From contig NZ_CP073695.1 of the NCBI RefSeq assembly GCF_018228765.1, positions 1,364,001-1,428,000 of the forward strand: a stretch of DNA of 64,000 nt. The letters run 5' to 3'. Made by a program: the position numbers and the translations under genes. The notes beneath the pieces are model-generated. The model made no database searches. It saw only the letters and a program-made list of their open reading frames with translations, and was not told the DNA's origin. Positions 1-64,000 of this stretch are shown here, one piece after another. The stretch's first letter is position 1, and the number at the start of each line of letters is the position of its first letter. The stretch comes from Halorubrum ruber. GTDB lineage: Archaea; Halobacteriota; Halobacteria; Halobacteriales; Haloferacaceae.

Positions 1-874
1 GGACGGCGTGTGGAGCGAGGGGCCTTGGCGCCACGAGACCATCCTCGAACCGGACGGGGAGTGGTACGAGAACGAGGACCAGTCTCGGGGGATGATCTAC
101 ACGTTCCGCGACCCCTGGTTCTTCGAGGACCCGGAGACGGGCGAGACAAACCTCCTGTTCGAGGCGAACACGCCGGTCCCCGTCGACAGCGACCGGTGCG
201 ACGGCGACGAGGCGCAGACGGAGTTCAACGGGAGCGTCGGCGTCGCCGCGTCCCCGAGCGGCGACCCGCTCGACTGGGAGCTCGAACCGCCGCTTCTCGA
301 CGGCGTCTGCGTCAATCAGGAGCTCGAACGCCCCCACGTCGTCCCCCGCGACGGCCGGTACTACCTCTTCTTTTCGAGCCACATGCACACCTTTTCGCCC
401 GGTCTCCACGGTTTCGACGGCCTCTACGGGTTCGTCGCCGACTCGCTCCGGGGGGAGTACGAGCCGCTGAACGGGTCCGGGTTAGTCGTGACCAACCCAG
501 CGAGCGTCCCCTTCCAGGCGTACTCTTGGATGGCGTTTCCCTACCGGGACGAGATACTCGTTCAGAGCTTCTACAACTACCGCGAGTTCGCCGGCGACTC
601 GCTCGACGGCATCGCGGACCTCTCGGAGGCCGAGCAGCGACGCCGGTTCGGCGGGACGCTGAGCCCGACGCTTCGGCTCGACGTCGACGGCGATCGGACG
701 CGCATCCACGGCACGCTCGCGCACTGGCACATCCCCACCTCGGAAGAGGAGCTCCCGGACACCGACGAGTATCGACCGCCGGACGAGGTAGGCTCGGACG
801 ACGGCTACGTCGATCGGGTGGACGCCCGGATGGATCGCCACCGGACCGTCGGGTACCTAAGGAGCAACTACTGA
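1..874 (+). CDS. GH68 fructosyltransferase (levansucrase-like), 5' end outside window
   Basis: Glycoside hydrolase family 68 enzymes transfer fructose from sucrose to make levan or inulin, normally outside the cell. The visible part is the C-terminal two thirds. An RDP motif (in FRDPWF, about codon 34 of the visible frame) gives the transition-state stabiliser, and ELERPHVV near codon 106 holds the acid/base glutamate. The N-terminal catalytic aspartate and any signal peptide lie before base 1. The reading frame is open at the window edge, so the GTG at base 8 is internal rather than the start. The gene overlaps the end of the convergent GH32 gene by 7 bases. Family is clear; levan versus inulin product is not. 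Confidence 0.88.
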   Translation, partial: DGVWSEGPWRHETILEPDGEWYENEDQSRGMIYTFRDPWFFEDPETGETNLLFEANTPVPVDSDRCDGDEAQTEFNGSVGVAASPSGDPLDWELEPPLLDGVCVNQELERPHVVPRDGRYYLFFSSHMHTFSPGLHGFDGLYGFVADSLRGEYEPLNGSGLVVTNPASVPFQAYSWMAFPYRDEILVQSFYNYREFAGDSLDGIADLSEAEQRRRFGGTLSPTLRLDVDGDRTRIHGTLAHWHIPTSEEELPDTDEYRPPDEVGSDDGYVDRVDARMDRHRTVGYLRSNY

Positions 875-3021
875 GACTCTGTGCCGGGCGCCGCGGCGGG
901 CGAGCCCGTCACGGGCGTGATCGCGGATTCGAGCTCCCAGACGTCGAACTCGGCGACCGTCGCTCGCCCGTCTTCGGCGTTCACCGATAGCCCGGTACTG
1001 TTCTCGGCGGGATACACCCGGCTGGTCAGGCAGTGCCGCCCGTTGGCGAACAGCTCGATCACCGAGCCGTCGAGGAACGCCCGGAGCGACAGGGGCTCGT
1101 CGTACGGCGGCACGGACAGCCGCTGGGTGTCGGCCGCCCCGACCTCCCCGCGGCTCGACTCCGAGCGGTCGACGATCAGTTCGCCCTCGCGCGTGTAGCG
1201 GATCGCCGTCCGCTCGTCTCGGTCGGTCGATTCGAACACCGAGAGTTCGAACGCCGAGGCGTCCGCCAGCGACACCTCCAAATCGACCTCCAGCGTCCGG
1301 CCGTCCGCGTCGAGCGCGTGGCGGCGCTCGTCGAGGACGTCCGGGACCGCGGTCGACAGTCGGCGCTGGCGGAGCCGATCCACCTCGGCGGCGGGTCGCT
1401 GCCGGAGTCGTCCGTCGTCGCCGAGCGACAGCACCCGCGGGAGCGACAGGGCTCCGGACCACCCGGCGTCCCACTGGGCGCTCGTCTCCCGCGTCTCCGG
1501 GAGCCACCCCCAGGTCAGGTAGCGGTCGCCGTCTCGGAGCGACTGCGGCGCGTAGAAGTCGCCGGGGTCGAGCACGCCCCGGTGAGCGACGTCGAACTCG
1601 CCGTCGTCGATCTCTCCGAGGAAGTACACGACATCCTCGTAGTTGGAGACGTGGAGGAGCGACCGCTCGCCGAGGTCCAACAGCTCCGGACACTCCCAGA
1701 CGGCGCCGTGTCCGTCGTCTCCCGTCAGCAGCGGCCCCTCGTACTCCCACTCGCGGAGGTCCGAGGACGCGTACAGGAGGGCCGTCCCGCCTCGGTCGGA
1801 GATGCCGCTACCGATGAGCTGGTACCACGTCTCGCCGTCCCGCCAGACCGCGTGGTCGCGGAACTCGATCTCCCAGTCCTCCGTCGACAGGAGGTCGAGA
1901 TCGGACGGCGGCTCCTCGATCACAGGATTCCCCGGGTCCTTGTTCCACTCGCGGAGGTCCGGCTCCCCGCTCGTGGCGAGACACGGGAGCTGCCAGCGGC
2001 CGTCCCCGCCCGTGTAGAGGATCGTCGGCGTCCCGTCGTCGTCGACCGCACATCCCGACCAGCAGCCGTCGCGGTCGGGGCCGTCCGGAGACGGCGAGAG
2101 CGCGATCGGCTCGTCGGTCCAGTGAAGGAGGTCGTCGCTGACGGCGTGGCCCCAGTGGATCGCGTTGTGAAACGGCCCTGCGGGGTTGTACTGGTAAAAG
2201 AGGTGGTACCGCCCGTCCAACCGGATCAGCCCGTTCGGATCGTTCAGCCAGTTCGCCGGCGGGGTGAAGTGATAGCGCGGTCGGCCCGGGTCGTCGGCGA
2301 ACGCCTCTCGCATCGCCGTCAGCTCGTCGGCCGTCTTCGGACGGCCGGGCTGGTCACCGCCGCCGTCGACCGCCGACAGACAGCCGGCGACCAGCTCCGA
2401 GCGCGCGTCGGCGATCGGCTCGGCCGCGGACTCGTCGAACGCCACCGGCGCTCCGACGCCCATGACGCCGCCGCCGCGGTCCCACGAGACCACGGTCATC
2501 TCGTTCGGGACGTCCCGGTCACCGCGGACGGTCGACGCGAGCACTTCGCCGTTCGAAGGCACCGCGCGCTCGTAGTGAGCCGTCGGGACTGCCCCTCGAT
2601 CGCAGGTCGGGATCCGAACCGAATCGAACGCCGTTACTGCCGGGTGGTCGTCGTAGAGCGTCCGCCAGAGCACGCCGGTGGGTTCGGCGACGCTCTCGGT
2701 CCCGACCGCGTCCGGCGCCACCGGATCGATCCCGATGTCGTCGACGACGGCCATCGCTCGAAGCGTGAGCAGTAGCCCGCCGCCATCTGCGAGAAAGGCG
2801 TCGAAGGCGTCCCCGGTACCCTCAGAGAGGAGACTCTCTTCGATCGGCGCGTCGCGGTGCCACCACAGCACGTCGCACTCGTCGGTAACTTCTCCGACTT
2901 CGGCGGGGGAGACCCGCACGATTTCGACCGACCGTGCCTCCAGCCACGACAGCGCTGCCCGCTGTTCGTCCGACGGCGCGCCGTCACAGACGAACCCGAC
3001 TCGTGTCTCGCGGCCAATCAT
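868..3021 (-). CDS. GH32 fructan/sucrose hydrolase with N-terminal ThuA/GATase-like domain
   Basis: GH32 enzymes hydrolyse sucrose or fructans. The catalytic module begins around residue 240 and shows NWLNDPNG (nucleophile Asp near residue 260), FRDHAVW (near 388; the canonical RDP is RDH here) and WECPEL (acid/base Glu near 443), followed by a C-terminal beta-sandwich. The first roughly 225 residues form an alpha/beta domain resembling ThuA/glutamine-amidotransferase-like folds; its role is unknown. The ATG at 3021 is preferred (717 residues) over an in-frame TTG at 3069, because the protein then begins right before the first beta strand. No signal peptide is seen, so it is probably cytoplasmic. 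Convergent with the GH68 gene, suggesting a make-and-break fructan pair. Confidence 0.88.
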   Translation of the reverse strand: MIGRETRVGFVCDGAPSDEQRAALSWLEARSVEIVRVSPAEVGEVTDECDVLWWHRDAPIEESLLSEGTGDAFDAFLADGGGLLLTLRAMAVVDDIGIDPVAPDAVGTESVAEPTGVLWRTLYDDHPAVTAFDSVRIPTCDRGAVPTAHYERAVPSNGEVLASTVRGDRDVPNEMTVVSWDRGGGVMGVGAPVAFDESAAEPIADARSELVAGCLSAVDGGGDQPGRPKTADELTAMREAFADDPGRPRYHFTPPANWLNDPNGLIRLDGRYHLFYQYNPAGPFHNAIHWGHAVSDDLLHWTDEPIALSPSPDGPDRDGCWSGCAVDDDGTPTILYTGGDGRWQLPCLATSGEPDLREWNKDPGNPVIEEPPSDLDLLSTEDWEIEFRDHAVWRDGETWYQLIGSGISDRGGTALLYASSDLREWEYEGPLLTGDDGHGAVWECPELLDLGERSLLHVSNYEDVVYFLGEIDDGEFDVAHRGVLDPGDFYAPQSLRDGDRYLTWGWLPETRETSAQWDAGWSGALSLPRVLSLGDDGRLRQRPAAEVDRLRQRRLSTAVPDVLDERRHALDADGRTLEVDLEVSLADASAFELSVFESTDRDERTAIRYTREGELIVDRSESSRGEVGAADTQRLSVPPYDEPLSLRAFLDGSVIELFANGRHCLTSRVYPAENSTGLSVNAEDGRATVAEFDVWELESAITPVTGSPAAAPGTESQ

Positions 3022-3120
3022 AGCAAAGATAACTTGCTCCCGAGTAAAAGTCGTATCGTCTCCGGTCAACGCCGACGCGGTGGCGCCGATCGCCCGCGGC
3101 GAGACCGTCGTCGCCCGACC

Positions 3121-5571
3121 CTACGCCCCCTCTGCGTTCGATTCGGCGGCCTCCGCGTACGACTCTGCGGCCTCCGCGTCTGCGGTCGGGGGCTCGGCGG
3201 GTTCGACGTTACCGAGCCGGAGCGCGTTGCCGGTGACGCCGAGGCTCATCCCCATGTCGCCGACGACCACGGCCATCGCGACGCTCACGTAGCCGAGCGG
3301 GGCGCCCGCGGCGAGCAGCGCCTTCACGGCGAGCGAGGCGCCGATGTTCGTCCGGATCGTCGAACTCGCGCGCGAGGAGAGATCGACCACGTACGGGAGC
3401 CGCGTCAGGTCGTCGGCCATCAGCGCCACGTCCGCGGTCTCGATGGCGGTGTCGGCGCCGGCGGCACCCATCGCGATCCCGACGTCCGCGGCCGCAAGCG
3501 CCGGCGCGTCGTTGATCCCGTCGCCGACCATCGCCACGCCGTCGGCCTCGGCGCCGAGCTCGCGCACCGCGTCGACCTTCTCCTCGGGGAGCAACTCCGC
3601 GCGCACCTCGTCGACGCCGACGCGCTCGCCGATCGCCCGGGCGGTCCGCTCGTTGTCGCCGGTGAGCATCGCGACGCGGTCGATCCCGAGCTCGTGGAGC
3701 CGGTCAACGACCCACGCCGCCTCCGGGCGGACGGTGTCCGCGACCGCGATGACGCCCTCTAACTCCGTCTCCGTCCCCACGAGCACGACCGTCTTCCCCT
3801 CGGCCTGGAGCCGCGGGATCGTCTCGCTCGCCAAGTCGAGGTACTGGCCGTGATCGCAGGACTCGGGCTCCGCGGGGGCGTCGGCTCCCTCGGCGCCGTC
3901 TCGATCCGCCAGCGCGGACCCGCCGTCGGCGCGGACGTGCGCGTGGCTCAGGTCGAAGCCGAGCTCCTCGAACAGCGATGGCTTGCCGGCGTAGTGCGTC
4001 TCGCCGTCGAGGTCGGCGCGCACTCCCTCGCCGGTCAGCGCCTCGAAGTCGGTGACCTCGACGTCGTCGCTCGCGGCGTCGGTACCACCGGTCCCGTCCG
4101 CGGACTCGCTCCCGCGCGCGACGATCGCCGCCGCGACCGGGTGTTCGCTCCGCCGCTCGATCGCGGTCGCACACGCGAGGACGTCGTCGGCCTCGCGGTC
4201 GCCGAGCGGGACCACGTCGGTCACCGACAGCTCGCCGCGCGTGAGCGTCCCCGTCTTGTCGAGCGCGACGGCGTCGACGTCGCCCGCGGCCTCCAGGTGT
4301 TCGCCGCCCTTGATGAGGACGCCGTTGCGCGCGGCCGCGGTCACGCCGGAGACGACGCTGACGGGGGTGGAGATGACGAACGCGCACGGGCACGCGACGA
4401 CGAGCAGCGTGAGCCCGCGGACGAACCACGTCTCCGCGCCGCCGCCGACGAGGAGCGGGCCGAGCGTCGCCGTGGCGATCGCCCCGACCACGACGATCGG
4501 GGTGTAGACGCTCGCGAAGCGGTCGACGAACCGCTCGGCGCGCGTCTCCTCGCCGTTGGCGGCCTCGACGAGCTCGACCACCCTCGCGATGGTCGACTCC
4601 TCGGCGGGCGCGGTGGCCTCCACTTCGAGGTAGCCCGCCTCGTTGATCGAGCCGGCGTACACCTCGTCGCCGGGCTCCTTCTCTGCGGGGACGGACTCGC
4701 CGGTGATCGGCGACTCGTCGACCGCGCCGGAGCCCTCCTTCACGACCCCGTCGAGGGGGACGCGCTCGCCGGGGCGCACCGCGAGCCGCTCGCCGGTTGC
4801 GACGCTCTCGGCGGGCACCGTCTCCTCTTCCCCGTCGCGGATCACGACCGCGTCGTCGGGCGACAGCTCCATCAGCTCGCGGAGGGAGGTGCGCGCCCGG
4901 TCGATGGAGTAGCGTTCGAGCAGCTCCGCGACCGAGAACAGCACCGCGAGCGTCGCCGCCTCGAACGGGAGGTCGACGAGCAGCGCGGCGACGACGCCGA
5001 CGCTCATCAGCAGGTCGATGTCGAGGCTCAAGCCCCGAAGCGAGTAGAGCCCGTTCCGCAGGATCGGCGGGGCCGCGACCGCGACCGCCAGCAGGAACGC
5101 GACCGACGCGCCGGTGACGGCCCACGGGCCGAGGAACCCCACGCCGCCGACCGTCGCGAACGTCGGGTCGAGCCCCGGGAGAAGCCACTCCAAGACGAGG
5201 CCGACCGCGAGGAAGACGCCGCCGACCGCGGTCGCGATCGCTCGGGGGCTCGTGAACAGGTCGTCGGCGACGCCGTCGGAGTCGGCGTCTTCGACCGCGT
5301 AGCCGGCGGCCTCGACAGCGGCCGTCAGCGCCTCGACGTCCGTCACGTCGGGGTCGTACGTGACCACGACGACGCCCGTGGTCGGGCGGGTGTCGATCGA
5401 GAGGACGCCCTCGCGGTCGAGCGCGCCCTCGACTTTCCCCGCGCACGACGAACAGTCCATGTCCGGCACGGCGAGCCGGAGCCGCGCGCCGTCGGGGGTG
5501 TCGGTCGCGCCGCCGCCGGGCGGATCCGTCGCCCCGTCGTCGGGGCCGTTCGATTCGCGTGAGTCGCTCAT
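3121..5571 (-). CDS. Heavy-metal P1B-type ATPase, zinc/cadmium/lead exporter type
   Basis: A membrane pump that uses ATP to move transition-metal ions, probably outward. Domains in order: acidic N-terminal leader, a heavy-metal-associated domain with CSSC (Cys40 and Cys43), membrane segments, a GES-containing actuator domain, a CPC motif in the membrane (about residue 393), the phosphorylation motif DKTGT (about 437) and GDGINDAP (about 681). The last membrane segment carries DMG near residue 773, matching the D-x-G signature of the P1B-2 (ZntA-like) group rather than copper pumps. Length of 816 residues fits a full enzyme. The N-terminal Pro/Gly/Asp-rich stretch is a typical halophile extension. 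Substrate assignment is inferred from these motifs. Confidence 0.9.
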   Translation of the reverse strand: MSDSRESNGPDDGATDPPGGGATDTPDGARLRLAVPDMDCSSCAGKVEGALDREGVLSIDTRPTTGVVVVTYDPDVTDVEALTAAVEAAGYAVEDADSDGVADDLFTSPRAIATAVGGVFLAVGLVLEWLLPGLDPTFATVGGVGFLGPWAVTGASVAFLLAVAVAAPPILRNGLYSLRGLSLDIDLLMSVGVVAALLVDLPFEAATLAVLFSVAELLERYSIDRARTSLRELMELSPDDAVVIRDGEEETVPAESVATGERLAVRPGERVPLDGVVKEGSGAVDESPITGESVPAEKEPGDEVYAGSINEAGYLEVEATAPAEESTIARVVELVEAANGEETRAERFVDRFASVYTPIVVVGAIATATLGPLLVGGGAETWFVRGLTLLVVACPCAFVISTPVSVVSGVTAAARNGVLIKGGEHLEAAGDVDAVALDKTGTLTRGELSVTDVVPLGDREADDVLACATAIERRSEHPVAAAIVARGSESADGTGGTDAASDDVEVTDFEALTGEGVRADLDGETHYAGKPSLFEELGFDLSHAHVRADGGSALADRDGAEGADAPAEPESCDHGQYLDLASETIPRLQAEGKTVVLVGTETELEGVIAVADTVRPEAAWVVDRLHELGIDRVAMLTGDNERTARAIGERVGVDEVRAELLPEEKVDAVRELGAEADGVAMVGDGINDAPALAAADVGIAMGAAGADTAIETADVALMADDLTRLPYVVDLSSRASSTIRTNIGASLAVKALLAAGAPLGYVSVAMAVVVGDMGMSLGVTGNALRLGNVEPAEPPTADAEAAESYAEAAESNAEGA

Positions 5572-5708
5572 TGTCCGACCCTATCCGCCGCATCATTATT
5601 AATCCAACTGCCATTCTCACGGGTTATTTTATAAGTAATTATTAAAATATCGATTAGATATACTAAAACATCCGCGAGTATTTACCCGTCGGTGGGCTAC
5701 TCGCGGGC
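5572..5708. promoter_or_regulatory. AT-rich divergent promoter region
   Basis: This spacer between two divergent genes is strongly AT-rich against a GC-rich background, including a run around 5620-5670 with TTTTATAAGTAATTATTAAA. A TATTTA box at 5679-5684 lies 25 bases before the DUF5518 start codon, as expected for a leaderless transcript. On the minus strand an ATTAATAATG stretch near 5600 could serve the metal pump gene. Confidence 0.5.
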
Positions 5709-6071
5709 ATGACAGACTGGCGCGCCGTCGGCTATGGGTTCGTCGTGATGCTGATCGCCGGGGTGTTGGCGACCGCCGTCCCGGTCGTCGGACACGCGGC
5801 CGCCGGGCTCGTCGGCGGGTTCGTCGCGGGCTACCTCGCCGGCGGCGGCCTGCTCTCCGGCTTCTGGCACGGCCTGCTCGCGGGGTCGGTGAGCGGGGTC
5901 GTCGTCACGCTGCTGCTCGCCGCGTTCGGCGGGCTCGTCGGTCTCGTGGGCGGCCCGCTCGGGAGCCTGCTCGGCGGCGCCGGCGTCCTCGTGGTCGGGC
6001 TGTTCCTCACGTTTCTGTTCGCCGTCGACTCGGCGCTCGCGGGCGCCATCGGCGGCGTGGTCGGGAAATAA
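5709..6071 (+). CDS. DUF5518-family small membrane protein
   Basis: A 120-residue, almost entirely hydrophobic protein with about four membrane helices (roughly residues 9-25, 28-50, 55-80 and 85-115) rich in Gly, Ala, Val and Leu, and many GxxxG-type small-residue patterns. This composition matches the haloarchaeal DUF5518 family, whose function is unknown. It starts at an ATG 25 bases after a TATTTA box. It is transcribed away from the metal pump and is followed by one of the dispersed structured repeats. A later gene (53272-53649) has a similar Gly-rich membrane architecture. Confidence 0.7.
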   Translation: MTDWRAVGYGFVVMLIAGVLATAVPVVGHAAAGLVGGFVAGYLAGGGLLSGFWHGLLAGSVSGVVVTLLLAAFGGLVGLVGGPLGSLLGGAGVLVVGLFLTFLFAVDSALAGAIGGVVGK

Positions 6072-6128
6072 GCACGTTTTTGCGAGACAGTCGGTTTTAA
6101 GGGGGTCAAAAAAGGTAGTTTCCTCATC

Positions 6129-6431
6129 GGCGCGCGCCTCCGAGCGGTCGTTTTTAAACGGCCGCGAGGAGCGCGTGCGAGGGAGTCGCGAGCGCTTTTA
6201 AGCGCGAGCGACGAGGCTGGGGAGGCGTGAGGTGCGGTCGCTGTGCGGGGCGGGACTCAAAGGGGCAGCCGCGAGGAGGCCGTAGGCGACGCAAGCACCG
6301 CAGCGAAGGAACGGAGTGACTGAGCGAGGAGCGTGGTTCGAGAGAGCGAAGCTCTCTCGTCATCACGAAAGGCGCAAAGCGCCTTTCGAACGACAGCGAG
6401 CGTACGGCCTCCTCGCGGCTGGGGCTTTGGG
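6129..6431 (+). repeat. Dispersed structured element, copy 1, core
   Basis: Copy 1 of six. Hairpin A has CTCC/GGAG, a tandem GA/GA internal loop and an upper stem GCGGTCGTT/AACGGCCGC. Hairpin B has GTCGC/GCGAC, again GA/GA, and GCGCTT/AAGCGC. The invariant block GGGACTCAAAGGGGCAG follows, then the long stem C, CAGCCGCGAGG pairing with CCTCGCGGCTG at the 3' end. Two extra perfect hairpins sit in the apical region: 6339-6359 (loop GAA) and 6366-6388 (loop AAA). The element fills the gap between two convergent genes. No conserved reading frame. Confidence 0.8.
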
Positions 6432-6535
6432 GGTGTTTGCCGCTGATCGGTTAGCAGTTATTTATAAGCGATCGGCTGGGGCTCCAGAGAGATGCGCCAC
6501 TACGGTCACCCCGCTGGCTTATAAAAAGATGACTG
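6432..6535 (+). repeat. TATA-containing 3' tail of structured element copy 1
   Basis: After the core, the 3' arm sequence CGGCTGGGGCT is repeated about 50 bases further on, preceded by TTATTTATAAGCGATCGG. A second box, GGCTTATAAAAAG, follows at about 6518-6530. The same alternation of a TTTATAA box and a CGGCTGGGGCTTTGG block occurs after the other copies. Confidence 0.6.
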
Positions 6536-6551
6536 GAGCGGCAACTGGTTT

Positions 6552-7025
6552 TTAAGCGCTCTCGACGGCGTCGAGGACCGCCTCGTAGTCGGGTTCGTTC
6601 GTCGGGTCGTCGGCGACCCAGTCGTAGACGACCTCGCCGTCGTCGTCGATCACGAACACCGCCCGGTTGGCGATGCCGTGGAGGCCCAGCTCGGCGATGT
6701 CGATCTCCAGCCCGTACGCCCGGATCGCGTCGCCGGCCATGTCGCTCACGAGGTCGAACTCGATCCCGTGCTCCTCGCGGAACGCGCCCTGCGAGAACGG
6801 CGAGTCGGCGCTGACCCCGAAGAGGGTCGCGCCGGCCGACTCGAACGCGTCGGCGCGCTCCTGGAACGCGATCATCTCATTCGTACACGGCGGCGTGAAC
6901 GCGCCGGGGAAAAAGGCGAGCACGACCGGCCCGTCGCCGATCTCCTCGTCGAGGTCGAACGGCTCGTGGTCGCTCGTGCCGACCGTCGCGGTGAACGTGG
7001 GTGCGGCGTCGCCTGTGGATACCAT
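6552..7025 (-). CDS. Peroxiredoxin, AhpC/TSA family, 1-Cys type
   Basis: Thiol peroxidase that reduces hydrogen peroxide or organic peroxides in the cytoplasm. The thioredoxin fold shows FFPGAFTPPCTNE with the peroxidatic cysteine at residue 47, preceded by the conserved Pro and Thr. It is the only cysteine in the 157-residue chain, so there is no internal resolving cysteine and an AhpE/1-Cys mechanism with an external thiol is inferred. The ATG at 7025 is chosen because the sequence MVSTGDAAP matches the usual start of the family; an in-frame upstream start at 7049 would add an atypical octapeptide. Confidence 0.88.
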   Translation of the reverse strand: MVSTGDAAPTFTATVGTSDHEPFDLDEEIGDGPVVLAFFPGAFTPPCTNEMIAFQERADAFESAGATLFGVSADSPFSQGAFREEHGIEFDLVSDMAGDAIRAYGLEIDIAELGLHGIANRAVFVIDDDGEVVYDWVADDPTNEPDYEAVLDAVESA

Positions 7026-7106
7026 CTTCACACAGTACGGTCGATTCACGCAAAAGGCTTGTCGCGACCGCGTTCGGTGCCGGTGTCGGCGCGGGGTCGC
7101 GGACCG

Positions 7107-7610
7107 CTACTCGCGGTCGAGGTACTCCTGTTGGATCGCGACGATCTCCGAGGAATCATCACAGTCGGCGTACCGCCGGAGCGGCTCGTCGTTGAGTTCG
7201 AGGAACGTCTCGCCCCACGTGAACTTCGACAGGACCCGCTCGGCGTGGTCGCGCTCGCCGAGGATGATCAGTGCGGCCGCGAACGCCTCGACCGTCGTGA
7301 GCCGCATCGGCCGCCCGAAGTTCACGGGATTGGCGGCGACGAGGTACGGGAGCGCGCGGTGCTCGCCGGGTAACGAGAACATTTTCTCGCCCGCCGACTC
7401 CCACGAGCAGTCGAGCGCGACGAGGGCGCTCTCGCGGGCCATCTCGGCGTCCGCCGGCGAGAGCGCCCGCTCGGCGTGGGGGTTGAGGACGACCCCGTAC
7501 GGCGTGGCCCGGTCCGAGCGATGGAGCGCCGCGAGGTCGAAGCGCGCGAGCTTCCGGGCCGTACACTTGTCGGGGTCGTCGTCGCCCTCGTACCGGACGT
7601 GGAGGTCCAC
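7107..7610 (-). CDS. tsr3: Tsr3, 16S rRNA aminocarboxypropyltransferase (DUF367)
   Basis: Tsr3 transfers the 3-amino-3-carboxypropyl group from S-adenosylmethionine to a hypermodified pseudouridine in the decoding region of small-subunit rRNA. The N-terminal [13 protein letters not shown] segment, the [10 protein letters not shown] block, the ALDCSWE motif and [13 protein letters not shown] are the conserved family features. At 167 residues it is full length for archaea. It starts at GTG, and a TTATA box lies about 24 bases upstream, favouring this start and a leaderless mRNA. It is not obviously co-transcribed with its neighbours. Confidence 0.93.
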
Positions 7611-7631
7611 ACCCCGGATTCGACGGAGTCG

Positions 7632-7639
7632 CCTATAAG
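7632..7639 (-). promoter_or_regulatory. TATA box of tsr3
   Basis: On the minus strand the sequence GCTTATAGGC is centred about 25 bases before the GTG start of tsr3. This is the archaeal TATA-to-start spacing for a leaderless transcript and supports the chosen start codon. Confidence 0.5.
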
Positions 7640-7691
7640 CCGTGCGGACGTGGACAACACAAAAATACGCGGAGCCGTCGCCCGCCGCCCG

Positions 7692-7802
7692 TCACGGGGC
7701 GCGGGTCCGGGTCAGGATCGGTTCCGAGTCGTCGCTCTCGGCCGGGACGCGCGTCCGCGTCTCGACCGGCGCCGGTTCGTCGTCCGTCGTTAGTTCACAC
7801 AT
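7692..7802 (-). CDS. Possible 36-residue acidic micro-protein
   Basis: In the 428-base gap between tsr3 and cofE, an ATG-started frame of 36 codons on the minus strand encodes an acidic, proline- and threonine-rich peptide beginning MCELTTDDEPAPVETRT and ending LTRTRAP. Third codon positions are mostly G or C and the composition is typical of haloarchaeal proteins, unlike random frames here, which are Arg-rich. No domain is recognised. It would be divergent from cofE. The rest of this gap is AT-richer (7850-7930) and shows nothing else I can support. Confidence 0.35.
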   Translation of the reverse strand: MCELTTDDEPAPVETRTRVPAESDDSEPILTRTRAP

Positions 7803-8038
7803 CGCAGGCCACGCTTGCCGCTCGTGGTACAAAACTGTTCGGCTGAATGTCTCGTTATCTCTTCTATCTCCTAATATACGTTTATCTTTTCTCCCTGTAC
7901 AACGAATATCAAACAGCTATTTCGGATTTAGTTCGACGAACGATGATACGCATCGTCGGATCTCGCGCCACGGTCCCGATACCGTCAAACCGACCCGGTA
8001 CCGGCGGTGTTTTTCCTCGTCGCCGCGCAGGTGATCGT

Positions 8039-8794
8039 ATGGAGCTGTTCGCGGTTCCGGACCTCCCGGAGATCCGGGAGGGAGACGATCTGGCGGCCAT
8101 GATCGACGAGCGCGTCGACCTCCGTGAGGACGACGTGGTCGTCGTCGCCAGCACGGTCGTCTCGAAGGCCGAGGGGCGCGTCTTCGACCTCGACGACTTC
8201 CCGGCGAGCGAGCGCGCAGAGGCGGTCGCCGACCGGCTCGCGGAGATTTCGGGCGAACAGAAGGATCCGCGCTTCGCGCAGGCCGTCATCGAGGAGTCGA
8301 CGGAGCTCCTCATGGAGGCGCCCTTCCTCCTCACCGCGACGCGCTTCGGCCATATCGGCGTTAACGCCGGCATCGACCGGTCGAACGTTCCCGACGGCGA
8401 CCTGCTGCTGCTCCCCGAGCGCCCCTCCGAGAGCGCGGCGCGGATCCGCGAGGGGCTCGCGGCCGACCGCGTCGTCGTCAGCGACACCTGCGGGCGCCCG
8501 TTCCGCCACGGCCAGCGCGGCGTCGCGATCGGCTGGGCCGGAACCCCCGCCAGTCGCGACTGGCGCGGCGAGACGGACCGCGACGGCCGCGAGATGGGCG
8601 TCACCGTCCAGAACGTGATCGACGAGCTGGCCGCGGCCGCCAACCTCGTCGCGGGCGAGGGCGACGGCGGAACCCCCGTCGTCGTCGTCCGCGACTGGGA
8701 GTTCGGCGACCACGACGGCTCGGACAACCACTTCCGCGAGGTCGAGGGCGACTTCGTCCGGCAGGCCCTGCGGGAGTGGACCTTCGACGAATAA
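8039..8794 (+). CDS. cofE: CofE, coenzyme F420-0:L-glutamate ligase
   Basis: CofE adds glutamate residues to coenzyme F420-0 with GTP, completing the F420 side chain in the cytoplasm. The 251-residue protein shows the conserved features of the family: LREDDVVVVASTVVSKAEGR near the N-terminus, GVNAGIDRSN around residue 106, and the SDTCGRPFRHGQ and AIGWAG motifs. The ATG at 8039 gives the usual MELFAVPDLPEI start; the longer in-frame extension upstream lacks coding character. It is 2 bases from mer, so the two form an operon that joins F420 maturation to an F420-dependent enzyme. Confidence 0.95.
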   Translation: MELFAVPDLPEIREGDDLAAMIDERVDLREDDVVVVASTVVSKAEGRVFDLDDFPASERAEAVADRLAEISGEQKDPRFAQAVIEESTELLMEAPFLLTATRFGHIGVNAGIDRSNVPDGDLLLLPERPSESAARIREGLAADRVVVSDTCGRPFRHGQRGVAIGWAGTPASRDWRGETDRDGREMGVTVQNVIDELAAAANLVAGEGDGGTPVVVVRDWEFGDHDGSDNHFREVEGDFVRQALREWTFDE

Positions 8795-8796
8795 CC

Positions 8797-9780
8797 ATGC
8801 TCGGTATCGAACTCACCCCCGAACACGAGTTGTCCCGCCTCGTCGACCTCGGCGTCCGCGCCGAGGACGCCGGCTACGACGCCGTCTACTCGACGTGTCA
8901 CTACAACAACCGCGACCCGTGGGCGTTCCTCTCGCGGCTCGCGGCCGCCACGGACTCCGTCCGGCTCGGCCCGGGCGTCGCGAACCCCTACGAGACGCAC
9001 CCGGTGACGCTCGCCTCGAAGGTCGCCACCCTCGACGAGGCGTCCGGGGGCCGGGCCGTCTTCGGCCTCGGCCCCGGCGACCCCTCGACGCTGGCGAACC
9101 TCGGGCTCGAAGACGAGCGCGGGCTCCGCCCCGTGCTGGAGGCGTTCAAGACCGCCCAGAAGCTGTGGGCCGGCGAGCGCGTCGACCACCAGGGGACCTT
9201 CGACGCGACCGACGCCGGGCTCAACTACGAGCCGCCGCAGGGGGCTGATATTCCGGTCCACGTCGGCGGCGAGGGGCCGCACATGTGCCGGATGGCCGCG
9301 AAGCACGCCGACGGGCTGCTGTACAACGGCTCGCACCCGAAGGACCTCGTGTGGGCCCGCGAGCAGGTCGACGACGGCCTCGCGGACAGGCCCGACCACC
9401 GCGGCGAGTTCGACCTGATCGCGTACGCCGCCGTCTCTATCGCCGAGGACGAGACCGCCGCCCGCGAGGCCGCCCGCCCGCCGGTCGCGTTCATCACCGC
9501 GGGCGCCGCGCCGCCCGTCCTGAAGCGCCACGGGATCGACCCGGACGCGGCGACGGAAATCGGCGACCGCGTCTCGGCCGGCGAGTTCTCCGCCGCCTTC
9601 GAGCGCGTGACCCCGGAGATGATAGACGCGTTCTGTATGGCGGGCACCCCCGAGACCGTCCGCGAACGCGCCGCCGCGGTCGCCGAGCACGCCGACGGGC
9701 TCGTCGTCGGCTCGCCGCTCGGCCCGGACTTGGAGAACGCCGTCGACCTCGCCGCCGACGCGGTCGACGGGCTCTTTTAA
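8797..9780 (+). CDS. mer: F420-dependent methylene-tetrahydropterin/folate reductase (Mer-like)
   Basis: Luciferase-like TIM-barrel oxidoreductase. Family members such as methanogen Mer use reduced F420 to convert methylene-tetrahydromethanopterin to the methyl form; in haloarchaea, which use tetrahydrofolate, it is thought to supply the methylene-THF reductase step for methionine. The 327-residue chain has SVRLGPGVANPY and FGLGPGDPSTL segments typical of bacterial-luciferase-type F420 enzymes and IPVHVGGEGPHM further on. The ATG two bases after the cofE stop is the natural start. Substrate in this organism is inferred; other F420-dependent LLM oxidoreductases cannot be fully excluded. Confidence 0.85.
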   Translation: MLGIELTPEHELSRLVDLGVRAEDAGYDAVYSTCHYNNRDPWAFLSRLAAATDSVRLGPGVANPYETHPVTLASKVATLDEASGGRAVFGLGPGDPSTLANLGLEDERGLRPVLEAFKTAQKLWAGERVDHQGTFDATDAGLNYEPPQGADIPVHVGGEGPHMCRMAAKHADGLLYNGSHPKDLVWAREQVDDGLADRPDHRGEFDLIAYAAVSIAEDETAAREAARPPVAFITAGAAPPVLKRHGIDPDAATEIGDRVSAGEFSAAFERVTPEMIDAFCMAGTPETVRERAAAVAEHADGLVVGSPLGPDLENAVDLAADAVDGLF

Positions 9781-9881
9781 CACCTCCCGCACCGCGGCGG
9801 ATTCTCACCCCGTGACAATCGAGAATCGGTCCTGATAACCCCGGCGGGAGGTTCATATGGCGTTCTCATCGAGGTCCGAAC

Positions 9882-11632
9882 ATGTCCACGACACGACAGC
9901 GCCGCCCGGGGATACGCGGGCGGTACGAGGCTATTCTGTGGCGGACGATGGACGCCCTCGGCGTCACGGAGTCGATAGAGCGCAAGGTCGTCACGGCGGT
10001 CGGCATCCAGTTCCTCGTCACCGTCGGCATCTTCGTCACGCAGTTTGTCCTCTCCGGGACCGCCGCGTACGTCGTCTCCGGCGCCCTGTTCCTCGGCGCG
10101 GTCGTCGCCATCTACAACACCCTGCTCATCGTCCGACGCGACTTCGTCGCCCCGATCCGAGCGTTAGAGCGCGAGGCGGACGCGATCGCCGCGGGAGAGA
10201 TCGAGGGGACGAGCGGCGTCGACGCGGCCGATCAGTCGGACGGCGACGCGGCCGGCGCGCTCGATCCAACCCAACCCGACGAGGTCGGGAGCCTCGTCGG
10301 CGCGTTCGGCGAGGTCCACGGCTATCTCACCACCGTCTCGGCGCAGGCGGAGGCGCTCGCGGCTCAGGAGTTCGACGACCCGGCGCTCGACGAGGACGTC
10401 CCGGGCTCCTTCGGCGAGTCGCTCGACGAGATGGCCGAGAACCTCGCCGCCTACACGGCCGAGCTGGAGGCGCTCGTCGACGCCTTCGGCGACGCCGCGG
10501 AGCGCGCGCAGGACGGCGACCTGACGGCGACCATCGACGCGGACGCGCTGGCGACCGACGAGGAGCGGTACGCCGAGCTCGTCGACAACTACAACCGGCT
10601 CGTGGCGACCCTCGGCGAGACGCTCGGCGACGTCGGCTCGTTCACCGCCGACGTGGCCGGCACCGCGGACGACGTGCGCGCGAGCATGGACGAGGTCGAC
10701 GACGCGAGCGGCGAAGTCGCCCGCTCGGTTCAGGAGATCTCCGACGGCGCAGCAGAGCAGACGGACGAGTTAGAGGCGATCGCCGGCGAGATGAACACGC
10801 TGTCCGCGACGGTCGAGGAGATCGCGGCGAGCGCGGACGACGCGGCCGAGACCGCCCGCGACGCCGCCGAGCGCGGTCGGTCCGGCCGAGAGGAGGCAGC
10901 CGAGGCGATCGCGGAGCTGGAGACCCTCGAAACCCGGATCGGCGAGACGGCGGCCGCGGTCACCGACCTCGCGGAGCGGGTCGGCGAGATCGACGAGATC
11001 GCAGCCGTGATCGACGAGATCGCGGAGGAGACCAACCTGCTCGCCCTGAACGCCTCCATCGAGGCGGCGCGCGCCGACGGCTCCGGCGACGGGTTCGCGG
11101 TCGTCGCGGACGAGGTGAAGTCGCTCGCGGAGGAGACCCGCGAGTCTGCGGCGGAGATCTCCGGGCGGATCGAGGAGGTCCAAGAGGCGTCGGCAGAGAC
11201 CGCGGCCGACGCCGAGGAGATGGAGACGCAGGTCGCGGACGGCGTCGAGACGATCGAGTCGACGCTGCGGGAGTTCGAGGGGGTCGTCGAGGACGTGACG
11301 ACGGTCGACGAGACCGTCCAGGAGATCAGCGACGCGACCGACGACCAAGCGCGCACGACCCAGGAGGTCGTCGACATGGTCGACGGGGTCGCGTCCGTGA
11401 GCAGACAGACCGCGACCGAGGCCGAGACCGTCGCGGCCGCGGCCGAGGAGCAGACCGCGACCGTCTCCGAGGTGACGGGGCAGGTCCACACGCTCTCGGA
11501 CCAGTCCGACGAGCTGCTCGCGCGGCTGAACGAGTTCGAGGTGCCGGACGGGTCGGACGGGGCCGCGACCGCGGTCGGGGGCCGGCGAGCGGTTCCGGGA
11601 CGCGGTCGGCGACGGGCGCCGACGACGACTGA
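9882..11632 (+). CDS. Methyl-accepting sensory transducer (Htr), tail probably frameshifted
   Basis: Membrane chemotaxis/phototaxis transducer that signals to CheA/CheW. Two membrane helices (about residues 37-57 and 61-83) with almost no loop are followed by a HAMP segment, a long coiled-coil methylation region and the conserved hairpin tip around residue 382 ([19 protein letters not shown]). No periplasmic sensor domain is present, so it may sense in the membrane or partner with another receptor. Read as written, the frame runs on to 11747, antisense to the next gene. Adding one G to the G-run at 11577-11581 instead gives a natural acidic tail ending GADDD and stop at 11632, so that end is given here. 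Confidence 0.9.
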
Positions 11633-11668
11633 AGAGAGGGTCCGATCGAGCCCCCGGTTTTCACCTCT

Positions 11669-11908
11669 TTATTCGGAGCGGCCGCGACCGCCGAGCGCGG
11701 GGAGGTTCACGCCGATCTCGTTGAGCAGCGCGCCGACCGCGGCGTAGCCGAACACGGCGACGCCGCCGACAAGCAGGAGCTGTCCGACGACGACGAGCAG
11801 CGCCGACAGCGGGTCGCCCGCGCCGAGGATCAGGTCGTTCAGGAAGATGTCGACGAACCGGCCGACGTCGCCGACCAGCCGCGAAACGAAGTCGATGAGC
11901 GCGATCAT
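11669..11908 (-). CDS. Small membrane protein, function unknown
   Basis: A 79-residue protein with an amphipathic N-terminal part and one long hydrophobic segment (about residues 34-62) ending with a short polar tail. It starts at ATG and is convergent with the transducer gene. No family is recognised. The uncorrected transducer frame would overlap this gene by about 80 bases, one reason to suspect a frameshift in that neighbour. Confidence 0.6.
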
Positions 11909-11971
11909 GGGCCACGGTTGGGCCGGGGGGTACTTGGGTGTTGAGTTCGCGGCGGCGATTCGCCGATCGAT

Positions 11972-12457
11972 TCACCCTTCCGACCGCGGCGTCGCCGCCT
12001 CGTCGGCGCGCGCGTACCGCAGCGCCCAGCCGATCAGGACGCCCTGGAACGGCAGCCGGATCCACGCCGCGAGCCGCGCCGGGCCGACGAGCCGGTCGGA
12101 GACGAGGTCGTTCAGGGTGTCGCTCCGGGCGAGGTGGACGTTCGCCGGGAACACGGCCACGAGGAGGGCGACGATCCCCCACGCCGACGGGCGTCGCGTC
12201 CGCGGGATCGCGACGCCGATCCCGAGGAGGATCTCGGCGATTCCGGAGAGGTAGACGAGCCCCACCGGCCGCGGGAACGAGGGCGGAACCGCCTCGGCGA
12301 ACCGCTTCGGAGCGAGGAAGTGCGCGATACCGGCGACGACGTACGTCGCGCCCATCAGCGGCGCGAGCGAGCGCTCGGACTCGCCGCTTCCCTGGCTGTG
12401 CGACTCGTCCGGCGCGTCGGCCACCGGCCTGGACTGCGTTCGGTCTGCGTCGGTCAC
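11972..12457 (-). CDS. DoxX-like family membrane protein
   Basis: About 161 residues with four predicted membrane helices. The sequence YVVAGIAHFLAPKRF near the start of the first helix and VFPANVHLARS in the loop are hallmarks of the DoxX-like family, which contains quinone-linked oxidoreductase subunits and many uncharacterised proteins. Two in-frame GTG codons are possible starts; the second, at 12457, gives MTDADRTQ and is preferred for its composition. No partner gene of a thiosulfate:quinone oxidoreductase lies next to it. Confidence 0.75.
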   Translation of the reverse strand: MTDADRTQSRPVADAPDESHSQGSGESERSLAPLMGATYVVAGIAHFLAPKRFAEAVPPSFPRPVGLVYLSGIAEILLGIGVAIPRTRRPSAWGIVALLVAVFPANVHLARSDTLNDLVSDRLVGPARLAAWIRLPFQGVLIGWALRYARADEAATPRSEG

Positions 12458-12565
12458 GCCTCGTCCCACGAACGGGAGGCGTATTACTCCTCGCCGCCCC
12501 GCCGCGGCCGGCCCGGATTCCGGGAACCGAACGTCTTAGGAACGGCCGAACCTAACTGACCCGTA

Positions 12566-14467
12566 ATGAACACGCTGTTCTGGGTGCTCACCGGGATCCT
12601 CGCGTACTCCGCGGTCGCGATGTACCTGCGGAACAAGGGGGTCCTCCCGGACGCGTTCAGGGTCTCCGGCCCGGTGTTGACCCTCCGGACGCTCCGCGGG
12701 CGCGCCTTCCTCGGTCGACTCGCGGCCCCGAAGCGGTTCTGGCGTGCGGTCGCCAACCTCGGACTCGGCGGGGCTTTGGTGGCGATGGTGGCGTCGTTCG
12801 CGCTCATCCTCTCATCGGCGATGTCCGCGTTCACGAACGCGCAGCCCTCCGCGATCCAGCAGCCGCAGAACTTCCTCATCATCCCCGGCGTCAACGACTT
12901 CCTCCCGCTGTCGGTCGCGCCCGAGATCGTCGCCGGCCTCGCCGGCGCGATGGTGGTCCACGAGGGCGCGCACGGCCTGCTCTGCCGGGTCGAGGACATC
13001 GACATCGACTCGATGGGGCTCGTCTTCTTCGCGCTGCTCCCGGTCGGCGCGTTCGTCGAACCCGACGAGGAGGCGACCCAAGAGGCGTCTCGCGGCGCCC
13101 GCGCCCGGATGTTCGCGGCCGGCGTTACCGCGAACACGGTGCTGACGATCGTCGTCTTCGCGCTCCTCTTCGGCCCGGTCGTCGGCGCCATCTCGCCGGC
13201 GGCCGGCTACGCGGTCGGCGAGGTGAACCCCGGCTCCCCGGCGGCCGCGGCCGACCTCTCGCAGGGCGACCGCGTCGTCGAGGTGGCGGGGACGCCGATC
13301 GAGACGAGCGGCGAGTTCGAGTCCGCGATCGCCGACGCCGGCGACTCCGTCGCGCTCACGGTCGACGACGGCGAGACGCGGGAGACGGTGACGGTCGACC
13401 GCGAGCTACAGGTGGTCGGCTCCGCCGGCGGCAACCCCCTCGGGGTGACCATCGAGGAGGTGCCCGTGACGATCGCGGCCGTGAACGGCGAGCCGGTCGC
13501 GACCGAGTCGGACTTCTTCGACGCGGTCGGCGGCGACGAGCGCGCAACGCTGACCGTGACGGGGAACGCGACCGTCCTCGACCAAGTCCGCGACGCGCCG
13601 GGCGCCGAGAACGCGTCCGGCGTCGAGGCGGCCGACGGCGACGCGGCGGTCACCGTCCCCGACGTGCCGGTCGGCGCGTACGTCGTCGGCGTTCAGGAGG
13701 ACGGCCCGATCCACGACGCGGGCGCCGCGCTCGGCGAGCCGCTGACGATCGTCTCGGTCGACAGCGAGCGCGTCGCCGACAACGAGGCGCTCTCGGCCGT
13801 CCTCGGCGAGCGCGAGGCCGGCGAGACCGTTCCCGTCACCGTCTACGACGCCGACGGCGAGCGCACCACGTACGACGTGGAGCTCGACGCGCACCCGAAT
13901 CGCGACGGCGGGTTCATCGGCGTCAGCGTCTTCCCCGGCACGAGCGGGCTCGCGCTCGACGACGTGGGCGTCACCGAGTACCCCGCCGGCGCGTACCTCG
14001 AACTGCTCGGCGGCGACGGCGGTCAGGAGGCCGCGGACGGGCTCCCGCTCGGCGGGGTCACGGAGTCGCCGCTCGGCCTCGTCTTCGTCGCGCTCATCCT
14101 CCCGCTCGGCAGCCTCTTCGGACTCCCGTTCAACTTCGCGGGGTTCACCGGCGACCTGACCAACTTCTTCGTCGTCGAGGGGCCGCTGGCGGCGCTCGGG
14201 GGCGGCACCTTCCTGCTTGCGAACCTCCTCTTCTGGTCGGGGTGGATCAACATCCAGCTGGCGCTGTTCAACTGCCTGCCGGCGTTCCCGCTGGACGGCG
14301 GCCGCATCCTCCGGATGGTCGCCGAGGCGGTGATCAGCCGGGTCCCGATCAGCGACCGGCACGCCGCGGTGCGGACGATAACGGTCTCGTCCGGGCTCGT
14401 CATGCTGGCCGGGCTGGTCGCGATGATCTTTGGCAACCAGATCCTCACCGCGCTCGGGGTTATCTGA
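12566..14467 (+). CDS. Site-2 protease family (M50) membrane metalloprotease with PDZ domains
   Basis: Intramembrane zinc protease. N-terminal membrane segments are followed by the zinc-binding HEGAH motif (about residues 132-136), a roughly 300-residue extracytoplasmic insert that holds at least two PDZ-like repeats (one beginning near GEVNPGSPAAAADLSQGDRVVEV, the other near VGVQEDGPIHDAGAALGE), and a C-terminal membrane part with PAFPLDGGR (about residue 573) supplying the third zinc ligand. Family members cut membrane-bound regulators or signal peptides; the target here is unknown. The 633-residue length suits the PDZ-containing subgroup. A structured repeat begins one base after its stop codon. 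Confidence 0.88.
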   Translation: MNTLFWVLTGILAYSAVAMYLRNKGVLPDAFRVSGPVLTLRTLRGRAFLGRLAAPKRFWRAVANLGLGGALVAMVASFALILSSAMSAFTNAQPSAIQQPQNFLIIPGVNDFLPLSVAPEIVAGLAGAMVVHEGAHGLLCRVEDIDIDSMGLVFFALLPVGAFVEPDEEATQEASRGARARMFAAGVTANTVLTIVVFALLFGPVVGAISPAAGYAVGEVNPGSPAAAADLSQGDRVVEVAGTPIETSGEFESAIADAGDSVALTVDDGETRETVTVDRELQVVGSAGGNPLGVTIEEVPVTIAAVNGEPVATESDFFDAVGGDERATLTVTGNATVLDQVRDAPGAENASGVEAADGDAAVTVPDVPVGAYVVGVQEDGPIHDAGAALGEPLTIVSVDSERVADNEALSAVLGEREAGETVPVTVYDADGERTTYDVELDAHPNRDGGFIGVSVFPGTSGLALDDVGVTEYPAGAYLELLGGDGGQEAADGLPLGGVTESPLGLVFVALILPLGSLFGLPFNFAGFTGDLTNFFVVEGPLAALGGGTFLLANLLFWSGWINIQLALFNCLPAFPLDGGRILRMVAEAVISRVPISDRHAAVRTITVSSGLVMLAGLVAMIFGNQILTALGVI

Positions 14468-14468
14468 G

Positions 14469-14717
14469 GCGGTGGCGCGCGCCTCCGAGTGGCCGCCGAA
14501 GGCGGCCGCGAGGAGCACGCGCGAGGGAGCGGTGAGCGCTCGAAGAGCGCGAACCGCGAGGCTGGGGAGGAGTGAGGCGCGGTGCCGTGCGGTGCGGGAC
14601 TCAAAGGGGCAGCCGGGAAGCAGGCGCAGGCGACGCAAGCACTGGAGGGAGCGAACGGAGTGAGCGACCGAAGCGCGCAGCGAGCGTGCGCCCGCTTCCC
14701 GGCTGGGGCTTTGGAGG
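14469..14717 (+). repeat. Dispersed structured element, copy 2, core
   Basis: Copy 2 of the family, directly after the protease stop codon. Hairpin A upper stem is GTGGCCGCC/GGCGGCCGC with loop GAA and the GA/GA internal loop. Hairpin B is GCGGT GA GCGCTC GAA GAGCGC GA ACCGC, with both arms changed together relative to other copies. The long stem is CAGCCGGGAAGC pairing with GCTTCCCGGCTG, again a compensated change. The invariant block GGGACTCAAAGGGGCAG is present. Confidence 0.8.
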
Positions 14718-14912
14718 TTGTCTCCGTCGATCCGCGATCAGGCATTTATAAACGAGCGGCTGGGGCTTTGGAGGTTGTCTTCGTCGATCTACTGGCCGTC
14801 ATTTATAAACGAGCGGCTGGGGCTTTGGAGATCGTCACCGCGCCATCGGCCACGTATAAATAGCCGACGGCAACACCACGATCCGGTTTATAAGTAACCG
14901 ATCAACCACACA
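14718..14912 (+). repeat. Tandem TATA/CGGCTGGGG tail of copy 2
   Basis: A roughly 60-base unit repeats after the core: CGGCTGGGGCTTTGGAGG, a spacer with GTCGATC, then CATTTATAAACGAG. Boxes occur near 14743 and 14801, then degenerate ones (CGTATAAATAG near 14861, GTTTATAAGTAACC near 14888). The remaining bases up to the next gene (14913-15040) show no further feature. Confidence 0.6.
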
Positions 14913-15040
14913 GGTTCATACTCCCTCGCTACCGTTCACCGCCGTTTCCGTACTGCGCGAGATACGTCAGAATCCTCTCTGTTGAAGAGTCGTAACAGAC
15001 CGAGGGAAACCGGTTTCCCCGACGGGCGCGACGCCTCCGT

Positions 15041-16288
15041 ATGACGCACTCGCGGACCGTCGAACTCGAAGGTCACATCATCGACAGCGGCACGATGCAG
15101 CGCTGCTTCGGCGCGGTGATGGACCTCGGCGGCTCGTTCGACGTCGAGCAGTTCGACGTCGGAAAACACGAAACTGAGGAGTCGTACTGCCGGCTGACCG
15201 TCTCCGCCGACGACCCAGAGACGCTGCGCGACATCCTCCACGAGCTCCACCAGAACGGCGCCGTACTGGAGGACCCCTCCGAGGTGGACCTCGTCGCGGC
15301 GCCCGCGGACAAGGTGGTGCCGCCGAACTTCTACTCGACGACGAACCACCCGACCGAGGTGTTGTACGACGGCGAGTGGATCGACGTCGAGCGGATCGAG
15401 ATGGACTGCGCGCTCGTCGTCGATCCCGAAGGCGCCTCCGACGGTTCCCCCCGCGCCTACACCAAGACGCTCAACGCGGTCCAGGAAGGCGACCTCGTCG
15501 CGACGGACCAGTCCGGGATCCGCGTGAACCCGCCGGAGCGCCCGCGGAGCGGCGGCGGCGCGTTCGGCTTCATGCAGGGCGGCGTCTCCGCCGAGCGCCC
15601 TTCGGAGTCGACGATCCGCGAGGTCGCCGAGGAGCTTCGCGCGGTGAAGGAAGACGGCGGCAACGTGATGGTCGTCGCGGGGCCGGCCGTGATCCACTCC
15701 GGCGCCGGCGACGCGCTCGCGGACCTCGTCGCCGCTGGCTACGTCGACGCGCTCTCGGCGGGCAACGGCTTCGCCACGCACGACTTAGAGCGCTCCATCT
15801 ACGGCACCTCGCTGGGGATGAACGTCGAGACGCTCGAACACCCGCGGAAGGGCCACAAACACCACATCTGGACCATCTCGGAGATCATCCGGGCCGGCGG
15901 GATCGAGGCGGCAGTCGACGAGGGAATCGTCACGGAGGGCGTGATGTACGAGTGCGTCGAGAATGACGTCGACACCGTCCTCGCGGGCTCGATCCGCGAC
16001 GACGGCCCGCTCCCGGACACGATCACCGACGCGGTCGAGGCGCAGGACGCGATCCGCGAGCAGGCCCACGACGCCGACCTCGTGATCATGCTCGCGACGC
16101 TGCTCCACTCCGTCGCGGTGGGAAACTGCCTCCCGTCGACGACGAAGACCGTCTGCGTCGACATCAACCCCGCAACGGTCACCCAGCTGCTCGACCGCGG
16201 CTCCGCGCAGGCGATCGGGATGGTCACCGACATCGGGACGTTCGTGCCGACGCTCGCGGAGTTCGTGCTGGAGGGGGACGAGGCGTGA
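15041..16288 (+). CDS. Archaeal ornithine cyclodeaminase family (TIGR00300, LOR/SDH domain)
   Basis: Members of this family have an N-terminal LOR/SDH domain (here TVELEGHIIDSGTMQRCF at the start) followed by a nucleotide-binding domain. A methanogen member has been shown to convert ornithine to proline and ammonia with bound NAD. The C-terminal part has GPAVIHSGAGDALADLV and conserved CLPSTTKTVCVDINPATVTQLLDRG-type elements. At 415 residues the chain is full length. It begins with ATG and overlaps the GNAT gene by four bases, so the two are translationally coupled. The function in proline supply (possibly linked to osmolytes) is inferred from the family. Confidence 0.8.
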   Translation: MTHSRTVELEGHIIDSGTMQRCFGAVMDLGGSFDVEQFDVGKHETEESYCRLTVSADDPETLRDILHELHQNGAVLEDPSEVDLVAAPADKVVPPNFYSTTNHPTEVLYDGEWIDVERIEMDCALVVDPEGASDGSPRAYTKTLNAVQEGDLVATDQSGIRVNPPERPRSGGGAFGFMQGGVSAERPSESTIREVAEELRAVKEDGGNVMVVAGPAVIHSGAGDALADLVAAGYVDALSAGNGFATHDLERSIYGTSLGMNVETLEHPRKGHKHHIWTISEIIRAGGIEAAVDEGIVTEGVMYECVENDVDTVLAGSIRDDGPLPDTITDAVEAQDAIREQAHDADLVIMLATLLHSVAVGNCLPSTTKTVCVDINPATVTQLLDRGSAQAIGMVTDIGTFVPTLAEFVLEGDEA

Positions 16289-16806
16289 CCCCCGAACTCC
16301 GCCCCTACGACCGCGAGCGCGACGCGGACGGCCTCTACGAACTGAAGCGCGCCTTCGAGCGCGGCCTCGGCGAGAACACCGGCGGCGACGAGAAGGCGGC
16401 CGCCTACGAGGGGAAGCTCACCGACGCCTACCGCGAGCGGTGGCTCGACTGGGTCGACCGCTGCGTCGCCGACGACGAGCGGTGCGTGACCGTCGCGGTC
16501 GACCGAAGTGAGGCCGAAAGCGGCGCTTCGGTCGTCGGCTACGTCTTCGTCCTCCCCGAGCGCACCGCGATGATCTGGGACGCGGCGGTCCTGAACGAGA
16601 TCTACGTCGCCCCCGACCACCGCGGCACCGGCGTCGCCGACGACCTGATCGACGCCGCGCTCGCGCTCGCGGCCGATCAGGACCTCCCACTCGACCGACT
16701 GGTCCTCGACGTCGACCCCGCGAACGAGCGCGCGAAGGGGTTCTACGACCGTCACGGCTTCGAGCCGTGGGGCAAGATGGTGGCGCGGCCGCTGGACGAC
16801 GCCTGA
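16285..16806 (+). CDS. GNAT family N-acetyltransferase
   Basis: Transfers an acetyl group from acetyl-CoA; substrate unknown. The 173-residue protein has the GNAT core: beta strand IYVAPDHRGTGVADDLI, which contains the acetyl-CoA-binding R/Q-x-x-G-x-G/A pattern, and a C-terminal NERAKGFYDRHGFE segment. The GTG start overlaps the stop of the ornithine cyclodeaminase-like gene (GTGA), making a two-gene operon and hinting that the acetylated substrate may be related to that pathway, which is only an inference. Confidence 0.85.
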   Translation: MTPELRPYDRERDADGLYELKRAFERGLGENTGGDEKAAAYEGKLTDAYRERWLDWVDRCVADDERCVTVAVDRSEAESGASVVGYVFVLPERTAMIWDAAVLNEIYVAPDHRGTGVADDLIDAALALAADQDLPLDRLVLDVDPANERAKGFYDRHGFEPWGKMVARPLDDA

Positions 16807-16892
16807 CATCACGGCCACGCGACCGCAATCGGCCCGACCCGACCCGTTCCGACTCCCGAAGCTACAAGCGCGCTCGCCCGCTCTCGTCGGCC

Positions 16893-17882
16893 GTGATACA
16901 GATCGGGATCGTCGGCTGCGGCGTCATCGGGAACCGACTCGCGGCCGCCGTCGCGGAGCACGACCAATACGAACTGGCGGCCGCCTGCGACCTCGACGCG
17001 GACCGCGCGGCGTCGCTCGCGGCCGACCACGGCACCGACCGCACCCAGACGACGACCGACCACGCCTCGCTCGTCGAGCGCGACGACCTCGACGCGGTGT
17101 ACGTCGGCGTGCCGCCGCTCGCCCACCGCGAGGTCGTCGCCGACGCGCTCGCTGCCGACAGGCACGTCATCTGCGAGAAGCCCATCGCGGCGGACGCGGA
17201 GACGGGCCGCGAACTCGTCGGGCTCGCGGAGGAGACGGACCGCGTCACGGCCGTGAACCTCCCGTTCCGCTACACGCCGGGGTTCGTCCGCCTGCGCGAG
17301 GCGGTCGCCGCGGGCGATATCGGCGACCCGCGCCGGGTCGAACTCCGGTTCCGGTTCCCGGAGTGGCCTCGCGAGTGGCAGGACGTGGCGTGGTTGGAGT
17401 CGCGCGAGCAGGGCGGCCCGCTCCGCGAGGTCGGGACGCACTTCCTGTTCGGCGTTCAGGAGCTGTTCGGCCCGATCGAGACCGTCTCCGCCGACGTGGG
17501 CTACTCCGGACCGGAGACCTACGAGGACGACGTTGTCGGCTCCTTCCGGGTCGACGGCGTCAGGGGAACGATCGACCTGCTCTGCGACCACGAGGGCGAG
17601 GAGGAGAACGCGATCACGGTCGTCGGCGACGAGGCGTCGCTGTCGCTGACGGCGTGGTACCGGCTCGTTCGGAACCGGGGGCGCGAGGACGAGGAGACGC
17701 TCGTTGACGAGCGCGGCGACACCGTGAGCGCGCTCCTGACGGAGTTTGCGGGGGCGGTTGAGGGCGAGGGCGGCGACCTCGTCTCGTTCGCGGAGGCGAC
17801 ACGCGTTCAGGAGGTGCTCGACGCGATCCACGCGTCGGACGGGGACCGGGTTCGGGCGGGAGGTAGCGGCCGGGAGAAGTAA
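16893..17882 (+). CDS. Gfo/Idh/MocA family NAD(P)-dependent oxidoreductase
   Basis: Rossmann-fold dehydrogenase, usually acting on sugars or inositols. IGIVGCGVIGNRLA close to the N-terminus binds the dinucleotide, and VICEKPIAAD carries the lysine of the EKP motif. The C-terminal half is the usual mixed alpha/beta domain. A GTG start at 16893 puts the glycine-rich loop about five residues from the N-terminus, which is normal for the family; longer in-frame versions run over the previous stop region. Length 329 residues. Substrate unknown. Confidence 0.86.
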   Translation: MIQIGIVGCGVIGNRLAAAVAEHDQYELAAACDLDADRAASLAADHGTDRTQTTTDHASLVERDDLDAVYVGVPPLAHREVVADALAADRHVICEKPIAADAETGRELVGLAEETDRVTAVNLPFRYTPGFVRLREAVAAGDIGDPRRVELRFRFPEWPREWQDVAWLESREQGGPLREVGTHFLFGVQELFGPIETVSADVGYSGPETYEDDVVGSFRVDGVRGTIDLLCDHEGEEENAITVVGDEASLSLTAWYRLVRNRGREDEETLVDERGDTVSALLTEFAGAVEGEGGDLVSFAEATRVQEVLDAIHASDGDRVRAGGSGREK

Positions 17883-17951
17883 CCCGATCGCGGAGTCGTC
17901 GGCCGGGAACGCCCGGCAGGAGTTATGTGTCTCACGGACCCATTTCCGCGT

Positions 17952-18377
17952 ATGAGCTACCTCGTTGCGACCGACGGGTCGACGGAGAGCGACGAAGCCG
18001 TCCGGTACGCGGCGCGACAGGCGGTCGCGTTCTACGAGACGCTCGAGATCGCCCACGTGCTGACGCCGGACTCGGAGCTGGTCGACGGGACGATCGTCCT
18101 CCCGGGCGAGGAGGCCGCCGTCGAGGCCGGGCAGGGCGTCTTAGAGAGCGCTCGGAGCATCGCCGAGGAGGCGGTCGGCGACGAGTCGATCGACGTCGAG
18201 ACCCAGCTCCTCACGGGGCGTCCGGCCGACGCGCTCACCGAGTACGCGAACGAGGAGCCGGTCGACGCCATCTACGTCGGCCACCGGGGGCTCTCGGAGG
18301 AGCGCGAGCAGGTCGTCGGCAGCGTCGCGAAAAGCGTCGTCGACAAGGCCGACGTGCCCGTGACGGTGATCCGGTAG
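17952..18377 (+). CDS. Universal stress protein (UspA family)
   Basis: Small cytoplasmic nucleotide-binding protein of 141 residues. It begins MSYLVATDGSTESDEAVRYA, and the C-terminal GHRGLSEEREQVVGSVAKSV part matches the G-x2-G-x9-G-(S/T) ATP-binding pattern. The ATG at 17952 lies about 30 bases after an AGTTATGTG box. One of four Usp genes in this window (others at 41169, 49991 and 56588). Confidence 0.92.
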   Translation: MSYLVATDGSTESDEAVRYAARQAVAFYETLEIAHVLTPDSELVDGTIVLPGEEAAVEAGQGVLESARSIAEEAVGDESIDVETQLLTGRPADALTEYANEEPVDAIYVGHRGLSEEREQVVGSVAKSVVDKADVPVTVIR

Positions 18378-18516
18378 GTGTCAGCCGAAGAAAACGACTG
18401 AGCGGCCGCGAGGCGGTCGAATTTTCCGTTTTCGCGCGCCGATCCGGCTGTCACAGGCGCCGGAAAGAACCGCCATTATCGGACGTTCAAAACGGCGTTA
18501 GACCGTAGTACGGGTG

Positions 18517-19389
18517 ATGACAGAAGACGTACTCGTCACGGCGGACTGGGTCGAAGACCGCTTGGACCGCTTCCAGGACGACGACTCGGACCTCCGGCTC
18601 GTCGAGATCAACAACCCGACCGTCACCGACGAGTCGGAGTACACGCCCTACGAGGAGGGCCACGTCCCCGGCGCGCTCAACTTCGAGTGGGACGCGGTGT
18701 TCACCGACGAGACCGAGCGCGACATCGTCTCGAAGGCGGACTTCGCGGCCCGAAACGGCGAGGGCGGCATCGACGCCGACACGACGGTCGTCGTGTACGG
18801 CGGCGGCCGCGTCCCGAACTGGTTCGCGCTGTTCGGCTACTGGATCTACAAGTACTACGGCCACGACGACATCCGCGTGATCGACGGCGGGAAGGGGTAC
18901 TGGGTCGAGAACGACTACCCGCTCTCGACCGAAGAGCCCGACTTCACGCCGCGCGACTACGAGGCCCGCGGCCCCTTCGAGAGCGTCCGCGCGTACAAGG
19001 ACGACATCGACAAGGCGATCGAGGAGGGGATCCCGATGGTCGACGTCCGCTCCCCCGAGGAGTTCTCCGGCGAGGTCATCGCGCCCGAGGGGCTCAACGA
19101 GACCGCCCAGCGCGGCGGCCACATCCCCGGCGCCAGCAACGTACCGATCGGCACCACGCTGAACGAGGACGGGACGTTCAAGAGCGCGGACGAGCTCCGC
19201 GAGCTGTACAGCGACGCCGGCGTCGACGGCGACGAATCGACGATCACCTACTGCCGCGTGGGCGAGCGCTCGTCGATCGAGTGGTTCCTGCTCCACGAGC
19301 TGCTCGGCTACGACGACGTCCGCAACTACGACGGCTCGTGGACCGAGTGGGGGAACCTCGTCGGCGCGCCGATCGAGACCGGCGAGTAA
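18517..19389 (+). CDS. Thiosulfate/3-mercaptopyruvate sulfurtransferase (two rhodanese domains)
   Basis: Transfers sulfane sulfur to cyanide or thiols. Two rhodanese domains are visible: the N-terminal one has the HVPGALNFEWD motif but a Gly-rich loop (YGGGRVPN) instead of the catalytic cysteine loop, and the C-terminal one has DVRSPEEFSGE, GHIPGASN and the active-site loop CRVGERS (Cys near residue 246). This arrangement, with only the second domain active, is standard for the family. Length 290 residues from the ATG; a GTG one codon earlier is also possible. Confidence 0.92.
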   Translation: MTEDVLVTADWVEDRLDRFQDDDSDLRLVEINNPTVTDESEYTPYEEGHVPGALNFEWDAVFTDETERDIVSKADFAARNGEGGIDADTTVVVYGGGRVPNWFALFGYWIYKYYGHDDIRVIDGGKGYWVENDYPLSTEEPDFTPRDYEARGPFESVRAYKDDIDKAIEEGIPMVDVRSPEEFSGEVIAPEGLNETAQRGGHIPGASNVPIGTTLNEDGTFKSADELRELYSDAGVDGDESTITYCRVGERSSIEWFLLHELLGYDDVRNYDGSWTEWGNLVGAPIETGE

Positions 19390-19455
19390 GCGAAGCTCGC
19401 GGTCGCTGACCGCCGTACCCCTTTTCAACTACTCCCGACGCGGGGAGTCACCGCC

Positions 19456-21372
19456 TCAGCCCTCCAGCGACGCGACCGCGGTCCGCTCCGCGCCGATTTT
19501 GCGGTCGAGGAAGTCGTCGAGCAGCTCCAGCGAGCGGATCTTCTGGTCGATGTCGCCGGAGCCGTGGCCCTCCTCGCCGAGCTCCTCGTACTCGTAGTCG
19601 ACACCCTCCTCGAAGCCGGCGTCATCGAGCGCGTCGCGGAGGATGCGCGCCTGCGAGACCGGCACCCGCGGGTCGTTGACGCCGTGGACGATCAGGAGGG
19701 GCGCGTCGACGTTTTCGACGTAATTGACGGGGCTGCGCTCGCGGTAGATCGCCTCGTTCTCGTCCGGCTCGCCGAGGTTCTTCACCATGAGCTCCGTCCG
19801 GAAGTGCGGCATGGTGTTCTCGTACATGTCGAACAGGTCGCTGACGCCGACCCACGTGACCCCCGCGGCGTACAGGTCCGGGTACTGGACCATCTGCCAG
19901 TTCGCGGAGTAGCCGCCGTAGGAGCCGCCGTAAACGGCGACGCGGTCCTCGTCGAGCCAGTCGTACTCGTCGAGGACGTGCTCGGCGCCGACCGCCACGT
20001 CGCCCTGCTCGGCGCCGCCCCAGTCGTCGTACAGCTCCTGGACGAACTCGCGGCCACGCCCCGTGGAGCCACGGTAGTTCACCTGGAGGATCGAGTAGCC
20101 GCGCGAGAGCAGGAACTGGACGCGGTAGCTGAACCGCCGGCTGTCGTGGTGTCGCGGGCCGCCGTGCGGGTTGACGATCAGCGGCGAGGGGCGTCGCCCC
20201 GAGTCGAACAGCAGCCCCTCGATCTCGAACTCCTCGTACGGGTCGTGGTCGACCGCGCGCGCCGGCGTTTCGGGGACGCCGTCGGAGGCGAACGAGACCG
20301 TCTCGGGCTCCACGAAGTCGTCCGGGTCGAACGGACCGTACTCCGCGTCGAACAGCGTCTCCGTCTCGTCGGCGCTGAGGTCGTACGCGACTAGTTCCGG
20401 CCGCCGGCTCGACGTCGTCCGGTACGCGAGCAGGCGGTCGTCCGCGAGGCGGCCGTCGGCCACGCTGGCGACGCCGGCCGGGAAGTCGAGCTCGCGGCCC
20501 TCGCCGGTCTCGGCGTCGTAGACGACCGGGACCGTCACGGCGCCGCGCGTCCGGCTCGCGACGAACCGGTCGCCGTCGTCGAGGAAGTGGCTCGGGGACT
20601 CCTCGAACTCGCCCGCGCCGAACCAGGTCACGTCCGCGGCGTCGCCGTCCGGGCTGGCCGCGTCCCCGCCGCCGAGGTCGACGATCCCGGCCCGGCCGAG
20701 GTCGGCGCTGTTGTCCGTGATCAGCAGGCGCTCGCCGTCGGGGCCCCAGTCGGTCGGCACGACCTCCGCGCCGAGGTCGCCGACCCCGAGGTTCCGCGGG
20801 TTCGCGCCGTCCGCGTCCGCGACGTAGGCGTCGAGGTTCTCGTAGGTGTCCGTCTCGTTGGTCGCGTACGCGATCCGGTCGCCGTCGGGCGAGAGCTCGC
20901 CGGCGTTGACCGCGCGGTCGTAGTCGGTGAGCTTCGCCGTCTCGCCGCTCGGCAGGTCGTGGCGGTAGAGGTTCATCTGCCCGTCGCGGCTGGAGCCGAG
21001 CAGGAGCGTTTCGCCGTCCTCGCCCACGTCGTGGAGCCGGATCTGTCCGTCCATCTCGACGACGGGCTCGCTCTCGCCGTCGAGCGACATCGCCCACACG
21101 TCGTGCTGCTCGTCGCCGGCCTCGTCGCGGTGATAGAACAGTCGGTCGCCGCTCGGGTCCCACTTGAACCCGGCCCGGACCGACCGGGGAACGTCGCCGT
21201 CGCTGAGCTGCTCTAGGGAGCCGTCGTCGAGGTCATAGAGGTGAAGCTCGTTGCGGCCGGTGACGTCGTAGTAGAGGGCGACGGTCTCTCCGTCCGGGGA
21301 CACGCGCGGGCTCGCGATCGTCGGCAGCTTCGCGAGTTCGCGCAGTACGTCGGTCTCGTCTGAGTCTGACAT
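19456..21372 (-). CDS. S9 family serine peptidase (prolyl oligopeptidase type)
   Basis: The first 370 or so residues form a beta-propeller of WD/TolB-like repeats (many SPDGDRIAYAT-like strands); the C-terminal alpha/beta-hydrolase domain holds the nucleophile in GGSYGGYS (Ser near 483), Asp in VNDPRVP (near 565) and His in EEGHGSGD (near 604). No signal peptide is seen, suggesting a cytosolic oligopeptidase or acylaminoacyl peptidase. The ATG at 21372 (MSDSDETD) is preferred over a TTG-type start four codons upstream. 638 residues, normal for the family. Confidence 0.92.
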   Translation of the reverse strand: MSDSDETDVLRELAKLPTIASPRVSPDGETVALYYDVTGRNELHLYDLDDGSLEQLSDGDVPRSVRAGFKWDPSGDRLFYHRDEAGDEQHDVWAMSLDGESEPVVEMDGQIRLHDVGEDGETLLLGSSRDGQMNLYRHDLPSGETAKLTDYDRAVNAGELSPDGDRIAYATNETDTYENLDAYVADADGANPRNLGVGDLGAEVVPTDWGPDGERLLITDNSADLGRAGIVDLGGGDAASPDGDAADVTWFGAGEFEESPSHFLDDGDRFVASRTRGAVTVPVVYDAETGEGRELDFPAGVASVADGRLADDRLLAYRTTSSRRPELVAYDLSADETETLFDAEYGPFDPDDFVEPETVSFASDGVPETPARAVDHDPYEEFEIEGLLFDSGRRPSPLIVNPHGGPRHHDSRRFSYRVQFLLSRGYSILQVNYRGSTGRGREFVQELYDDWGGAEQGDVAVGAEHVLDEYDWLDEDRVAVYGGSYGGYSANWQMVQYPDLYAAGVTWVGVSDLFDMYENTMPHFRTELMVKNLGEPDENEAIYRERSPVNYVENVDAPLLIVHGVNDPRVPVSQARILRDALDDAGFEEGVDYEYEELGEEGHGSGDIDQKIRSLELLDDFLDRKIGAERTAVASLEG

Positions 21373-21409
21373 CCATGTCAACACGGTGACGGCTCCCTAT
21401 TCAACGTTT

Positions 21410-21430
21410 CCGCCGCGGACCCCGCGGCGG
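21410..21430. promoter_or_regulatory. Perfect 9-bp inverted repeat in divergent promoter region
   Basis: CCGCCGCGG, a 3-base loop ACC and CCGCGGCGG form a perfect dyad between the divergently transcribed S9 peptidase and photolyase genes. It may act as an operator or simply as a hairpin; high GC content makes chance dyads more likely here. Confidence 0.3.
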
Positions 21431-21472
21431 CCGACAGGCCCTTGCGCCGCCGGTCCGTTACCACTAATTCAC

Positions 21473-23074
21473 ATGACCGCGGGCGACGCCGGGCTCCCGT
21501 CGAGCCCCGACTCGGAAGCGATCCGGTCGCTCTCCGGCGCGCCGGGAACCGTCGTCTGGCACCGCGCCGACCTGCGGATCGCAGACAACCCGGCGGTCGC
21601 GGCGGCCGCCGACGAGGCTGACCGAATCCTCCCGCTGTTCGTCTTCGACCCCGGCTTCCATGACGAGCGCGGCGCGGCCTGCGACGCGCGGATCGAGTTC
21701 CTCCACGACTGCCTGCGCGACCTCGACCGCCAGTACCGCGACGTCGACGGTGCCGGGCTGACGTACGCCCACGGCGACCCGATCGACGTGCTGGGGCGGT
21801 TCGTCGACGCCGGCTGGGACGTCGTCGCGAGCGCGAGCCCGACCGGTCGGTACGGGCGCCGCCGCGACGAGCGCGCCCGCGAGCGGCTCGGTGTCCGCTT
21901 CGTCGCTGGCGACGGACTGGTCCGCGACGCGGACCGCCCCCGCGAGGGCTGGAGCGATCACGTCGAGTCGTGGCTCGCGGCCGACCCGTTCGACTGGGAC
22001 CCCCGATCCGTCGCGGTCGACGGCGTCGAGACCGGGATCGACCCCGAAGCGGTCGCCGACGCGTACGACGTCAAGTCGACGAAGACGCGCGTCCCGACCG
22101 GCGGGCGCGAGGCCGGCCGCGAGCGCCTCCGCGCGTTCACCGAACGGATCGCGGAATACCCCGGCTCCATCTCCTCGCCGGTCGACGCCCGCGACGGAAC
22201 GAGCGGCCTTTCCCCCTATCTGCGGTTCGGCTGCCTCTCGGTCCGCGAGGTCCACCGGCACGTCGACGAGAAGGTGCCCGACGGCCGCGGCAAGTCGATG
22301 TTCGTCTCCCGCCTCTACTGGAACCGCCACTACACCCAGAAGCTGCTCGACTGGCCGGGATGGCTCGACCGCGCCGTCAACCCCGTCTACGAGGGGTTCA
22401 ACCACGACCGACACGATCCCGACCTCGTCGCGGCGTGGAAGCGCGGCGAGACCGGGTTCCCGATGGTCGACGCGAGCATGCGCTGTCTGCGGGAGACGGG
22501 GTGGCTCAACTTCCGGATGCGGGCGCTGTGCGCCTCCGTCTACTTCCATATCCTCCAGCAGCCGTGGAAGATCGGCGCGGACCACTTCTACGAGCACCTG
22601 ATCGACGACGACGCCGCGATCAACTACACCCAGTGGCAGTCGCAGTGCGGGCTGGTCGGCCGTCCCGGTCTGCGATTGTACGACCCCCGCAAGCAGGTGC
22701 GCGATCAGGATCCGGACGGCGAGTTCGTCACGCGGTGGGTCCCCGAACTCGACCCGCTGCCGGCCGCACACCTCGACGCCCCCGAGAAGGCGCCCCTCGC
22801 GGTCCAGCGCGAGGTCGGCGTCCGGGTCGGCGAGGAGTACCCGTACCCGGTCGTCGACTACGAGGCGGCCCGCAGCGAGTTCCGCGAGCGGTACGGCGCG
22901 GTCCACGGCGCGGCCGCGGCGCGACTCGGCGAGGAGGAGACAGCGCGTCGCGCGTCGCTGTCTGGCGGGATCGAGGCCGCACGGTCGATCGCGGCCGAGC
23001 GCGGCGAGCCGGGGAGAGCGGACGCGACCGACGCCGGCGGGACCTCTCAGACCGGCCTCGACGACTTCGGGTGA
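21473..23074 (+). CDS. DNA photolyase/cryptochrome family protein
   Basis: Light-driven flavoenzyme that repairs UV-induced pyrimidine dimers. The N-terminal antenna domain begins VVWHRADLRIADNPA. The FAD domain shows TSGLSPYLRFGCLSVREV, the Arg/Trp-rich YWNRHYTQKL region, GFPMVDASMRCLRETGW and the NYTQWQSQCG segment. Class I-type architecture; 533 residues. The ATG at 21473 is used because the upstream extension overlaps the divergent promoter and lacks haloarchaeal composition. The last residues read QTGLDDFG, resembling a PCNA-interacting peptide (see findings). Whether it is a CPD photolyase or a cryptochrome-like variant is not resolved. Confidence 0.88.
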   Translation: MTAGDAGLPSSPDSEAIRSLSGAPGTVVWHRADLRIADNPAVAAAADEADRILPLFVFDPGFHDERGAACDARIEFLHDCLRDLDRQYRDVDGAGLTYAHGDPIDVLGRFVDAGWDVVASASPTGRYGRRRDERARERLGVRFVAGDGLVRDADRPREGWSDHVESWLAADPFDWDPRSVAVDGVETGIDPEAVADAYDVKSTKTRVPTGGREAGRERLRAFTERIAEYPGSISSPVDARDGTSGLSPYLRFGCLSVREVHRHVDEKVPDGRGKSMFVSRLYWNRHYTQKLLDWPGWLDRAVNPVYEGFNHDRHDPDLVAAWKRGETGFPMVDASMRCLRETGWLNFRMRALCASVYFHILQQPWKIGADHFYEHLIDDDAAINYTQWQSQCGLVGRPGLRLYDPRKQVRDQDPDGEFVTRWVPELDPLPAAHLDAPEKAPLAVQREVGVRVGEEYPYPVVDYEAARSEFRERYGAVHGAAAARLGEEETARRASLSGGIEAARSIAAERGEPGRADATDAGGTSQTGLDDFG

Positions 23075-23202
23075 GGCGGGCCGAGCGTCCCCGCCGATTC
23101 CCGCCGCCCACCGTGCGAGCGTCCGCCCGATCAGACCGAGCGCGACGACCCGAGATACCGACGGTGGAAAGGTTCATACGGTCGTGTGCCGTATTGTAGC
23201 GC

Positions 23203-23436
23203 ATGAACCAAAACGTCGGTGCGACGGACAAGCGCGTCAGGACCGCGGTCGGCGCTCTTGCCGGTGTCGCCTCGTTAGCTACGCTCGCCAACGCCGCGCC
23301 GCTCCCCGCCATCGCGGCTCCGGTGCTCGGCGTCGTCGCCCTCATGATGCTCGGGACCGCCGCGACCGGGACCTGCGGCCTGTATTCGCTGCTCGGCGTC
23401 GACACCTGTCCGGCCGACGCCGGCGGCTCGCGCTGA
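23203..23436 (+). CDS. DUF2892 (YgaP-like membrane domain) protein
   Basis: A 77-residue protein starting MNQNVGATDKRVRTAVGAL, which is the typical N-terminus of DUF2892 proteins, followed by two short membrane helices around residues 20-36 and 40-55 and the conserved TGTCGLYSLLGVDTC end with two cysteines. Related domains follow rhodanese modules in bacterial YgaP; here it stands alone. A TTCATAC stretch about 30 bases upstream could be its TATA box. Confidence 0.82.
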   Translation: MNQNVGATDKRVRTAVGALAGVASLATLANAAPLPAIAAPVLGVVALMMLGTAATGTCGLYSLLGVDTCPADAGGSR

Positions 23437-23609
23437 CCCCCGACGCTGGCCTATTTTAAGAATAGAGGCTCTTAGGAACGCGGTTTTTGCCGAAGTGGAC
23501 GGCAGTCTCAAGTGTCGCGGATGCGTATCGTTCCCATGCGCGACAGTAGTCCGAGTAGGCGGCGTCTCGCGGCGGCCCGTGACCGCACCCGAGCCGGAGT
23601 GATCGCCCC

Positions 23610-24842
23610 GTGAGCGGCGACCCGACCGTCCTCGTGATCGGCGGCGGCGCGACGGGAACGGGCGTCGCCCGCGACCTTTCAATGCGCGGGGTCGACGTCG
23701 CGCTCGTCGACCGCGGGGGGCTCGGCAGCGGCACCTCCGGCCGGTCGCACGGCCTCCTCCACAGCGGCGCCCGGTACGCCGAGGCCGACGCCGAGGGGGC
23801 GCGCGAGTGTATCGAGGAGAACCGGACGCTCAGGTCGATCGCCGGCGCCTGCGTCCGCGACACCGGCGGCCTGTTCGTCCGCCTCGACGGCGACGACCCC
23901 GACTACTTAGAGGAGAAACTCGCCGCCTGCGAGTCGCTCGGGATCGAGACCGAACGCCTCGACGGCGACGACGCCCGCGAGGCGGCGCCGGGGCTCGCGG
24001 ACGAGGTCGAGGCGGCGTTCCGGGTCCCCGACGGCGCCATCTACCCGTCGCGGTTAGTCGCGGCCAACGCCGCCGACGCCGAGCGGCGCGGGGCGAGCGT
24101 CTATCCCCACGCGCCGGTGGAGGACGTGACGGTCCGCGACGGCGAGGTTGCGTCCGTCAGCGTCGGCGGTTCGGTCGACGCGACGCTGTCGCCCGACGTC
24201 GTCGTCAACGCCACCGGCGCGTGGGCGGACTCGATCGCGGAGCTGGCGGGCGTCGAGGTCGGGATGGCGCCGAGCCGCGGCGTGATGGTCTCCGTCGAGT
24301 ACGAGGGACTCGGCCCGGTGTTGAACCGGTGTCGCGACCCCGACGACGGCGACATCGTGGTCCCCCACGAGGGCGAGGTCGTGTTGGGGACGACGAGCGT
24401 CCCCGTCTCCGATCCCGACGACTACGAGACCGCCGACTGGGAGGTGGAGCGCTCCGTCGAGGAGTGCGCCGCGATGCTCCCCGCGGTCGCGGACGCGCCG
24501 ACCGTGCGGACCTGGTGGGGCGTTCGACCCCTCTACGAGCCGGACGAGGCCGGGCAGGACCGCCGCGGGATCTCCCGCGGGTTCACGCTGCTCGACCACG
24601 AGCGCGACGGCGCCGACGGCCTCTACAGCGTCGTGGGCGGCAAGCTGACCACCTACCGACAGATGGCGGAGACGACCGCGGACCGCGTCTGCGACCGCCT
24701 CGGGGTCGAAGCCGCCTGCGAGACCGCGGACGAGCCGCTCGCGCACGCCGACGACCCCGAGCGGTTAGACGAACTCGTGGCGGAGTACGGCGGGGCGAAC
24801 CCCACCGACGCCGACGTGGTCGACGCGCCGGCGGACGACTGA
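23610..24842 (+). CDS. FAD-dependent oxidoreductase, glycerol-3-phosphate dehydrogenase (GlpA/GlpD)-like
   Basis: The N-terminal VLVIGGGATGTGVARDLSMRG motif binds FAD, followed by SGTSGRSHGLLHSGARY, the substrate-side signature of GlpA/GlpD enzymes that oxidise glycerol-3-phosphate. The C-terminal YSVVGGKLTTYRQMAE motif is also typical. At 410 residues it ends soon after the FAD domain and lacks the C-terminal [2Fe-2S]/BFD-like region of full-length GlpA, and no glpB, glpC or glpK gene is next to it. It may therefore act on a related hydroxy acid. GTG start. Confidence 0.78.
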   Translation: MSGDPTVLVIGGGATGTGVARDLSMRGVDVALVDRGGLGSGTSGRSHGLLHSGARYAEADAEGARECIEENRTLRSIAGACVRDTGGLFVRLDGDDPDYLEEKLAACESLGIETERLDGDDAREAAPGLADEVEAAFRVPDGAIYPSRLVAANAADAERRGASVYPHAPVEDVTVRDGEVASVSVGGSVDATLSPDVVVNATGAWADSIAELAGVEVGMAPSRGVMVSVEYEGLGPVLNRCRDPDDGDIVVPHEGEVVLGTTSVPVSDPDDYETADWEVERSVEECAAMLPAVADAPTVRTWWGVRPLYEPDEAGQDRRGISRGFTLLDHERDGADGLYSVVGGKLTTYRQMAETTADRVCDRLGVEAACETADEPLAHADDPERLDELVAEYGGANPTDADVVDAPADD

Positions 24843-24932
24843 CCCGGCCGGATCGCCGGATCGCCGCGGGACCCCGGCGGGGGTTCGAGGCTGAACCACG
24901 GGGTTGAGGCCCCGCCGGTGAGACCGATCGGT

Positions 24933-25340
24933 ATGCCAGTCGCGACGGTCGGCGAGACGGCGACCAACGAGGTAACGGTGACCGAGGAGACGATCGAGGC
25001 GTTCGCGGAGCTCTCGGGCGACGAGAACCCGATCCACCTCGACGACGAGTACGCCGCCGAGACGATGTTCAGCGGCCGCGTCGCGCACGGAATCATATCC
25101 GCGGCCGTCGTCTCCGGAGCGCTCGCGCGGCTCTCCGGCGACATCGTCTACCTCTCTCAAGACCTCTCTTTCGAGAAGCCGGTCTACCCCGGCGAGACGG
25201 TCGAAGCGAGCGTCAGCGTCATCGACGACCTCGGCGGCGACCGGCTCGCGGTCGAGACGACTGCGACCGTCCCGGAGCGCGACGAGCGCGTCCTCTCGGG
25301 CGAGGCGACGGTGCTGTCGGTGCCGCACGGCGACGAGTAA
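24933..25340 (+). CDS. MaoC-like (R)-specific enoyl-CoA hydratase
   Basis: Single hot-dog fold of 135 residues. The FAELSGDENPIHLDDEYA segment supplies the catalytic Asp and His of the hydratase-2 motif, and FSGRVAHGIISAAVVSGAL follows as in PhaJ-type proteins. Such enzymes hydrate trans-2-enoyl-CoA in fatty-acid breakdown or polyhydroxyalkanoate synthesis. The ATG at 24933 (MPVATVGET) is taken as the start. It lies upstream of, and convergent to, a thiolase-fold synthase, separated from it by a structured repeat. Confidence 0.87.
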   Translation: MPVATVGETATNEVTVTEETIEAFAELSGDENPIHLDDEYAAETMFSGRVAHGIISAAVVSGALARLSGDIVYLSQDLSFEKPVYPGETVEASVSVIDDLGGDRLAVETTATVPERDERVLSGEATVLSVPHGDE

Positions 25341-25398
25341 CTGACCGATGACAGCAGCCGCCCGGTCGGTATTGTTTATAAATAATCGACGAGTCGAG

Positions 25399-25698
25399 GC
25401 GGTGGCGCGTGCCTCCGAGCGTCCGAAGGACGCGAGGAGCACGCGCGAGGGAGTCGCTGGCGCCGGTGGCGCCAGCGACGAGGTTGGGGAGGGGTGAGGT
25501 GCTGTGCGGGGCGGTGCGGGGTGGGACTCAAAGGGGCAGTCGCGAGGCGGGCGCAGGCGTTCACGAGAGCGAAGCTCTCGTGAGCCAATCAGAACGCTTC
25601 GCGTTCTGATGACGACGTAAGCACCGCAAGGAGCGAGCAGCGCGAGCGACTGAGGAGCACAGCGAGCGTGCGCCCGCCTCGCGGCTGGGGCTTTGACG
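25399..25698 (+). repeat. Dispersed structured element, copy 3, core
   Basis: Hairpin A spans 25405-25446 with lower stem GCGCGTG/CACGCGC, bulged C, CTCC/GGAG, GA/GA internal loop and GCGTCC GAA GGACGC. Hairpin B (25453-25479) is a perfect 12-bp stem in which the usual GA/GA mismatch is replaced by TG/CA Watson-Crick pairs. The long stem C runs from CTCAAAG at 25527 to CTTTG near 25694. Two extra 10-bp hairpins lie inside: 25561-25583 (loop GAA) and 25588-25610 (loop TTC). A TTTATAA box sits just upstream at 25375-25381. Confidence 0.8.
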
Positions 25699-25940
25699 GT
25701 GTTCGCCGCCAAATCGCTAGCAGCTATTTATAAATAAGCGGCCGAGGATGTGGCGGTATTCGTCCCCGAACCGCTAGCGACGAGTTATAAATGAGCGACC
25801 GGAATCCGGAAGCGCTCGCCGAGATTTGATGGACTCTATTTATAAAATCGTCCGGTTCAAGCGAAACCACGTAAAGACGTTCTGAGCGACGGTCCTGCGA
25901 GGTTGCGGGACACGCCCCACGCCTCGCTATTTATAAGCGG
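25699..25940 (+). repeat. Tail of copy 3 with repeated TTTATAA boxes
   Basis: The stretch between the core and the next gene carries a series of TATA-like boxes at about 60- to 90-base spacing (near 25727, 25790, 25842 and 25930) with GCGGCCGAGG/GCGACCGG blocks that look like decayed copies of the CGGCTGGGG unit. The last box is only about 10 bases from the stop codon of the convergent synthase gene. Confidence 0.55.
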
Positions 25941-26996
25941 TCAGCCGTGCCACCGAACGACGGTCGCGGACCACGTGTACCCCGTTCCGGCCGCGAGCAG
26001 GCAGACGAGGTCGCCCGGTTCCAGCCGACCCGTCTCGACGCCGCGCTCCGTGGCCAGCGCCTGGTCGACGCTCTGGACGTGGCCGTACTCGTCGAGGTAG
26101 TAGCCGTCGCTCGCTGGGTCGAGCCCGAGCTCATCGAGGACGCGCTCGTGGAACGACCGCTTCATGTGGGTGAGCGCGACGTAATCGAGGTCGTCGCGGT
26201 CGAACCCGGACCGCTCCAAGGCGGTGTCGGCGACCGAGAGGTACGCGGGCAGCGACACCGGCCCCAAACGCTCCTTCATCCCCTCCGGGTCCGGGACGTC
26301 GAGCGTGTGGAGCCCCTCGCGGACGGTTTCCTCGCTCGGCGGGCGCTTCGATCCCCCGGCGGGCATCACCACGTCGTCGGCGAACGAGCCGTCGGTCTCC
26401 GCCGCGCTCGCGCGGACGGTCGCCCGCGCTCGGCCGTCGAAGGGGTCGCCGTCGGCCGACCCGTCCCCGCCGTCGTCGACCGCCTCGACCACGAACGCGC
26501 TCGCGCCGCTGCCGAAGTTGAACATGAACGAGCTGTCCTCGTTGCCGTAGTCGACGAGGTCCTCCTCGCGGCTGGCGGCGACGAGCAGCGCGGCGTCGAT
26601 CGGCTCCGTCTCCAGCTGGGCGGTCACCTGCCGGAGCGCGATCGGCGCGCCCGCACAGAGCGTGTAGCTCTCGGTCGCATAGGCGTTCGTCGCCCCCAGC
26701 CGGTCGGTGATCGCCGCCGCCGCCGACCAGACGACGTGGTCCTTGTACTCGGAGCCGTGGTAGACGACGACGTCGAGGTCGGTCGGGTCGACGTCCGCGT
26801 CCGCCAGCGCGGCCTCGGCCGCCTTCACGGACATGTCGGTCGCGTGGTCGCCGTCCGGCGGGCAGACGCGCTTCTCGCGGACGCCCATCTTCTCGACGAC
26901 GACCGCCTCCGGGATCCCGCTCTCCGCGGCGATCGCTTCGCCCGTGACGGTCTCGTCCGGGACGTACGTCCCGAGTCCGGTGATCCCGACGGTCAT
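25941..26996 (-). CDS. Thiolase-fold condensing enzyme (KAS III/HMG-CoA synthase-like)
   Basis: A 351-residue protein with the two-lobed ketoacyl-synthase III fold. It starts MTVGITGLGTYVPDETV. The catalytic cysteine is Cys114 in YTLCAGAP, the histidine lies in LTHMKRSFHE (about 276), and the position usually held by Asn is occupied by His in DEYGHVQSVD (about 304). These features place it near archaeal HMG-CoA synthase or FabH-like enzymes, condensing acyl-CoA units, but the Asn-to-His change makes a classical FabH reaction doubtful. Neighbouring acyl-CoA genes (MaoC hydratase, acyl-CoA synthetase) fit acyl-CoA chemistry. Confidence 0.8.
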   Translation of the reverse strand: MTVGITGLGTYVPDETVTGEAIAAESGIPEAVVVEKMGVREKRVCPPDGDHATDMSVKAAEAALADADVDPTDLDVVVYHGSEYKDHVVWSAAAAITDRLGATNAYATESYTLCAGAPIALRQVTAQLETEPIDAALLVAASREEDLVDYGNEDSSFMFNFGSGASAFVVEAVDDGGDGSADGDPFDGRARATVRASAAETDGSFADDVVMPAGGSKRPPSEETVREGLHTLDVPDPEGMKERLGPVSLPAYLSVADTALERSGFDRDDLDYVALTHMKRSFHERVLDELGLDPASDGYYLDEYGHVQSVDQALATERGVETGRLEPGDLVCLLAAGTGYTWSATVVRWHG

Positions 26997-27146
26997 GCTC
27001 TTCTTCGATGCCGCGTTCGGTCCGTTTCGTCCTGTCGCGTTCGAGCCCTCTCGTCGTGTCGCGTGGTGTCGATCATGTGTCGTAAGTCCGAATCGTAGCG
27101 TATCGCCGTTCCGCGTCCGCCGCGACAGCGCGGCGGGCCCGCGACG

Positions 27147-28478
27147 CTACCGGAGGTAGCGCCGCAGGTGGTCAGGGAGCCGCTTCCCGACGGTGCCGCC
27201 GAGCCGGTCGCGCAGGGTCCCGAGGATGCCGTTCGGGACGAACAGCACGAACAGCACGAAGATGATCCCGAGGTACAGCGGAGCGCGCCCGTCGACGGCC
27301 GTGTTGACGAACAGCTCCAGGCTGACCCCGAAGAGGTCGGTCTCGTAGACGCCCTCCGGGATCCCCTCGCGCAGCAGGGTCGCTATCCCGCCGCTCTCGG
27401 TGGAGAGGACGTCCTCTAACCCCTGCGTGAACAGGGTGCCGTACACCGGCCCCGCGAGGGTGCCGAACCCGCCGATGATCGTCGTGATCAGCGCGTCCGC
27501 GGTGACGAGGAAGTAGAACGTCCCGTCGGGTGCGACCGACCGGGAGTACGCCGCGAAGACGCCGCCGGCGATCGCCCCGAAGAAGCCGCTGATCGCGAAC
27601 GCGGCCAGCTTGAACCGGTAGGTCGGGTAGCCGACGGCGCGGGCGCGCTCCTCGTTCTCGCGGATCGCGACCATCACGCGGCCGAACGGCGAGTGGACGA
27701 TCCGCTGCATCGCGAAGTAGCAGACGACGACCACGATCCCCAGCGCGTAGTAGGAGACCACCGTCGCCGACAGGTCGATCCCGAGCCCGAGCAGGTTCTC
27801 GACGCTCTCGCCCGTCAGCCGCCCCAGGTTGAGGCTCAGCGCGTCGATGTACGGGACGCCGACCGCGAGCGCGTCGCCGCTCACGGTCGTTCCCTCCGTC
27901 GGGTTCGAGGAGACGTACCCCCACGAGCGGATCAGCTCGTAGATCACCTGCGCGAACCCGAGCGTGATCATCGCGAAGTAGACGCCCGTGAGCCGGAACG
28001 ACACCGACCCGATCACGATCGCAAGCAGGCCGGCGAGTACCGCCCCGAGCAGGAGCGTGATCATGAACGGCGTCCCCGCGGGGATCCCCGGAACCTGCCC
28101 GTTCGCGGCGAGGACGACGAAGTACGCGCCCGTGCCGTAGAAGGCCGCGTGGCCGAAGGATAGGTACCCGGTGTACCCGCTGACGAAGTCGAAGCTCATC
28201 GCGAACAGCCCCATGTACAACACCGCGATCATGAACGTGACCGCGGGGAGGAACGCCTCGGCGAGCGTCGCGGCCGGCGTCGCGAGCAGCGCCTCGTAGA
28301 CGAGCGGGTACAGCAGGAACCCGACGATTACGGCCGCGTGGACGGCGTGATCCCGCAGGTGCTCGCGGAGCCCACCGGTCGCGGTCGACGGCGGTATCGG
28401 GTCCGTCTCGTCGACGGGAGCTTCTTCGCCGAGTGGAGCCGCTTCGTCGCTAAGCGAGTCGGAGTCGCTAATGGCCAC
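27147..28478 (-). CDS. livM: Branched-chain amino-acid-type ABC transporter permease LivM
   Basis: Second membrane subunit of the Liv-type uptake system. About ten hydrophobic helices start near residue 40, after an acidic leader of about 35 residues; GYLSFGHAAFYGTGAYF and the GGFGTLAGPVYGT segment are characteristic of LivM. The GTG start at 28478 overlaps the end of livH by 11 bases, indicating translational coupling. It is the last gene of the livJGFHM operon. 443 residues. Confidence 0.92.
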   Translation of the reverse strand: MAISDSDSLSDEAAPLGEEAPVDETDPIPPSTATGGLREHLRDHAVHAAVIVGFLLYPLVYEALLATPAATLAEAFLPAVTFMIAVLYMGLFAMSFDFVSGYTGYLSFGHAAFYGTGAYFVVLAANGQVPGIPAGTPFMITLLLGAVLAGLLAIVIGSVSFRLTGVYFAMITLGFAQVIYELIRSWGYVSSNPTEGTTVSGDALAVGVPYIDALSLNLGRLTGESVENLLGLGIDLSATVVSYYALGIVVVVCYFAMQRIVHSPFGRVMVAIRENEERARAVGYPTYRFKLAAFAISGFFGAIAGGVFAAYSRSVAPDGTFYFLVTADALITTIIGGFGTLAGPVYGTLFTQGLEDVLSTESGGIATLLREGIPEGVYETDLFGVSLELFVNTAVDGRAPLYLGIIFVLFVLFVPNGILGTLRDRLGGTVGKRLPDHLRRYLR

Positions 28479-29526
28479 CCACCTCCTCGACGCCGTAGAG
28501 CCCCTGCGGGCGGATGATCAGCATCACCACGAGCAGGAGGAAGATGGTCACCTCAGAGAGGCCGGGGAAGGCGACGATCCCGGTGGTGAACAGCCACGTC
28601 GTCACCGAGTCGGCGACGCCGACGATGCCCGCGGCGACGAGCGTTCCGGTGAAGCTGCCGAGCCCGCCGATGATGACGACGACGAACGCGTACAGCAGCA
28701 CGTCGACGCTCAGGAGGACGCTCGGCCCCCAGATCGGGTCCCACATCAGCAGGACGCCGCCGACCGCGGCGAGGCCGGTTCCGACGCCGAACACGACCGT
28801 GAACGCCTGCCGCACGTCGACGCCCAGCGCCTGGACCATCTCGGTGTCCTCGCTGCCGGCACGGATGTAGAGGCCGTACAGCGTCTTCGTCAGGAACGCC
28901 CAGACGGCGACCGCGACGACCGCGCCGATCGCGATCTCGAAGAGGTACAGCCGCCTGACGCCGATCCCGAGCAGGTCGGTCCGGCCGAGCAGCACGTCGG
29001 GGGTGGTCGCCATCGGCGCCTGCCACTGCGGGTTCGGCTGGATCCCGCGGAGCGTCAAGACGATCCGGGCCAGCTCCTCGATGACCAGCGAGACGCCGAA
29101 CGTCAACAGGATCTGGTAGGTGGGCGTGCGGTCGTAGATCGGTCGGATCAGCGTCACCTCCATCGCACTGCCGGCGGCGGTCGTGACCGCGAACACCAGC
29201 GCCAACGCGACGAAGAAGACGAGTATCGTCGCGACGGTTCCGGTGTTGGCGCCCACGACGAGGACGAGCACGAGTCCGCCGAGGTACGCGCCGACCATCG
29301 CGACCGCGCCGTGCGCGAAGTTGAGAACGCCCATCAGCCCGAAGACGAGCGTCAGACCGACGGCGATGGTGAAGTACACCGCGCCCTTGCCGATCCCCTC
29401 GACGAGCACGCGGGCGGCGGTCCGAAGCCCGTCGACCGCGCCGCCGGTCGCCAGCAGCGCGCCCGGGTCGACGGCGGAGGCGAGGGCCGCGGCGTCGACG
29501 AGAGCGGGGAGCGTTCCGGGGGTCAT
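28468..29526 (-). CDS. livH: Branched-chain amino-acid-type ABC transporter permease LivH
   Basis: First membrane subunit of the transporter, 352 residues with about eight to nine helices. GLTLVFGLMGVLNFAHGAVAMVGAY near the N-terminus and IIGGLGSFTGTLVAAGIVG near the C-terminus are typical LivH signatures. The ATG overlaps the end of livF by four bases (ATGA type). Substrate could be amino acids, urea, amides or carboxylates; the family alone does not decide. Confidence 0.93.
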   Translation of the reverse strand: MTPGTLPALVDAAALASAVDPGALLATGGAVDGLRTAARVLVEGIGKGAVYFTIAVGLTLVFGLMGVLNFAHGAVAMVGAYLGGLVLVLVVGANTGTVATILVFFVALALVFAVTTAAGSAMEVTLIRPIYDRTPTYQILLTFGVSLVIEELARIVLTLRGIQPNPQWQAPMATTPDVLLGRTDLLGIGVRRLYLFEIAIGAVVAVAVWAFLTKTLYGLYIRAGSEDTEMVQALGVDVRQAFTVVFGVGTGLAAVGGVLLMWDPIWGPSVLLSVDVLLYAFVVVIIGGLGSFTGTLVAAGIVGVADSVTTWLFTTGIVAFPGLSEVTIFLLLVVMLIIRPQGLYGVEEVGGH

Positions 29527-30221
29527 GCCGTTAGGTACCTCCGGATCCGCTCGTCGTCGCTCGTGACGCCGGCCGTCTCGCCCGCCTCGACGACGACGCC
29601 GTGGTCGACGAGGTAGAACCGGTCGGCGAGGTCCATCGCCAGCCGGAAGTTCTGTTCGACGAGGACCATCGTCGTGTCCGCGGAGGCCGCGCGGAGCGCC
29701 TCCACGACGTCCTCGACGATCTGGGGCGCGAGTCCCTCGCTCGGCTCGTCGACCAACAGCAGGTCGTTGTCGCCGACCATGCCACGGGCGATGGCGAGCA
29801 TCTGCTGTTGGCCGCCGCTCAGGTCGCCCGCCTCCTTGTCCGCGAAGCGGTCGAGCGCCGGGAACAGCTCGTACGCCTCCGCGATCCGTGCGTCCGGGTC
29901 GGCCGCCGAGTGCGCGGCGACGCGGAGGTTCTCCTCGACCGTGAGATGCGAGAACACGCGACGCTCCTCGGGTACCCAGCCCATCCCGCGGGCGGCGATC
30001 TCGTTGGGCTTCATCCCGGTCACGTCGGTCCCGTCGAACCGGACCGTTCCCTCGCGAGGCGGCGTCAGCCCGAGCGCGGTGCGGAGGGTCGTCGTCTTCC
30101 CGACGCCGTTCCGGCCGACGAGGGCGACGATCTCGCCCGCCTCGACCGACAGGGAGAGCCCCTGGAGGATGTGGCTCTCGCCGTAGTAGGTGTGGACGCC
30201 GTCGAGTTCGAGCAGGCTCAC
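29523..30221 (-). CDS. livF: Liv-type ABC transporter ATP-binding protein LivF
   Basis: Cytoplasmic ATPase subunit of 232 residues. Walker A GRNGVGKTT, the LivF-typical GWVPEERRVFSHLTVEENL, signature LSGGQQQMLAIARG and Walker B LLLVDEPSEGLAP are all intact. The GTG start overlaps the livG stop by four bases, and its own stop overlaps livH by four bases, showing a tightly coupled operon. Confidence 0.95.
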   Translation of the reverse strand: MSLLELDGVHTYYGESHILQGLSLSVEAGEIVALVGRNGVGKTTTLRTALGLTPPREGTVRFDGTDVTGMKPNEIAARGMGWVPEERRVFSHLTVEENLRVAAHSAADPDARIAEAYELFPALDRFADKEAGDLSGGQQQMLAIARGMVGDNDLLLVDEPSEGLAPQIVEDVVEALRAASADTTMVLVEQNFRLAMDLADRFYLVDHGVVVEAGETAGVTSDDERIRRYLTA

Positions 30222-31147
30222 GGCCGGTCACCTCCGAGGTCGGCGCGGCGCCCGGCTCGGGCGCCCACCTGTCGGCCGCCGTCGGTCGCGGCGTCGCTCT
30301 CGGCGGGGCCGTCCGCCGAGCCGCCGTCGCGTCCCGACTCCTCGCGGCCGTACCCGCCGAGGTACGCCTCCTGAACGGTCTCGTCGCCGCGCACGTCCTC
30401 TGGCGGTCCGTCGGCGATCAGTTCGCCGCGGTGGAGGACGGCGATCCGGTCGGAGATATCCATCACCACCTCCATGTTGTGTTCGATGAGCATCACCGAG
30501 TGGTCCTCCGCCACGTCCTCGATCAGCGCGACGACCTCGTCGACGCCCTCGCTCGACACGCCGGCGGTCGGCTCGTCGAGCAGGAGGAGGTCGGGGTCGC
30601 CGGCGAGTGCGACGCCGACCTCGAGGCTCCGCTTCTCGCCGTGGCTCAGGTTCTGTGTGACGGTCTCCGCCTCCGCCGCGAGCCCGATCCGCTCGAGGAT
30701 CGCCGTCGCCTCCGCGTAATGGTCCTCGAAGTCGGACACGTTGCGCCACAGCTTCCACGAGTCGTTCCCGCGGCTCGCCTGTGCGGCGACGCGGACGTTC
30801 TCCAGCACCGACAGCGTGGGGAACAGGTTCGTGATCTGGTACGACCGGTGGATCCCGGCCAGCGCCGTCTCGTCCGGCGAGGCGGCGGTGATGTCGAGCG
30901 CCGTGTCGTCCCCGGCCGACCCCGAGCCGTTGGAGCCGGTCGAGTCGGCTCCGCCCGCCGGATCGAACCGGATTCGCCCGTCGGAGGGCTCCAACACGCC
31001 CGTGAGCAGGTTGAAGAACGTCGTCTTCCCCGCGCCGTTCGGGCCGATGATCGAGCAGAGCTCGCCGGCCTCTAAGGCGAAGTCGACGCCGTCGACGGCG
31101 GTGATGCCGCCGAAGCGTTTCGTGAGCCCGTCGGTCTCCAACAGCAT
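30218..31147 (-). CDS. livG: Liv-type ABC transporter ATP-binding protein LivG
   Basis: Second ATPase subunit, 309 residues. Walker A GPNGAGKTT, signature LSHGEKRSLEVGVAL and Walker B LLLLDEPTAGVS are intact. Two features are unusual for LivG: a Gly/Ser/Asp-rich insert after the first beta strands (roughly residues 60-85) and a hydrophilic C-terminal extension of about 40 residues past the usual AYLGG end. Both look like halophilic linker growth. The ATG overlaps the livJ stop by one base (TAATG). Confidence 0.93.
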   Translation of the reverse strand: MLLETDGLTKRFGGITAVDGVDFALEAGELCSIIGPNGAGKTTFFNLLTGVLEPSDGRIRFDPAGGADSTGSNGSGSAGDDTALDITAASPDETALAGIHRSYQITNLFPTLSVLENVRVAAQASRGNDSWKLWRNVSDFEDHYAEATAILERIGLAAEAETVTQNLSHGEKRSLEVGVALAGDPDLLLLDEPTAGVSSEGVDEVVALIEDVAEDHSVMLIEHNMEVVMDISDRIAVLHRGELIADGPPEDVRGDETVQEAYLGGYGREESGRDGGSADGPAESDAATDGGRQVGARAGRRADLGGDRP

Positions 31148-32573
31148 TACAGCGAGCAGCCGGCGTCCTCTTCGGGGACCATCACATCCTCGGCGTCGAG
31201 CCGTTCGAGGGGCTCGCCGGGCATGATCGGCGCGTCCCAGGTCTCGGCGTACTCGTTGCTCGTCGGCACCGGCCACGCGACGGTCATCTTCGACGCCGCC
31301 TGGTTGTTGTGCTCCTGGAACGTGTACCCGTCCTCGCCCTTCGGCGTGTCCGTGACGGTCATCCCGCGCAGCGCGTCGGCGATGTCGGCGCCCTCGGTCG
31401 AGCCGGACTCCGAGACGGCCTGCGCGAGCGCCGAGGCCGCGGTGAAGGTGCCGGAGCTGAACAGGTCGGGCACGATGCCGTACGCGTCGACGTGCATCTG
31501 CCGGAACTCCTCGTTGATCGGGTTCTCGTACTGGTTCCAGTGGTACCGGCTGGTGAACGGACCGAGCCCGGCGTCCTTGATGTCCTGCGCGGTGAAGTCC
31601 TCGCCCAGGGCCGACTCGATCGTGCCGCCGATGAGCTGCGTCGTCAGCAGCGCCGCGAAGCCGCCGAACACCTGGACGTCGTAGGAAATGGCCGAGGTGA
31701 GGAACTGGGGCAGCGTCGACGCGGTGAAGCCGCCGACGACGCCCGTCGCGCCGTCGGAGACCGCCTGCTCGAAGAGCCCGTCGAACTCGGAGTAGCCGAC
31801 CTCGACGAACCGCGGTTCGAGGACGTCGATCCCCTGGCTCTCCAAGACCTCGGTGTAGTTGCTCGCGACGCTCTGCCCGAACGCGTTGTCGGACGCGAAG
31901 ATCGCGACCGTGTCGATGTCGAAGTTCTCGGCGACGTACGTCCCGCCCGCCCGCGCGTCCATCGCGGTGTGTTCGCTCGCGCGGAACGCCATCGGGTGAC
32001 AGAACTCGTCGCTCACGGTGATGCCGGCGTCGGCCGCGGGACCGATCAGGTACGGGACGTCCGTCTCGTCGACCACGGTGTCGATGAGCCGGCGCGCGCT
32101 GTCGGAGGAGGTCCCCCCGAACAGGATGTCGACCTCCTCGTCCAAGACGAGGTCCGTCGCGACGCTCTGGGCCGTGTCCGGGCTGAACTGCGTGTCCTCG
32201 ACGATGATCTCGTAGGTCGGGCCGCCCTCGGGCTCGACCGTGTACGTCCCCGGCGTCGCCTCCTCGATCGGGTCGAGGTCGTACTTGTACGCCAGCCCGG
32301 AGTAGAACCCGCGCAGGCTGATCTGCCCGTAGTACTGGAGGTCGCCGGAGGTCGGCTGGAGCGCCCCGATCCGGACCGTCTCGCCGGAGAGGTCGCCGCC
32401 GTCTGAGCCGTCTCCGCCGTCGGAACCGTCCCCGCCGTCCGATCCATCCCCGCCGTCGGAGCCGTCCCCGCCGTCCCCCCGCCGGAACAGCCCGCCAGTC
32501 CGGTGAGTCCGGCCGCGCCGACCGCGGCGCCGGTTCGTCGCAGATACGCTCGCCGTGTGTGGTCGTCTCGCAT
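31147..32573 (-). CDS. livJ: Liv-type ABC transporter substrate-binding lipoprotein LivJ, frameshifted near N-terminus
   Basis: Extracytoplasmic binding protein of the transporter. The natural start is the ATG at 32573: MRDDHTRRAYLRRTG is a Tat signal (twin arginine) and LTGLAGC is a lipobox, so the protein should be exported folded and lipid-anchored. After CSGG the frame is broken; adding one G to the G-run at 32475-32480 continues it into a GGDGSD repeat linker and then the type I periplasmic-binding fold (VRIGALQPTSGDLQYYG onward). Either an assembly error or a real frameshift. As written, only a signal-less version from 32577 is readable. About 475 residues when repaired. Confidence 0.85.
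32398..32480 (-). repeat. 18-bp tandem repeats encoding GGDGSD linker of LivJ
   Basis: About four and a half copies of an 18-base unit read on the minus strand as GGCGGGGACGGCTCCGAC with few changes. They encode the flexible acidic linker between the lipid-anchored cysteine and the binding domain. The tract ends in the G-run where the livJ frame is broken, so repeat slippage or homopolymer miscalling are both plausible. Confidence 0.7.
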
Positions 32574-32610
32574 ACACTGATCGAGGACGGACACCACCAT
32601 GAAGGGCCGA

Positions 32611-32624
32611 GTTAAGATGTTAAC
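32611..32624. promoter_or_regulatory. Palindromic site upstream of liv operon (GTTAA-N4-TTAAC)
   Basis: GTTAAGATGTTAAC is a perfect 5-bp inverted repeat with a 4-base spacer, 38 bases upstream of the livJ ATG at 32573. A near-identical site (GTTAACGTTTCAAC) lies exactly 38 bases upstream of the hydrolase ATG at 35909. The AT-rich site may overlap the promoter. Likely a binding site for a shared regulator, possibly the Bat-type protein encoded in between. Confidence 0.5.
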
Positions 32625-32740
32625 AGTCCGCGCGGATTCGACCGAATACGCCGGAAAAGGGGGCTGAACCGCGTTTCTCGAACGACACGCTAACGTGGTC
32701 GGATTCGCGTGCTCCCCGCGCCGGCAGTTCGCTCCGGACC

Positions 32741-33442
32741 CTATTCCAGTCGGTCGAGCGCGGCGACGACGCTGCGGAGCAGCTTCTTCTCGCCGCGGCG
32801 CATGTTCTTCGAGACGGCCGCGGTCGAGACGTCGAACTCGTCGGCGAGCGTCGACAGCGTCGCCTCGCGCGGCGACTCGAAGTACCCCGCGTCGGCCGCG
32901 GACTCGATGGTCTCGCGCTCGACGTCGGTCAGGTCGCGGCACGCGTCCAGCATCGTCGAGGCCGCGTTCGCGTTCCGCATCGTGTCGAACAGCGCCTCCA
33001 TCGACAGCTCAGAGCGGTCCTCGACGACGAACTCGTTACCCTTCTCGAGGTCGTGGAGCGCCGCCTCGGTCGTCGCCTCGTCGTCGAACCCGACCTGCCA
33101 GCGCTCGGAGCCGTCGGCGATCAGGAAGGGGCCGGTGATGTAGCCGCCGTGGTCCGTGATCGTCGACATCGCGTTCGTCTCCTCGATGACTGTCCGGATG
33201 ATGGCGGTGCCGTCCTCCTTCGAGAACAGGCTGTACTCGGCCATGTTCTCGTGGTTGCGGAGCGCCGAGAGCCCCTCGCCGAGCTCGTACCGGTCCGGCG
33301 ACTCGACGAGCAGCCGCGTCTCCAGCTGTTCCGCCGCCGTGTCCAACTGCCAGTGCATCGCGGAGAAGGAGACGTCGTGGTCGGCGGAGGTGTCGATGAA
33401 CGGGCAGTCGAACTGCTCCATATCCATCGTGACGTCGAGCAT
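32741..33442 (-). CDS. Bat-type HTH_10 transcriptional regulator
   Basis: Haloarchaeal regulator of the bacterio-opsin-activator family. The N-terminal about 150 residues resemble the Bat GAF/sensor-like domain; the C-terminal part (from about residue 155: LTDVERETIESAADAGYFESPR, then LSTLADEFDVSTAAVSKNMRRGEKKLL) is the HTH_10 DNA-binding domain. The ATG at 33442 (233 residues) is chosen since an upstream in-frame start would lie within the TATA box. It sits between the liv operon and the acyl-CoA synthetase operon, and could control both through the shared palindrome; this is inference from position. Confidence 0.88.
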   Translation of the reverse strand: MLDVTMDMEQFDCPFIDTSADHDVSFSAMHWQLDTAAEQLETRLLVESPDRYELGEGLSALRNHENMAEYSLFSKEDGTAIIRTVIEETNAMSTITDHGGYITGPFLIADGSERWQVGFDDEATTEAALHDLEKGNEFVVEDRSELSMEALFDTMRNANAASTMLDACRDLTDVERETIESAADAGYFESPREATLSTLADEFDVSTAAVSKNMRRGEKKLLRSVVAALDRLE

Positions 33443-33460
33443 GCCCCTCCTTATTGTCCG

Positions 33461-33470
33461 CATATATAAT
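33461..33470 (-). promoter_or_regulatory. TATA box of the Bat-type regulator gene
   Basis: ATTATATATG on the minus strand lies 19-28 bases before the ATG at 33442. The spacing predicts a transcript that begins at or very near the start codon. A GGAGGGG run just before the ATG looks like a Shine-Dalgarno site but would fall outside a leaderless mRNA. Confidence 0.6.
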
Positions 33471-33496
33471 GGTTGTTCCTGTGGAATCCGCGCCGC

Positions 33497-35101
33497 CTAC
33501 TCGCCGAAGCGCTCCTTCAGCGCCGCGCGGTCGATCTTCGAGGGGCCCGAGGTCGGCATCTCGTCGACGAACGCCAGCTCCTTCGGGATCGCGTACCGGG
33601 CGACGCGCGAGGCGAGGTGCGACTCCACGTCGGCGAGCGTCAGCGACTCGTCGCCGACGAGGATCGCCTTCCCGACCGTCCCCCACCGCTCGCTCGGCAC
33701 GCCGATCACGACCGCCTCCTCGATGTCTGGGTGGTCGGTGAGCGCGTCCTCGACGCGGGGCGGGTAGACGTTCTCGCCGCCCGAGACGAACATGTTCTTT
33801 TTCCGCCCCTCGATGTGGTAGTAGCCGTCCTCGTCGACGCGCGCGAGGTCGCCGGTCGACACCCAGTCGCCGAACGTCGCCGCCGTCTCCTCGGGCTCGT
33901 TCCAGTAGCCGTCGGCCGCGGCCGGCCCCGCGAGTTCCAGCTCGCCGACCGTGCCGTCGGGGACCGGGCCGTCCTCGTCGACGACGCGCGCGTCGACCGC
34001 GAGCGCCGGGACCCCGACGCTGGCGGTCTTCTCCGGCGGGAAGTCGTCGGGCATCGCGAAGTTGTTCGGCCCGCACTCGGTGAGCCCGTACCCCTGCGAT
34101 ATCTCGACGCCGCGGTCGCGCCACGCCGCGATGACGCTCTCCCGGCAGGGGCCGCCGCCGCTCTTCACGAACCGGAGCGAGGAGAGGTCGGTCTCGCTCC
34201 ACTCCTCGTGGCGGGCCATCATCCGCAACACGGCGGGCACCGCGACGAGGGTCGTCGCCGACTCGCGCTCGACGTCGCGCAGGACGCGGCCGGGGTCGAC
34301 CTCCGGGCTCAGCAGGATGCGCCCGCCCATCTGGAAGAAGGGGACCGTGAGCACGTTCCACCCGCCGGTGTGGAACATCGGGAACACCATCGGCGTCACG
34401 TCATCCTCGCGGAGCCCCCACGCCGTGATCGTGTTGAACGCGTTCCAGCGGATCGCACCGTGGCTGATCACCGTCTCCTTCGGGGTTCCGGTCGAGCCCC
34501 CGGTGTGCAAGAAGAGGTGCGGGTCCGAGAGCGACACCTCGGCGGTCTCGACCGGCGAGCCGTCCACGGGTAGATCCCGCGTGTACGACCGCCACGCGTC
34601 GTCGCCGTCGGTCGGGATCGATCGGACGGCGGGCTCGACGTCGGCCCGCTCTAACGCGTCGATGACGTCGCCCCCGAACGGGGCCTCGACGAGGAGCAGC
34701 TCGGGGTCGACGGTGCCTAACACCGCGGCGAGGTCGCGCTCGGCGAGCCGGTGCGAGAGCGGCGCCAGCACCGCCCCCGTCTTCGCGGTCGCGAAGAACA
34801 GGTCGACGAGCTCGACGCGGTTCCGCGAGACGACGGCGACGCGGTCGCCCGTCTCGACGCCGGCCTCGCGGAGGAAGCGCGCGGTGCGGTTGGCGCGCTC
34901 CTCTAACTCCGCGTACGTGTACTCGGCGTTCGCGGCCGTGTCGGTGACCGCGACGCGGTCCGGCGAGAGCCGCGCGCGGCGGGCGGACAGCGATCCGACC
35001 CAGTCGTAGCCGCGGTCGCCGTGCGGGTGCGGTCGCGGGTCGGCGTCGGCGGCGCTTCCGTCCCCGCGGTCGTCCGCCTGGGGATCGTTCTCCGTCGCCA
35101 T
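33497..35101 (-). CDS. Acyl-CoA synthetase (AMP-forming, ANL superfamily)
   Basis: Activates a carboxylic acid with ATP and CoA. The 534-residue protein shows the AMP-binding loop HTGGSTGTPK (about 198), GYGLTECGP (about 340), the STGDLARVDEDGYYHIEGRKK hinge region (about 414) and the catalytic lysine in GPSKIDR (about 519). An acidic 25-residue leader precedes the fold. Substrate is unknown; medium-chain or aromatic acids are typical of this subgroup. The gene begins one base after the hydrolase stop and shares that operon. Confidence 0.92.
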   Translation of the reverse strand: MATENDPQADDRGDGSAADADPRPHPHGDRGYDWVGSLSARRARLSPDRVAVTDTAANAEYTYAELEERANRTARFLREAGVETGDRVAVVSRNRVELVDLFFATAKTGAVLAPLSHRLAERDLAAVLGTVDPELLLVEAPFGGDVIDALERADVEPAVRSIPTDGDDAWRSYTRDLPVDGSPVETAEVSLSDPHLFLHTGGSTGTPKETVISHGAIRWNAFNTITAWGLREDDVTPMVFPMFHTGGWNVLTVPFFQMGGRILLSPEVDPGRVLRDVERESATTLVAVPAVLRMMARHEEWSETDLSSLRFVKSGGGPCRESVIAAWRDRGVEISQGYGLTECGPNNFAMPDDFPPEKTASVGVPALAVDARVVDEDGPVPDGTVGELELAGPAAADGYWNEPEETAATFGDWVSTGDLARVDEDGYYHIEGRKKNMFVSGGENVYPPRVEDALTDHPDIEEAVVIGVPSERWGTVGKAILVGDESLTLADVESHLASRVARYAIPKELAFVDEMPTSGPSKIDRAALKERFGE

Positions 35102-35102
35102 C

Positions 35103-35909
35103 TCAGGCGACCTCGCCGAGGAAGGTCCGGACCCGGTCGTTGACGCGCTCGCGCTCCTCGATGAAGAAGAGGTGCGGCCCGCCCTCGAACAGCTCGGCCT
35201 CGGCGTGCGGGAGCAGCTCCGCCAGCAGGTCGGCGTTCTCGACCGGGAGGACTCGGTCCGCGGTCCCGTGGAGTATCAGCGTCGGCACGGAGAGATCGCC
35301 GAGCCGGTCGCTCGCGTCGAACGCCGCCACCGCGGCCGCCTGCGCCTCGCGGCCCGCCGGCGTCGCGTCGCCCGCGAGCCGCCAGTCGACGATCCGGTCA
35401 ACGAGCTCCGGCTCGCGCTCGTAGAAACCGTCGGAGACCGCCGGCTCCATCAGGTACCGGACCCGCTCGCGGGGGTCGGCGTCCTCGGGCGCCGAGAAGA
35501 TGTGCTCTTGGACCTCTGGCGGCGTCGGGGCCGCGTCGTCGCCGCCCGGAGACGTACATAGCAGCGTCAGCGAGGCGACGCGGTCGTCGGCGAGTGCTAA
35601 CTCCTGCGCGATCATGCCGCCCATCGACGCGCCGCAGACGTGGGCCGCGTCGACGCCGCGGTCGTCGAGGACCGCGGCCGCGTCGGCCGCCATCTCGGCG
35701 ACGGTGTACGGTCCCTCCGGCACGTCGGAGTCTCCGGTGCCGCGGTTGTCCGGGCGGAGGACCTCGTAGTCGTCGACCAACGCCTCCGCGAGCCACCGCC
35801 ACATCCACCGGCCGTACCCGAGCCCTTCGAGCAGCAGCACGGTCGGTCCGTCGGGGTCCCCGTCGACGGCGTAGTCGATCGTCACGCCGTCGCGTGTCAC
35901 GCTTGGCAT
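35103..35909 (-). CDS. Alpha/beta-hydrolase fold protein
   Basis: About 268 residues. The nucleophile elbow CGASMGGM (Ser near residue 96), a strand LILHGTADRVLP carrying the acid, and GGPHLFF (His near 247) form an intact triad. The fold resembles esterases and 3-oxoadipate enol-lactonase-type hydrolases. The ATG at 35909 (MPSVTRDGVTIDY) is preferred over one 87 bases upstream, since it places the first beta strand normally and leaves the palindromic GTTAA site 38 bases upstream, as in the liv operon. First gene of the two-gene operon with the acyl-CoA synthetase. Confidence 0.87.
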   Translation of the reverse strand: MPSVTRDGVTIDYAVDGDPDGPTVLLLEGLGYGRWMWRWLAEALVDDYEVLRPDNRGTGDSDVPEGPYTVAEMAADAAAVLDDRGVDAAHVCGASMGGMIAQELALADDRVASLTLLCTSPGGDDAAPTPPEVQEHIFSAPEDADPRERVRYLMEPAVSDGFYEREPELVDRIVDWRLAGDATPAGREAQAAAVAAFDASDRLGDLSVPTLILHGTADRVLPVENADLLAELLPHAEAELFEGGPHLFFIEERERVNDRVRTFLGEVA

Positions 35910-35946
35910 ACCGTGATCGACCACGCCACGGCCCATCAACCCGCGT

Positions 35947-35960
35947 GTTAACGTTTCAAC
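35947..35960. promoter_or_regulatory. Palindromic site upstream of hydrolase/acyl-CoA synthetase operon
   Basis: GTTAACGTTTCAAC matches the liv operon site (GTTAA-N4-TTAAC) with one change in the second half, and lies at the same 38-base distance from its start codon. Read in the transcript direction the two are GTTGAAACGTTAAC and GTTAACATCTTAAC. This suggests common control of both operons. Confidence 0.5.
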
Positions 35961-36076
35961 CTCCTCGGAGACGACTGGGGGCGCGGGCGTCTTCACGTGG
36001 TTCGCCGCCCGCCCCGCGACCGTTCGGCCCCCAGCCCGGCACCCACACTCAAGTCCGTCCCGCGAGAGAACCCCGC

Positions 36077-37387
36077 ATGGACACCGCGAACTTCCTCTTC
36101 GTCTCGGCCGACGCGGCGCTCATCACGGACCTGGCGTGGCAGGTCCGCCGCGAGGGCCACGACGTGAAGTACTACATCGAGGCCGAAAGCGACCGGGAGA
36201 TCGGCGACGGGTTCGTCCCGAAGACGGACGACTGGCGCGCCGAGGTCGACTGGGCCGACGTGATAATCTTCGACGACATCTGGGTCGGGTCGGATATCGG
36301 CACGGGTGAACTCGCGCAGGAACTCCGCGCCGAGGGGAAGGCCGTCGTCGGCGGGACGCCGAACACCGACCGCCTCGAAGAGGACCGCGGCTACGCGATG
36401 GAGGTGTTAGAGGACCACGGCGTCAACACGGTCGAACACCACGTGTTCCACGAGTTCGACGCGGGGATCAAACACGTTCAGCAGAACCCCGCCCCGTATG
36501 TGATCAAGCCGCTCGGGGAGGTTCAGAACGTCAAGCGCCTGCTGTACGTCGGCAACGAGGACGACGGCAGCGACGTGGTCGACGTGCTTCGGGCGTATAA
36601 GAAGGCGTGGGGCCACCGGATGAAGGGGTTCCAGCTCCAGCGGAAGGTTGACGGCGTCGAAATCGCCATCTGTGGCTTCTTTGACGGGAACGAGTTCGTC
36701 GACCGAGTGAACTTCAACTTCGAACACAAGAAGCTGTTCCCGGGGAACATCGGGCCGTCGACCGGCGAGATGGGGACGTCGATGTTCTGGGCGGGGAAGA
36801 ACAGGCTGTTCGAGGAGACGTTCGGCAAGATCGAGGGATGGCTCGCCGACGAGGGGTACGTCGGCAGCATCGACATCAACTGTATCGTCAACGAGACGGG
36901 CATCTACCCGCTGGAGTTCACCCCGCGGTTCGGGTATCCGACGATCGCCCTCCAGGAGGAGTCGATCGAGTCGTCCACCGCCGAGTTCTTCTACGACCTC
37001 GCGCACGGGAACAAGCCCGAGCCCGAGGTCCACGGCGGCTACCAGATCGCCGTCAGGGTCGTCCTGCCGCCGTTCCCGTTCGACGACGAGAAGACGTACG
37101 ACGAAAACTCGCGGAACGCCGCGGTCGTCTTCCAGACCGACGACCGCGAGGGAATCCATCTGGAGGACACGAAGCAGGTCGACGGGCAGTGGCGCGTCGC
37201 CGGCGAGAGCGGGATGCCGATCGTCGTCACCGGGAAGGGAGAGACGATGGGCGCGGCGCGCGAGCAGGCGTACGGCCGGATCGACGACGTCGTGATGCCG
37301 AACATGTACTACCGCGACGACATCGGCGAGCGCTGGGTCGACGGCGACGGCGACCGGCTCCAGGCGTGGGGCTACCTCGGGCCGTGA
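36077..37387 (+). CDS. ATP-grasp protein resembling phosphoribosylamine-glycine ligase (PurD-like)
   Basis: A 436-residue protein with a PurD-like arrangement: N-terminal Rossmann-type domain (FLFVSADAALITDLAWQVRREGHDV), ATP-grasp core with YVIKPLGEVQNVKRLLYVG and GFQLQRKVDGVEIAI, and a late MPIVVTGKGETMGAAREQAY segment like the C-terminal domain of PurD. Family members of this haloarchaeal subgroup are usually annotated phosphoribosylglycinamide synthetase-like. No purine genes are nearby, so another amine ligase reaction is possible. Start chosen at the ATG that begins the first beta strand. Confidence 0.8.
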   Translation: MDTANFLFVSADAALITDLAWQVRREGHDVKYYIEAESDREIGDGFVPKTDDWRAEVDWADVIIFDDIWVGSDIGTGELAQELRAEGKAVVGGTPNTDRLEEDRGYAMEVLEDHGVNTVEHHVFHEFDAGIKHVQQNPAPYVIKPLGEVQNVKRLLYVGNEDDGSDVVDVLRAYKKAWGHRMKGFQLQRKVDGVEIAICGFFDGNEFVDRVNFNFEHKKLFPGNIGPSTGEMGTSMFWAGKNRLFEETFGKIEGWLADEGYVGSIDINCIVNETGIYPLEFTPRFGYPTIALQEESIESSTAEFFYDLAHGNKPEPEVHGGYQIAVRVVLPPFPFDDEKTYDENSRNAAVVFQTDDREGIHLEDTKQVDGQWRVAGESGMPIVVTGKGETMGAAREQAYGRIDDVVMPNMYYRDDIGERWVDGDGDRLQAWGYLGP

Positions 37388-37429
37388 TCGAGATCAGGAG
37401 TGGGTAAATTGCTGTGGCGGGGTTGCAGT

Positions 37430-37550
37430 TTATAAGTGGAGGTTAGATGTCGTCATCGGATTTTTATACTGGATCGGGGATCCTGCGGTGAACACCTCCA
37501 AAGCCCCAGCCGCTCGCTTATAAATAGCTCATAACGGATCGGCGGTGAAC
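37430..37550 (-). repeat. TATA-containing tail of structured element copy 4
   Basis: Read on the minus strand after the core: GGAGGTGTTCACCGCCGATCCG, then CTATTTATAAGCGAGCGGCTGGGGCTTTGGAGGTG repeated with slight change, then degenerate boxes ending near a CTTATAAACTG sequence at about 37430. This is the cleanest example of the unit that alternates the 3' arm of the core with a TTTATAA box. Confidence 0.6.
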
Positions 37551-37788
37551 ACCTCCAAAGCCCCAGCCGGGAGGCGGGCGCACGCTCGCTGCGGTCCTCA
37601 GTCGCTCGCTCCGCTCGCTCCTTGCGGTCCTTGCGTCGCCTGCGCCCGCCTCCCGGCTGCCCCTTTGAGTCCCACCCCGCACAGCAACCGCATCTCACAC
37701 CTCCCCAGCCTCGTCGCTCGCTTCGCTCGCGACTCCCTCGCGCGTGCTCCTCGCGGCCTGCGGCCGCTCGTCGGCACGCGCCACCGCA
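37551..37788 (-). repeat. Dispersed structured element, copy 4, core
   Basis: Minus-strand copy located 132 bases before the tnpB start, downstream of the ATP-grasp gene. Hairpin A upper stem is GCGGCC GCA GGCCGC with the GA/GA loop; hairpin B is GTCGC GA GC GAA GC GA GCGAC, the shortest version. The long stem is CAGCCGGGAGGCGGGCGCA with CCTCCCGGCTG at the other end, a compensated change relative to copies 1, 5 and 6. The invariant GGGACTCAAAGGGGCAG block is present. Confidence 0.8.
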
Positions 37789-37865
37789 ATAGTTTCTCAA
37801 TTCACAGAGGAACGAGGAGGAATCCGACATTACTCGTCAGAACCAACGGGCGATAGCAACTTGAC

Positions 37866-39219
37866 TCCCCACTACCAGCCGCAGGATTTATGAATAAATA
37901 GATTGATATGTGAAATACAGATGGGGGATGTGATTCGCACCGTCAAAGTCAAACTTAACGTGCCCGAGGGGCGGTGCGACGACCTCCATCAGACGAAAGA
38001 GCAGTTCCTCCACTGTGCGAACACAACCGCAGCATGGGCGTGGCGACACCCGGACGAGCATTGCGTCACGTCGAAACAACAAGCCGAGAACGCGCTCTAC
38101 GACCGACTCCGGGACGAGACGGAGTTGACTGCGAACCTCGTCCAGAAGGGGATTCGACGCGCTATCGAAGCCACAAAAAGCGGTGTTGCCCGACTCAAAA
38201 AGGGCGAAACCACCAGTCAACCGCAGTTCGACGCGTGGAGCGTCGTCTACGACAAGCGCTCCGCGACGTTCCACCGCGACTACGTCTCTCTGTCCACGGT
38301 AAACGGGCGTGTCGAGTGTGAGTATATAATCCCCGATGACCCTGAGGGAACACCGATCGGCGAGTACCTGCTGAACGAGGAGTACGAGTTCCGGATGTCC
38401 ACGCTCCAGTACGACCGCTCGACCGACTCATTCTACCTCCACGCACGAATGCGCTGTACCACAGACGAATACGAGCAGTCCGCGGCTGCGTCTTCTAACG
38501 CCGAGCACAGAACAGTCCTCGGCGTTGATCTGAACGTGGACGGCTCGCTCGCCGTGACTTCAACGGGCGCGTTCATCGGGAACGCCGACGAGATGAACCA
38601 CCGACGCCGCGAGTTCGAGAAGACGCGCGGATCGATGCAACAGACGGGCACGCGGTCGGCGCACCTGTCGATCCAGTCGATGGATGATCGCGAACACTGC
38701 TGGATACAGGACGAACTCCATCGTGCTTCGAACCAGATTCTCGACGAAGCTCGCGATCACGGATGTACGCACGTCGCGTTCGAGAACTTGACCGATATCC
38801 GGGATCGGATGACTGGTGCGAAGCGATTCCACGCGTGGGCGTTCCGACGCTTGTACGAGTACGTCGAGTACAAAGCCGAGCTGCTCGATGTCGAGGTCGA
38901 GCAGGTGAGCCCGGCGTACACGAGTCAGCGGTGTTCGAAGTGCGGCTTTACACACGAGAGGAATCGGGGGTCGAAACACCAGTTCGCGTGTCAGAAGTGC
39001 GAGTACGAGCTGAACGCGGACTACAACGCGAGCAAGAACATCGCTCGGAAACTGATGAAACGACTCCATTCGGGGCAGAAGTCTTCGGATGGAGGCGCAC
39101 CCTGTCAGTGTGCGCTGACGTCAGGGATGGTGAACCTGAAGGGCGGATTCACCGCCAGCGTCGATTCGACGACAGAAGGGGAGTCCACTGACAAGCCCAC
39201 GACTTCAGTCGTGGGTTAC
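37866..39219 (+). mobile_element. Solitary tnpB insertion element of the IS200/IS605 group (IS1341-like)
   Basis: The element consists of tnpB only; no Y1 tyrosine transposase (tnpA) gene is present on either side. The 3' end is marked by the hairpin CCCACGACTTCAGTCGTGGG followed by TTA. The 5' end is uncertain; TTGAC at 37861-37865 resembles target motifs of this group and is the best guess for the left flank, but this is inference. Confidence 0.6.
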
Positions 39220-39222
39220 TGA
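37921..39222 (+). CDS. tnpB: TnpB, RNA-guided RuvC-type nuclease of IS200/IS605 group
   Basis: 433 residues from the ATG (MGDVIRTVKVKLNVP). The RuvC-like catalytic acids appear intact: Asp203 in GVDLN, Glu288 in FENLTD and Asp367 in NADYNAS. A zinc ribbon lies between the last two (Cys338, Cys341, Cys357, Cys360). TnpB proteins cut DNA guided by an RNA made from the 3' end of the gene and help keep the element after excision. The last codons (KPTTSVVGY) are overlaid on the right-end hairpin. A TTG 18 bases upstream is a weaker start. Base composition is slightly less GC-rich than in neighbours, consistent with transfer. Confidence 0.93.
   Translation: MGDVIRTVKVKLNVPEGRCDDLHQTKEQFLHCANTTAAWAWRHPDEHCVTSKQQAENALYDRLRDETELTANLVQKGIRRAIEATKSGVARLKKGETTSQPQFDAWSVVYDKRSATFHRDYVSLSTVNGRVECEYIIPDDPEGTPIGEYLLNEEYEFRMSTLQYDRSTDSFYLHARMRCTTDEYEQSAAASSNAEHRTVLGVDLNVDGSLAVTSTGAFIGNADEMNHRRREFEKTRGSMQQTGTRSAHLSIQSMDDREHCWIQDELHRASNQILDEARDHGCTHVAFENLTDIRDRMTGAKRFHAWAFRRLYEYVEYKAELLDVEVEQVSPAYTSQRCSKCGFTHERNRGSKHQFACQKCEYELNADYNASKNIARKLMKRLHSGQKSSDGGAPCQCALTSGMVNLKGGFTASVDSTTEGESTDKPTTSVVGY
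39196..39215 (+). ncRNA. Right-end hairpin and likely 3' end of the guide (omega) RNA scaffold
   Basis: CCCACGACT-TC-AGTCGTGGG forms a nearly perfect stem within the last codons of tnpB. In this family the guide RNA overlaps the 3' end of tnpB and its guide is the flanking DNA just past the element. Here that flank begins around CTGACGGACGCTGCCCTCC. In haloarchaea, sense transcripts overlapping the 3' ends of such genes are known. Only the hairpin is seen directly; the RNA is inferred. Confidence 0.6.
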
Positions 39223-39272
39223 CGGACGCTGCCCTCCACGACTTTTTAACGGTCCGGACCACTACACGGGGT

Positions 39273-39836
39273 ATGCCGAAGTATTCGACGGGCGGCGGCG
39301 GCGGCGGCGACGACGGCGACGCGTGCGAGCTCTGCGGTCGCGAGACCACGGACCTCCGGAAGGCGACGGTCGCCGGCGCGAAGCTGCTCGTGTGTTCGAA
39401 CTGCCGCCCCCACGACGACGCCGGCAACGCGCCGAGCGGCGGCGGCGGGTCGCGCGGCGGGAGTTCCGGCGGCAGCCCCGGCGGCGCCGGCGGCGGCGAC
39501 TCGGGCTCGGGGGCGACCGAGAGCCGGAACAAGGAGCTCGCCCGCAAGCAGGCGAAGATGTACGACTCCGCCACCGGCGACTCGAAGCGCTGGGAGGAGG
39601 AGGGGACGAGCTACGAGGCGGACCGTCTCCCGTACCTCGTTTCCGGCTACGGCGACGTCGTCACCGAGGCGCGACAGGACGCCGGGCTGACCGTCGAGGA
39701 AGTCGCCGCCGAGCTCGGAGTCGACGAGGACGACCTCCTCGCGGTCGAGGACGGGCGGGCCGCGACCGCCGACGTGGGCGGGTCCGTCGTGCGAGCGCTC
39801 GAAGAGCGGTTCGGGATCGACGTCGTCGACGAGTGA
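39273..39836 (+). CDS. aMBF1, archaeal multiprotein bridging factor (zinc ribbon plus HTH)
   Basis: 187 residues: an N-terminal zinc ribbon (CELCGRE...CSNC), a Gly/Ser-rich linker of about 30 residues, the conserved NKELARKQAKMYD region, and a C-terminal Cro/C1-type helix-turn-helix (GLTVEEVAAELGVDEDDLLAVEDGR). It is an archaeal homologue of eukaryotic MBF1, which has been linked to transcription and the ribosome. A CTTTTTAACGG stretch about 30 bases upstream may serve as its promoter. It is followed by an HD phosphohydrolase gene 83 bases away. Confidence 0.92.
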   Translation: MPKYSTGGGGGGDDGDACELCGRETTDLRKATVAGAKLLVCSNCRPHDDAGNAPSGGGGSRGGSSGGSPGGAGGGDSGSGATESRNKELARKQAKMYDSATGDSKRWEEEGTSYEADRLPYLVSGYGDVVTEARQDAGLTVEEVAAELGVDEDDLLAVEDGRAATADVGGSVVRALEERFGIDVVDE

Positions 39837-39918
39837 CCCGCGCCACCACCCCCGTCGCCGGGTCGAGATCGCGGTCGCGCAACGCGTCGCCGACCGCGCG
39901 GGACGCGAGGCGACGGCG

Positions 39919-41121
39919 ATGAAGGCGATCAAGGACAGCGTCCACGGCCACGTCCGGCTCGGCGACGTGGCCGCCGAGCTGGTCGACACGCCGGCGTTCC
40001 AGCGGCTGCGACACATCAAACAGCTGTCCACGGTCCGGCTCGTCTATCCCTCCGCGAACCACACCCGGTTCGAGCACAGCCTCGGCGTCTACCACCTCGC
40101 GCGCAGCGCGATCGACGGGCTCGGCGTCGACGACGACACGGCCGCGCACGTTCGGGCCGCGGCGATGCTACACGACGTCGGGCACGGGCCGTACGGCCAC
40201 CAGACCGAGGGGATAATCCGGCGCGCGACCGGGCGCGACCACGACGACGTGCGGTGGCTGCTCACCGACGCGGACCGCGAGGTCTGTCAGGTCCTCGAAC
40301 GCAACGGGCTCGACCCGAAACGCGTCGCCGCCCTGATCGACGGCGAGAGCGCGCTCGGCCCCCTCGTCTCGGGCGAACTCGACGTCGACCGCATGGACTA
40401 CCTCGTGCGCGACGCCCACCACACCGGCGTCCCGTACGGCACCGTCGACACCGGTCGGCTCGTCACCGAACTCCGGCTGATCGGCGGCGACGGGAGCGGG
40501 GCGTCCGCTGACCTCGTCTTGGCCGAGGGGAACGTCGCCACCGCCGAGAGCCTGCTCGTCGCGCGGTCGCTGATGAACGCCGTCGTCTACCGCCACCACG
40601 TCTCCCGGGTCGCGGGCGCGATGCTGGAGCGCGCCTCCGAGCGGTACCTCGACCGCACCGGGACGGACGTCGAGGCGTTCCGCGAGATGGCCGACCACGA
40701 CCTCCTCGTCGCGCTCCGCGACCGCGTCCCGGCGCTCGGCGAGCGCATCGAGCGGCGCGACCTCTACAAGCGCGCCGTCTGGGCCGGGATCGACGAGGTG
40801 CCGGCGGGGACGGTCGACGCCGGCCGCGCGGAGGAGCGGGCCGCGGAGCGCGAGATCGCGGACGCCGTCGGCGTCGACCGCGACGCGGTCCTCGTCGACA
40901 TCCCCTCGCGACCGGCGCTCAAGGAATCCGGCTCCGCGGTCGTCGTCGACGGCGTCCCCCAGCGGCTGGAGGACGCCTCCGAACTCGTGACCGGGCTCCG
41001 GGCGGCCGAGCGCCGCCGCTGGACGCTCGGCGTTTACTGCCCGGCCGAACGCGTCGACGCCGTCGCGGCCGCGGCGCGGGACATTCTGGGGCTGCGCGCG
41101 ACGGGACGACCCTCTGCCTGA
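39919..41121 (+). CDS. HD-domain phosphohydrolase (dNTPase/SAMHD1-like), paralogue 1
   Basis: Metal-dependent phosphohydrolase of 400 residues. Motifs: QRLRHIKQL, FEHSLGVYHLA (first His), LHDVGHGPYGH (HD) and LDVDRMDYLVRDA (distal Asp), in the order seen in dNTP triphosphohydrolases. It shares near-identical blocks with the gene at 41770 (VYPSANHTRFEHSLGVYHLA and SGELDVDRMDYLVRDA), so the two are paralogues flanking a Usp gene. The nucleotide substrate is not known. Confidence 0.9.
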   Translation: MKAIKDSVHGHVRLGDVAAELVDTPAFQRLRHIKQLSTVRLVYPSANHTRFEHSLGVYHLARSAIDGLGVDDDTAAHVRAAAMLHDVGHGPYGHQTEGIIRRATGRDHDDVRWLLTDADREVCQVLERNGLDPKRVAALIDGESALGPLVSGELDVDRMDYLVRDAHHTGVPYGTVDTGRLVTELRLIGGDGSGASADLVLAEGNVATAESLLVARSLMNAVVYRHHVSRVAGAMLERASERYLDRTGTDVEAFREMADHDLLVALRDRVPALGERIERRDLYKRAVWAGIDEVPAGTVDAGRAEERAAEREIADAVGVDRDAVLVDIPSRPALKESGSAVVVDGVPQRLEDASELVTGLRAAERRRWTLGVYCPAERVDAVAAAARDILGLRATGRPSA

Positions 41122-41168
41122 GCGCTGCGGGCGAGGGCGGTGCCCGAGCCCGTCGCTTCTGCGTCGAC

Positions 41169-41573
41169 TCAGTCCTTAGCCGACACCGGGACGGTCAACA
41201 CGGGTCGGTCCGCGTTCAACACGACCGTCTGCGTGGTGCTGCCGAAGACCGCCTTGCCGGCCGGGCTCCGCTTGCGGCCCGACACGCAGATGAGGTCGAC
41301 GTCGGCGGCGTCGGCAGCCGCGATGAGCTCCTCGCCCGGATCGCCGCTCGCCTCGTGGTGGACGCAGTTCACGCCGGCGTCTTCCAGGATCTCCCGGGCG
41401 CGCCGCACGGCCCCGAGCTGGTGGACCGACGCCCCCTCCGGGTTATCCTGAAAGACGTGACAGAGGTGCGCGGTCACCTCGTCGGAGTCGCCCGGCAGGT
41501 CGACGACCGCTTCGGCCTGTGCCGTCGCCCGCGATTCGTCGTCAAGCCCGACGCCGATGAGTACGTCGTACAT
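41169..41573 (-). CDS. Universal stress protein-like
   Basis: 134 residues with the Usp fold: MYDVLIGVGLDDESRA at the start, DLICVSGRKRSPAGKAVFGSTTQTVVLNADRPVLTV at the end. The first glycine of the usual G-x2-G ATP motif is retained in GRKRSPAGKAVFGS. It lies on the opposite strand between two paralogous HD genes. A GATTTATCAC box 26-32 bases before the ATG and a perfect palindrome just upstream of it suggest a regulated leaderless promoter. Confidence 0.88.
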   Translation of the reverse strand: MYDVLIGVGLDDESRATAQAEAVVDLPGDSDEVTAHLCHVFQDNPEGASVHQLGAVRRAREILEDAGVNCVHHEASGDPGEELIAAADAADVDLICVSGRKRSPAGKAVFGSTTQTVVLNADRPVLTVPVSAKD

Positions 41574-41608
41574 ACGCGATCGTTCGCGCGGCCGGGTGAT
41601 AAATCGTG

Positions 41609-41622
41609 CCGCAAATTTGCGG
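41609..41622. promoter_or_regulatory. Perfect 14-bp palindrome beside the usp TATA box
   Basis: CCGCAAATTTGCGG is fully self-complementary and lies immediately upstream of the TATA box (about 41599-41605) of the minus-strand Usp gene. Its position over the BRE/upstream promoter element is typical for archaeal operators or activator sites. It also lies upstream of the divergent HD gene at 41770. Confidence 0.45.
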
Positions 41623-41769
41623 GCGACGGAATCGGTCGGGGGCGGAGTCGGATCGCGAGGAAATCGGGCCGCGGCGGAGTCGGCCCGCGAGGACAGCGGC
41701 CCGCAGCGGCGCTCCCCCGACCCGGGCGACACTCCCAGCCTTTTATCGCGTGCCGCCGAAGGCGGACGC

Positions 41770-43050
41770 ATGATCACGGTCAAGGACACCGTCCACGACC
41801 ACATCGAGATCGACGGTGTCGCCGCGGACCTCGTCGACACGCCCGCCGTCCAGCGGCTCCGGCACGTCAAACAGCTCGGCACGGTCCAGCTCGTCTACCC
41901 CTCCGCGAACCACACGCGGTTCGAACACAGCCTCGGCGTCTACCACCTCGCGAGCCGCGCGCTCGACCACCTCGGGATCGAGGGGAAACGGGCCGACCGC
42001 ATCGAGGCGGCGGCGATGCTCCACGACGTCGGCCACGGACCCTTCAGCCACAACCTCGAATCGCTCACCCACCGGCGGACCGGGAAGTACCACGACGACG
42101 TCGACGAGCTGCTCGCGACCGGCGCGGTCGGCGAGGTGTTGCGCGGCCACGACCTCGACCCGGACCGGATCGCCGGTATCGTCGCCGGCGAGGGGGCCTA
42201 CGCCGGGCTCGTCTCGGGCGAGCTCGACGTCGACCGCATGGACTACCTCGTGCGCGACGCCTACCACACGGGGGTCCCGTACGGCACCATCGACACCGAG
42301 CGGTTCGTCCGCGAGTTAACGTTCGTCGAGCGCGGCGCGAGCGCGGACGCCGACGGGCCGGCCAGCGCGGGGGGAGCCGATCGCGACGGCCCGGAGCTCG
42401 TCTTGGACGAGGGGAACGTCCAGACCGCCGAGAGCCTCCTGCTCGCCCGCGCGCTGATGAACCCGGTCGTCTACACCCACCACGTCGCGCGCATCTCGAA
42501 GGCGATGCTGCGCCGGGCCGCGAGCGAGCTCCTCGACGCGACCGCGACGACGGCCGCCGAGCTGCGCCGGATGGACGACCACGACTTCCTCGCCGCGGTC
42601 CGCGACTGCCGGGCGACAGCCGAGTTCGCCCGCCGGTACGACGAGCGCGACCTCTACAAGCTGGCGGTGTGGGCCGAGTACGACGACGTCCCCGACCGCG
42701 TCCACGACGCGGACCGCGCGGCCGAGACCGCCCTCGAACGCGAGATCGCTGCGGAGGCCGGCGTCGCCCGCGACCACGTGATCCTCGACGTGCCGCCCGA
42801 GCCGAAGATGCGCGAGTCGACCGCGCGCGTCACCGTCAACGGCGAGATACGGCGGCTCGAGCGGCAGTCGCCGCTGGTCTCCGCGCTCCGGACCGCGCAG
42901 CGCAACCAGTGGCGCCTCGGCGTGTACGCCCCCGAACCGGCGACCGACCGCGTCGGCCGCGCCGCCGCGGACGTGCTCGGCCTCGACCCCGAGGGGCTCG
43001 TGACCGAGGTGCGCGGCGCGATGCCGACGACGCTCGACGAGTTCGAGTGA
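41770..43050 (+). CDS. HD-domain phosphohydrolase, paralogue 2
   Basis: 426 residues, with the same motif series as the gene at 39919: QRLRHVKQL, FEHSLGVYHLA, LHDVGHGPFSH and LDVDRMDYLVRDAYH. It differs mainly by an insert around residues 195-215 (acidic, Ala/Gly-rich) and a longer C-terminus. The ATG at 41770 directly follows a CCGCC-GAA-GGCGG hairpin and lies about 28 bases after a TTTTAT box. Probably a nucleotide or nucleic-acid phosphohydrolase. Confidence 0.9.
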   Translation: MITVKDTVHDHIEIDGVAADLVDTPAVQRLRHVKQLGTVQLVYPSANHTRFEHSLGVYHLASRALDHLGIEGKRADRIEAAAMLHDVGHGPFSHNLESLTHRRTGKYHDDVDELLATGAVGEVLRGHDLDPDRIAGIVAGEGAYAGLVSGELDVDRMDYLVRDAYHTGVPYGTIDTERFVRELTFVERGASADADGPASAGGADRDGPELVLDEGNVQTAESLLLARALMNPVVYTHHVARISKAMLRRAASELLDATATTAAELRRMDDHDFLAAVRDCRATAEFARRYDERDLYKLAVWAEYDDVPDRVHDADRAAETALEREIAAEAGVARDHVILDVPPEPKMRESTARVTVNGEIRRLERQSPLVSALRTAQRNQWRLGVYAPEPATDRVGRAAADVLGLDPEGLVTEVRGAMPTTLDEFE

Positions 43051-43081
43051 GGTTTATGCCGACCCCGTTCGACGTGCCGGC

Positions 43082-43903
43082 GTGACCGACGCGCACCGCG
43101 AGAACCGCCGCCTCTGGAACGAGTGGAGCGACGCGTTCCAGGCGCTGTGGAACGCCGACACCGACGAGGGAGGAGCGCCGCCGGCGCCGACCCCGTTCGA
43201 CCCGGACGGCCACGCGGCCACCGGCGCCGAGTATCCGCCGCCGATCGAAGAGGCGGCGGTCGTCGAACTCGGCTGCGGCGGCGGACAGGGGACCGTGGGC
43301 ACCGCGCTGGCGGGCGCCGGCCGGGCGGTCGGCGTCGACGTCTCGGAGGAGCAGCTCCGACACGCACGGCGCCTTCGGGACCACTACGGCGTCGAGGCCG
43401 AGTTCGTTCAGGGGGACGTGACCGGCGTTCCGCTCGCCGAAGACGCCTTCGACGCGGCGTTCTCGGAGGCGGCGTTCCAGCTCGTGGCGGACCTCGACGC
43501 CGCCGTGCGGGAGGCGCGCAGCGTCCTCCGGCCGGGCGGCGCGTTCTACTTGGCGGTGATGCACCCGTTCCGGGAGCTGATCGACCCGGACGGCGGCGCG
43601 CCCCGGCGCGGCTACCACGCGCCGCCGCGCCGCGAGGTCGAGATCGACGAGTCGTACGACGCGGATCTCGTGGCGTTCGACCGCACCGTCTCCGAGCTCC
43701 ACCGCGCCCTCGTGGACGCGGGGTTCGTCGTCGAGCGCGTCGTCGAACCGGAGCCCGAGGGCGGCGAAACGACGAGCGAGGGCGGCGAAACGACGAGCGA
43801 GGGCGGCGAAACGACGAGCGAGGGCGACGCCGCCGCGGCCGCCGAGCCGCGAGAGCTCCTCCCCGAGACGCTCGGGTTCTGGGCCCGGCTCGACGGGCGC
43901 TGA
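43082..43903 (+). CDS. Class I SAM-dependent methyltransferase with GGETTSE repeats
   Basis: 273 residues from a GTG start. The SAM-binding loop VVELGCGGGQGTVG (about residue 61), the VGVDVSEEQL strand and the later GGAFYLAVMHPFRE segment place it with UbiE/Methyltransf_11 proteins; the small-molecule substrate is unknown. Between the last beta strands lies a tandem tract reading GGETTSE three times, encoded by a perfect 21-base repeat, which probably forms a surface loop. It is the first of two closely spaced plus-strand genes with the amidohydrolase at 43963. Confidence 0.86.
   Translation: MTDAHRENRRLWNEWSDAFQALWNADTDEGGAPPAPTPFDPDGHAATGAEYPPPIEEAAVVELGCGGGQGTVGTALAGAGRAVGVDVSEEQLRHARRLRDHYGVEAEFVQGDVTGVPLAEDAFDAAFSEAAFQLVADLDAAVREARSVLRPGGAFYLAVMHPFRELIDPDGGAPRRGYHAPPRREVEIDESYDADLVAFDRTVSELHRALVDAGFVVERVVEPEPEGGETTSEGGETTSEGGETTSEGDAAAAAEPRELLPETLGFWARLDGR
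43757..43819 (+). repeat. Three perfect 21-bp tandem repeats inside the methyltransferase gene
   Basis: The unit GAGGGCGGCGAAACGACGAG-C occurs three times in a row with no changes, followed by a partial copy GAGGGCGAC. Being in frame (7 codons), copy-number change would alter loop length without breaking the protein. Confidence 0.85.
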
Positions 43904-43962
43904 GGCCGCCGAGCGGGGTCGCTTCCCGTGACGTTTTAACCCCGGGCTGGCGAGCCCTCGGT

Positions 43963-45027
43963 ATGCATCTGGAGGGGACGGTACTGGTCGGTCGCGACTT
44001 CGAGCCGGTCGAGGGCCGGGTCGTCGTCGCGGACGGCGAGATCGTCCGGATCGAGGAGGCGTCCGTCGAGAGCGACGCGGTGATCCTTCCGGCGTTCGTC
44101 AACGCTCACACCCACATCGGCGACTCGATCGCCAAGGAGGCAGGCGAGGGGCTCTCGCTCGACGAGCTCGTCGCGCCGCCGGACGGCCTGAAACACCGGC
44201 TCCTCCGGGACGCGGACCACGAGGAGAAGGTGGCCGCGATGGCGCGCACGCTGCGATACATGGAGGCGACCGGCACGGGCACCTTTCTGGAGTTCCGCGA
44301 GGGAGGCATTGAGGGCGTGAACGCGCTCCGCGACGCGCTCGCGGGCGAGGGGGTCCCGTTCGGCGAGCGCGCGATCGAGTCGGTCGTCTTCGGCCGCGAC
44401 GACCCCGACGTGCTCTCGGTCGCGGACGGGTACGGTGCCTCTGGCGCCCGCGACGCCGACTTCGACGCGGTCCGGGCGGCGACGCGCGAGGCCGGCAAGC
44501 CCTTCGGGATCCACGCGGGCGAGCGCGACGCCGACGACGTCAACGCCGCGATGGACCTCGATCCGGACTTCCTCGTCCACATGGTCCACGCCGAGCCGAT
44601 CCACCTCGAACGGCTCGCCGATCGCGGGACCCCCGTCGTCGTCTGCCCGCGGTCGAACCTCGTGACGAACGTCGGCGTGCCGCCGATCCGCGAGCTGAAC
44701 AAACGGACGACCGTCGCGCTCGGTACCGACAACGTGATGACGGACTCGCCGTCGATGTTCCGCGAGATGGAGTTCGCGGCGAAGCTCTCCGATCTCCCCG
44801 CCCGCGAGATCCTGCGGATGGCGACGGTCAACGGGGCCGCGATCGCCGGACTGAACCGCGGCGTGGTCGAGCCCGGGGCGGACGCCGACCTGCTCGTCCT
44901 CGACGGCGACTCGGACAACCTCGCCGGGGCCCGTGACCTGGTCCGCGCGGTGGTCAGACGCGCCGGGCAGGCCGACGTCTCCCGAGTCGTCATCGGCGGC
45001 GAGCCGGTCGTCCCGCGCGGCGACTGA
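43963..45027 (+). CDS. Amidohydrolase family protein (deaminase/chlorohydrolase-like)
   Basis: 354-residue metal-dependent hydrolase. NAHTHIGD (about residue 48) gives the first two metal-binding histidines, PFGIHAGE and LVHMVHAE the next ones, and ALGTDNVMTDSPSMFREME the catalytic aspartate, as in cytosine deaminase and S-adenosylhomocysteine/guanine deaminase-type enzymes. The C-terminal GVVEPGADADLLVLDG strand closes the small beta domain. Substrate unknown; purine or pyrimidine-like rings are the usual targets. Confidence 0.87.
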   Translation: MHLEGTVLVGRDFEPVEGRVVVADGEIVRIEEASVESDAVILPAFVNAHTHIGDSIAKEAGEGLSLDELVAPPDGLKHRLLRDADHEEKVAAMARTLRYMEATGTGTFLEFREGGIEGVNALRDALAGEGVPFGERAIESVVFGRDDPDVLSVADGYGASGARDADFDAVRAATREAGKPFGIHAGERDADDVNAAMDLDPDFLVHMVHAEPIHLERLADRGTPVVVCPRSNLVTNVGVPPIRELNKRTTVALGTDNVMTDSPSMFREMEFAAKLSDLPAREILRMATVNGAAIAGLNRGVVEPGADADLLVLDGDSDNLAGARDLVRAVVRRAGQADVSRVVIGGEPVVPRGD

Positions 45028-45044
45028 GCCGGGGGCGGTCCGGC

Positions 45045-45119
45045 GACGCCGGGACCGACTTTCCCCGCCGATACCGGGACCGGCTTTCCCCGCCGACGCC
45101 GGGACCGATTTCCCCCGCC
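45045..45119. repeat. Three 25-bp tandem repeats in an intergenic spacer
   Basis: Three back-to-back 25-base units (45045-45069, 45070-45094, 45095-45119) follow GAYRCCGGGACCGRYTTTCCCCGCC with one to three changes each. They lie between the amidohydrolase stop and the next gene; function unknown. Confidence 0.8.
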
Positions 45120-45155
45120 GACGGAGTGAAGCCGCTCCCGCCCCTGTCCCCTTCC

Positions 45156-45611
45156 ATGACGACGCTTTCGCTGCTCGCCGGCCTCGCCCTCGGGCCGGTC
45201 GTCGGACTCGTCGCGACGCTCGCGATGGACCCAGTGATGGCGCGGCTCCCCGAGGGAGAGACGGCGCCGAAGGTCGCGGCGAGCGTGCTCACCGACACCC
45301 CGGTCGACGACGCGCCGGCGCGGCTGGCGACGTGGGTCCACTACGTCGCCGGGGGCGGCTCGGGACTGCTGTTCGTCGGGCTCGTGTCGGCGGTACAGGC
45401 GACGCTCGGCGTCGGGGTCGGCGTCGCGCTGGTCGTCTCGGGCCACGCGATGTTCGCGCTGATGGTCGGCTTCTTCGCGCTCGTCCCGCTGCCCCGCGCG
45501 TCCGGGCTCCCGCGCCAGCGGCTCGGCCCGATCCGGCGCGACTGGGCGCTCTCCGCGGCGGCGTACGTCCTCGTCGCCGCCCTGATCGTCGCGGTCGCGA
45601 CCGGGGTCTGA
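45156..45611 (+). CDS. Four-helix membrane protein, function unknown
   Basis: 151 residues from the ATG (MTTLSLLAGLALGPVVG). Hydrophobic stretches at about 4-26, 63-84, 88-110 and 129-150 suggest four membrane helices, with a conserved-looking MDPVMARLPEGETAPKVAASVLT loop after the first and a polar PRASGLPRQRLGPIRRDW loop before the last. No family recognised with confidence. A start ten codons upstream is possible but overlaps the tandem-repeat side and adds a proline-rich stretch. Confidence 0.7.
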   Translation: MTTLSLLAGLALGPVVGLVATLAMDPVMARLPEGETAPKVAASVLTDTPVDDAPARLATWVHYVAGGGSGLLFVGLVSAVQATLGVGVGVALVVSGHAMFALMVGFFALVPLPRASGLPRQRLGPIRRDWALSAAAYVLVAALIVAVATGV

Positions 45612-45712
45612 CCCACCGCTGACGGCGCGGCCGCGGCACCTCCGCGGCACCTCCGCGACGACCGCGAGCCGGGAGAGAAACGGTTTAGTCGCTGGCTCCG
45701 GCCCGATCGGGT

Positions 45713-46354
45713 ATGCACGCCATCACTCGATCCGGGTGGATCGAGGTCATTTCGGGGTCGATGTTCTCGGGCAAGACGGAGGAGCTGCTCCGCCGGCTCC
45801 GGCGCTCCGAGATCGCCGGGCAGTCGGTCGCCGTCTACACGCCCGCGATCGACGACCGCTACGGCGAGACGACGATCGGCAGCCACGCCGGCCGCCAGTG
45901 GGAGGCGACCGTCGTCGACAACGAGGGCGACGGGCCGCGAGACATCCTCGACGACGATCCCGCCGAGGTCGTCGCGATCGACGAGGCGAACTTCTTCTCG
46001 GACGCGCTCATCGAGGTCTGTAACACCCTCGCCGACCGCGGCAGCCGCGTGATCGTCTCGGGCACCGACCAGACGTTCCGCGGAGAGCCGTTCGAGCCGC
46101 TCCCGCAGCTCATGGCGACCGCCGAGTACGTCGACAAGCTGCAGGCCATCTGCTCGGTCTGCGGCGAGCCCGCCTCTCGGAACCAGCGGCTCATCGAGGG
46201 CGAGCCCGCCCACGTCGACGACCCGACGATCCTCGTCGGCGCCGAGGAGTCCTACGAGGCGCGGTGTCGCGACTGTCACGTCCTGTTGACCGGCGACCGG
46301 CCCGACGGGGAACGACCGTTCGAGAGCGCCGAGGCCGACTCCGCGAACGACTGA
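45713..46354 (+). CDS. tdk: Thymidine kinase (type II)
   Basis: Phosphorylates thymidine with ATP in the pyrimidine salvage pathway. The 213-residue chain shows the P-loop GSMFSGKTEELL (about residue 15), the DEANFF Walker B-like motif (about 84), and two zinc-binding cysteine pairs, CSVCGE and CRDC, that hold the lasso domain. Length fits type II enzymes. GTTTAGTC about 28 bases upstream may be the promoter box. Confidence 0.96.
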   Translation: MHAITRSGWIEVISGSMFSGKTEELLRRLRRSEIAGQSVAVYTPAIDDRYGETTIGSHAGRQWEATVVDNEGDGPRDILDDDPAEVVAIDEANFFSDALIEVCNTLADRGSRVIVSGTDQTFRGEPFEPLPQLMATAEYVDKLQAICSVCGEPASRNQRLIEGEPAHVDDPTILVGAEESYEARCRDCHVLLTGDRPDGERPFESAEADSAND

Positions 46355-46392
46355 GTCAGTCGGCGCTCGCCTGCGGACCGCTGATCGTCACT

Positions 46393-47574
46393 TCAGTCGG
46401 AGTTACGCGCCCGCCGGTATGCCCACAGGTGCCCGTCGCCGTCCGGCAGGTCGATCGGTCGATACGTGCGAACCAGCGTCGTCCCGTCAGCGAGCGCGAG
46501 CCGCTCGTCGTTCACCGGACGCCGAGCGTCGACGATCCGCTCGATCCGCTCGACGAACCCCTCGGGATCGGCGAACCGTCCGCTCAGGTCGGCCGCGAAC
46601 GCCTCGCAGTCGCGCCCGACTGCGGCCTCCGGGTCCCCGTCGATGTCGAACAGATCGTAGAGCCGCTCGTTCACTCGGATCACCTGTCGGTCCGCGTCTT
46701 CGACGAGCATCCCCACCGGGAGCGCGTCGAGGGCGGTGGACAACACGGCGTTCGTCCGTTCTATCTCGCGTTTGCGCGCCGTCGCCTCGGTGACGTCCTC
46801 GAACTGCGAGAACACGCCGATCACCTCGCCGTCGGCGTCGGTCACCACCTGGTTGTGCCACGCGCAGCGGATCCGCTCGCCGTCGCTGCGGACGTTCTCG
46901 TTGACGCTCTGGTAGCCGCCCTTATCCGAGAGGAGGTCGCGTTCGAGCGCCGCCACGTGTCGGTGCTCCGGTTCGGGAACGAACGGAAGCCACGTGCCGC
47001 CGAGCAGTTCGGACTCGTCGTAGCCGAGGATCTCCTCCGCGGCGGGGTTCGCCCGGACGATCCGGAACTCGTCGTCGTACTCGATCGTGCCCAGCGGCGA
47101 CTGGTCGATGAACCGCGAGAGCCGCTCCTCGCTCTCGGCGAGCGCGACCCGCGACCGGTGCTGGTCGACGGCGTTGCGCACCCGGTTGGCCAACACCTCG
47201 TACTGGTCGTTGCCGCCGCGCTTCTGAATGTAGTCCGTCGCGCCCGCCGAGATGGCCTCGCTCGCGATCTCCTCGCTTCCCTTTCCGGTAAACAGCACGA
47301 ACGGGATCTCGATCCCGCAGTCGCGGACCCGCTGGAGGAGCGTCAGCCCGTCCGTCCCGGGCATGTCGTAGTCGGAGACGACGCAGTCGATCGGCTCCGC
47401 GTCCAGCCTCTCGATCGCGTCGTCGACGTCGGTTTCGGAACTGACTTCGAACGCCTCGTCGATCCGCTCGAGGTAGGTCGCCGTCAGGTCGAGGTAGGCC
47501 GGATCGTCGTCTACGTGGAGGACGCGAACCGTCGACGCGTCCGTCGCCCCGTGGTCCGCGTGAGGGCCCGACAT
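46393..47574 (-). CDS. Response-regulator receiver protein with two PAS domains
   Basis: 393 residues. REC domain first (VLHVDDDPAYLDL, phosphoacceptor Asp in VVSDYDMPGTDG near residue 66, Lys in YIQKRG), then two PAS domains (from ESEERLSRFIDQSPLGTIEYDD and from NAVLSTALDALPVGMLVEDADRQV). No histidine kinase, HTH or output domain follows, so it is probably a sensor or adaptor in a two-component network. Such REC-PAS proteins are abundant in haloarchaea. ATG start. No partner kinase is adjacent. Confidence 0.9.
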   Translation of the reverse strand: MSGPHADHGATDASTVRVLHVDDDPAYLDLTATYLERIDEAFEVSSETDVDDAIERLDAEPIDCVVSDYDMPGTDGLTLLQRVRDCGIEIPFVLFTGKGSEEIASEAISAGATDYIQKRGGNDQYEVLANRVRNAVDQHRSRVALAESEERLSRFIDQSPLGTIEYDDEFRIVRANPAAEEILGYDESELLGGTWLPFVPEPEHRHVAALERDLLSDKGGYQSVNENVRSDGERIRCAWHNQVVTDADGEVIGVFSQFEDVTEATARKREIERTNAVLSTALDALPVGMLVEDADRQVIRVNERLYDLFDIDGDPEAAVGRDCEAFAADLSGRFADPEGFVERIERIVDARRPVNDERLALADGTTLVRTYRPIDLPDGDGHLWAYRRARNSD

Positions 47575-47646
47575 GCGAATCTGTACCGGGACCCGTCGGA
47601 TATACGTTCGGGTGGGCCGGGTCGACGCCGCGGGCGGGGTGTCGGC

Positions 47647-47934
47647 TTACGCCCCGTCTGTGCCGGCCGTCACGTCGCGGTCGCGCCCGTCGGCGGTCGC
47701 CTCGTCGCCCGCCGCAGCGTCGTCGTCCGCGGTCGCGAGGCGGAACAGCCCCACGAGCGCGGCGGCGGCGACCAGCGCCCCCTCGGCCTTCGCGGCCGTG
47801 TACGTCCACTCGCGCGGCTCGGCCTCGCCGGCGTTCCGGTAGAACGCGCGCGTCCAGAGTGCGACGGCGCGCCGCGGCGCGACGGCTTCGAGCAGTCCGC
47901 CGATTCCGGCCACCAACAGCAGTAGCGCTTTCAT
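47647..47934 (-). CDS. Small membrane-associated protein, function unknown
   Basis: 95 residues with an N-terminal hydrophobic stretch (MKALLLLVAGIGGLLEAV), a WTRAFYRNAGEAEPREWTYTAAK segment, a second hydrophobic stretch (about residues 51-68) and an acidic Asp/Ala-rich tail. The segment order resembles small conserved haloarchaeal membrane proteins, but I do not recognise a named family. It sits between the REC-PAS gene and a methyltransferase operon on the same strand. Confidence 0.6.
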   Translation of the reverse strand: MKALLLLVAGIGGLLEAVAPRRAVALWTRAFYRNAGEAEPREWTYTAAKAEGALVAAAALVGLFRLATADDDAAAGDEATADGRDRDVTAGTDGA

Positions 47935-48034
47935 ACGACCCCTTCGACGGCGACCCTCAAAAGCGGAGCGGGGGCGGTCGCGGCCGGTCGGACCCGGTCC
48001 CGTTCACCTGCCGGCCGGTTGGATTCGGACCCGC

Positions 48035-48679
48035 TCACCCCTCGGTCACCCGCTTGGCGTCGTCGAGGTAACGCCGGCAGGTCGCGGCCGCCCACTCGCG
48101 GACCGCCGGGTCCCCCGTCCACAGCAGGGCTGCGACCCCGTCCCCGTCGATCACCCCGACGACCGCGCGGTCCTCAGCGAGGACCACCGCGACGGGCGAT
48201 TCGCCCTCGTGGCGGTACGTGTCGACGCCGCGGTCGGCGAGCGCGCGCCGGACGACCGGTCCAGTCGCTCCGGCGAGGCGGTCGCTGGCGGACCCGGTGA
48301 ACACCACGCGGACCTCGCGCGGCGCGCTCGACTCGGATTCGGCGTCGTTCTCCGCGGCCGCAGCGTCGTCTCCGGCCGCAACGTCGCCTCCGGCCGCAGC
48401 GTCGCTCCCCGAGGCCGCCAGCGACGCGTTCAGTCGCCGGGCGAGGTCGGCGTCGAACCGCGGGACGACGGCGACGACGCTGTCGGCCTCGCCGACGAGT
48501 TCCGCGAGCCGTCCCGCGGGAGTCGAGGCGTCGGTGCCGGCCGCGTCGTCGGCATCCGGCTCGTCTCCGCGCTCGACGACCTCGACTCGATCGTCGAGGC
48601 TCGCCGGGTCGGCGTCGACCGCGCGCGCCACGAGCGACCGGAGGACCGCCGCGGGCGACGCGGTCTCGTCGTCGCTCAC
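48035..48679 (-). CDS. Haloarchaeal protein of unknown function
   Basis: 214 residues, acidic, with a low-complexity Asp/Ala-rich centre (about residues 95-120). The C-terminal part (VRVVFTGSASDRL to YLDDAKRVTEG) has strands like AVVLAEDRAVVGVIDGDGVAALLWTGDPAVREW, which look like a sensor or effector domain seen after HTH modules in haloarchaeal regulators, but no HTH is present here. Its ATG overlaps the end of the upstream methyltransferase gene by four bases, so the two form an operon. Confidence 0.6.
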   Translation of the reverse strand: MSDDETASPAAVLRSLVARAVDADPASLDDRVEVVERGDEPDADDAAGTDASTPAGRLAELVGEADSVVAVVPRFDADLARRLNASLAASGSDAAAGGDVAAGDDAAAAENDAESESSAPREVRVVFTGSASDRLAGATGPVVRRALADRGVDTYRHEGESPVAVVLAEDRAVVGVIDGDGVAALLWTGDPAVREWAAATCRRYLDDAKRVTEG

Positions 48680-49347
48680 GGGTTCCGCCCGCTCTCCGCT
48701 TTTGAGTCGCTCTCGCCTCCCGGCCAGCGGTCCGGCGCCTTTGGGCGTTCCGGGTACGACTGCCGACCGCCGGTCGACTTCTGCGCGAGCAGCCGGGCCG
48801 TGGCGCGCCGGCGGTCGCCGGGGCGCTCCGTCGTCGTCTCGTCGTAGTAGCGTACGCTCACCCCGAGCCCGGCGCGGAGCAGCTCGTTCGCCGCGAAGCG
48901 GTACCGGTCGTCGCTCGGGCCCGACGGCGACGGTTCCGCTGACCGGAGGTGACCCTCCACGAACAGGTACCCGCCCGGCGCGAGCGACTCGACGAGGTCC
49001 GCGAATCGGTCGAGCGCGTGGAAGTAGCTCATCGTCACGAGGTCGTACGCCTCGGTCGGGAACCCGTACGTCGAGATGTCCGCCCGAATCGGCTCGATCC
49101 GGTCGCCGATCCCGCGTTCCGCGGCGCGCTCGCGGACGATCCGGAGCCCCTCCGCCGAGGCGTCGAGCGCGTCGACATCGTAGCCGCGGTCCGCGAGGAA
49201 CACCGCGTTTCGGCCGGTGCCGGTCGCGACGTCGAGCGCGCGGCCGCCCGGCAGCGACGGCTCGTAGGCGCGAAGCACGGGGGACGGCTCCGGCGCGCGC
49301 GGGTACTCGCCCGACGCGAAGCGCTCGTCCCAGTCGGTGTCGGTCAC
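48676..49347 (-). CDS. Class I SAM-dependent methyltransferase
   Basis: 223 residues. The SAM-binding loop ALDVATGTGRNAVFLADRGYDVDALD (about residue 37 onward), followed by IRADISTYGFP and SYFHALDRFADLVESLAPGGYLFVEGH, fits TehB/Methyltransf_25-like enzymes. The last about 45 residues are polar and may be disordered. Substrate unknown; tellurite or thiol methylation is only one option for this group. First gene of a two-gene operon with the unknown protein at 48035. Confidence 0.85.
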   Translation of the reverse strand: MTDTDWDERFASGEYPRAPEPSPVLRAYEPSLPGGRALDVATGTGRNAVFLADRGYDVDALDASAEGLRIVRERAAERGIGDRIEPIRADISTYGFPTEAYDLVTMSYFHALDRFADLVESLAPGGYLFVEGHLRSAEPSPSGPSDDRYRFAANELLRAGLGVSVRYYDETTTERPGDRRRATARLLAQKSTGGRQSYPERPKAPDRWPGGESDSKAESGRNP

Positions 49348-49406
49348 GGTCGCCCTTCGAGGTGCCCGGGCGTAAACCTCAGGGGCGCCCGCTCGGAGTG
49401 ACGGGT

Positions 49407-49919
49407 ATGGAAAACGCGACGGACCCCGCCGAGCGGCTGAACGAACTCCTCGTGGACGGCGACGAGACGCTGGCGACCGCGGAGTCGCTCACCGGCGGCC
49501 TCGTCGGGTCGCGGGTGACGGACGTGCCGGGCGCGAGCGCCTACTTCGACCGCGGGTTCGTGACGTACACGTACGACGCCAAGCGCGAACTACTCGGCGT
49601 CTCCCGCGAGTCGCTCGACGCCCACGGGGCCGTGAGCGAGCCCGTCGTCCGCGAGATGGCGGCGGGCGCGCGCGACCGAGCGGACGCGGACTGGGCGGTC
49701 GCGACCACCGGGATCGCGGGGCCGACCGGCGGCACCGACGAGAAGCCGGTCGGGCTCGTCTGGTTCGGCGTCGCGCACGCCGCGCCGTGGGGCACCGAGG
49801 AGTCGTTCGTGCGGGCGGAGCGGGCCGTCCTCGACGGCGACCGCGACGCGGTGAAGCGGGGCGCGGCCGAGTACGCGCTCGACGCGCTCGTCCGGACGAT
49901 CGGGGACGTCGAGGGCTGA
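49407..49919 (+). CDS. CinA C-terminal family, nicotinamide-nucleotide amidohydrolase
   Basis: A 170-residue stand-alone CinA (PncC) domain: ATAESLTGGLVGSRVTDVPGAS near the start, SRESLDAHGAVSEPVVREMA in the middle and ATTGIAGPTGGTDEKPVGLVWFGVA later are the diagnostic segments. PncC converts nicotinamide mononucleotide to nicotinate mononucleotide for NAD recycling. The N-terminal MoeA/COG1058-like domain of bacterial CinA is absent, as is common in archaea. ATG start at 49407. Confidence 0.92.
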   Translation: MENATDPAERLNELLVDGDETLATAESLTGGLVGSRVTDVPGASAYFDRGFVTYTYDAKRELLGVSRESLDAHGAVSEPVVREMAAGARDRADADWAVATTGIAGPTGGTDEKPVGLVWFGVAHAAPWGTEESFVRAERAVLDGDRDAVKRGAAEYALDALVRTIGDVEG

Positions 49920-49990
49920 GCAAGCGGAGACCTGGGCGCGCGACCCGATCCACCACGTGCGTTTATCAGGTGACGGCGCGTATTACCGGT

Positions 49991-50410
49991 ATGATAGAGC
50001 GCGTACTCGTCGCGATGGACGGCTCAGACCTCTCCGAGCGCGCGCTCCGGTACGCGCTCGACGGCCACCCCGACGCCGAGATCACCGTGTTGAACGTCGT
50101 CGGCGGCGCGTCGCCGATGATGGGGCAGGCCGCGGGGATCGCCCTGTCGGACGACGAGGAGGGCGGGATCCGCGAGGCCGCGGAGCCGGTGTTCGAGCGG
50201 GCCCGCGAGATCGCTGACGAGTACGACACGGCGATCGAGACGATCGTGGAGGCGGGACGGCCGGCGCGCCAGATCATCGACCACGCCGAGGAGTTCGACG
50301 TCGTCGTGTTAGGCACCCACAGCGGGTCGCTCGCGGACAGACTCCTCGTCGGCAACGTGGCCAAGACGGTGTTCCAGCGCTCGCCGGTGCCGGTGACGGT
50401 CGTGCGGTGA
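49991..50410 (+). CDS. Universal stress protein (UspA family)
   Basis: 139 residues, beginning MIERVLVAMDGSDLSERAL. The ATP-binding pattern is intact in GTHSGSLADRLLVGNVAKTV. A GTTTATCAGG box lies 27 bases before the ATG, next to a CACGTG palindrome, indicating a leaderless promoter. Likely soluble and cytoplasmic. Confidence 0.93.
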   Translation: MIERVLVAMDGSDLSERALRYALDGHPDAEITVLNVVGGASPMMGQAAGIALSDDEEGGIREAAEPVFERAREIADEYDTAIETIVEAGRPARQIIDHAEEFDVVVLGTHSGSLADRLLVGNVAKTVFQRSPVPVTVVR

Positions 50411-50447
50411 GTCGGATCCCCGCCCGGCGGCGCGGCCGTCCCGGTCG

Positions 50448-50651
50448 TTACTCGATGTAGGCGTTTCCGACGACCGCGACGACCAGCGCGGCGATCACGA
50501 TCCACGTGAGCGGTTCGACCGCGAGGAGCCGGAGCGGCCGCGCGACCGACCCGTCGAAGCCGAAGAGGGCACCGCCGGCGAACCCGACCGCGATCACGAG
50601 CGCGCCGACGATTCCGGCGACGCCGAGCAGCGCGCGGTCCGACGAGTCCAT
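50448..50651 (-). CDS. Two-helix membrane protein, function unknown
   Basis: 67 residues with two hydrophobic helices (about residues 9-31 and 44-65) joined by a short loop with FGFDGSVARPLRLLAVEP. ATG start. The last residues are GNAYIE. No known domain; small two-helix proteins of this type are common in haloarchaeal genomes. It is divergent from the tRNA gene region downstream in coordinates. Confidence 0.65.
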   Translation of the reverse strand: MDSSDRALLGVAGIVGALVIAVGFAGGALFGFDGSVARPLRLLAVEPLTWIVIAALVVAVVGNAYIE

Positions 50652-50714
50652 ACCCGACGTGAGCGTCGGGGTTACTTAAGAAATGTCCGGAGGACGGTCG
50701 CAAAACGGTCCGAA

Positions 50715-50787
50715 GCCAGGGCAGGGATTTGAACCCCGGAAGTCTCGATTACAAGTCGAGTGCATGAACCACCCATGCTCCCCTGGC
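50715..50787 (-). tRNA. tRNA-Thr (anticodon TGT)
   Basis: A full cloverleaf on the minus strand: acceptor arms GCCAGGG and CCCTGGC pair over 7 bp, the anticodon stem CTCGA/TCGAG encloses CTTGTAA with anticodon TGT at 50753-50751, and the T-loop contains GGTTCAAAT. There is no encoded CCA and no intron. It reads ACA (and with wobble other) threonine codons. Confidence 0.95.
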
Positions 50788-50848
50788 GCGTGCGGCCGTA
50801 CTCGGTCCTCCTATGTGTGCGTGTCGCTTTCCGCGAACCCGGCCGGGG

Positions 50849-51409
50849 TCAGTCGCTTTCGTCGCCCGATCCGTCGTCGCTGCGTCCGTCGCCGTTGACG
50901 CCGCTCAACGACTTCGTGAGTTCGACGCGGTGTGAGTCGTAGCCGTGTTCAGCGTAGAACGCTCGGGCGCGGTCGTTGTCGGCGAGCGCCTCCAGCGCCA
51001 CGCGGTCGGCGCCCGACTCGTCGAGCGCGCGCTCGGCCGCGTCGAGCAGCGCCGCGCCGATCCCCTCCCCGCGCCGCTCCGGGACCACGAACAGGTTGCT
51101 GACGGTCCCGCGGACGGCGTCGCGCTCGTAGTCGCCGCGTTCGAGCGAGAAGCCGACGAAGCCGACCGGGTCGGCGTCGCGGTCCCCTCCGCCTTCCGTC
51201 TCCGCGTCGGGGGCTGGCTCGCGGGCGACGAGCAGTTCCCCCGTCACGACCGACTGCGCGACGCACTCGCTGACCGCGGTGCGGTTCGCCTCGCCGCGGA
51301 GCGTGGCGCCGTGCTCGCGCTGACCGGCGGCGAGCGTCACCCACATGTCGACGACGGCGTCGACGTCGTCGGCGGTCGCCGGCTCGATCCGCGCGTCCGT
51401 CTCGCCCAT
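50849..51409 (-). CDS. GNAT family N-acetyltransferase
   Basis: 186 residues. The acetyl-CoA-binding segment VSNLFVVPERRGEGIGAALLDAAERAL contains the R/Q-x-x-G-x-G pattern, and NDRARAFYAEHGYDSHRVELTKSL closes the fold. An acidic insert of about 20 residues (ETEGGGDRDADP) lies before the central strands, and the tail is Asp/Ser-rich. Acceptor substrate unknown; some relatives acetylate aminoglycosides or protein N-termini. Confidence 0.85.
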   Translation of the reverse strand: MGETDARIEPATADDVDAVVDMWVTLAAGQREHGATLRGEANRTAVSECVAQSVVTGELLVAREPAPDAETEGGGDRDADPVGFVGFSLERGDYERDAVRGTVSNLFVVPERRGEGIGAALLDAAERALDESGADRVALEALADNDRARAFYAEHGYDSHRVELTKSLSGVNGDGRSDDGSGDESD

Positions 51410-51496
51410 GCGATCGCCTTCGGCTCGGGGCGTGTTGAGGCTGCCGGCCGGCGAATCGCTCGCTTCGAGGCCGACTCGGATTTCGCGGCAGTTCGC

Positions 51497-52228
51497 TCAG
51501 ATCTCGCGGCAGTTCGGGCAGACGGCCTGCCCGTTCGCGGTGACGAGGTCGGGAACCAGCGCGCCGCAGTTCTCGCAGACGCCCTGCGTTGAGGCGCCGC
51601 TCGGCGCGCCCGCGACGGAGTCGGCGCCGCCGTCGGTACCGGCGGGCTCGTCGCGGGACGCGGCCGCGGCGCGCTCCGCCGCTTCCGGGTCCATCGTCGC
51701 CTCGGCGCCCCGCTCCGCGTCGGAGTCCGCGGCGGCTGCAGCCGACAGCACCGTTCCGTCCGATCGGGGGCTGCCGGCCGCGGCCTCCTCGCCGAACCCC
51801 TCGGCGCCGGCGCCGGTCCGCGGGGCGCCCGCGGCGAGCGCGTCGCCGTCCGTGACGACGCCGACCGCCTCGCCGTCGTCGACCGCGACGACGCGGTCCG
51901 CTCCCTCCGAGACGAGCCGCTCTTCGACCGCCGCCAGTGAGTCGTCAGGGGAAACCGTCGGCAGCGGCGGGCCCATTACGTCGCCGACGGTGCGGTCGGC
52001 GGGATCGGGAGTATCGTCCGAGTCGTCGGCGACGCCGGTCGCGGAGAGCAGCGCGTCGAGCGCGTCGCGGGACTCCAGGCGCCCGACCGGCTCGCCGCCG
52101 CGCACGACGACCAGGCAGTTCGTCTCCTCGTCGACCAGCAGCGCGGCCGCCTCCGGGAGCGAGTCCGACTCGCTGACGCCGAGGAACTCGCGGTGCATCA
52201 CGTCACGAACCGTGGTGTCTGTTCGCAT
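51497..52228 (-). CDS. CBS-pair protein with C-terminal zinc ribbon
   Basis: 243 residues. Two CBS motifs (TTVRDVMHREFLGVSESDSL and RTVGDVMGPPLPTVSPDDSL) form an adenine-nucleotide-binding pair, followed by a 60-residue Ala/Asp/Gly-rich linker and a C-terminal CENCG...CPNC zinc ribbon. CBS pairs sense ATP, AMP or SAM; the zinc ribbon suggests interaction with nucleic acid or another protein. The combination is frequent in haloarchaea, with no established role. ATG start. Confidence 0.87.
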   Translation of the reverse strand: MRTDTTVRDVMHREFLGVSESDSLPEAAALLVDEETNCLVVVRGGEPVGRLESRDALDALLSATGVADDSDDTPDPADRTVGDVMGPPLPTVSPDDSLAAVEERLVSEGADRVVAVDDGEAVGVVTDGDALAAGAPRTGAGAEGFGEEAAAGSPRSDGTVLSAAAAADSDAERGAEATMDPEAAERAAAASRDEPAGTDGGADSVAGAPSGASTQGVCENCGALVPDLVTANGQAVCPNCREI

Positions 52229-52392
52229 ACGACTCGGATCCGCTCCAACCGGCTAAAAGCTGCCCCCGGTAGCGTTTTATTCGCGCCGGTCCTACTCGTG
52301 AGATCGGTTAGCATGCCGCCCGAAGGAGCGACCCGTCCGCAGCCGGGCCCGACGACCACGCGCGAAGCGCGAAAGGGAGCGTTCAAACCCTC

Positions 52393-52408
52393 CGACGTTC
52401 GAACGTCG
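52393..52408. promoter_or_regulatory. Perfect 16-bp palindrome at the udk start
   Basis: CGACGTTCGAACGTCG is fully self-complementary and ends two bases before the uridine kinase ATG. A protein bound here would block transcription initiation or early elongation of a leaderless mRNA. The rest of the 180-base spacer upstream shows a TTTTATTC box near 52278 but no gene I can support. Confidence 0.45.
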
Positions 52409-52410
52409 AT

Positions 52411-53109
52411 ATGGCCATTCCCTCGTTCGTGATCGGGATCGCGGGCGGGACGGGCGCCGGGAAGACGACGGTCTCCCGGCTCGTCACCCGCGACCTCGGC
52501 GACAGCGTCACCCGGATCCCGCTGGACAACTACTACGAGGACCTCTCGCACCTCGACTTCGAGGAGCGCCAGGAGGTCAACTACGACCACCCGTCGGCGT
52601 TCGAGTGGGAACTCCTCCGGGAACACTTGGAGGCCCTCTTGGAGGGGCAGTCCGTCGAGATGCCCCAGTACGACTTCGAGATCCACAACCGCGAGGACGA
52701 GCGCGTCACCGTCGAGCCGACGGACGTAATCGTGTTGGAGGGAATCCTGGCGCTGTACGACGAGGAGATAAACGCCATGATGGACCTCCGGCTGTTCGTC
52801 GAGACCGACGCCGACGTGCGTATTCTCCGGCGAATTCGGCGGGACGTGATCGAGCGTGGGCGGGACCTCGAAGGCGTCATCGACCAGTACCTCTCGACGG
52901 TGAAGCCGATGCACGAGCAGTTCATCGAGCCCTCGAAGAAGCACGCCGACGTGATCATCCCGGAGGGCGCCAACAGCGTCGCGGTGAACCTCTTAGAGGA
53001 GAAGCTTCGGGCAGAGGTCGAAGGAGACGCGGTCCGGAGCTGGGAACGCGGCAGCCTCGAAGCGGAGCTCGGCGAGAAGCGCTCGCTCGACATGGACGGC
53101 GACGATTAA
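52411..53109 (+). CDS. udk: Uridine kinase
   Basis: Phosphorylates uridine and cytidine in pyrimidine salvage. Walker A GGTGAGKTT (about residue 12), the DNYYEDLSHL and NYDHPSAFEW substrate-binding segments, VIVLEGILAL, and RRIRRDVIERGR with the lid arginines are all typical of Udk. 232 residues, with an acidic C-terminal extension. Together with thymidine kinase at 45713 the window holds two nucleoside-salvage kinases, though in separate transcription units. Confidence 0.95.
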   Translation: MAIPSFVIGIAGGTGAGKTTVSRLVTRDLGDSVTRIPLDNYYEDLSHLDFEERQEVNYDHPSAFEWELLREHLEALLEGQSVEMPQYDFEIHNREDERVTVEPTDVIVLEGILALYDEEINAMMDLRLFVETDADVRILRRIRRDVIERGRDLEGVIDQYLSTVKPMHEQFIEPSKKHADVIIPEGANSVAVNLLEEKLRAEVEGDAVRSWERGSLEAELGEKRSLDMDGDD

Positions 53110-53162
53110 TCGCGACGAGTGGTCGCAGTTGGTGGCACCGTCAGTAGTTCGACGAGGACCGA

Positions 53163-53200
53163 TCCCGAAGCCCCAGCAGGTCGCTTATAAATAACTGGCA
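53163..53200 (-). repeat. Isolated tail unit of the structured-element family
   Basis: The plus-strand sequence GAAGCCCCAGCAGGTCGC followed by TTATAAATAACTGG matches the tail unit (CAAAGCCCCAGCCGCTCGCTTATAAATAG) found beside copies 4 and 5, but no core is attached. It lies about 600 bases from copy 5 in the same orientation, between udk and a small membrane protein gene. Confidence 0.5.
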
Positions 53201-53271
53201 TTGTTGAAAATCCCTCTTCAGACGTATCTTTGACCGAACCAGCTGGTCGTTAACACGTGCGAATTGACTAC

Positions 53272-53649
53272 CTATCTCGAATTCTGGACGACGTGAACGA
53301 GTGCGCCGGTGGCGGCGGCGGCAATGAAACAACCAATCCCGTATATAACTGCGATCGAGAAGAACGGTCCCAACCCCTGCGCCAGTAGCTCCGGATTCCG
53401 GGCGTCGACCGCCGCGCGTACACCGCTACCGAATCCGAAAACGGTCGCGAACACGACGGCAGCGAGTACGCCGGCCTTCGAGCTCTCGATTACCGCTCCC
53501 GCGAGATCGGTACTTCTCCTGCCGATGGTCCCGCCCGCCACCGCGCCGCCGAGCGCCCAGCCGTCCGGGCCGATGAGCACCCCTGCGATGATACCGACTG
53601 CCGAGCCGACGAGTACGCCCGCGACGACGGTTCTGGTGAAAAATCGCAT
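53272..53649 (-). CDS. Glycine-rich multi-helix membrane protein, function unknown
   Basis: 125 residues with four hydrophobic segments (about 6-24, 29-43, 58-78 and 92-117) and repeated Gly-Ala patterns reminiscent of the DUF5518-like protein at 5709. The start MRFFTRTVVAGVLVG at ATG is followed by an uncleaved first helix. The second membrane hairpin contains GRRSTDLAGAVIESSK. Lower GC content than neighbours. No assigned function. Confidence 0.6.
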   Translation of the reverse strand: MRFFTRTVVAGVLVGSAVGIIAGVLIGPDGWALGGAVAGGTIGRRSTDLAGAVIESSKAGVLAAVVFATVFGFGSGVRAAVDARNPELLAQGLGPFFSIAVIYGIGCFIAAAATGALVHVVQNSR

Positions 53650-53775
53650 ACTGAGATATCTACTTGTTTTTTTAAATGTATGGGGTTGATCCCGTGACAG
53701 GATTGGGGAACTATACTAATTGAGGTGTGTTATGTTTCTTCTGTACCGACTGGAATCGAATCGAAGTGTCTCTCG

Positions 53776-53861
53776 TTTATAAATAATCGACTGTGGATCG
53801 ACGACCACCTCCAAATCCCCAGCCGCTCGCTTATAAGCTGCTGCTCACAGGTCGACGGTGA
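53776..53861 (-). repeat. TATA-containing tail of structured element copy 5
   Basis: On the minus strand the tail reads GGAGTTCACCGTCGACC, then GCTTATAAGCGAGCGGCTGGGGATTTGGAGGTGG, then TTATTTATAAACGAG. The two boxes are about 57 bases apart, the same layout as in copies 2 and 4. Confidence 0.6.
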
Positions 53862-54130
53862 ACTCCTCCAAAGCCCCAGTCGCGAGGCGGGCGCACGCTC
53901 GCTGCGCGCTTCACTCGGTCGCTCACTTCGTTCGCTCCCTCGTTCCAGTGCTTGCGTCGCCTGCGCCCGCCTCGCGACTGCCCCTTTGAGTCCCACCCGA
54001 CCGCAACCGCACAGCAGCCTCACACCTCCCCAGCCTCGTCAGTCGCCTCCGCTTCGCTCCGGCGACTGACTCCCTCGCGCGGTGCTGCTCGGCCGCGAGG
54101 CGGCCTCGCAGGCACGCGCCACCGCACCGC
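53862..54130 (-). repeat. Dispersed structured element, copy 5, core
   Basis: Minus-strand copy just after the end of the XPB-like helicase gene. Hairpin A is CTGC GA GGCCGC CTC GCGGCC GA GCAG: the lower pair CTCC/GGAG of other copies is changed on both sides. Hairpin B is GTCAGTCGCC GGA GC GAA GC GGA GGCGACTGAC. The long stem is CAGTCGCGAGG with CCTCGCGACTG, compensating the C-to-T change seen against copies 1 and 6. A TTTATAA box sits immediately upstream (54132-54138). Confidence 0.8.
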
Positions 54131-54193
54131 CATTTATAAGCAATCGTCGCAGCCGCTCATGGATATTTAAATATCGCCTCCGGAAGTTCCGGC

Positions 54194-55576
54194 CTATCGT
54201 CGCCGGCTCGCCACCCGCTCCTCCGCGGTCTCGGCGCTAACGAGTTCGTACAACGTCGCCCTGCCGCCGTCCTCCTTCGGGCGGAGCACGCGGCCGAGCC
54301 GCTGGGTGAACTCGCGCTCGCTGCCCGACCCAGAGAGCAGGACCGCGACGTTCGCGTCGGGCACGTCGACCCCCTCGTCTAAGACGTTCGCCGCGACGAC
54401 CCGGCCGTAGGTGCCGTCGCGGAAGCGTTCGAGGATCTCGCGGCGCTCCTTCGCGCCCGTCTCGGCGGTGATCGCGGGGAGCAGGAAGCGCTCGGAGAGC
54501 CGGTAGACGAGGTCGGTGTGGGCAGTGAACACGATCACGCGGTCGTCGCGGTGGCGGTCGAGGATCTCCCCGAGCTGCTCGACCTTGCGGTCGGCGTTCA
54601 TCATGATCTCGCGGGCGTCCTGCTTCGCGAGGAGCGCCTCTCTGGCCGCTGGGTCGTTTCCCGACCGCTTGACGAGCTCTTGGTAGTCGCTCCCGCTGGA
54701 GAACGTGATCCCCGCGTCGCGAACGTACTCGACGAACGTCCCCTGCTTCTCGTCGTAGCGCTCGCGTTCCTCGTCGGTCAGTTCGACTTCGATCCGCCGG
54801 ATGTCGTAGGGGGCGAGGTGATCGCCCGCGAGGTCGTCCACGTCGAGCGCGTAGACGCGGTCGCCGACCAAGTCGGCGACGACCTCGTGGGCGCCGTCCG
54901 GGCGCTCGAAGGTGGCAGTGAGCCCGAGCCGCGCGGGCGCGGCGAGGAGGCGCGCGGCGTCGCGGTACCCCTCCCCGCCGAGGTGGTGGACCTCGTCGAA
55001 GACGACGAACTCGAAGGCGTCGCCGACGCCGTCCGCCTTCAGGTACGCCGAGTCGTACGTCGACACCGTGACCGCCTCGCGGCGCTGCTCGCCGCCGCCG
55101 AACCGCCCGATCGGGACGTCGAACTCGCGCTCCAACTCCCGCTGCCACTGGTCGAGGAGGTCGACCGTGGGGACGACGACGAGCGTCGGGACGCCCAACT
55201 CGACCATCGCGCGGATCGCGATCACGGTCTTGCCGGCGCCGGTCGGGAGCTCGATCACGCCGCGGTCGCCCGCCTCGTGCCACGCGTCGAGCGCCTCGCG
55301 CTGGTACTCGCGGAGGTCGTAGTCCGTCGCGAGCGCGTCCGGCAGCCCCGCGTCCTCGGCGGCGCGGTCGCTCGCGTCGAGGACCCGGTCGTCGACCGAG
55401 ACGCCGGCCACCCGGAGCGCCCGCCGGAGTTCGGCGTAGCGGTGCGCCGGCGCGCGGCCGGTTCCGGTCCGCGGGTCGGTCTCGACGCCGGGCAGCGGCG
55501 GGAGCGCGTCCGGGCCGAGGTCGGCGTCCGCGTCGACCCGGATCGTCCCGTCCTCGTAGGTCAGCCGGACGTCCAT
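54194..55576 (-). CDS. XPB/Rad25-like superfamily 2 DNA helicase
   Basis: 460-residue ATP-dependent helicase. After a small N-terminal domain come Walker A ELPTGAGKT (about residue 108), DEVHH (motif II), LGLTATFERPDG (motif III region), a large insert with thumb-like RYDEKQGTFVEYV, and the second RecA domain with VIVFTAHTDLVYRLSERF, NVLDEGVDVPDANV and QRLGRVLRPKE. This layout is that of archaeal XPB homologues implicated in DNA repair. The usual partner nuclease Bax1 is not next to it. The N-terminal start is the ATG at 55576. Confidence 0.9.
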   Translation of the reverse strand: MDVRLTYEDGTIRVDADADLGPDALPPLPGVETDPRTGTGRAPAHRYAELRRALRVAGVSVDDRVLDASDRAAEDAGLPDALATDYDLREYQREALDAWHEAGDRGVIELPTGAGKTVIAIRAMVELGVPTLVVVPTVDLLDQWQRELEREFDVPIGRFGGGEQRREAVTVSTYDSAYLKADGVGDAFEFVVFDEVHHLGGEGYRDAARLLAAPARLGLTATFERPDGAHEVVADLVGDRVYALDVDDLAGDHLAPYDIRRIEVELTDEERERYDEKQGTFVEYVRDAGITFSSGSDYQELVKRSGNDPAAREALLAKQDAREIMMNADRKVEQLGEILDRHRDDRVIVFTAHTDLVYRLSERFLLPAITAETGAKERREILERFRDGTYGRVVAANVLDEGVDVPDANVAVLLSGSGSEREFTQRLGRVLRPKEDGGRATLYELVSAETAEERVASRRR

Positions 55577-55625
55577 CGCCCGGAGTTGCCGACCGACTTA
55601 CAAAGGCCCACCGTCTCGGTCCGCC

Positions 55626-56573
55626 ATGCGCGCGGCCGAACTCGACCCGGACCTCGCGGCGGCGATCGACAAGATCGAATCGCTGGGGCCGCCCGCGTGG
55701 AGCGATCTCTCCGTTGAGGCGGCCCGCGACCTCGAAGACGATCTGTTCTCCGGGCCGCCCGAGCCGCCCGTGGCCGACGTGCGCGACCTCGCCTTCGACG
55801 GCCCGCACGGCGAGGTGCCGGTCCGGGTGTATCGGCCCGAGAGCGCCGTCGATGACTCGGCAGAATCTCGCGCCCTCGTCCACTGCCACGGCGGCGGGTG
55901 GACGCTCGGCACGCTCGACTCCGTCGACGGGATCTGCCGCGAGCTCGCGACCCGCGCCGACGCGGTCGTCGTCTCCGTCGACTACCGGCTCGCGCCGGAA
56001 CACCCGTTCCCGGTCGCGGTCGACGAGGCCGCCGCCGCGGTCGCGTGGGTCGCGGAGACGGCCGACTCGCTTGGCGTCGACTCCGACCGGATCGGCGTCT
56101 CGGGGACCAGCGCCGGCGGCGCGCTCGCCGTCGCGGCGTCGCTCCGCGCCCGGGAGTTCGGCGACCTCCCCGAGCCCGCCGGCCAGTTCCTCCTTTATCC
56201 GATCGCCGGCTACGACTTCGAGACGGACTCCTACCGAGAGAACGCGGACGGCCCGCTCCTGACGCGCGCGGACATGAAGTGGTTCTACGAGCGGTACCTC
56301 CGCAGTCCGGTCGACGCCGCGAACCCCTACGCGGTGCCGCTCCGGGCGCCGGATCTGGGCGACCTCCCGCCCGCGACGGTCGTCACGGCCGGGTTCGACC
56401 CCCTGCGCGACGACGGTGTCGCGCTCGCGGAGCGCTTCGAGAGTGACGGAACGCCGGTCGAACACCGCCACTACCCGGCGATGGCGCACGGGTTCTGTAG
56501 CCTCGCGGACCGGGTGGACGTCGCGGAGGCGGCGCTGTCGGCGGTCGCGGCGGACGTGCGGGAGCGCTTATAA
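55626..56573 (+). CDS. Alpha/beta-hydrolase, hormone-sensitive-lipase (HSL) family esterase
   Basis: 315 residues. The oxyanion motif HCHGGGW (about residue 84), the nucleophile in GTSAGG (Ser near 162), an aspartate in AGFDPLRDDG and the histidine in AMAHGFCS complete the family IV esterase triad. Such enzymes hydrolyse short-chain carboxyl esters. No signal peptide. It starts 49 bases from the helicase gene, from which it diverges. Confidence 0.92.
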   Translation: MRAAELDPDLAAAIDKIESLGPPAWSDLSVEAARDLEDDLFSGPPEPPVADVRDLAFDGPHGEVPVRVYRPESAVDDSAESRALVHCHGGGWTLGTLDSVDGICRELATRADAVVVSVDYRLAPEHPFPVAVDEAAAAVAWVAETADSLGVDSDRIGVSGTSAGGALAVAASLRAREFGDLPEPAGQFLLYPIAGYDFETDSYRENADGPLLTRADMKWFYERYLRSPVDAANPYAVPLRAPDLGDLPPATVVTAGFDPLRDDGVALAERFESDGTPVEHRHYPAMAHGFCSLADRVDVAEAALSAVAADVRERL

Positions 56574-56587
56574 AATGGCCGCGGCGC

Positions 56588-57037
56588 TCAGGCCTCCACC
56601 GTGGTCTTCACGATGCTCACCGGCGCGGGCGACTGCCGGGAGACGCGCTCGGTGACGGAGCCGAGCATGCGGCGGTAGTCGCCCGAGCGCGTCTTCGATC
56701 CCATCACCGTGAGGTCGACGTCCTCCTCGTCGGCGTACCGGAGGATCTCCTCGTGTGGGACGCCGTACCGCAGCGCGGTGACCGCATCCACGCCGGCGTC
56801 ACGGGCGTGCTCGGCGACGGCGTCGAGCGCCTCGCGGCCGGTCTCTTCGAGCGTCTCCTCGGCGCCCTCGGCGCCGTCGACGAACTCGTCGCCGGAGTAA
56901 GCGTTCACCACGTCGCTGTCGACGACGTAGAGGACGTGGAGCGTCGCGTCGTAGCGGTCGGCGGCGTCGATCGCGTGGTCGATCGCGCGGTCGACGCCGA
57001 CGCTTCCGTCGGTGGGCAGGAGGACGTTGTCGTACAT
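56588..57037 (-). CDS. Universal stress protein (UspA family)
   Basis: 149 residues, starting MYDNVLLPTDGSVGVDRAIDHA. The ATP-binding pattern is seen in GSKTRSGDYRRMLGSVTERV. A GATTTATTCG box lies 22-31 bases before the ATG, and a CCGTT-N5-AACGG inverted repeat is found further upstream in the divergent spacer. It is convergent with the esterase gene, with a 14-base gap between the stop codons. Confidence 0.93.
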   Translation of the reverse strand: MYDNVLLPTDGSVGVDRAIDHAIDAADRYDATLHVLYVVDSDVVNAYSGDEFVDGAEGAEETLEETGREALDAVAEHARDAGVDAVTALRYGVPHEEILRYADEEDVDLTVMGSKTRSGDYRRMLGSVTERVSRQSPAPVSIVKTTVEA

Positions 57038-57074
57038 ACGCGGCGATTCGTCGGGCGTCCGAATAAATCGGTCG

Positions 57075-57089
57075 CCGTTTCCCGAACGG
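57075..57089. promoter_or_regulatory. Inverted repeat in the divergent usp/amidohydrolase spacer
   Basis: CCGTTTCCCGAACGG is a 5-bp dyad with a 5-base spacer, just upstream of the Usp TATA box and about 30 bases before the amidohydrolase ATG. It could control one or both genes. Confidence 0.35.
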
Positions 57090-57118
57090 TTAACACGCTG
57101 TGTGCCCCCCGAATTTCC

Positions 57119-58768
57119 ATGACCGAGGCCGCGGACCGGATCTTCGTGAACGGAGAGGTACACACGCTCGCGGACCCGGAGGACGGCGGCGACGCAGACG
57201 ACGGCGGCGACGCGGTTCACGAGGCCGTCGCCGTTCGCGACGGCAAAATCATCCGGACCGGGCGGACCCACGACGTGGAACTGCTCGCCGGCGTCGACAC
57301 CGACGTGGTCGACCTCGACGGTCGCGTTCTCCTCCCCGGATTCGTCGACGCGCACACCCACCTCACCACCGTCGGCCGCTACCTCGTCCACGCGGACCTC
57401 TCCGCGGCGGACTCCCCGGACGCGGCCGTTGACCTGCTCGTCGAGCGCGCGGCGGAAGTGGAATCCGAGCCGAGCGGCGGCGAGACGCCGGACGGCGACG
57501 GGGAAGCGGAGGACTGGGTGCTGGGATACGGCTACGACGAGTCGACGTGGGACGAGTCGCGCTACCTGACCCGCGCGGACCTCGACCGCGTCTCGACCGA
57601 GCGCCCGGTCGCGGCGTTCCGCGAGGACATGCACGTCGCCGCGGTCAACGGCGTCGCGCTCGACCGCTTCGCGGACGACCTCGCCGACGCCCCCGACGAG
57701 ACGGTGCCGACCGGCGGCGACGGCGAGGTGATCGGCGGCGACGGCGAGCCGACCGGCGTTCTGCTCGAAGCCGCCATCGACCCGATCTACCGGGCGGTCG
57801 AGCCGGACCGCGAGGAGACGCGCGAGATCGTCGAGGCCGCGCTGGAGCACTGCGCCGCCCGCGGGATCACCGGCTTCCACGACATGGTCCGGGACTCGCA
57901 CGCGCCGCGAGTCTACCGCGACCTCGACGCGGCCGGCGAGCTCACCGCCCGCGTCCGGATCAACTACTGGAGCGACCACCTCGACGCGGCCCGCGAGGTC
58001 GGCCTCGCGACGAACGCCGGAAGCGAGATGGTCGAGACCGGCGCGATCAAGTCGTACACGGACGGGAGCCTCGGCGGCCGGACGGCCCGGCTCTCGGAGC
58101 CGTACGCGGACGCGCCCGACGAGACCGGCCAGTGGGTCGTCGACCCCGAGGAACTGAACGAGACGGTGGCGGAAGCGACCGAGGCTGGCTTCCAGTTCAC
58201 CGCCCACGCCATCGGCGACGAGGCGGTCGACGCCGTGCTCGACGCCTACGAGGACGCCTCGCGGATTGACGCGGGCGAGGCGCGCCACCGGATCGAACAC
58301 GTCGAGCTGGCCGACGACGAAGCCATCGAGCGGCTCGCCGAGACGGGCGTCGTCGCGAGCGTCCAGCCGAACTTCCTGAAGTGGGCGCGGGAGGACGGCC
58401 TCTACGAGGCGCGACTGGGGCCCGAGCGCACCGCCGAGACGAACCGCTACCGCGACATGCTCGACGCGGGCGTCGAACTCGCGTTCGGCTCCGACGGGAT
58501 GCCGATGGACCCGCTGTTCGGCGTTCACCACGCAGTCAACGCCCCCGCCGAGTTCCAGCGGCTCACCGTCACCGAGGCGCTGCGTGCGTACACGAGCGGC
58601 GCCGCCTACGCCGGCTTCGACGAGGACCGACTCGGGACGGTCGAGCCGGGGAAGCGGGCCGACCTCGTCGCGCTCGACGCGTCGCCGTGGGAGGCCGACA
58701 ACGCGATCGACGATATCGACGTCGCGCTGACCGTCGTCGACGGCGAGGTCGTGTTCGACGGCCGATAG
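57119..58768 (+). CDS. YtcJ-like amidohydrolase
   Basis: 549-residue metal-dependent hydrolase of the amidohydrolase_3/YtcJ group. VLLPGFVDAHTHL (about residue 73) carries the first metal histidines, SYTDGSLGGRTARL the bridging region, AHAIGDEAVD and RIEHVEL further histidines, and FGSDGMPMDP the late aspartate. The substrate is unknown; relatives act on N-substituted amides or formamides. An acidic GGDADDGGD insert near residue 25 is a halophilic embellishment. ATG start. Confidence 0.9.
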   Translation: MTEAADRIFVNGEVHTLADPEDGGDADDGGDAVHEAVAVRDGKIIRTGRTHDVELLAGVDTDVVDLDGRVLLPGFVDAHTHLTTVGRYLVHADLSAADSPDAAVDLLVERAAEVESEPSGGETPDGDGEAEDWVLGYGYDESTWDESRYLTRADLDRVSTERPVAAFREDMHVAAVNGVALDRFADDLADAPDETVPTGGDGEVIGGDGEPTGVLLEAAIDPIYRAVEPDREETREIVEAALEHCAARGITGFHDMVRDSHAPRVYRDLDAAGELTARVRINYWSDHLDAAREVGLATNAGSEMVETGAIKSYTDGSLGGRTARLSEPYADAPDETGQWVVDPEELNETVAEATEAGFQFTAHAIGDEAVDAVLDAYEDASRIDAGEARHRIEHVELADDEAIERLAETGVVASVQPNFLKWAREDGLYEARLGPERTAETNRYRDMLDAGVELAFGSDGMPMDPLFGVHHAVNAPAEFQRLTVTEALRAYTSGAAYAGFDEDRLGTVEPGKRADLVALDASPWEADNAIDDIDVALTVVDGEVVFDGR

Positions 58769-58844
58769 GAGACGGAGCGACCGGGAAGCCGCAATCGCTG
58801 CCAGAAAACAGCAGTTATTAATCGTGTAGTTCTAAACTGGGCGT

Positions 58845-59096
58845 ATGGCAGAGATAGCCATCGAGTACGCCGAGGGCAACCGCCTCCGCTCGGAGGCGGA
58901 GACCGCCCGACGGCTCATCGACGCGTACCTCGGCGACCGCCCCGACGTCGACCGCGTCACGCTGTCGCCCTCCGGCGAGTCGGTCTTCTGTGTTAGCGTC
59001 GAGGGGGACCGCATCTGGTGTACCGACCCCCGCGAGTGGATCGACGCGATGGAGGCGGTGACCGCCGCACGGCGGCGGCTCTCCGAGGTCTCGTAA
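58845..59096 (+). CDS. Small conserved-looking haloarchaeal protein, function unknown
   Basis: 83 residues, predicted alpha/beta: EGNRLRSEAETARRLIDAYLGDRPDVDRVTLSPSG then ESVFCVSVEGDRIWCTDPREWIDAMEAV. Two cysteines. No membrane segment. The ATG lies about 30 bases after a TTATTAATCG stretch that may be the promoter. I do not recognise a family. Confidence 0.6.
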   Translation: MAEIAIEYAEGNRLRSEAETARRLIDAYLGDRPDVDRVTLSPSGESVFCVSVEGDRIWCTDPREWIDAMEAVTAARRRLSEVS

Positions 59097-59108
59097 CGCT
59101 CTCGTCCG

Positions 59109-59951
59109 TCACTCGCCCGGCCCGTTTTCGCCGGCCGCGTGCGCGTAGACGAACTCCCGCAGCAGTTTGCCCGCGAGCGCCGCCGCCTGCCCGTCGTCGC
59201 GGTCGTTCACTTCGACGACGTCGAACCCGTCGGCATAGGGGGCGACCGCGCGGACGAAGTCGCGGACCTCGCGGGGCTCCAGTCCGAACGGCTCCATCGT
59301 CCCGGTTCCGGGCGCGTAGGCGGGATCGAGGGCGTCGACGTCGACGGAGCAGTAGACGGAGTCGTCTCCGAACGCGTCCTCGCCGTCGAGCGCGTCGAGC
59401 CACTCGCGAGCGTCCTCGGGCGGGATGACCTCGACGTCGGCGTCGGCCGCCCGCTCCCACTCCGCCTCGGACCCGGTCCGCGCGCCGACGATCACCGCGC
59501 GGTCGACACCGAGGTCGTCGAGGCAGCGGCGCGTGACGCAGGCGTGGTTCCACGGGTTCCCGTCGTACGCCTCGCGGAGGTCGAGATGCGCGTCGGCGAC
59601 GACTAAGACGTCGGGGTCGACGGCGTCGACGCCCGCGTACGTGACCGTGTGTTCGCCGCCGAGGAGGAGGGGGGTCGCGTCGTCGTAGACGACGCTCCGC
59701 AGCTCGGCGGCGAGGTGGTCGAGGTACGCCTCGACGTCGTCCCACGGACGCACGTCGCCGGCGTCGTGGACGCCGAGCGCGGAGAAGCGGCTGTCGGTGC
59801 GGCGGTCGTAGTCGTCGTACGTCTCGGCGAATTTCCGGACCCGGTCCGGTCCGAACCGGGTGCCCGGCTGAAAAGTGGTCGTGGCGTCGAGCGGAGCGCC
59901 GACGACCACGTAGGAAGCAGCTTCGCGGTCGGTCGTCGCCCCGGGGAACAT
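59109..59951 (-). CDS. speB: Agmatinase/arginase family ureohydrolase (SpeB-like)
   Basis: 280 residues. Manganese-binding motifs are GGEHTVTY (usual GGDHS; His kept), VADAHLDLRE and SVDVDALDPAYAPG. Agmatinase makes putrescine and urea from agmatine. It begins 5 bases after the eIF5A stop, forming an operon. In haloarchaea an agmatinase-like SpeB is reported to be needed, together with deoxyhypusine synthase, for modifying eIF5A from agmatine, so the operon fits a role in eIF5A maturation rather than general polyamine supply. Confidence 0.88.
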   Translation of the reverse strand: MFPGATTDREAASYVVVGAPLDATTTFQPGTRFGPDRVRKFAETYDDYDRRTDSRFSALGVHDAGDVRPWDDVEAYLDHLAAELRSVVYDDATPLLLGGEHTVTYAGVDAVDPDVLVVADAHLDLREAYDGNPWNHACVTRRCLDDLGVDRAVIVGARTGSEAEWERAADADVEVIPPEDAREWLDALDGEDAFGDDSVYCSVDVDALDPAYAPGTGTMEPFGLEPREVRDFVRAVAPYADGFDVVEVNDRDDGQAAALAGKLLREFVYAHAAGENGPGE

Positions 59952-59956
59952 GCCGA

Positions 59957-60334
59957 CTACCCGATGATCTTCCGTTGGCCCTCGTAGTCGAGGTACTCGA
60001 TGTTGTCGTCCGAGGTGAAGTCCTCGCCCTCGGGGATCCGCATCGTGAACGTGTCGTAGGTGTCTAAGTCCATCACCTGGACCTCGTCGCCGCTGACGTT
60101 GACGACCTGTCCCTGCTTGCGCTCGATGATCGGGACCCACACCTTCGCGTCGACCGGCTGCGAGAGCGAGCGCTTCTTGTCGTCGAAGACGCCCTTCCCC
60201 TCGACGCGGGCCTTCGCGCTGCCGTGTTTACCGGGTTTGGCGGTGCTGTAATGGTTGATCTTACAGGGCGCGTCGTCCATCATCACGTAGCTGCCCTCCT
60301 GGAGTTCGCGAACCTGCTTCTGCTCTCGCGGCAT
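59957..60334 (-). CDS. eif5a: Translation factor aIF5A/eIF5A
   Basis: Ribosome-binding elongation factor of 125 residues that rescues stalled peptide-bond formation. The hypusination loop [12 protein letters not shown] holds the modified lysine. The second, OB-fold domain starts near residue 70 ([19 protein letters not shown]). The ATG at 60334 gives the usual [15 protein letters not shown] start; an extra three codons upstream are unlikely. TTTATACA lies 24-31 bases upstream, giving a leaderless promoter for the operon with agmatinase. Confidence 0.97.
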
Positions 60335-60357
60335 GAGCGTCAATTCCCGCGTCGCGT

Positions 60358-60365
60358 GTATAAAC
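60358..60365 (-). promoter_or_regulatory. TATA box of the eIF5A-agmatinase operon
   Basis: TTTATACA on the minus strand is placed 24-31 bases before the eIF5A ATG, the normal archaeal distance for a leaderless transcript. Confidence 0.55.
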
Positions 60366-60444
60366 TGTTTGGAACGCTGTCGAGCGGGCGTTCGCCGGGT
60401 GGCGTCCCCGCCCGTGGTGAGTTCGCCGGACTCGGCTGTGGCGG

Positions 60445-60729
60445 TCAGGGGTCGAGTTCGTCGACGTACTCCTCTACCCCTTCGTCGTCGTCGACGTTCC
60501 CGTCCGGCGGGACGAACTGTCCCGTGTACAGGTAGCTGACGAGGAACATGACGATGAAGCCGACGCCGACGGCGGCCGTCGTCCGCACGACGAACGGGAA
60601 GTCGACGAAGTAGAGCGCGCGGTCAGCGATCGCGATGGCGACCGCCGCCGTCACCAGTATCTTCTGCTCGTCGGTCGGGTCGCGGACGAACTCGACCACG
60701 TCCTCTTTGAGCTCGCCGAACAGCCCCAT
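60445..60729 (-). CDS. Small two-helix membrane protein
   Basis: 94 residues: a polar start ([23 protein letters not shown]), two hydrophobic helices (about 24-42 and 46-68), the sequence [13 protein letters not shown] and a strongly acidic tail. It overlaps the end of the upstream aminotransferase gene by one base, so it is probably co-transcribed with it. Function unknown. Confidence 0.65.
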
Positions 60730-61898
60730 CAGGCGTCACCTCCGGTCGTTGCGGCCGAGTCGGAGGGCGCTGCGTGGTCCTCGATCACGCGGCTCACGCG
60801 GTCGAGCCCCTCCTCCAGCTCTTCGGTCGGGAGGCCGAACCCGATCCGGAAGCGGTCCGGGAAGCCGAACAGGTTTCCGGGCGCGAGGACGACGCTCGCC
60901 TCCTCGACGACCGTCCGGCAGAACGCCTCCGCGTCGTCGAAGCCGTCAGGGACAGTGACGAACGCGTTGACGCCGACCGGGTCGAGCCAGTCGAGGTCGT
61001 GCTGGTCGACCCACTCTGCGACCGTCTCGCGGTGATCGGCCGCAAGCTCGCGGTTCTCGGCGAGGATCCGGTCCTCGCGCCGGCCGAGCGCCTGCTTCGC
61101 GACGTGCTGGCCGAAGAGGCTCGGCGAGATGGTCGTGTAGTCCTTCCACTGCCACGCGCGCTCGACGACCGGCTCCGGGCCGGCTATCCAGCCGAACCGC
61201 AGTCCGGCGAGCCCGTACGCCTTCGTGAGGCTGGTGGTGGAGATACCGTGCGCGCCGTAGCTCGCGACCGGCGGCTGCGGCTCGTCGGCGAGCAGGCGGT
61301 ACACCTCGTCGCAGAGCAGGTAGGCGTCGCGCTCGACGGCGACGTCGTAGACGGCCCGCATCGCGGCCTCGTCGTGGTACTGCCCGGTCGGGTTGTTCGG
61401 ATTGTTGACGACGATCACGGCCGTGTCGTCGCGGGCCGCGTCGGCGATCGCGTCGGGATCCAGTTCCCACTCCGGCGGCTCCAGTTCGACGCGGGTGACG
61501 TCCCCGAAGGCGTCGGGGACGGCGTGGAGCGCCTGATAGGTGGGGGTGACGACGACGGCGTGGGTGCCGGAGCCGACGCCCGCCGCGTCGGCGTCCGAGG
61601 CGTCGCCCTCCCCGTCGACGGCGCCCTCGTCGCCGAGCAGCGAGAGGAACGTTAGGAAGTTCGCCTCTTGCGTGCCGCAGGTGAAGAGGACTTCGTCGGC
61701 GGAGCGGTCGTAGCGGTCGCCGACGGACGCCCGGAACTCGGGGTCGCCGTTGGTCGGGATGACGTAGCCGAGCTTCCCGGGGTCGAGGTCGAACCGACTC
61801 GCGTCGAGCGACCGGATGCCGCTTTCGGCCAGCATGATGTCGGCCTCGTGTTCGTGCTCCGCGAACCAGCGTTCGAGGCCGAACGGGTCGATGCGCAT
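60729..61898 (-). CDS. PLP-dependent class I/II aminotransferase
   Basis: 389 residues of fold-type I. VVNNPNNPTGQYHDE (about residue 160), LCDEVYRLL (about 195) and SLTKAYGLAGLRFGW with the Schiff-base lysine near residue 225 are intact; RIGFGLP carries the substrate carboxylate-binding arginine near the C-terminus. A Gly/Ala/Asp-rich insert (about 98-113) precedes the large domain strands. Substrate is not determined; aspartate or aromatic amino acids are usual. First gene of a probable pair with the small membrane protein. Confidence 0.88.
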   Translation of the reverse strand: MRIDPFGLERWFAEHEHEADIMLAESGIRSLDASRFDLDPGKLGYVIPTNGDPEFRASVGDRYDRSADEVLFTCGTQEANFLTFLSLLGDEGAVDGEGDASDADAAGVGSGTHAVVVTPTYQALHAVPDAFGDVTRVELEPPEWELDPDAIADAARDDTAVIVVNNPNNPTGQYHDEAAMRAVYDVAVERDAYLLCDEVYRLLADEPQPPVASYGAHGISTTSLTKAYGLAGLRFGWIAGPEPVVERAWQWKDYTTISPSLFGQHVAKQALGRREDRILAENRELAADHRETVAEWVDQHDLDWLDPVGVNAFVTVPDGFDDAEAFCRTVVEEASVVLAPGNLFGFPDRFRIGFGLPTEELEEGLDRVSRVIEDHAAPSDSAATTGGDA

Positions 61899-62019
61899 GG
61901 GCGTCCTCGGGCCGGCGCGAGGTTAGGTGCTGTGGTTGCTCACGGCGACCGCGGGGCGGATTGACGTGTTCGTGGTGCCCCTTCGATACGTCGACGAGAA
62001 ATGCGTCCAAATCTCGGTG

Positions 62020-62054
62020 GATTGTTTATAAATCGCTGATCGCCGATCGGCGGT
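62020..62054 (-). repeat. Short TATA-containing tail of structured element copy 6
   Basis: On the minus strand, GGAGTTCACCGCCGATCGGCGATC is followed by AGCGATTTATAAACAATCC, one complete tail unit. Other copies carry two to four such boxes. Confidence 0.55.
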
Positions 62055-62310
62055 GAACTCCTCCAAAGCCCCAGCCGCGAGGCGGCCGCACGCTCGCTGC
62101 GCGCTTCGGTCGCTCGCGCTGCTCGCTCCCTCCAGTGCTTGCGTCGCCTGCGGCCGCCTCGCGGCTGCCCCTTTGAGTCCCACCCGACCGCGACCGCACC
62201 TCACGCCTCCCCAGCCTCGTCAGTCGCCTCCGCTTCGCTCCGGCGACTGACTCCCTCGCGCGCGCTCCTCACGCCCAAAGGGCGCTCGGAGGCACGCGCC
62301 GACCGCATTG
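62055..62310 (-). repeat. Dispersed structured element, copy 6, core
   Basis: Minus-strand copy in the divergent gap between the aminotransferase and AI-2E permease genes. Hairpin A upper stem is GCGCCC TTT GGGCGT with GA/GA; hairpin B matches copy 5. In the long stem GGCGGCCGCA pairs with TGCGGCCGCC, where copies 3, 4 and 5 have GGCGGGCGCA and TGCGCCCGCC: another double change. A TTTATAA box lies just upstream at 62314-62320. From 62321 to the permease start nothing else is seen. Confidence 0.8.
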
Positions 62311-62414
62311 TTCTTTATAAGCCATCGTCGCCACCAGTCGCGGGCTTTTAAAAATAGGCTCGCGGTCGCCGCGGCCACCGCAACGACTTTCCTCGCCGAT
62401 CGTGACTCGCACAC

Positions 62415-63434
62415 ATGGTTCTCACCCGGCAACGGCTGCTGGCGGTGCTGCTCGTCGCGCTGGCGACGCTCGCGGCGGCCGTGCTGGCAGAGGTGCTGCG
62501 GACGGTCGTGTTCGCGGTCACCGTGGCGTACGTCCTCTACCCCCTCCGCCAGCGGCTCGTCGGCCGCGGCCTCTCGCGGCGGATCGCGTGCGCCGTCGCC
62601 ACCGCCGTTGCGTTCGTCGGCGCCACGCTCCTCGTGGCGCCGCTGCTGTACGCGCTGTACCGGCGCCGGTCGGAGCTGATCGCGATCCTCGAGGGGATCC
62701 CGGACGTCGTCCCGATCAGCGTCGGCGGGTTCGAGACGGTCGTCGAGATCGCGCCCTTCGTCGCGGCCGCCGAGGCGTGGCTCCGGGAGGTCGCGCTGGC
62801 GGTCGCGGCCGCCGCGCCGGTGCTCGTCCTGGAGCTCGTCGTGTTCACCTTCCTCGTCTACGGGATCCTCTACCGACCGAACGCGGTCGGAACGGCCGTC
62901 TTCGGCGTCGTCCCGGCCGAGTACCACGACATCCCGGCTCGGCTCCACGAGCGGACGCGGCGGACGCTGTACTCGATCTACGTGCTTCAGGCCGCGACCG
63001 CGGCCGGGACCTTCGTCCTCGCGCTCGCGGTGTTCCGGCTCCTCGGCTACGGCTCGCCGGTCCTGTTGGCCGTCATCGCGGGGGTCCTCCAGTTCGTCCC
63101 CGTCGTCGGCCCGAGCGTGCTGATCGTCGCGCTCGGGGTCGGCGACCTGCTCGTGGGTGAGACCGGGCGAGCGGTCGCCGTGCTGGTGGTCGGCCTCGTC
63201 GTCGTCGCCTTCGTCCCGGACGCGGTGATCCGGACCCAGCTCGCCGACTGGACCGGGAAGATCTCTCCCGGGCTGTATTTCGTCGGCTTCGTCGGCGGCA
63301 TTCTCACGCTCGGCGCAGTCGGGGTCATCGTCGGCCCCCTCGTCGTGTCGCTGCTCCTCGAAACCGTCGACATGCTCTCCGAGACCGGCGCCTCGGCCGA
63401 CGCCACCGCCGAGCGCCGCGATTCGACGGACTGA
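62415..63434 (+). CDS. AI-2E family (PerM-like) membrane transporter
   Basis: 339 residues with seven to eight membrane helices arranged as in the AI-2E/UPF0118 family: an N-terminal pair of helices followed by YVLYPLRQRL, a central extracytoplasmic/cytosolic loop (IPDVVPISVGGFETVVEI), and the late conserved VIAGVLQFVPVVGPS and LSPGLYFVGF-like elements. Members export small molecules or ions (autoinducer-2, sodium/proton); the substrate here is unknown. ATG start. Confidence 0.9.
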   Translation: MVLTRQRLLAVLLVALATLAAAVLAEVLRTVVFAVTVAYVLYPLRQRLVGRGLSRRIACAVATAVAFVGATLLVAPLLYALYRRRSELIAILEGIPDVVPISVGGFETVVEIAPFVAAAEAWLREVALAVAAAAPVLVLELVVFTFLVYGILYRPNAVGTAVFGVVPAEYHDIPARLHERTRRTLYSIYVLQAATAAGTFVLALAVFRLLGYGSPVLLAVIAGVLQFVPVVGPSVLIVALGVGDLLVGETGRAVAVLVVGLVVVAFVPDAVIRTQLADWTGKISPGLYFVGFVGGILTLGAVGVIVGPLVVSLLLETVDMLSETGASADATAERRDSTD

Positions 63435-63501
63435 CCGGCTCCCGCACTTGCCCCCGTCGCCGGTACGGCTTTCCCTCCGCCGCCCGTCGACACGGTATCC
63501 G

Positions 63502-64000
63502 ATGTCCTCGACGGACCCCCCGACCGCGGTCGGCAACGCCCCGACGCTCGCGGCGCGACGGCTCGACGGACTCGCCGACCGCGTGGCGCGCTCGCGGCCG
63601 GCGGACGACGACGCGAGCGACCACGGCGACCGCATCGACGTGTTCGCCCCGGCGACCGACGAGCGGATCGGGAGCGTGCCGGCCTGCGACGCCGACGACG
63701 TCGAGGCCGCGGTCGAGCGCGCCCGGGACGCGCAGGAGCGGTGGGCTGAGAAGCCCGCGGAGGAGCGCGCCCGCGTCGTCGAGCGGTTCGGCGAGCTCGT
63801 CGCGGACCACCGGGAAGAGCTGCTCGACCTCCTCCAACTGGAGACCGGGAAGTCCCGCCGCACCGCGGTCGAGGAGCTGTTCGACGTGCCGACCGGCTGC
63901 GCGTACGTCGCGAGCGAGGCGCCCGACGCGCTCGCCGACGAGCGGCGGCGGGGCGTCGCGCCCGGGATCACGACCGCGACGGTCACGCGCGAGCCGGTCG
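63502..64000 (+). CDS. Aldehyde dehydrogenase, N-terminal part (runs off window)
   Basis: The frame stays open to the window end. After MSSTDPPTAVGNAP and a 40-residue leader, the segment IDVFAPATDERIGSVPACDADDVEAAVERARDAQERWAEKPAEERARV is the standard N-terminal NAD-binding region of the ALDH superfamily, followed by LLDLLQLETGKSRRTAVEEL. Succinate-semialdehyde dehydrogenase-like enzymes start this way. The catalytic Cys and Glu lie outside the window, so substrate class is not determined. Confidence 0.85.
   Translation, partial: MSSTDPPTAVGNAPTLAARRLDGLADRVARSRPADDDASDHGDRIDVFAPATDERIGSVPACDADDVEAAVERARDAQERWAEKPAEERARVVERFGELVADHREELLDLLQLETGKSRRTAVEELFDVPTGCAYVASEAPDALADERRRGVAPGITTATVTREPV

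Follow-up and report, generated by a model that had tools for sequence, protein, structure and literature searches.

Conserved palindromes upstream of a Liv-type transporter operon and an acyl-CoA synthetase operon in Halorubrum ruber as probable operators of a Bat-like regulator

Introduction

Within a stretch of 64,000 nucleotides from the single-contig, 3.02 Mb genome of Halorubrum ruber, hereafter referred to as the window, two closely similar palindromes precede at the same distance the operon of a Liv-type transporter and an operon encoding a hydrolase and an acyl-CoA synthetase. This arrangement raises the question of whether the two palindromes are recognized by a single regulator coupling the uptake of a compound to its activation by CoA, and of whether the Bat-like protein encoded between both operons is that regulator. 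Operators have been established for very few haloarchaeal regulators, and the locus offers both a precise 14-bp site and a candidate regulator. As developed below, the palindromes are quite likely the operators of a small dedicated regulon, in which the Bat-like protein would act as an activator that turns on the uptake of an acid together with its CoA activation.

Genes of the locus

The three groups of genes are read from the minus strand in the order hydrolase and acyl-CoA synthetase (35909-33497), Bat-like regulator (33442-32741), and livJGFHM followed by a ketoacyl-synthase-III-like gene (32573-25941). The first gene of the hydrolase operon encodes an esterase/PcaD-like alpha/beta hydrolase (35103..35909; PF00561, E=1.1e-29), and the second an AMP-binding acyl-CoA synthetase (33497..35101; PF00501, E=1.1e-78). 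In the transporter operon, livJ (31147..32573; PF13458, E=3.7e-52) encodes a solute-binding protein of the Tat-lipoprotein type, the signal peptide and the mature part of which fall in separate frames in this assembly. Profile matches identify the ATPases LivG (30218..31147) and LivF (29523..30221) and the permeases LivH (28468..29526, also supported by the conserved cluster) and LivM (27147..28478), and the ketoacyl-synthase-III-like enzyme (25941..26996), which scores above the cut-off of NF005308, is encoded by the final gene of the conserved liv operon. A MaoC-type dehydratase, also recognized by a profile match, occurs on the plus strand (24918..25340); in most other genera its gene is divergent from that of the hydrolase and shares the hydrolase operator.

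The Bat-type gene located by the original prediction between the two operons was found at 32741..33442 on the minus strand, with its ATG at 33442. The encoded one-component regulator associates an HVO_2525_N domain (PF24279, E=1.9e-18) with a C-terminal HTH_10 domain (residues 178-229; PF04967, E=6.5e-15), and its closest named relatives all belong to Halorubrum. The PAS and GAF domains of Bat proper did not appear in the profile search, which returned HVO_2525_N and HTH_10 only. With respect to the sensor domain, neither a fold search with the predicted structure (pLDDT 86.6, pTM 0.63) nor a comparison of the sequence with solved structures gave a convincing match, so that no ligand class can be read from it.

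Probable operator sites in the window

Both palindromes occur where they had been predicted. Operator 1 (GTTAAGATGTTAAC, 32611..32624; GTTAACATCTTAAC in the minus-strand reading) is a 14-bp palindrome with perfect GTTAA/TTAAC arms, and operator 2 (GTTAACGTTTCAAC, 35947..35960; minus-strand reading GTTGAAACGTTAAC) is a near-palindrome with a single mismatch in its arms, GTTAA/TCAAC. The predicted GTTAA-N4-TTAAC frame thus describes operator 1 exactly and fails at one arm position of operator 2, and the frame common to both sites is therefore GTTRA-N4-TYAAC. The start codons of the two minus-strand genes, livJ (32573-32571) and the hydrolase (35909-35907), are separated from their palindromes by exactly 37 bases in both cases, which agrees with the identical spacing originally described as 38 bases before the ATG. 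Both sites diverge from the form usual in relatives (ATC/ACG cores).

The exact GTTRA-N4-TYAAC pattern occurs twice in the window against 0.01 expected and in none of 100 shuffled windows, a comparison made with a degenerate frame that was picked post hoc, once the sites were known. A search allowing two mismatches, confined to the window, gave 2 sites against 1.33 expected, which is not significant. Owing to both the post hoc frame and this loose search, comparative evidence is needed. Over the whole 3.02 Mb genome, the pattern occurs four times, including the pair of the window, and a reversed control pattern has no match. Of the two remaining sites, one lies within an ORF, whereas the other follows the nearest predicted upstream ORF at about 90 bp from its end, and no ORF was found on its downstream side; both were consequently rejected as members of the regulon. 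The consensus is also matched perfectly at genome position 302379, only a few bases ahead of a TnpB-like ORF; this occurrence was judged to be due to chance or part of the insertion element.

Conservation and genome-wide specificity

Relatives of the regulator were searched for in 119 genomes of the family, and their genomic surroundings were then read. Many genera share the cluster, its parts varying in order and spacing. Across many genera and several families, the hydrolase promoters carry GTTAACATGTGAA or GTTCACATGTGAA and the livJ promoters mostly GTTCACATGTTAAC, and these palindromes are kept across genera although their flanks are otherwise dissimilar. The Halorubrum lineage is characterized by its own variants: the hydrolase promoter carries GTTGAAACGTTAAC or a sequence close to it, and the livJ promoter GTTAACATCTTAAC. 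In nine further Halorubrum species, the hydrolase site is retained with the same spacing, as is the livJ site whenever the contig extends that far. Across genera, the distance to the start codon is 37 nt in 39/46 hydrolase promoters and 37-42 nt in 43/46 livJ promoters. In all 28 cases scored with a divergent MaoC gene, a distance of 36-37 nt also separates the palindrome of the hydrolase from the start of MaoC. Other families exhibit the same footprint. A match of at least 12 of the 14 positions was obtained for 49/57 hydrolase and 52/60 livJ upstream regions, a level reached by about 3% of randomly drawn 350-bp windows, a figure that still counts the true sites. Judged on sequence conservation, this footprinting is decisive for considering the palindromes as real control sites.

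The sites are also specific at the genome scale. The consensus TTNACATGTNAA occurs about twice per genome, the places inspected being the hydrolase and livJ promoters; within the family, 17 genomes with the regulator have two such sites apiece, and G093, which possesses two copies of the cluster, has four. The genome-wide scan proposed along with the original prediction thus shows that the motif is not common at random. In addition, the sites persist when the operons are dispersed. The regulator, the hydrolase-synthetase pair and the liv operon occupy three separate places in G009 and G035 and are split over two places in G067 and G020, and each operon keeps its site in all four genomes. Such a persistence at unlinked operons can be explained by a common trans-acting factor and cannot be accounted for by the shared ancestry of a contiguous stretch.

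Association of the sites with the Bat-like regulator

The distribution of the sites follows that of the regulator. In its own family, at least two sites occur in 18 of the 31 genomes with the regulator against 2 of the 88 without it (p=3e-11). Outside the family, at least one site occurs in 84/131 genomes with the regulator against 13/101 without it (p=6e-16), and at least two in 39/131 against 0/101, all of these being raw counts that ignore kinship. Regulator-bearing genomes devoid of a strict site also exist, as a result of sequence drift or of a paralog match. Conversely, all 29 genomes encoding an orthologous hydrolase (at least 54% identity) possess a Bat-like gene of the family.

Two natural experiments agree with the Bat-like regulator. 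In G259 (locus L197), the hydrolase-synthetase pair has been relocated behind livM; its own site is gone and the liv site stays. In G044 (locus L166), which has a paralogous regulator only, the hydrolase promoter is devoid of the palindrome. The operator class also varies with the recognition helix: livJ sites end with ATATCAAC in 8/8 cases with the helix VSDT and in 0/33 cases with VSKP, VSTA or VSTT. This covariation corresponds to a single change on the tree and is thus suggestive, rather than an independent test. In the VSDT clade, 5/8 genomes carry the variant GTTSGNNTATCAAC at the two promoters of the regulator locus, and none of these five has more than one further copy. Related palindromes also occur near paralogous Bat-like genes that adjoin other liv-type clusters, in some cases about 38 nt ahead of a start codon. 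In G117, a genome with a paralogous regulator, a livJ-type promoter bears the other site class. In genus g10, where the regulator is unlinked, no site occurs at the locus of the regulator itself; autoregulation is therefore not general.

Taken together, the sequence comparisons make it highly probable that the Bat-like protein is the binder of the sites. The footprint, the genome-wide specificity, the sites kept at unlinked operons and the co-occurrence with the Bat-like gene all lend strong support to the prediction that one regulator governs both uptake and acyl-CoA activation.

Proposed mode of action and alternative explanations

The Bat-like protein would bind both operators, most likely as a dimer, at a 14-bp site, typically G-TTMACATGTKAA-C in relatives, that ends 37-42 nt upstream of the livJ and hydrolase start codons. 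In Haloferax, 72% of the protein-coding transcripts are leaderless, and TTWT and CGAAA have been proposed as the haloarchaeal TATA motif and BRE, respectively (PMC4983044). Since haloarchaeal transcripts are mostly leaderless, the site should extend from about -38 to -51 relative to the presumed transcription start, i.e., directly upstream of the basal promoter, as expected for the palindromic or UAS-type site of an HTH_10 regulator. It adjoins a poor, though conserved, TATA-like element, TTGNNGG, a location that would suit an activator. This element reads TTGATGG in the hydrolase promoter (35933..35939, minus strand, about 24-30 nt before the ATG), and the alignment places ATGGTGG at the corresponding, presumed position of the livJ promoter (32594..32600, minus strand, about 21-27 nt before the ATG). 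Canonical TATA-like words are found in none of 26 hydrolase promoters and in 2/25 livJ promoters. The regulator gene is apparently driven by its own promoter, with an AT-rich TATA-like box at 33462..33469 (minus strand, 20-27 nt before the ATG at 33442), which has a counterpart in the same interval in 11/40 regulator promoters of relatives; the TATA contrast between the regulator and target promoters is thus a modest one. From the operators, the regulator would bring the basal machinery to otherwise weak promoters. The inducer that its N-terminal domain may sense could be the acid taken up or the corresponding CoA ester, and would jointly switch on livJGFHM and the ketosynthase-like enzyme with the hydrolase, the acyl-CoA synthetase and, in most genera, the divergent MaoC gene.

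The evidence has to be weighed against three other explanations. That the palindromes are ordinary basal elements (BRE/TATA) or chance occurrences is suggested by their AT-richness, their proximity to promoters and the non-significant loose search in the window, yet this is extremely improbable: the genome-wide counts already contradict it, with about two sites per genome instead of hundreds, and the sites are palindromic, kept across families, located farther upstream than TATA and lost upon the operon fusion of L197. It is also improbable that another, unlinked regulator, co-inherited by coincidence with the cluster, recognizes the sites. The Bat-like gene is indeed far from both operons in some genera (L069, L070), but it is the only regulator found repeatedly in the cluster, it accompanies every hydrolase-bearing genome, its helix class matches the operator class in 41/41 cases, the single change on the tree being kept in mind, and its paralogs adjoin related palindromes.

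The remaining explanation concerns the sign of the regulation. Acting as a repressor, the Bat-like protein would block the access of TFB/TBP from just upstream until released by the inducer. The footprint and the co-occurrence are equally compatible with such a mechanism, and the site adjoins the expected position of the B-recognition element. Repression nevertheless seems rather unlikely, although less so than an unlinked regulator, as the site lies upstream of the TATA position and not over it, the target promoters mostly lack a canonical TATA box, which fits a dependence on an activator, and the known HTH_10 relatives Bat, NarO and DmsR are mainly activators. Position and weak TATA, as read from the promoters, are the two features of the locus that fit activation. 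Activation by the Bat-like protein remains the preferred reading.

Comparison with known systems

NarO and DmsR, both of the HTH_10 type, regulate denitrification and DMSO respiration in haloarchaea, as related from Hattori 2016 in PMC10062603 and PMC11218638. In Haloferax mediterranei, the denitrification promoters contain CGAACATGTTCG, the mutation of which lowers the activity of the nor and nos promoters, the corresponding regulator not being identified there (PMC10062603). This palindrome has an ACATGT core (CATG) in common with the sites of relatives but differs by its arms, CGAA/TTCG instead of GTTNA/TNAAC, and by its location, 66-79 nt from three ATGs and 319 nt from a fourth one, as compared to 37 nt here. 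The Bat-like regulator resembles NarO and DmsR as a one-component, bacterio-opsin-activator-like HTH protein devoid of PAS/GAF, and differs from them by its HVO_2525_N sensor and by targets devoted to transport and CoA activation. NarO itself binds CGAA-N4-TTCG. Similarly, an upstream activator sequence common to the bop and crtB1 promoters allows Bat to coordinate more than one operon in Halobacterium (PMC3184054). The likeness lies in the Bat-like HTH DNA-binding protein and in one type of upstream site for several operons; in contrast, Bat possesses PAS/GAF domains, responds to light and oxygen and works with Brz and Brb. The sequence of the bop UAS of Bat differs from the present sites. 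The bacterial liv-like (HAAT) systems for the uptake of organic acids, including aromatic ones, also tie a Liv-type transporter genetically to an acyl-CoA synthetase, but the regulator of the present locus is of an archaeal type.

No report of this regulon was found in the literature searched, the coverage of which was limited. The expected target list comprises two promoters, or three with MaoC. Like the 14-bp site and the candidate regulator, it is shared throughout the order and can be put to the test in genera amenable to genetics. DNA recognition by HTH_10 can be approached through the variants of operator and helix that occur across families. A broader, still tentative idea is that the HVO_2525_N/HTH_10 proteins could form a large undescribed family of ligand-responsive one-component activators in haloarchaea, whose paralogs would each own a regulon of a few GTT-N8-AAC sites, with operator arms co-evolving with two residues of the recognition helix and with a core member driving a bidirectional promoter set at an equal distance, 36-37 nt, from two start codons.

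Possible substrate and pathway

The orphan Liv-type transporter is tied to an acyl-CoA synthetase, so that its substrate can be searched for via the inducer and the regulon together. LivJ scores 39.5 bits against the NCBIfam branched-chain amino-acid family NF011933, far below the cut-off of 477. By sequence similarity, its nearest solved relatives include 3n0x, 3nnd, 4ey3 and 4f06; several of the solved solute-binding proteins nearest to LivJ bind aromatic acids. The nearest solved structures of the synthetase, 8weu/8wev, are those of a fatty-acyl/feruloyl-CoA synthetase. It is reasonable to assume that an acid or an amide would be transported rather than leucine-type amino acids, and the substrate is likely a carboxylic acid or an ester, which may be of an aromatic or acyl nature. 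Several relatives have, between the synthetase and the regulator, a gene resembling those of short-chain dehydrogenases, as recognized by a sequence motif only; together with MaoC, it suggests a beta-oxidation-like route.

The livJ gene, which encodes the Tat-lipoprotein solute-binding protein, carries a frameshift in this assembly (window 32477-32484), placing the Tat-lipoprotein signal (MRDDHTRRAYLRRTG...LAGCSGG) out of frame with the mature protein. In the closest relative livJ is in frame, with a G tract differing by one base from that of the window, and the frameshift may reflect a sequencing error, a recent mutation or phase variation.

The entire cluster occurs as a second copy in a single genome (G093, locus L171); in this second copy both operators, upstream of the hydrolase gene and livJ, are intact and the regulator gene is broken across two frames.

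Paralogs of the Bat-like regulator adjoin different liv-type or unrelated genes at loci L090, L091 and L094 to L098. Palindromes of the form GTTTACACGTCAAC, GTTCACATGTGAAC or GTTTACATATCAAC lie near start codons at these loci, which probably represent further regulons. A perfect TTAACATGTGAA occurs at position 8880 of locus L142 (genome position 302379), a few bases upstream of the start of a TnpB-like ORF resembling that at window 37903-39222.

The ketosynthase (window 25941-26996) passes the NCBIfam model NF005308 (PRK06840) and the synthetase (window 33497-35101) is close to PRK06839, adjacent model numbers that hint at a similar cassette in bacteria. Finally, two similar, adjoining HD-domain-like proteins (window 39919-41121 and 41557-43050) probably result from a tandem duplication.
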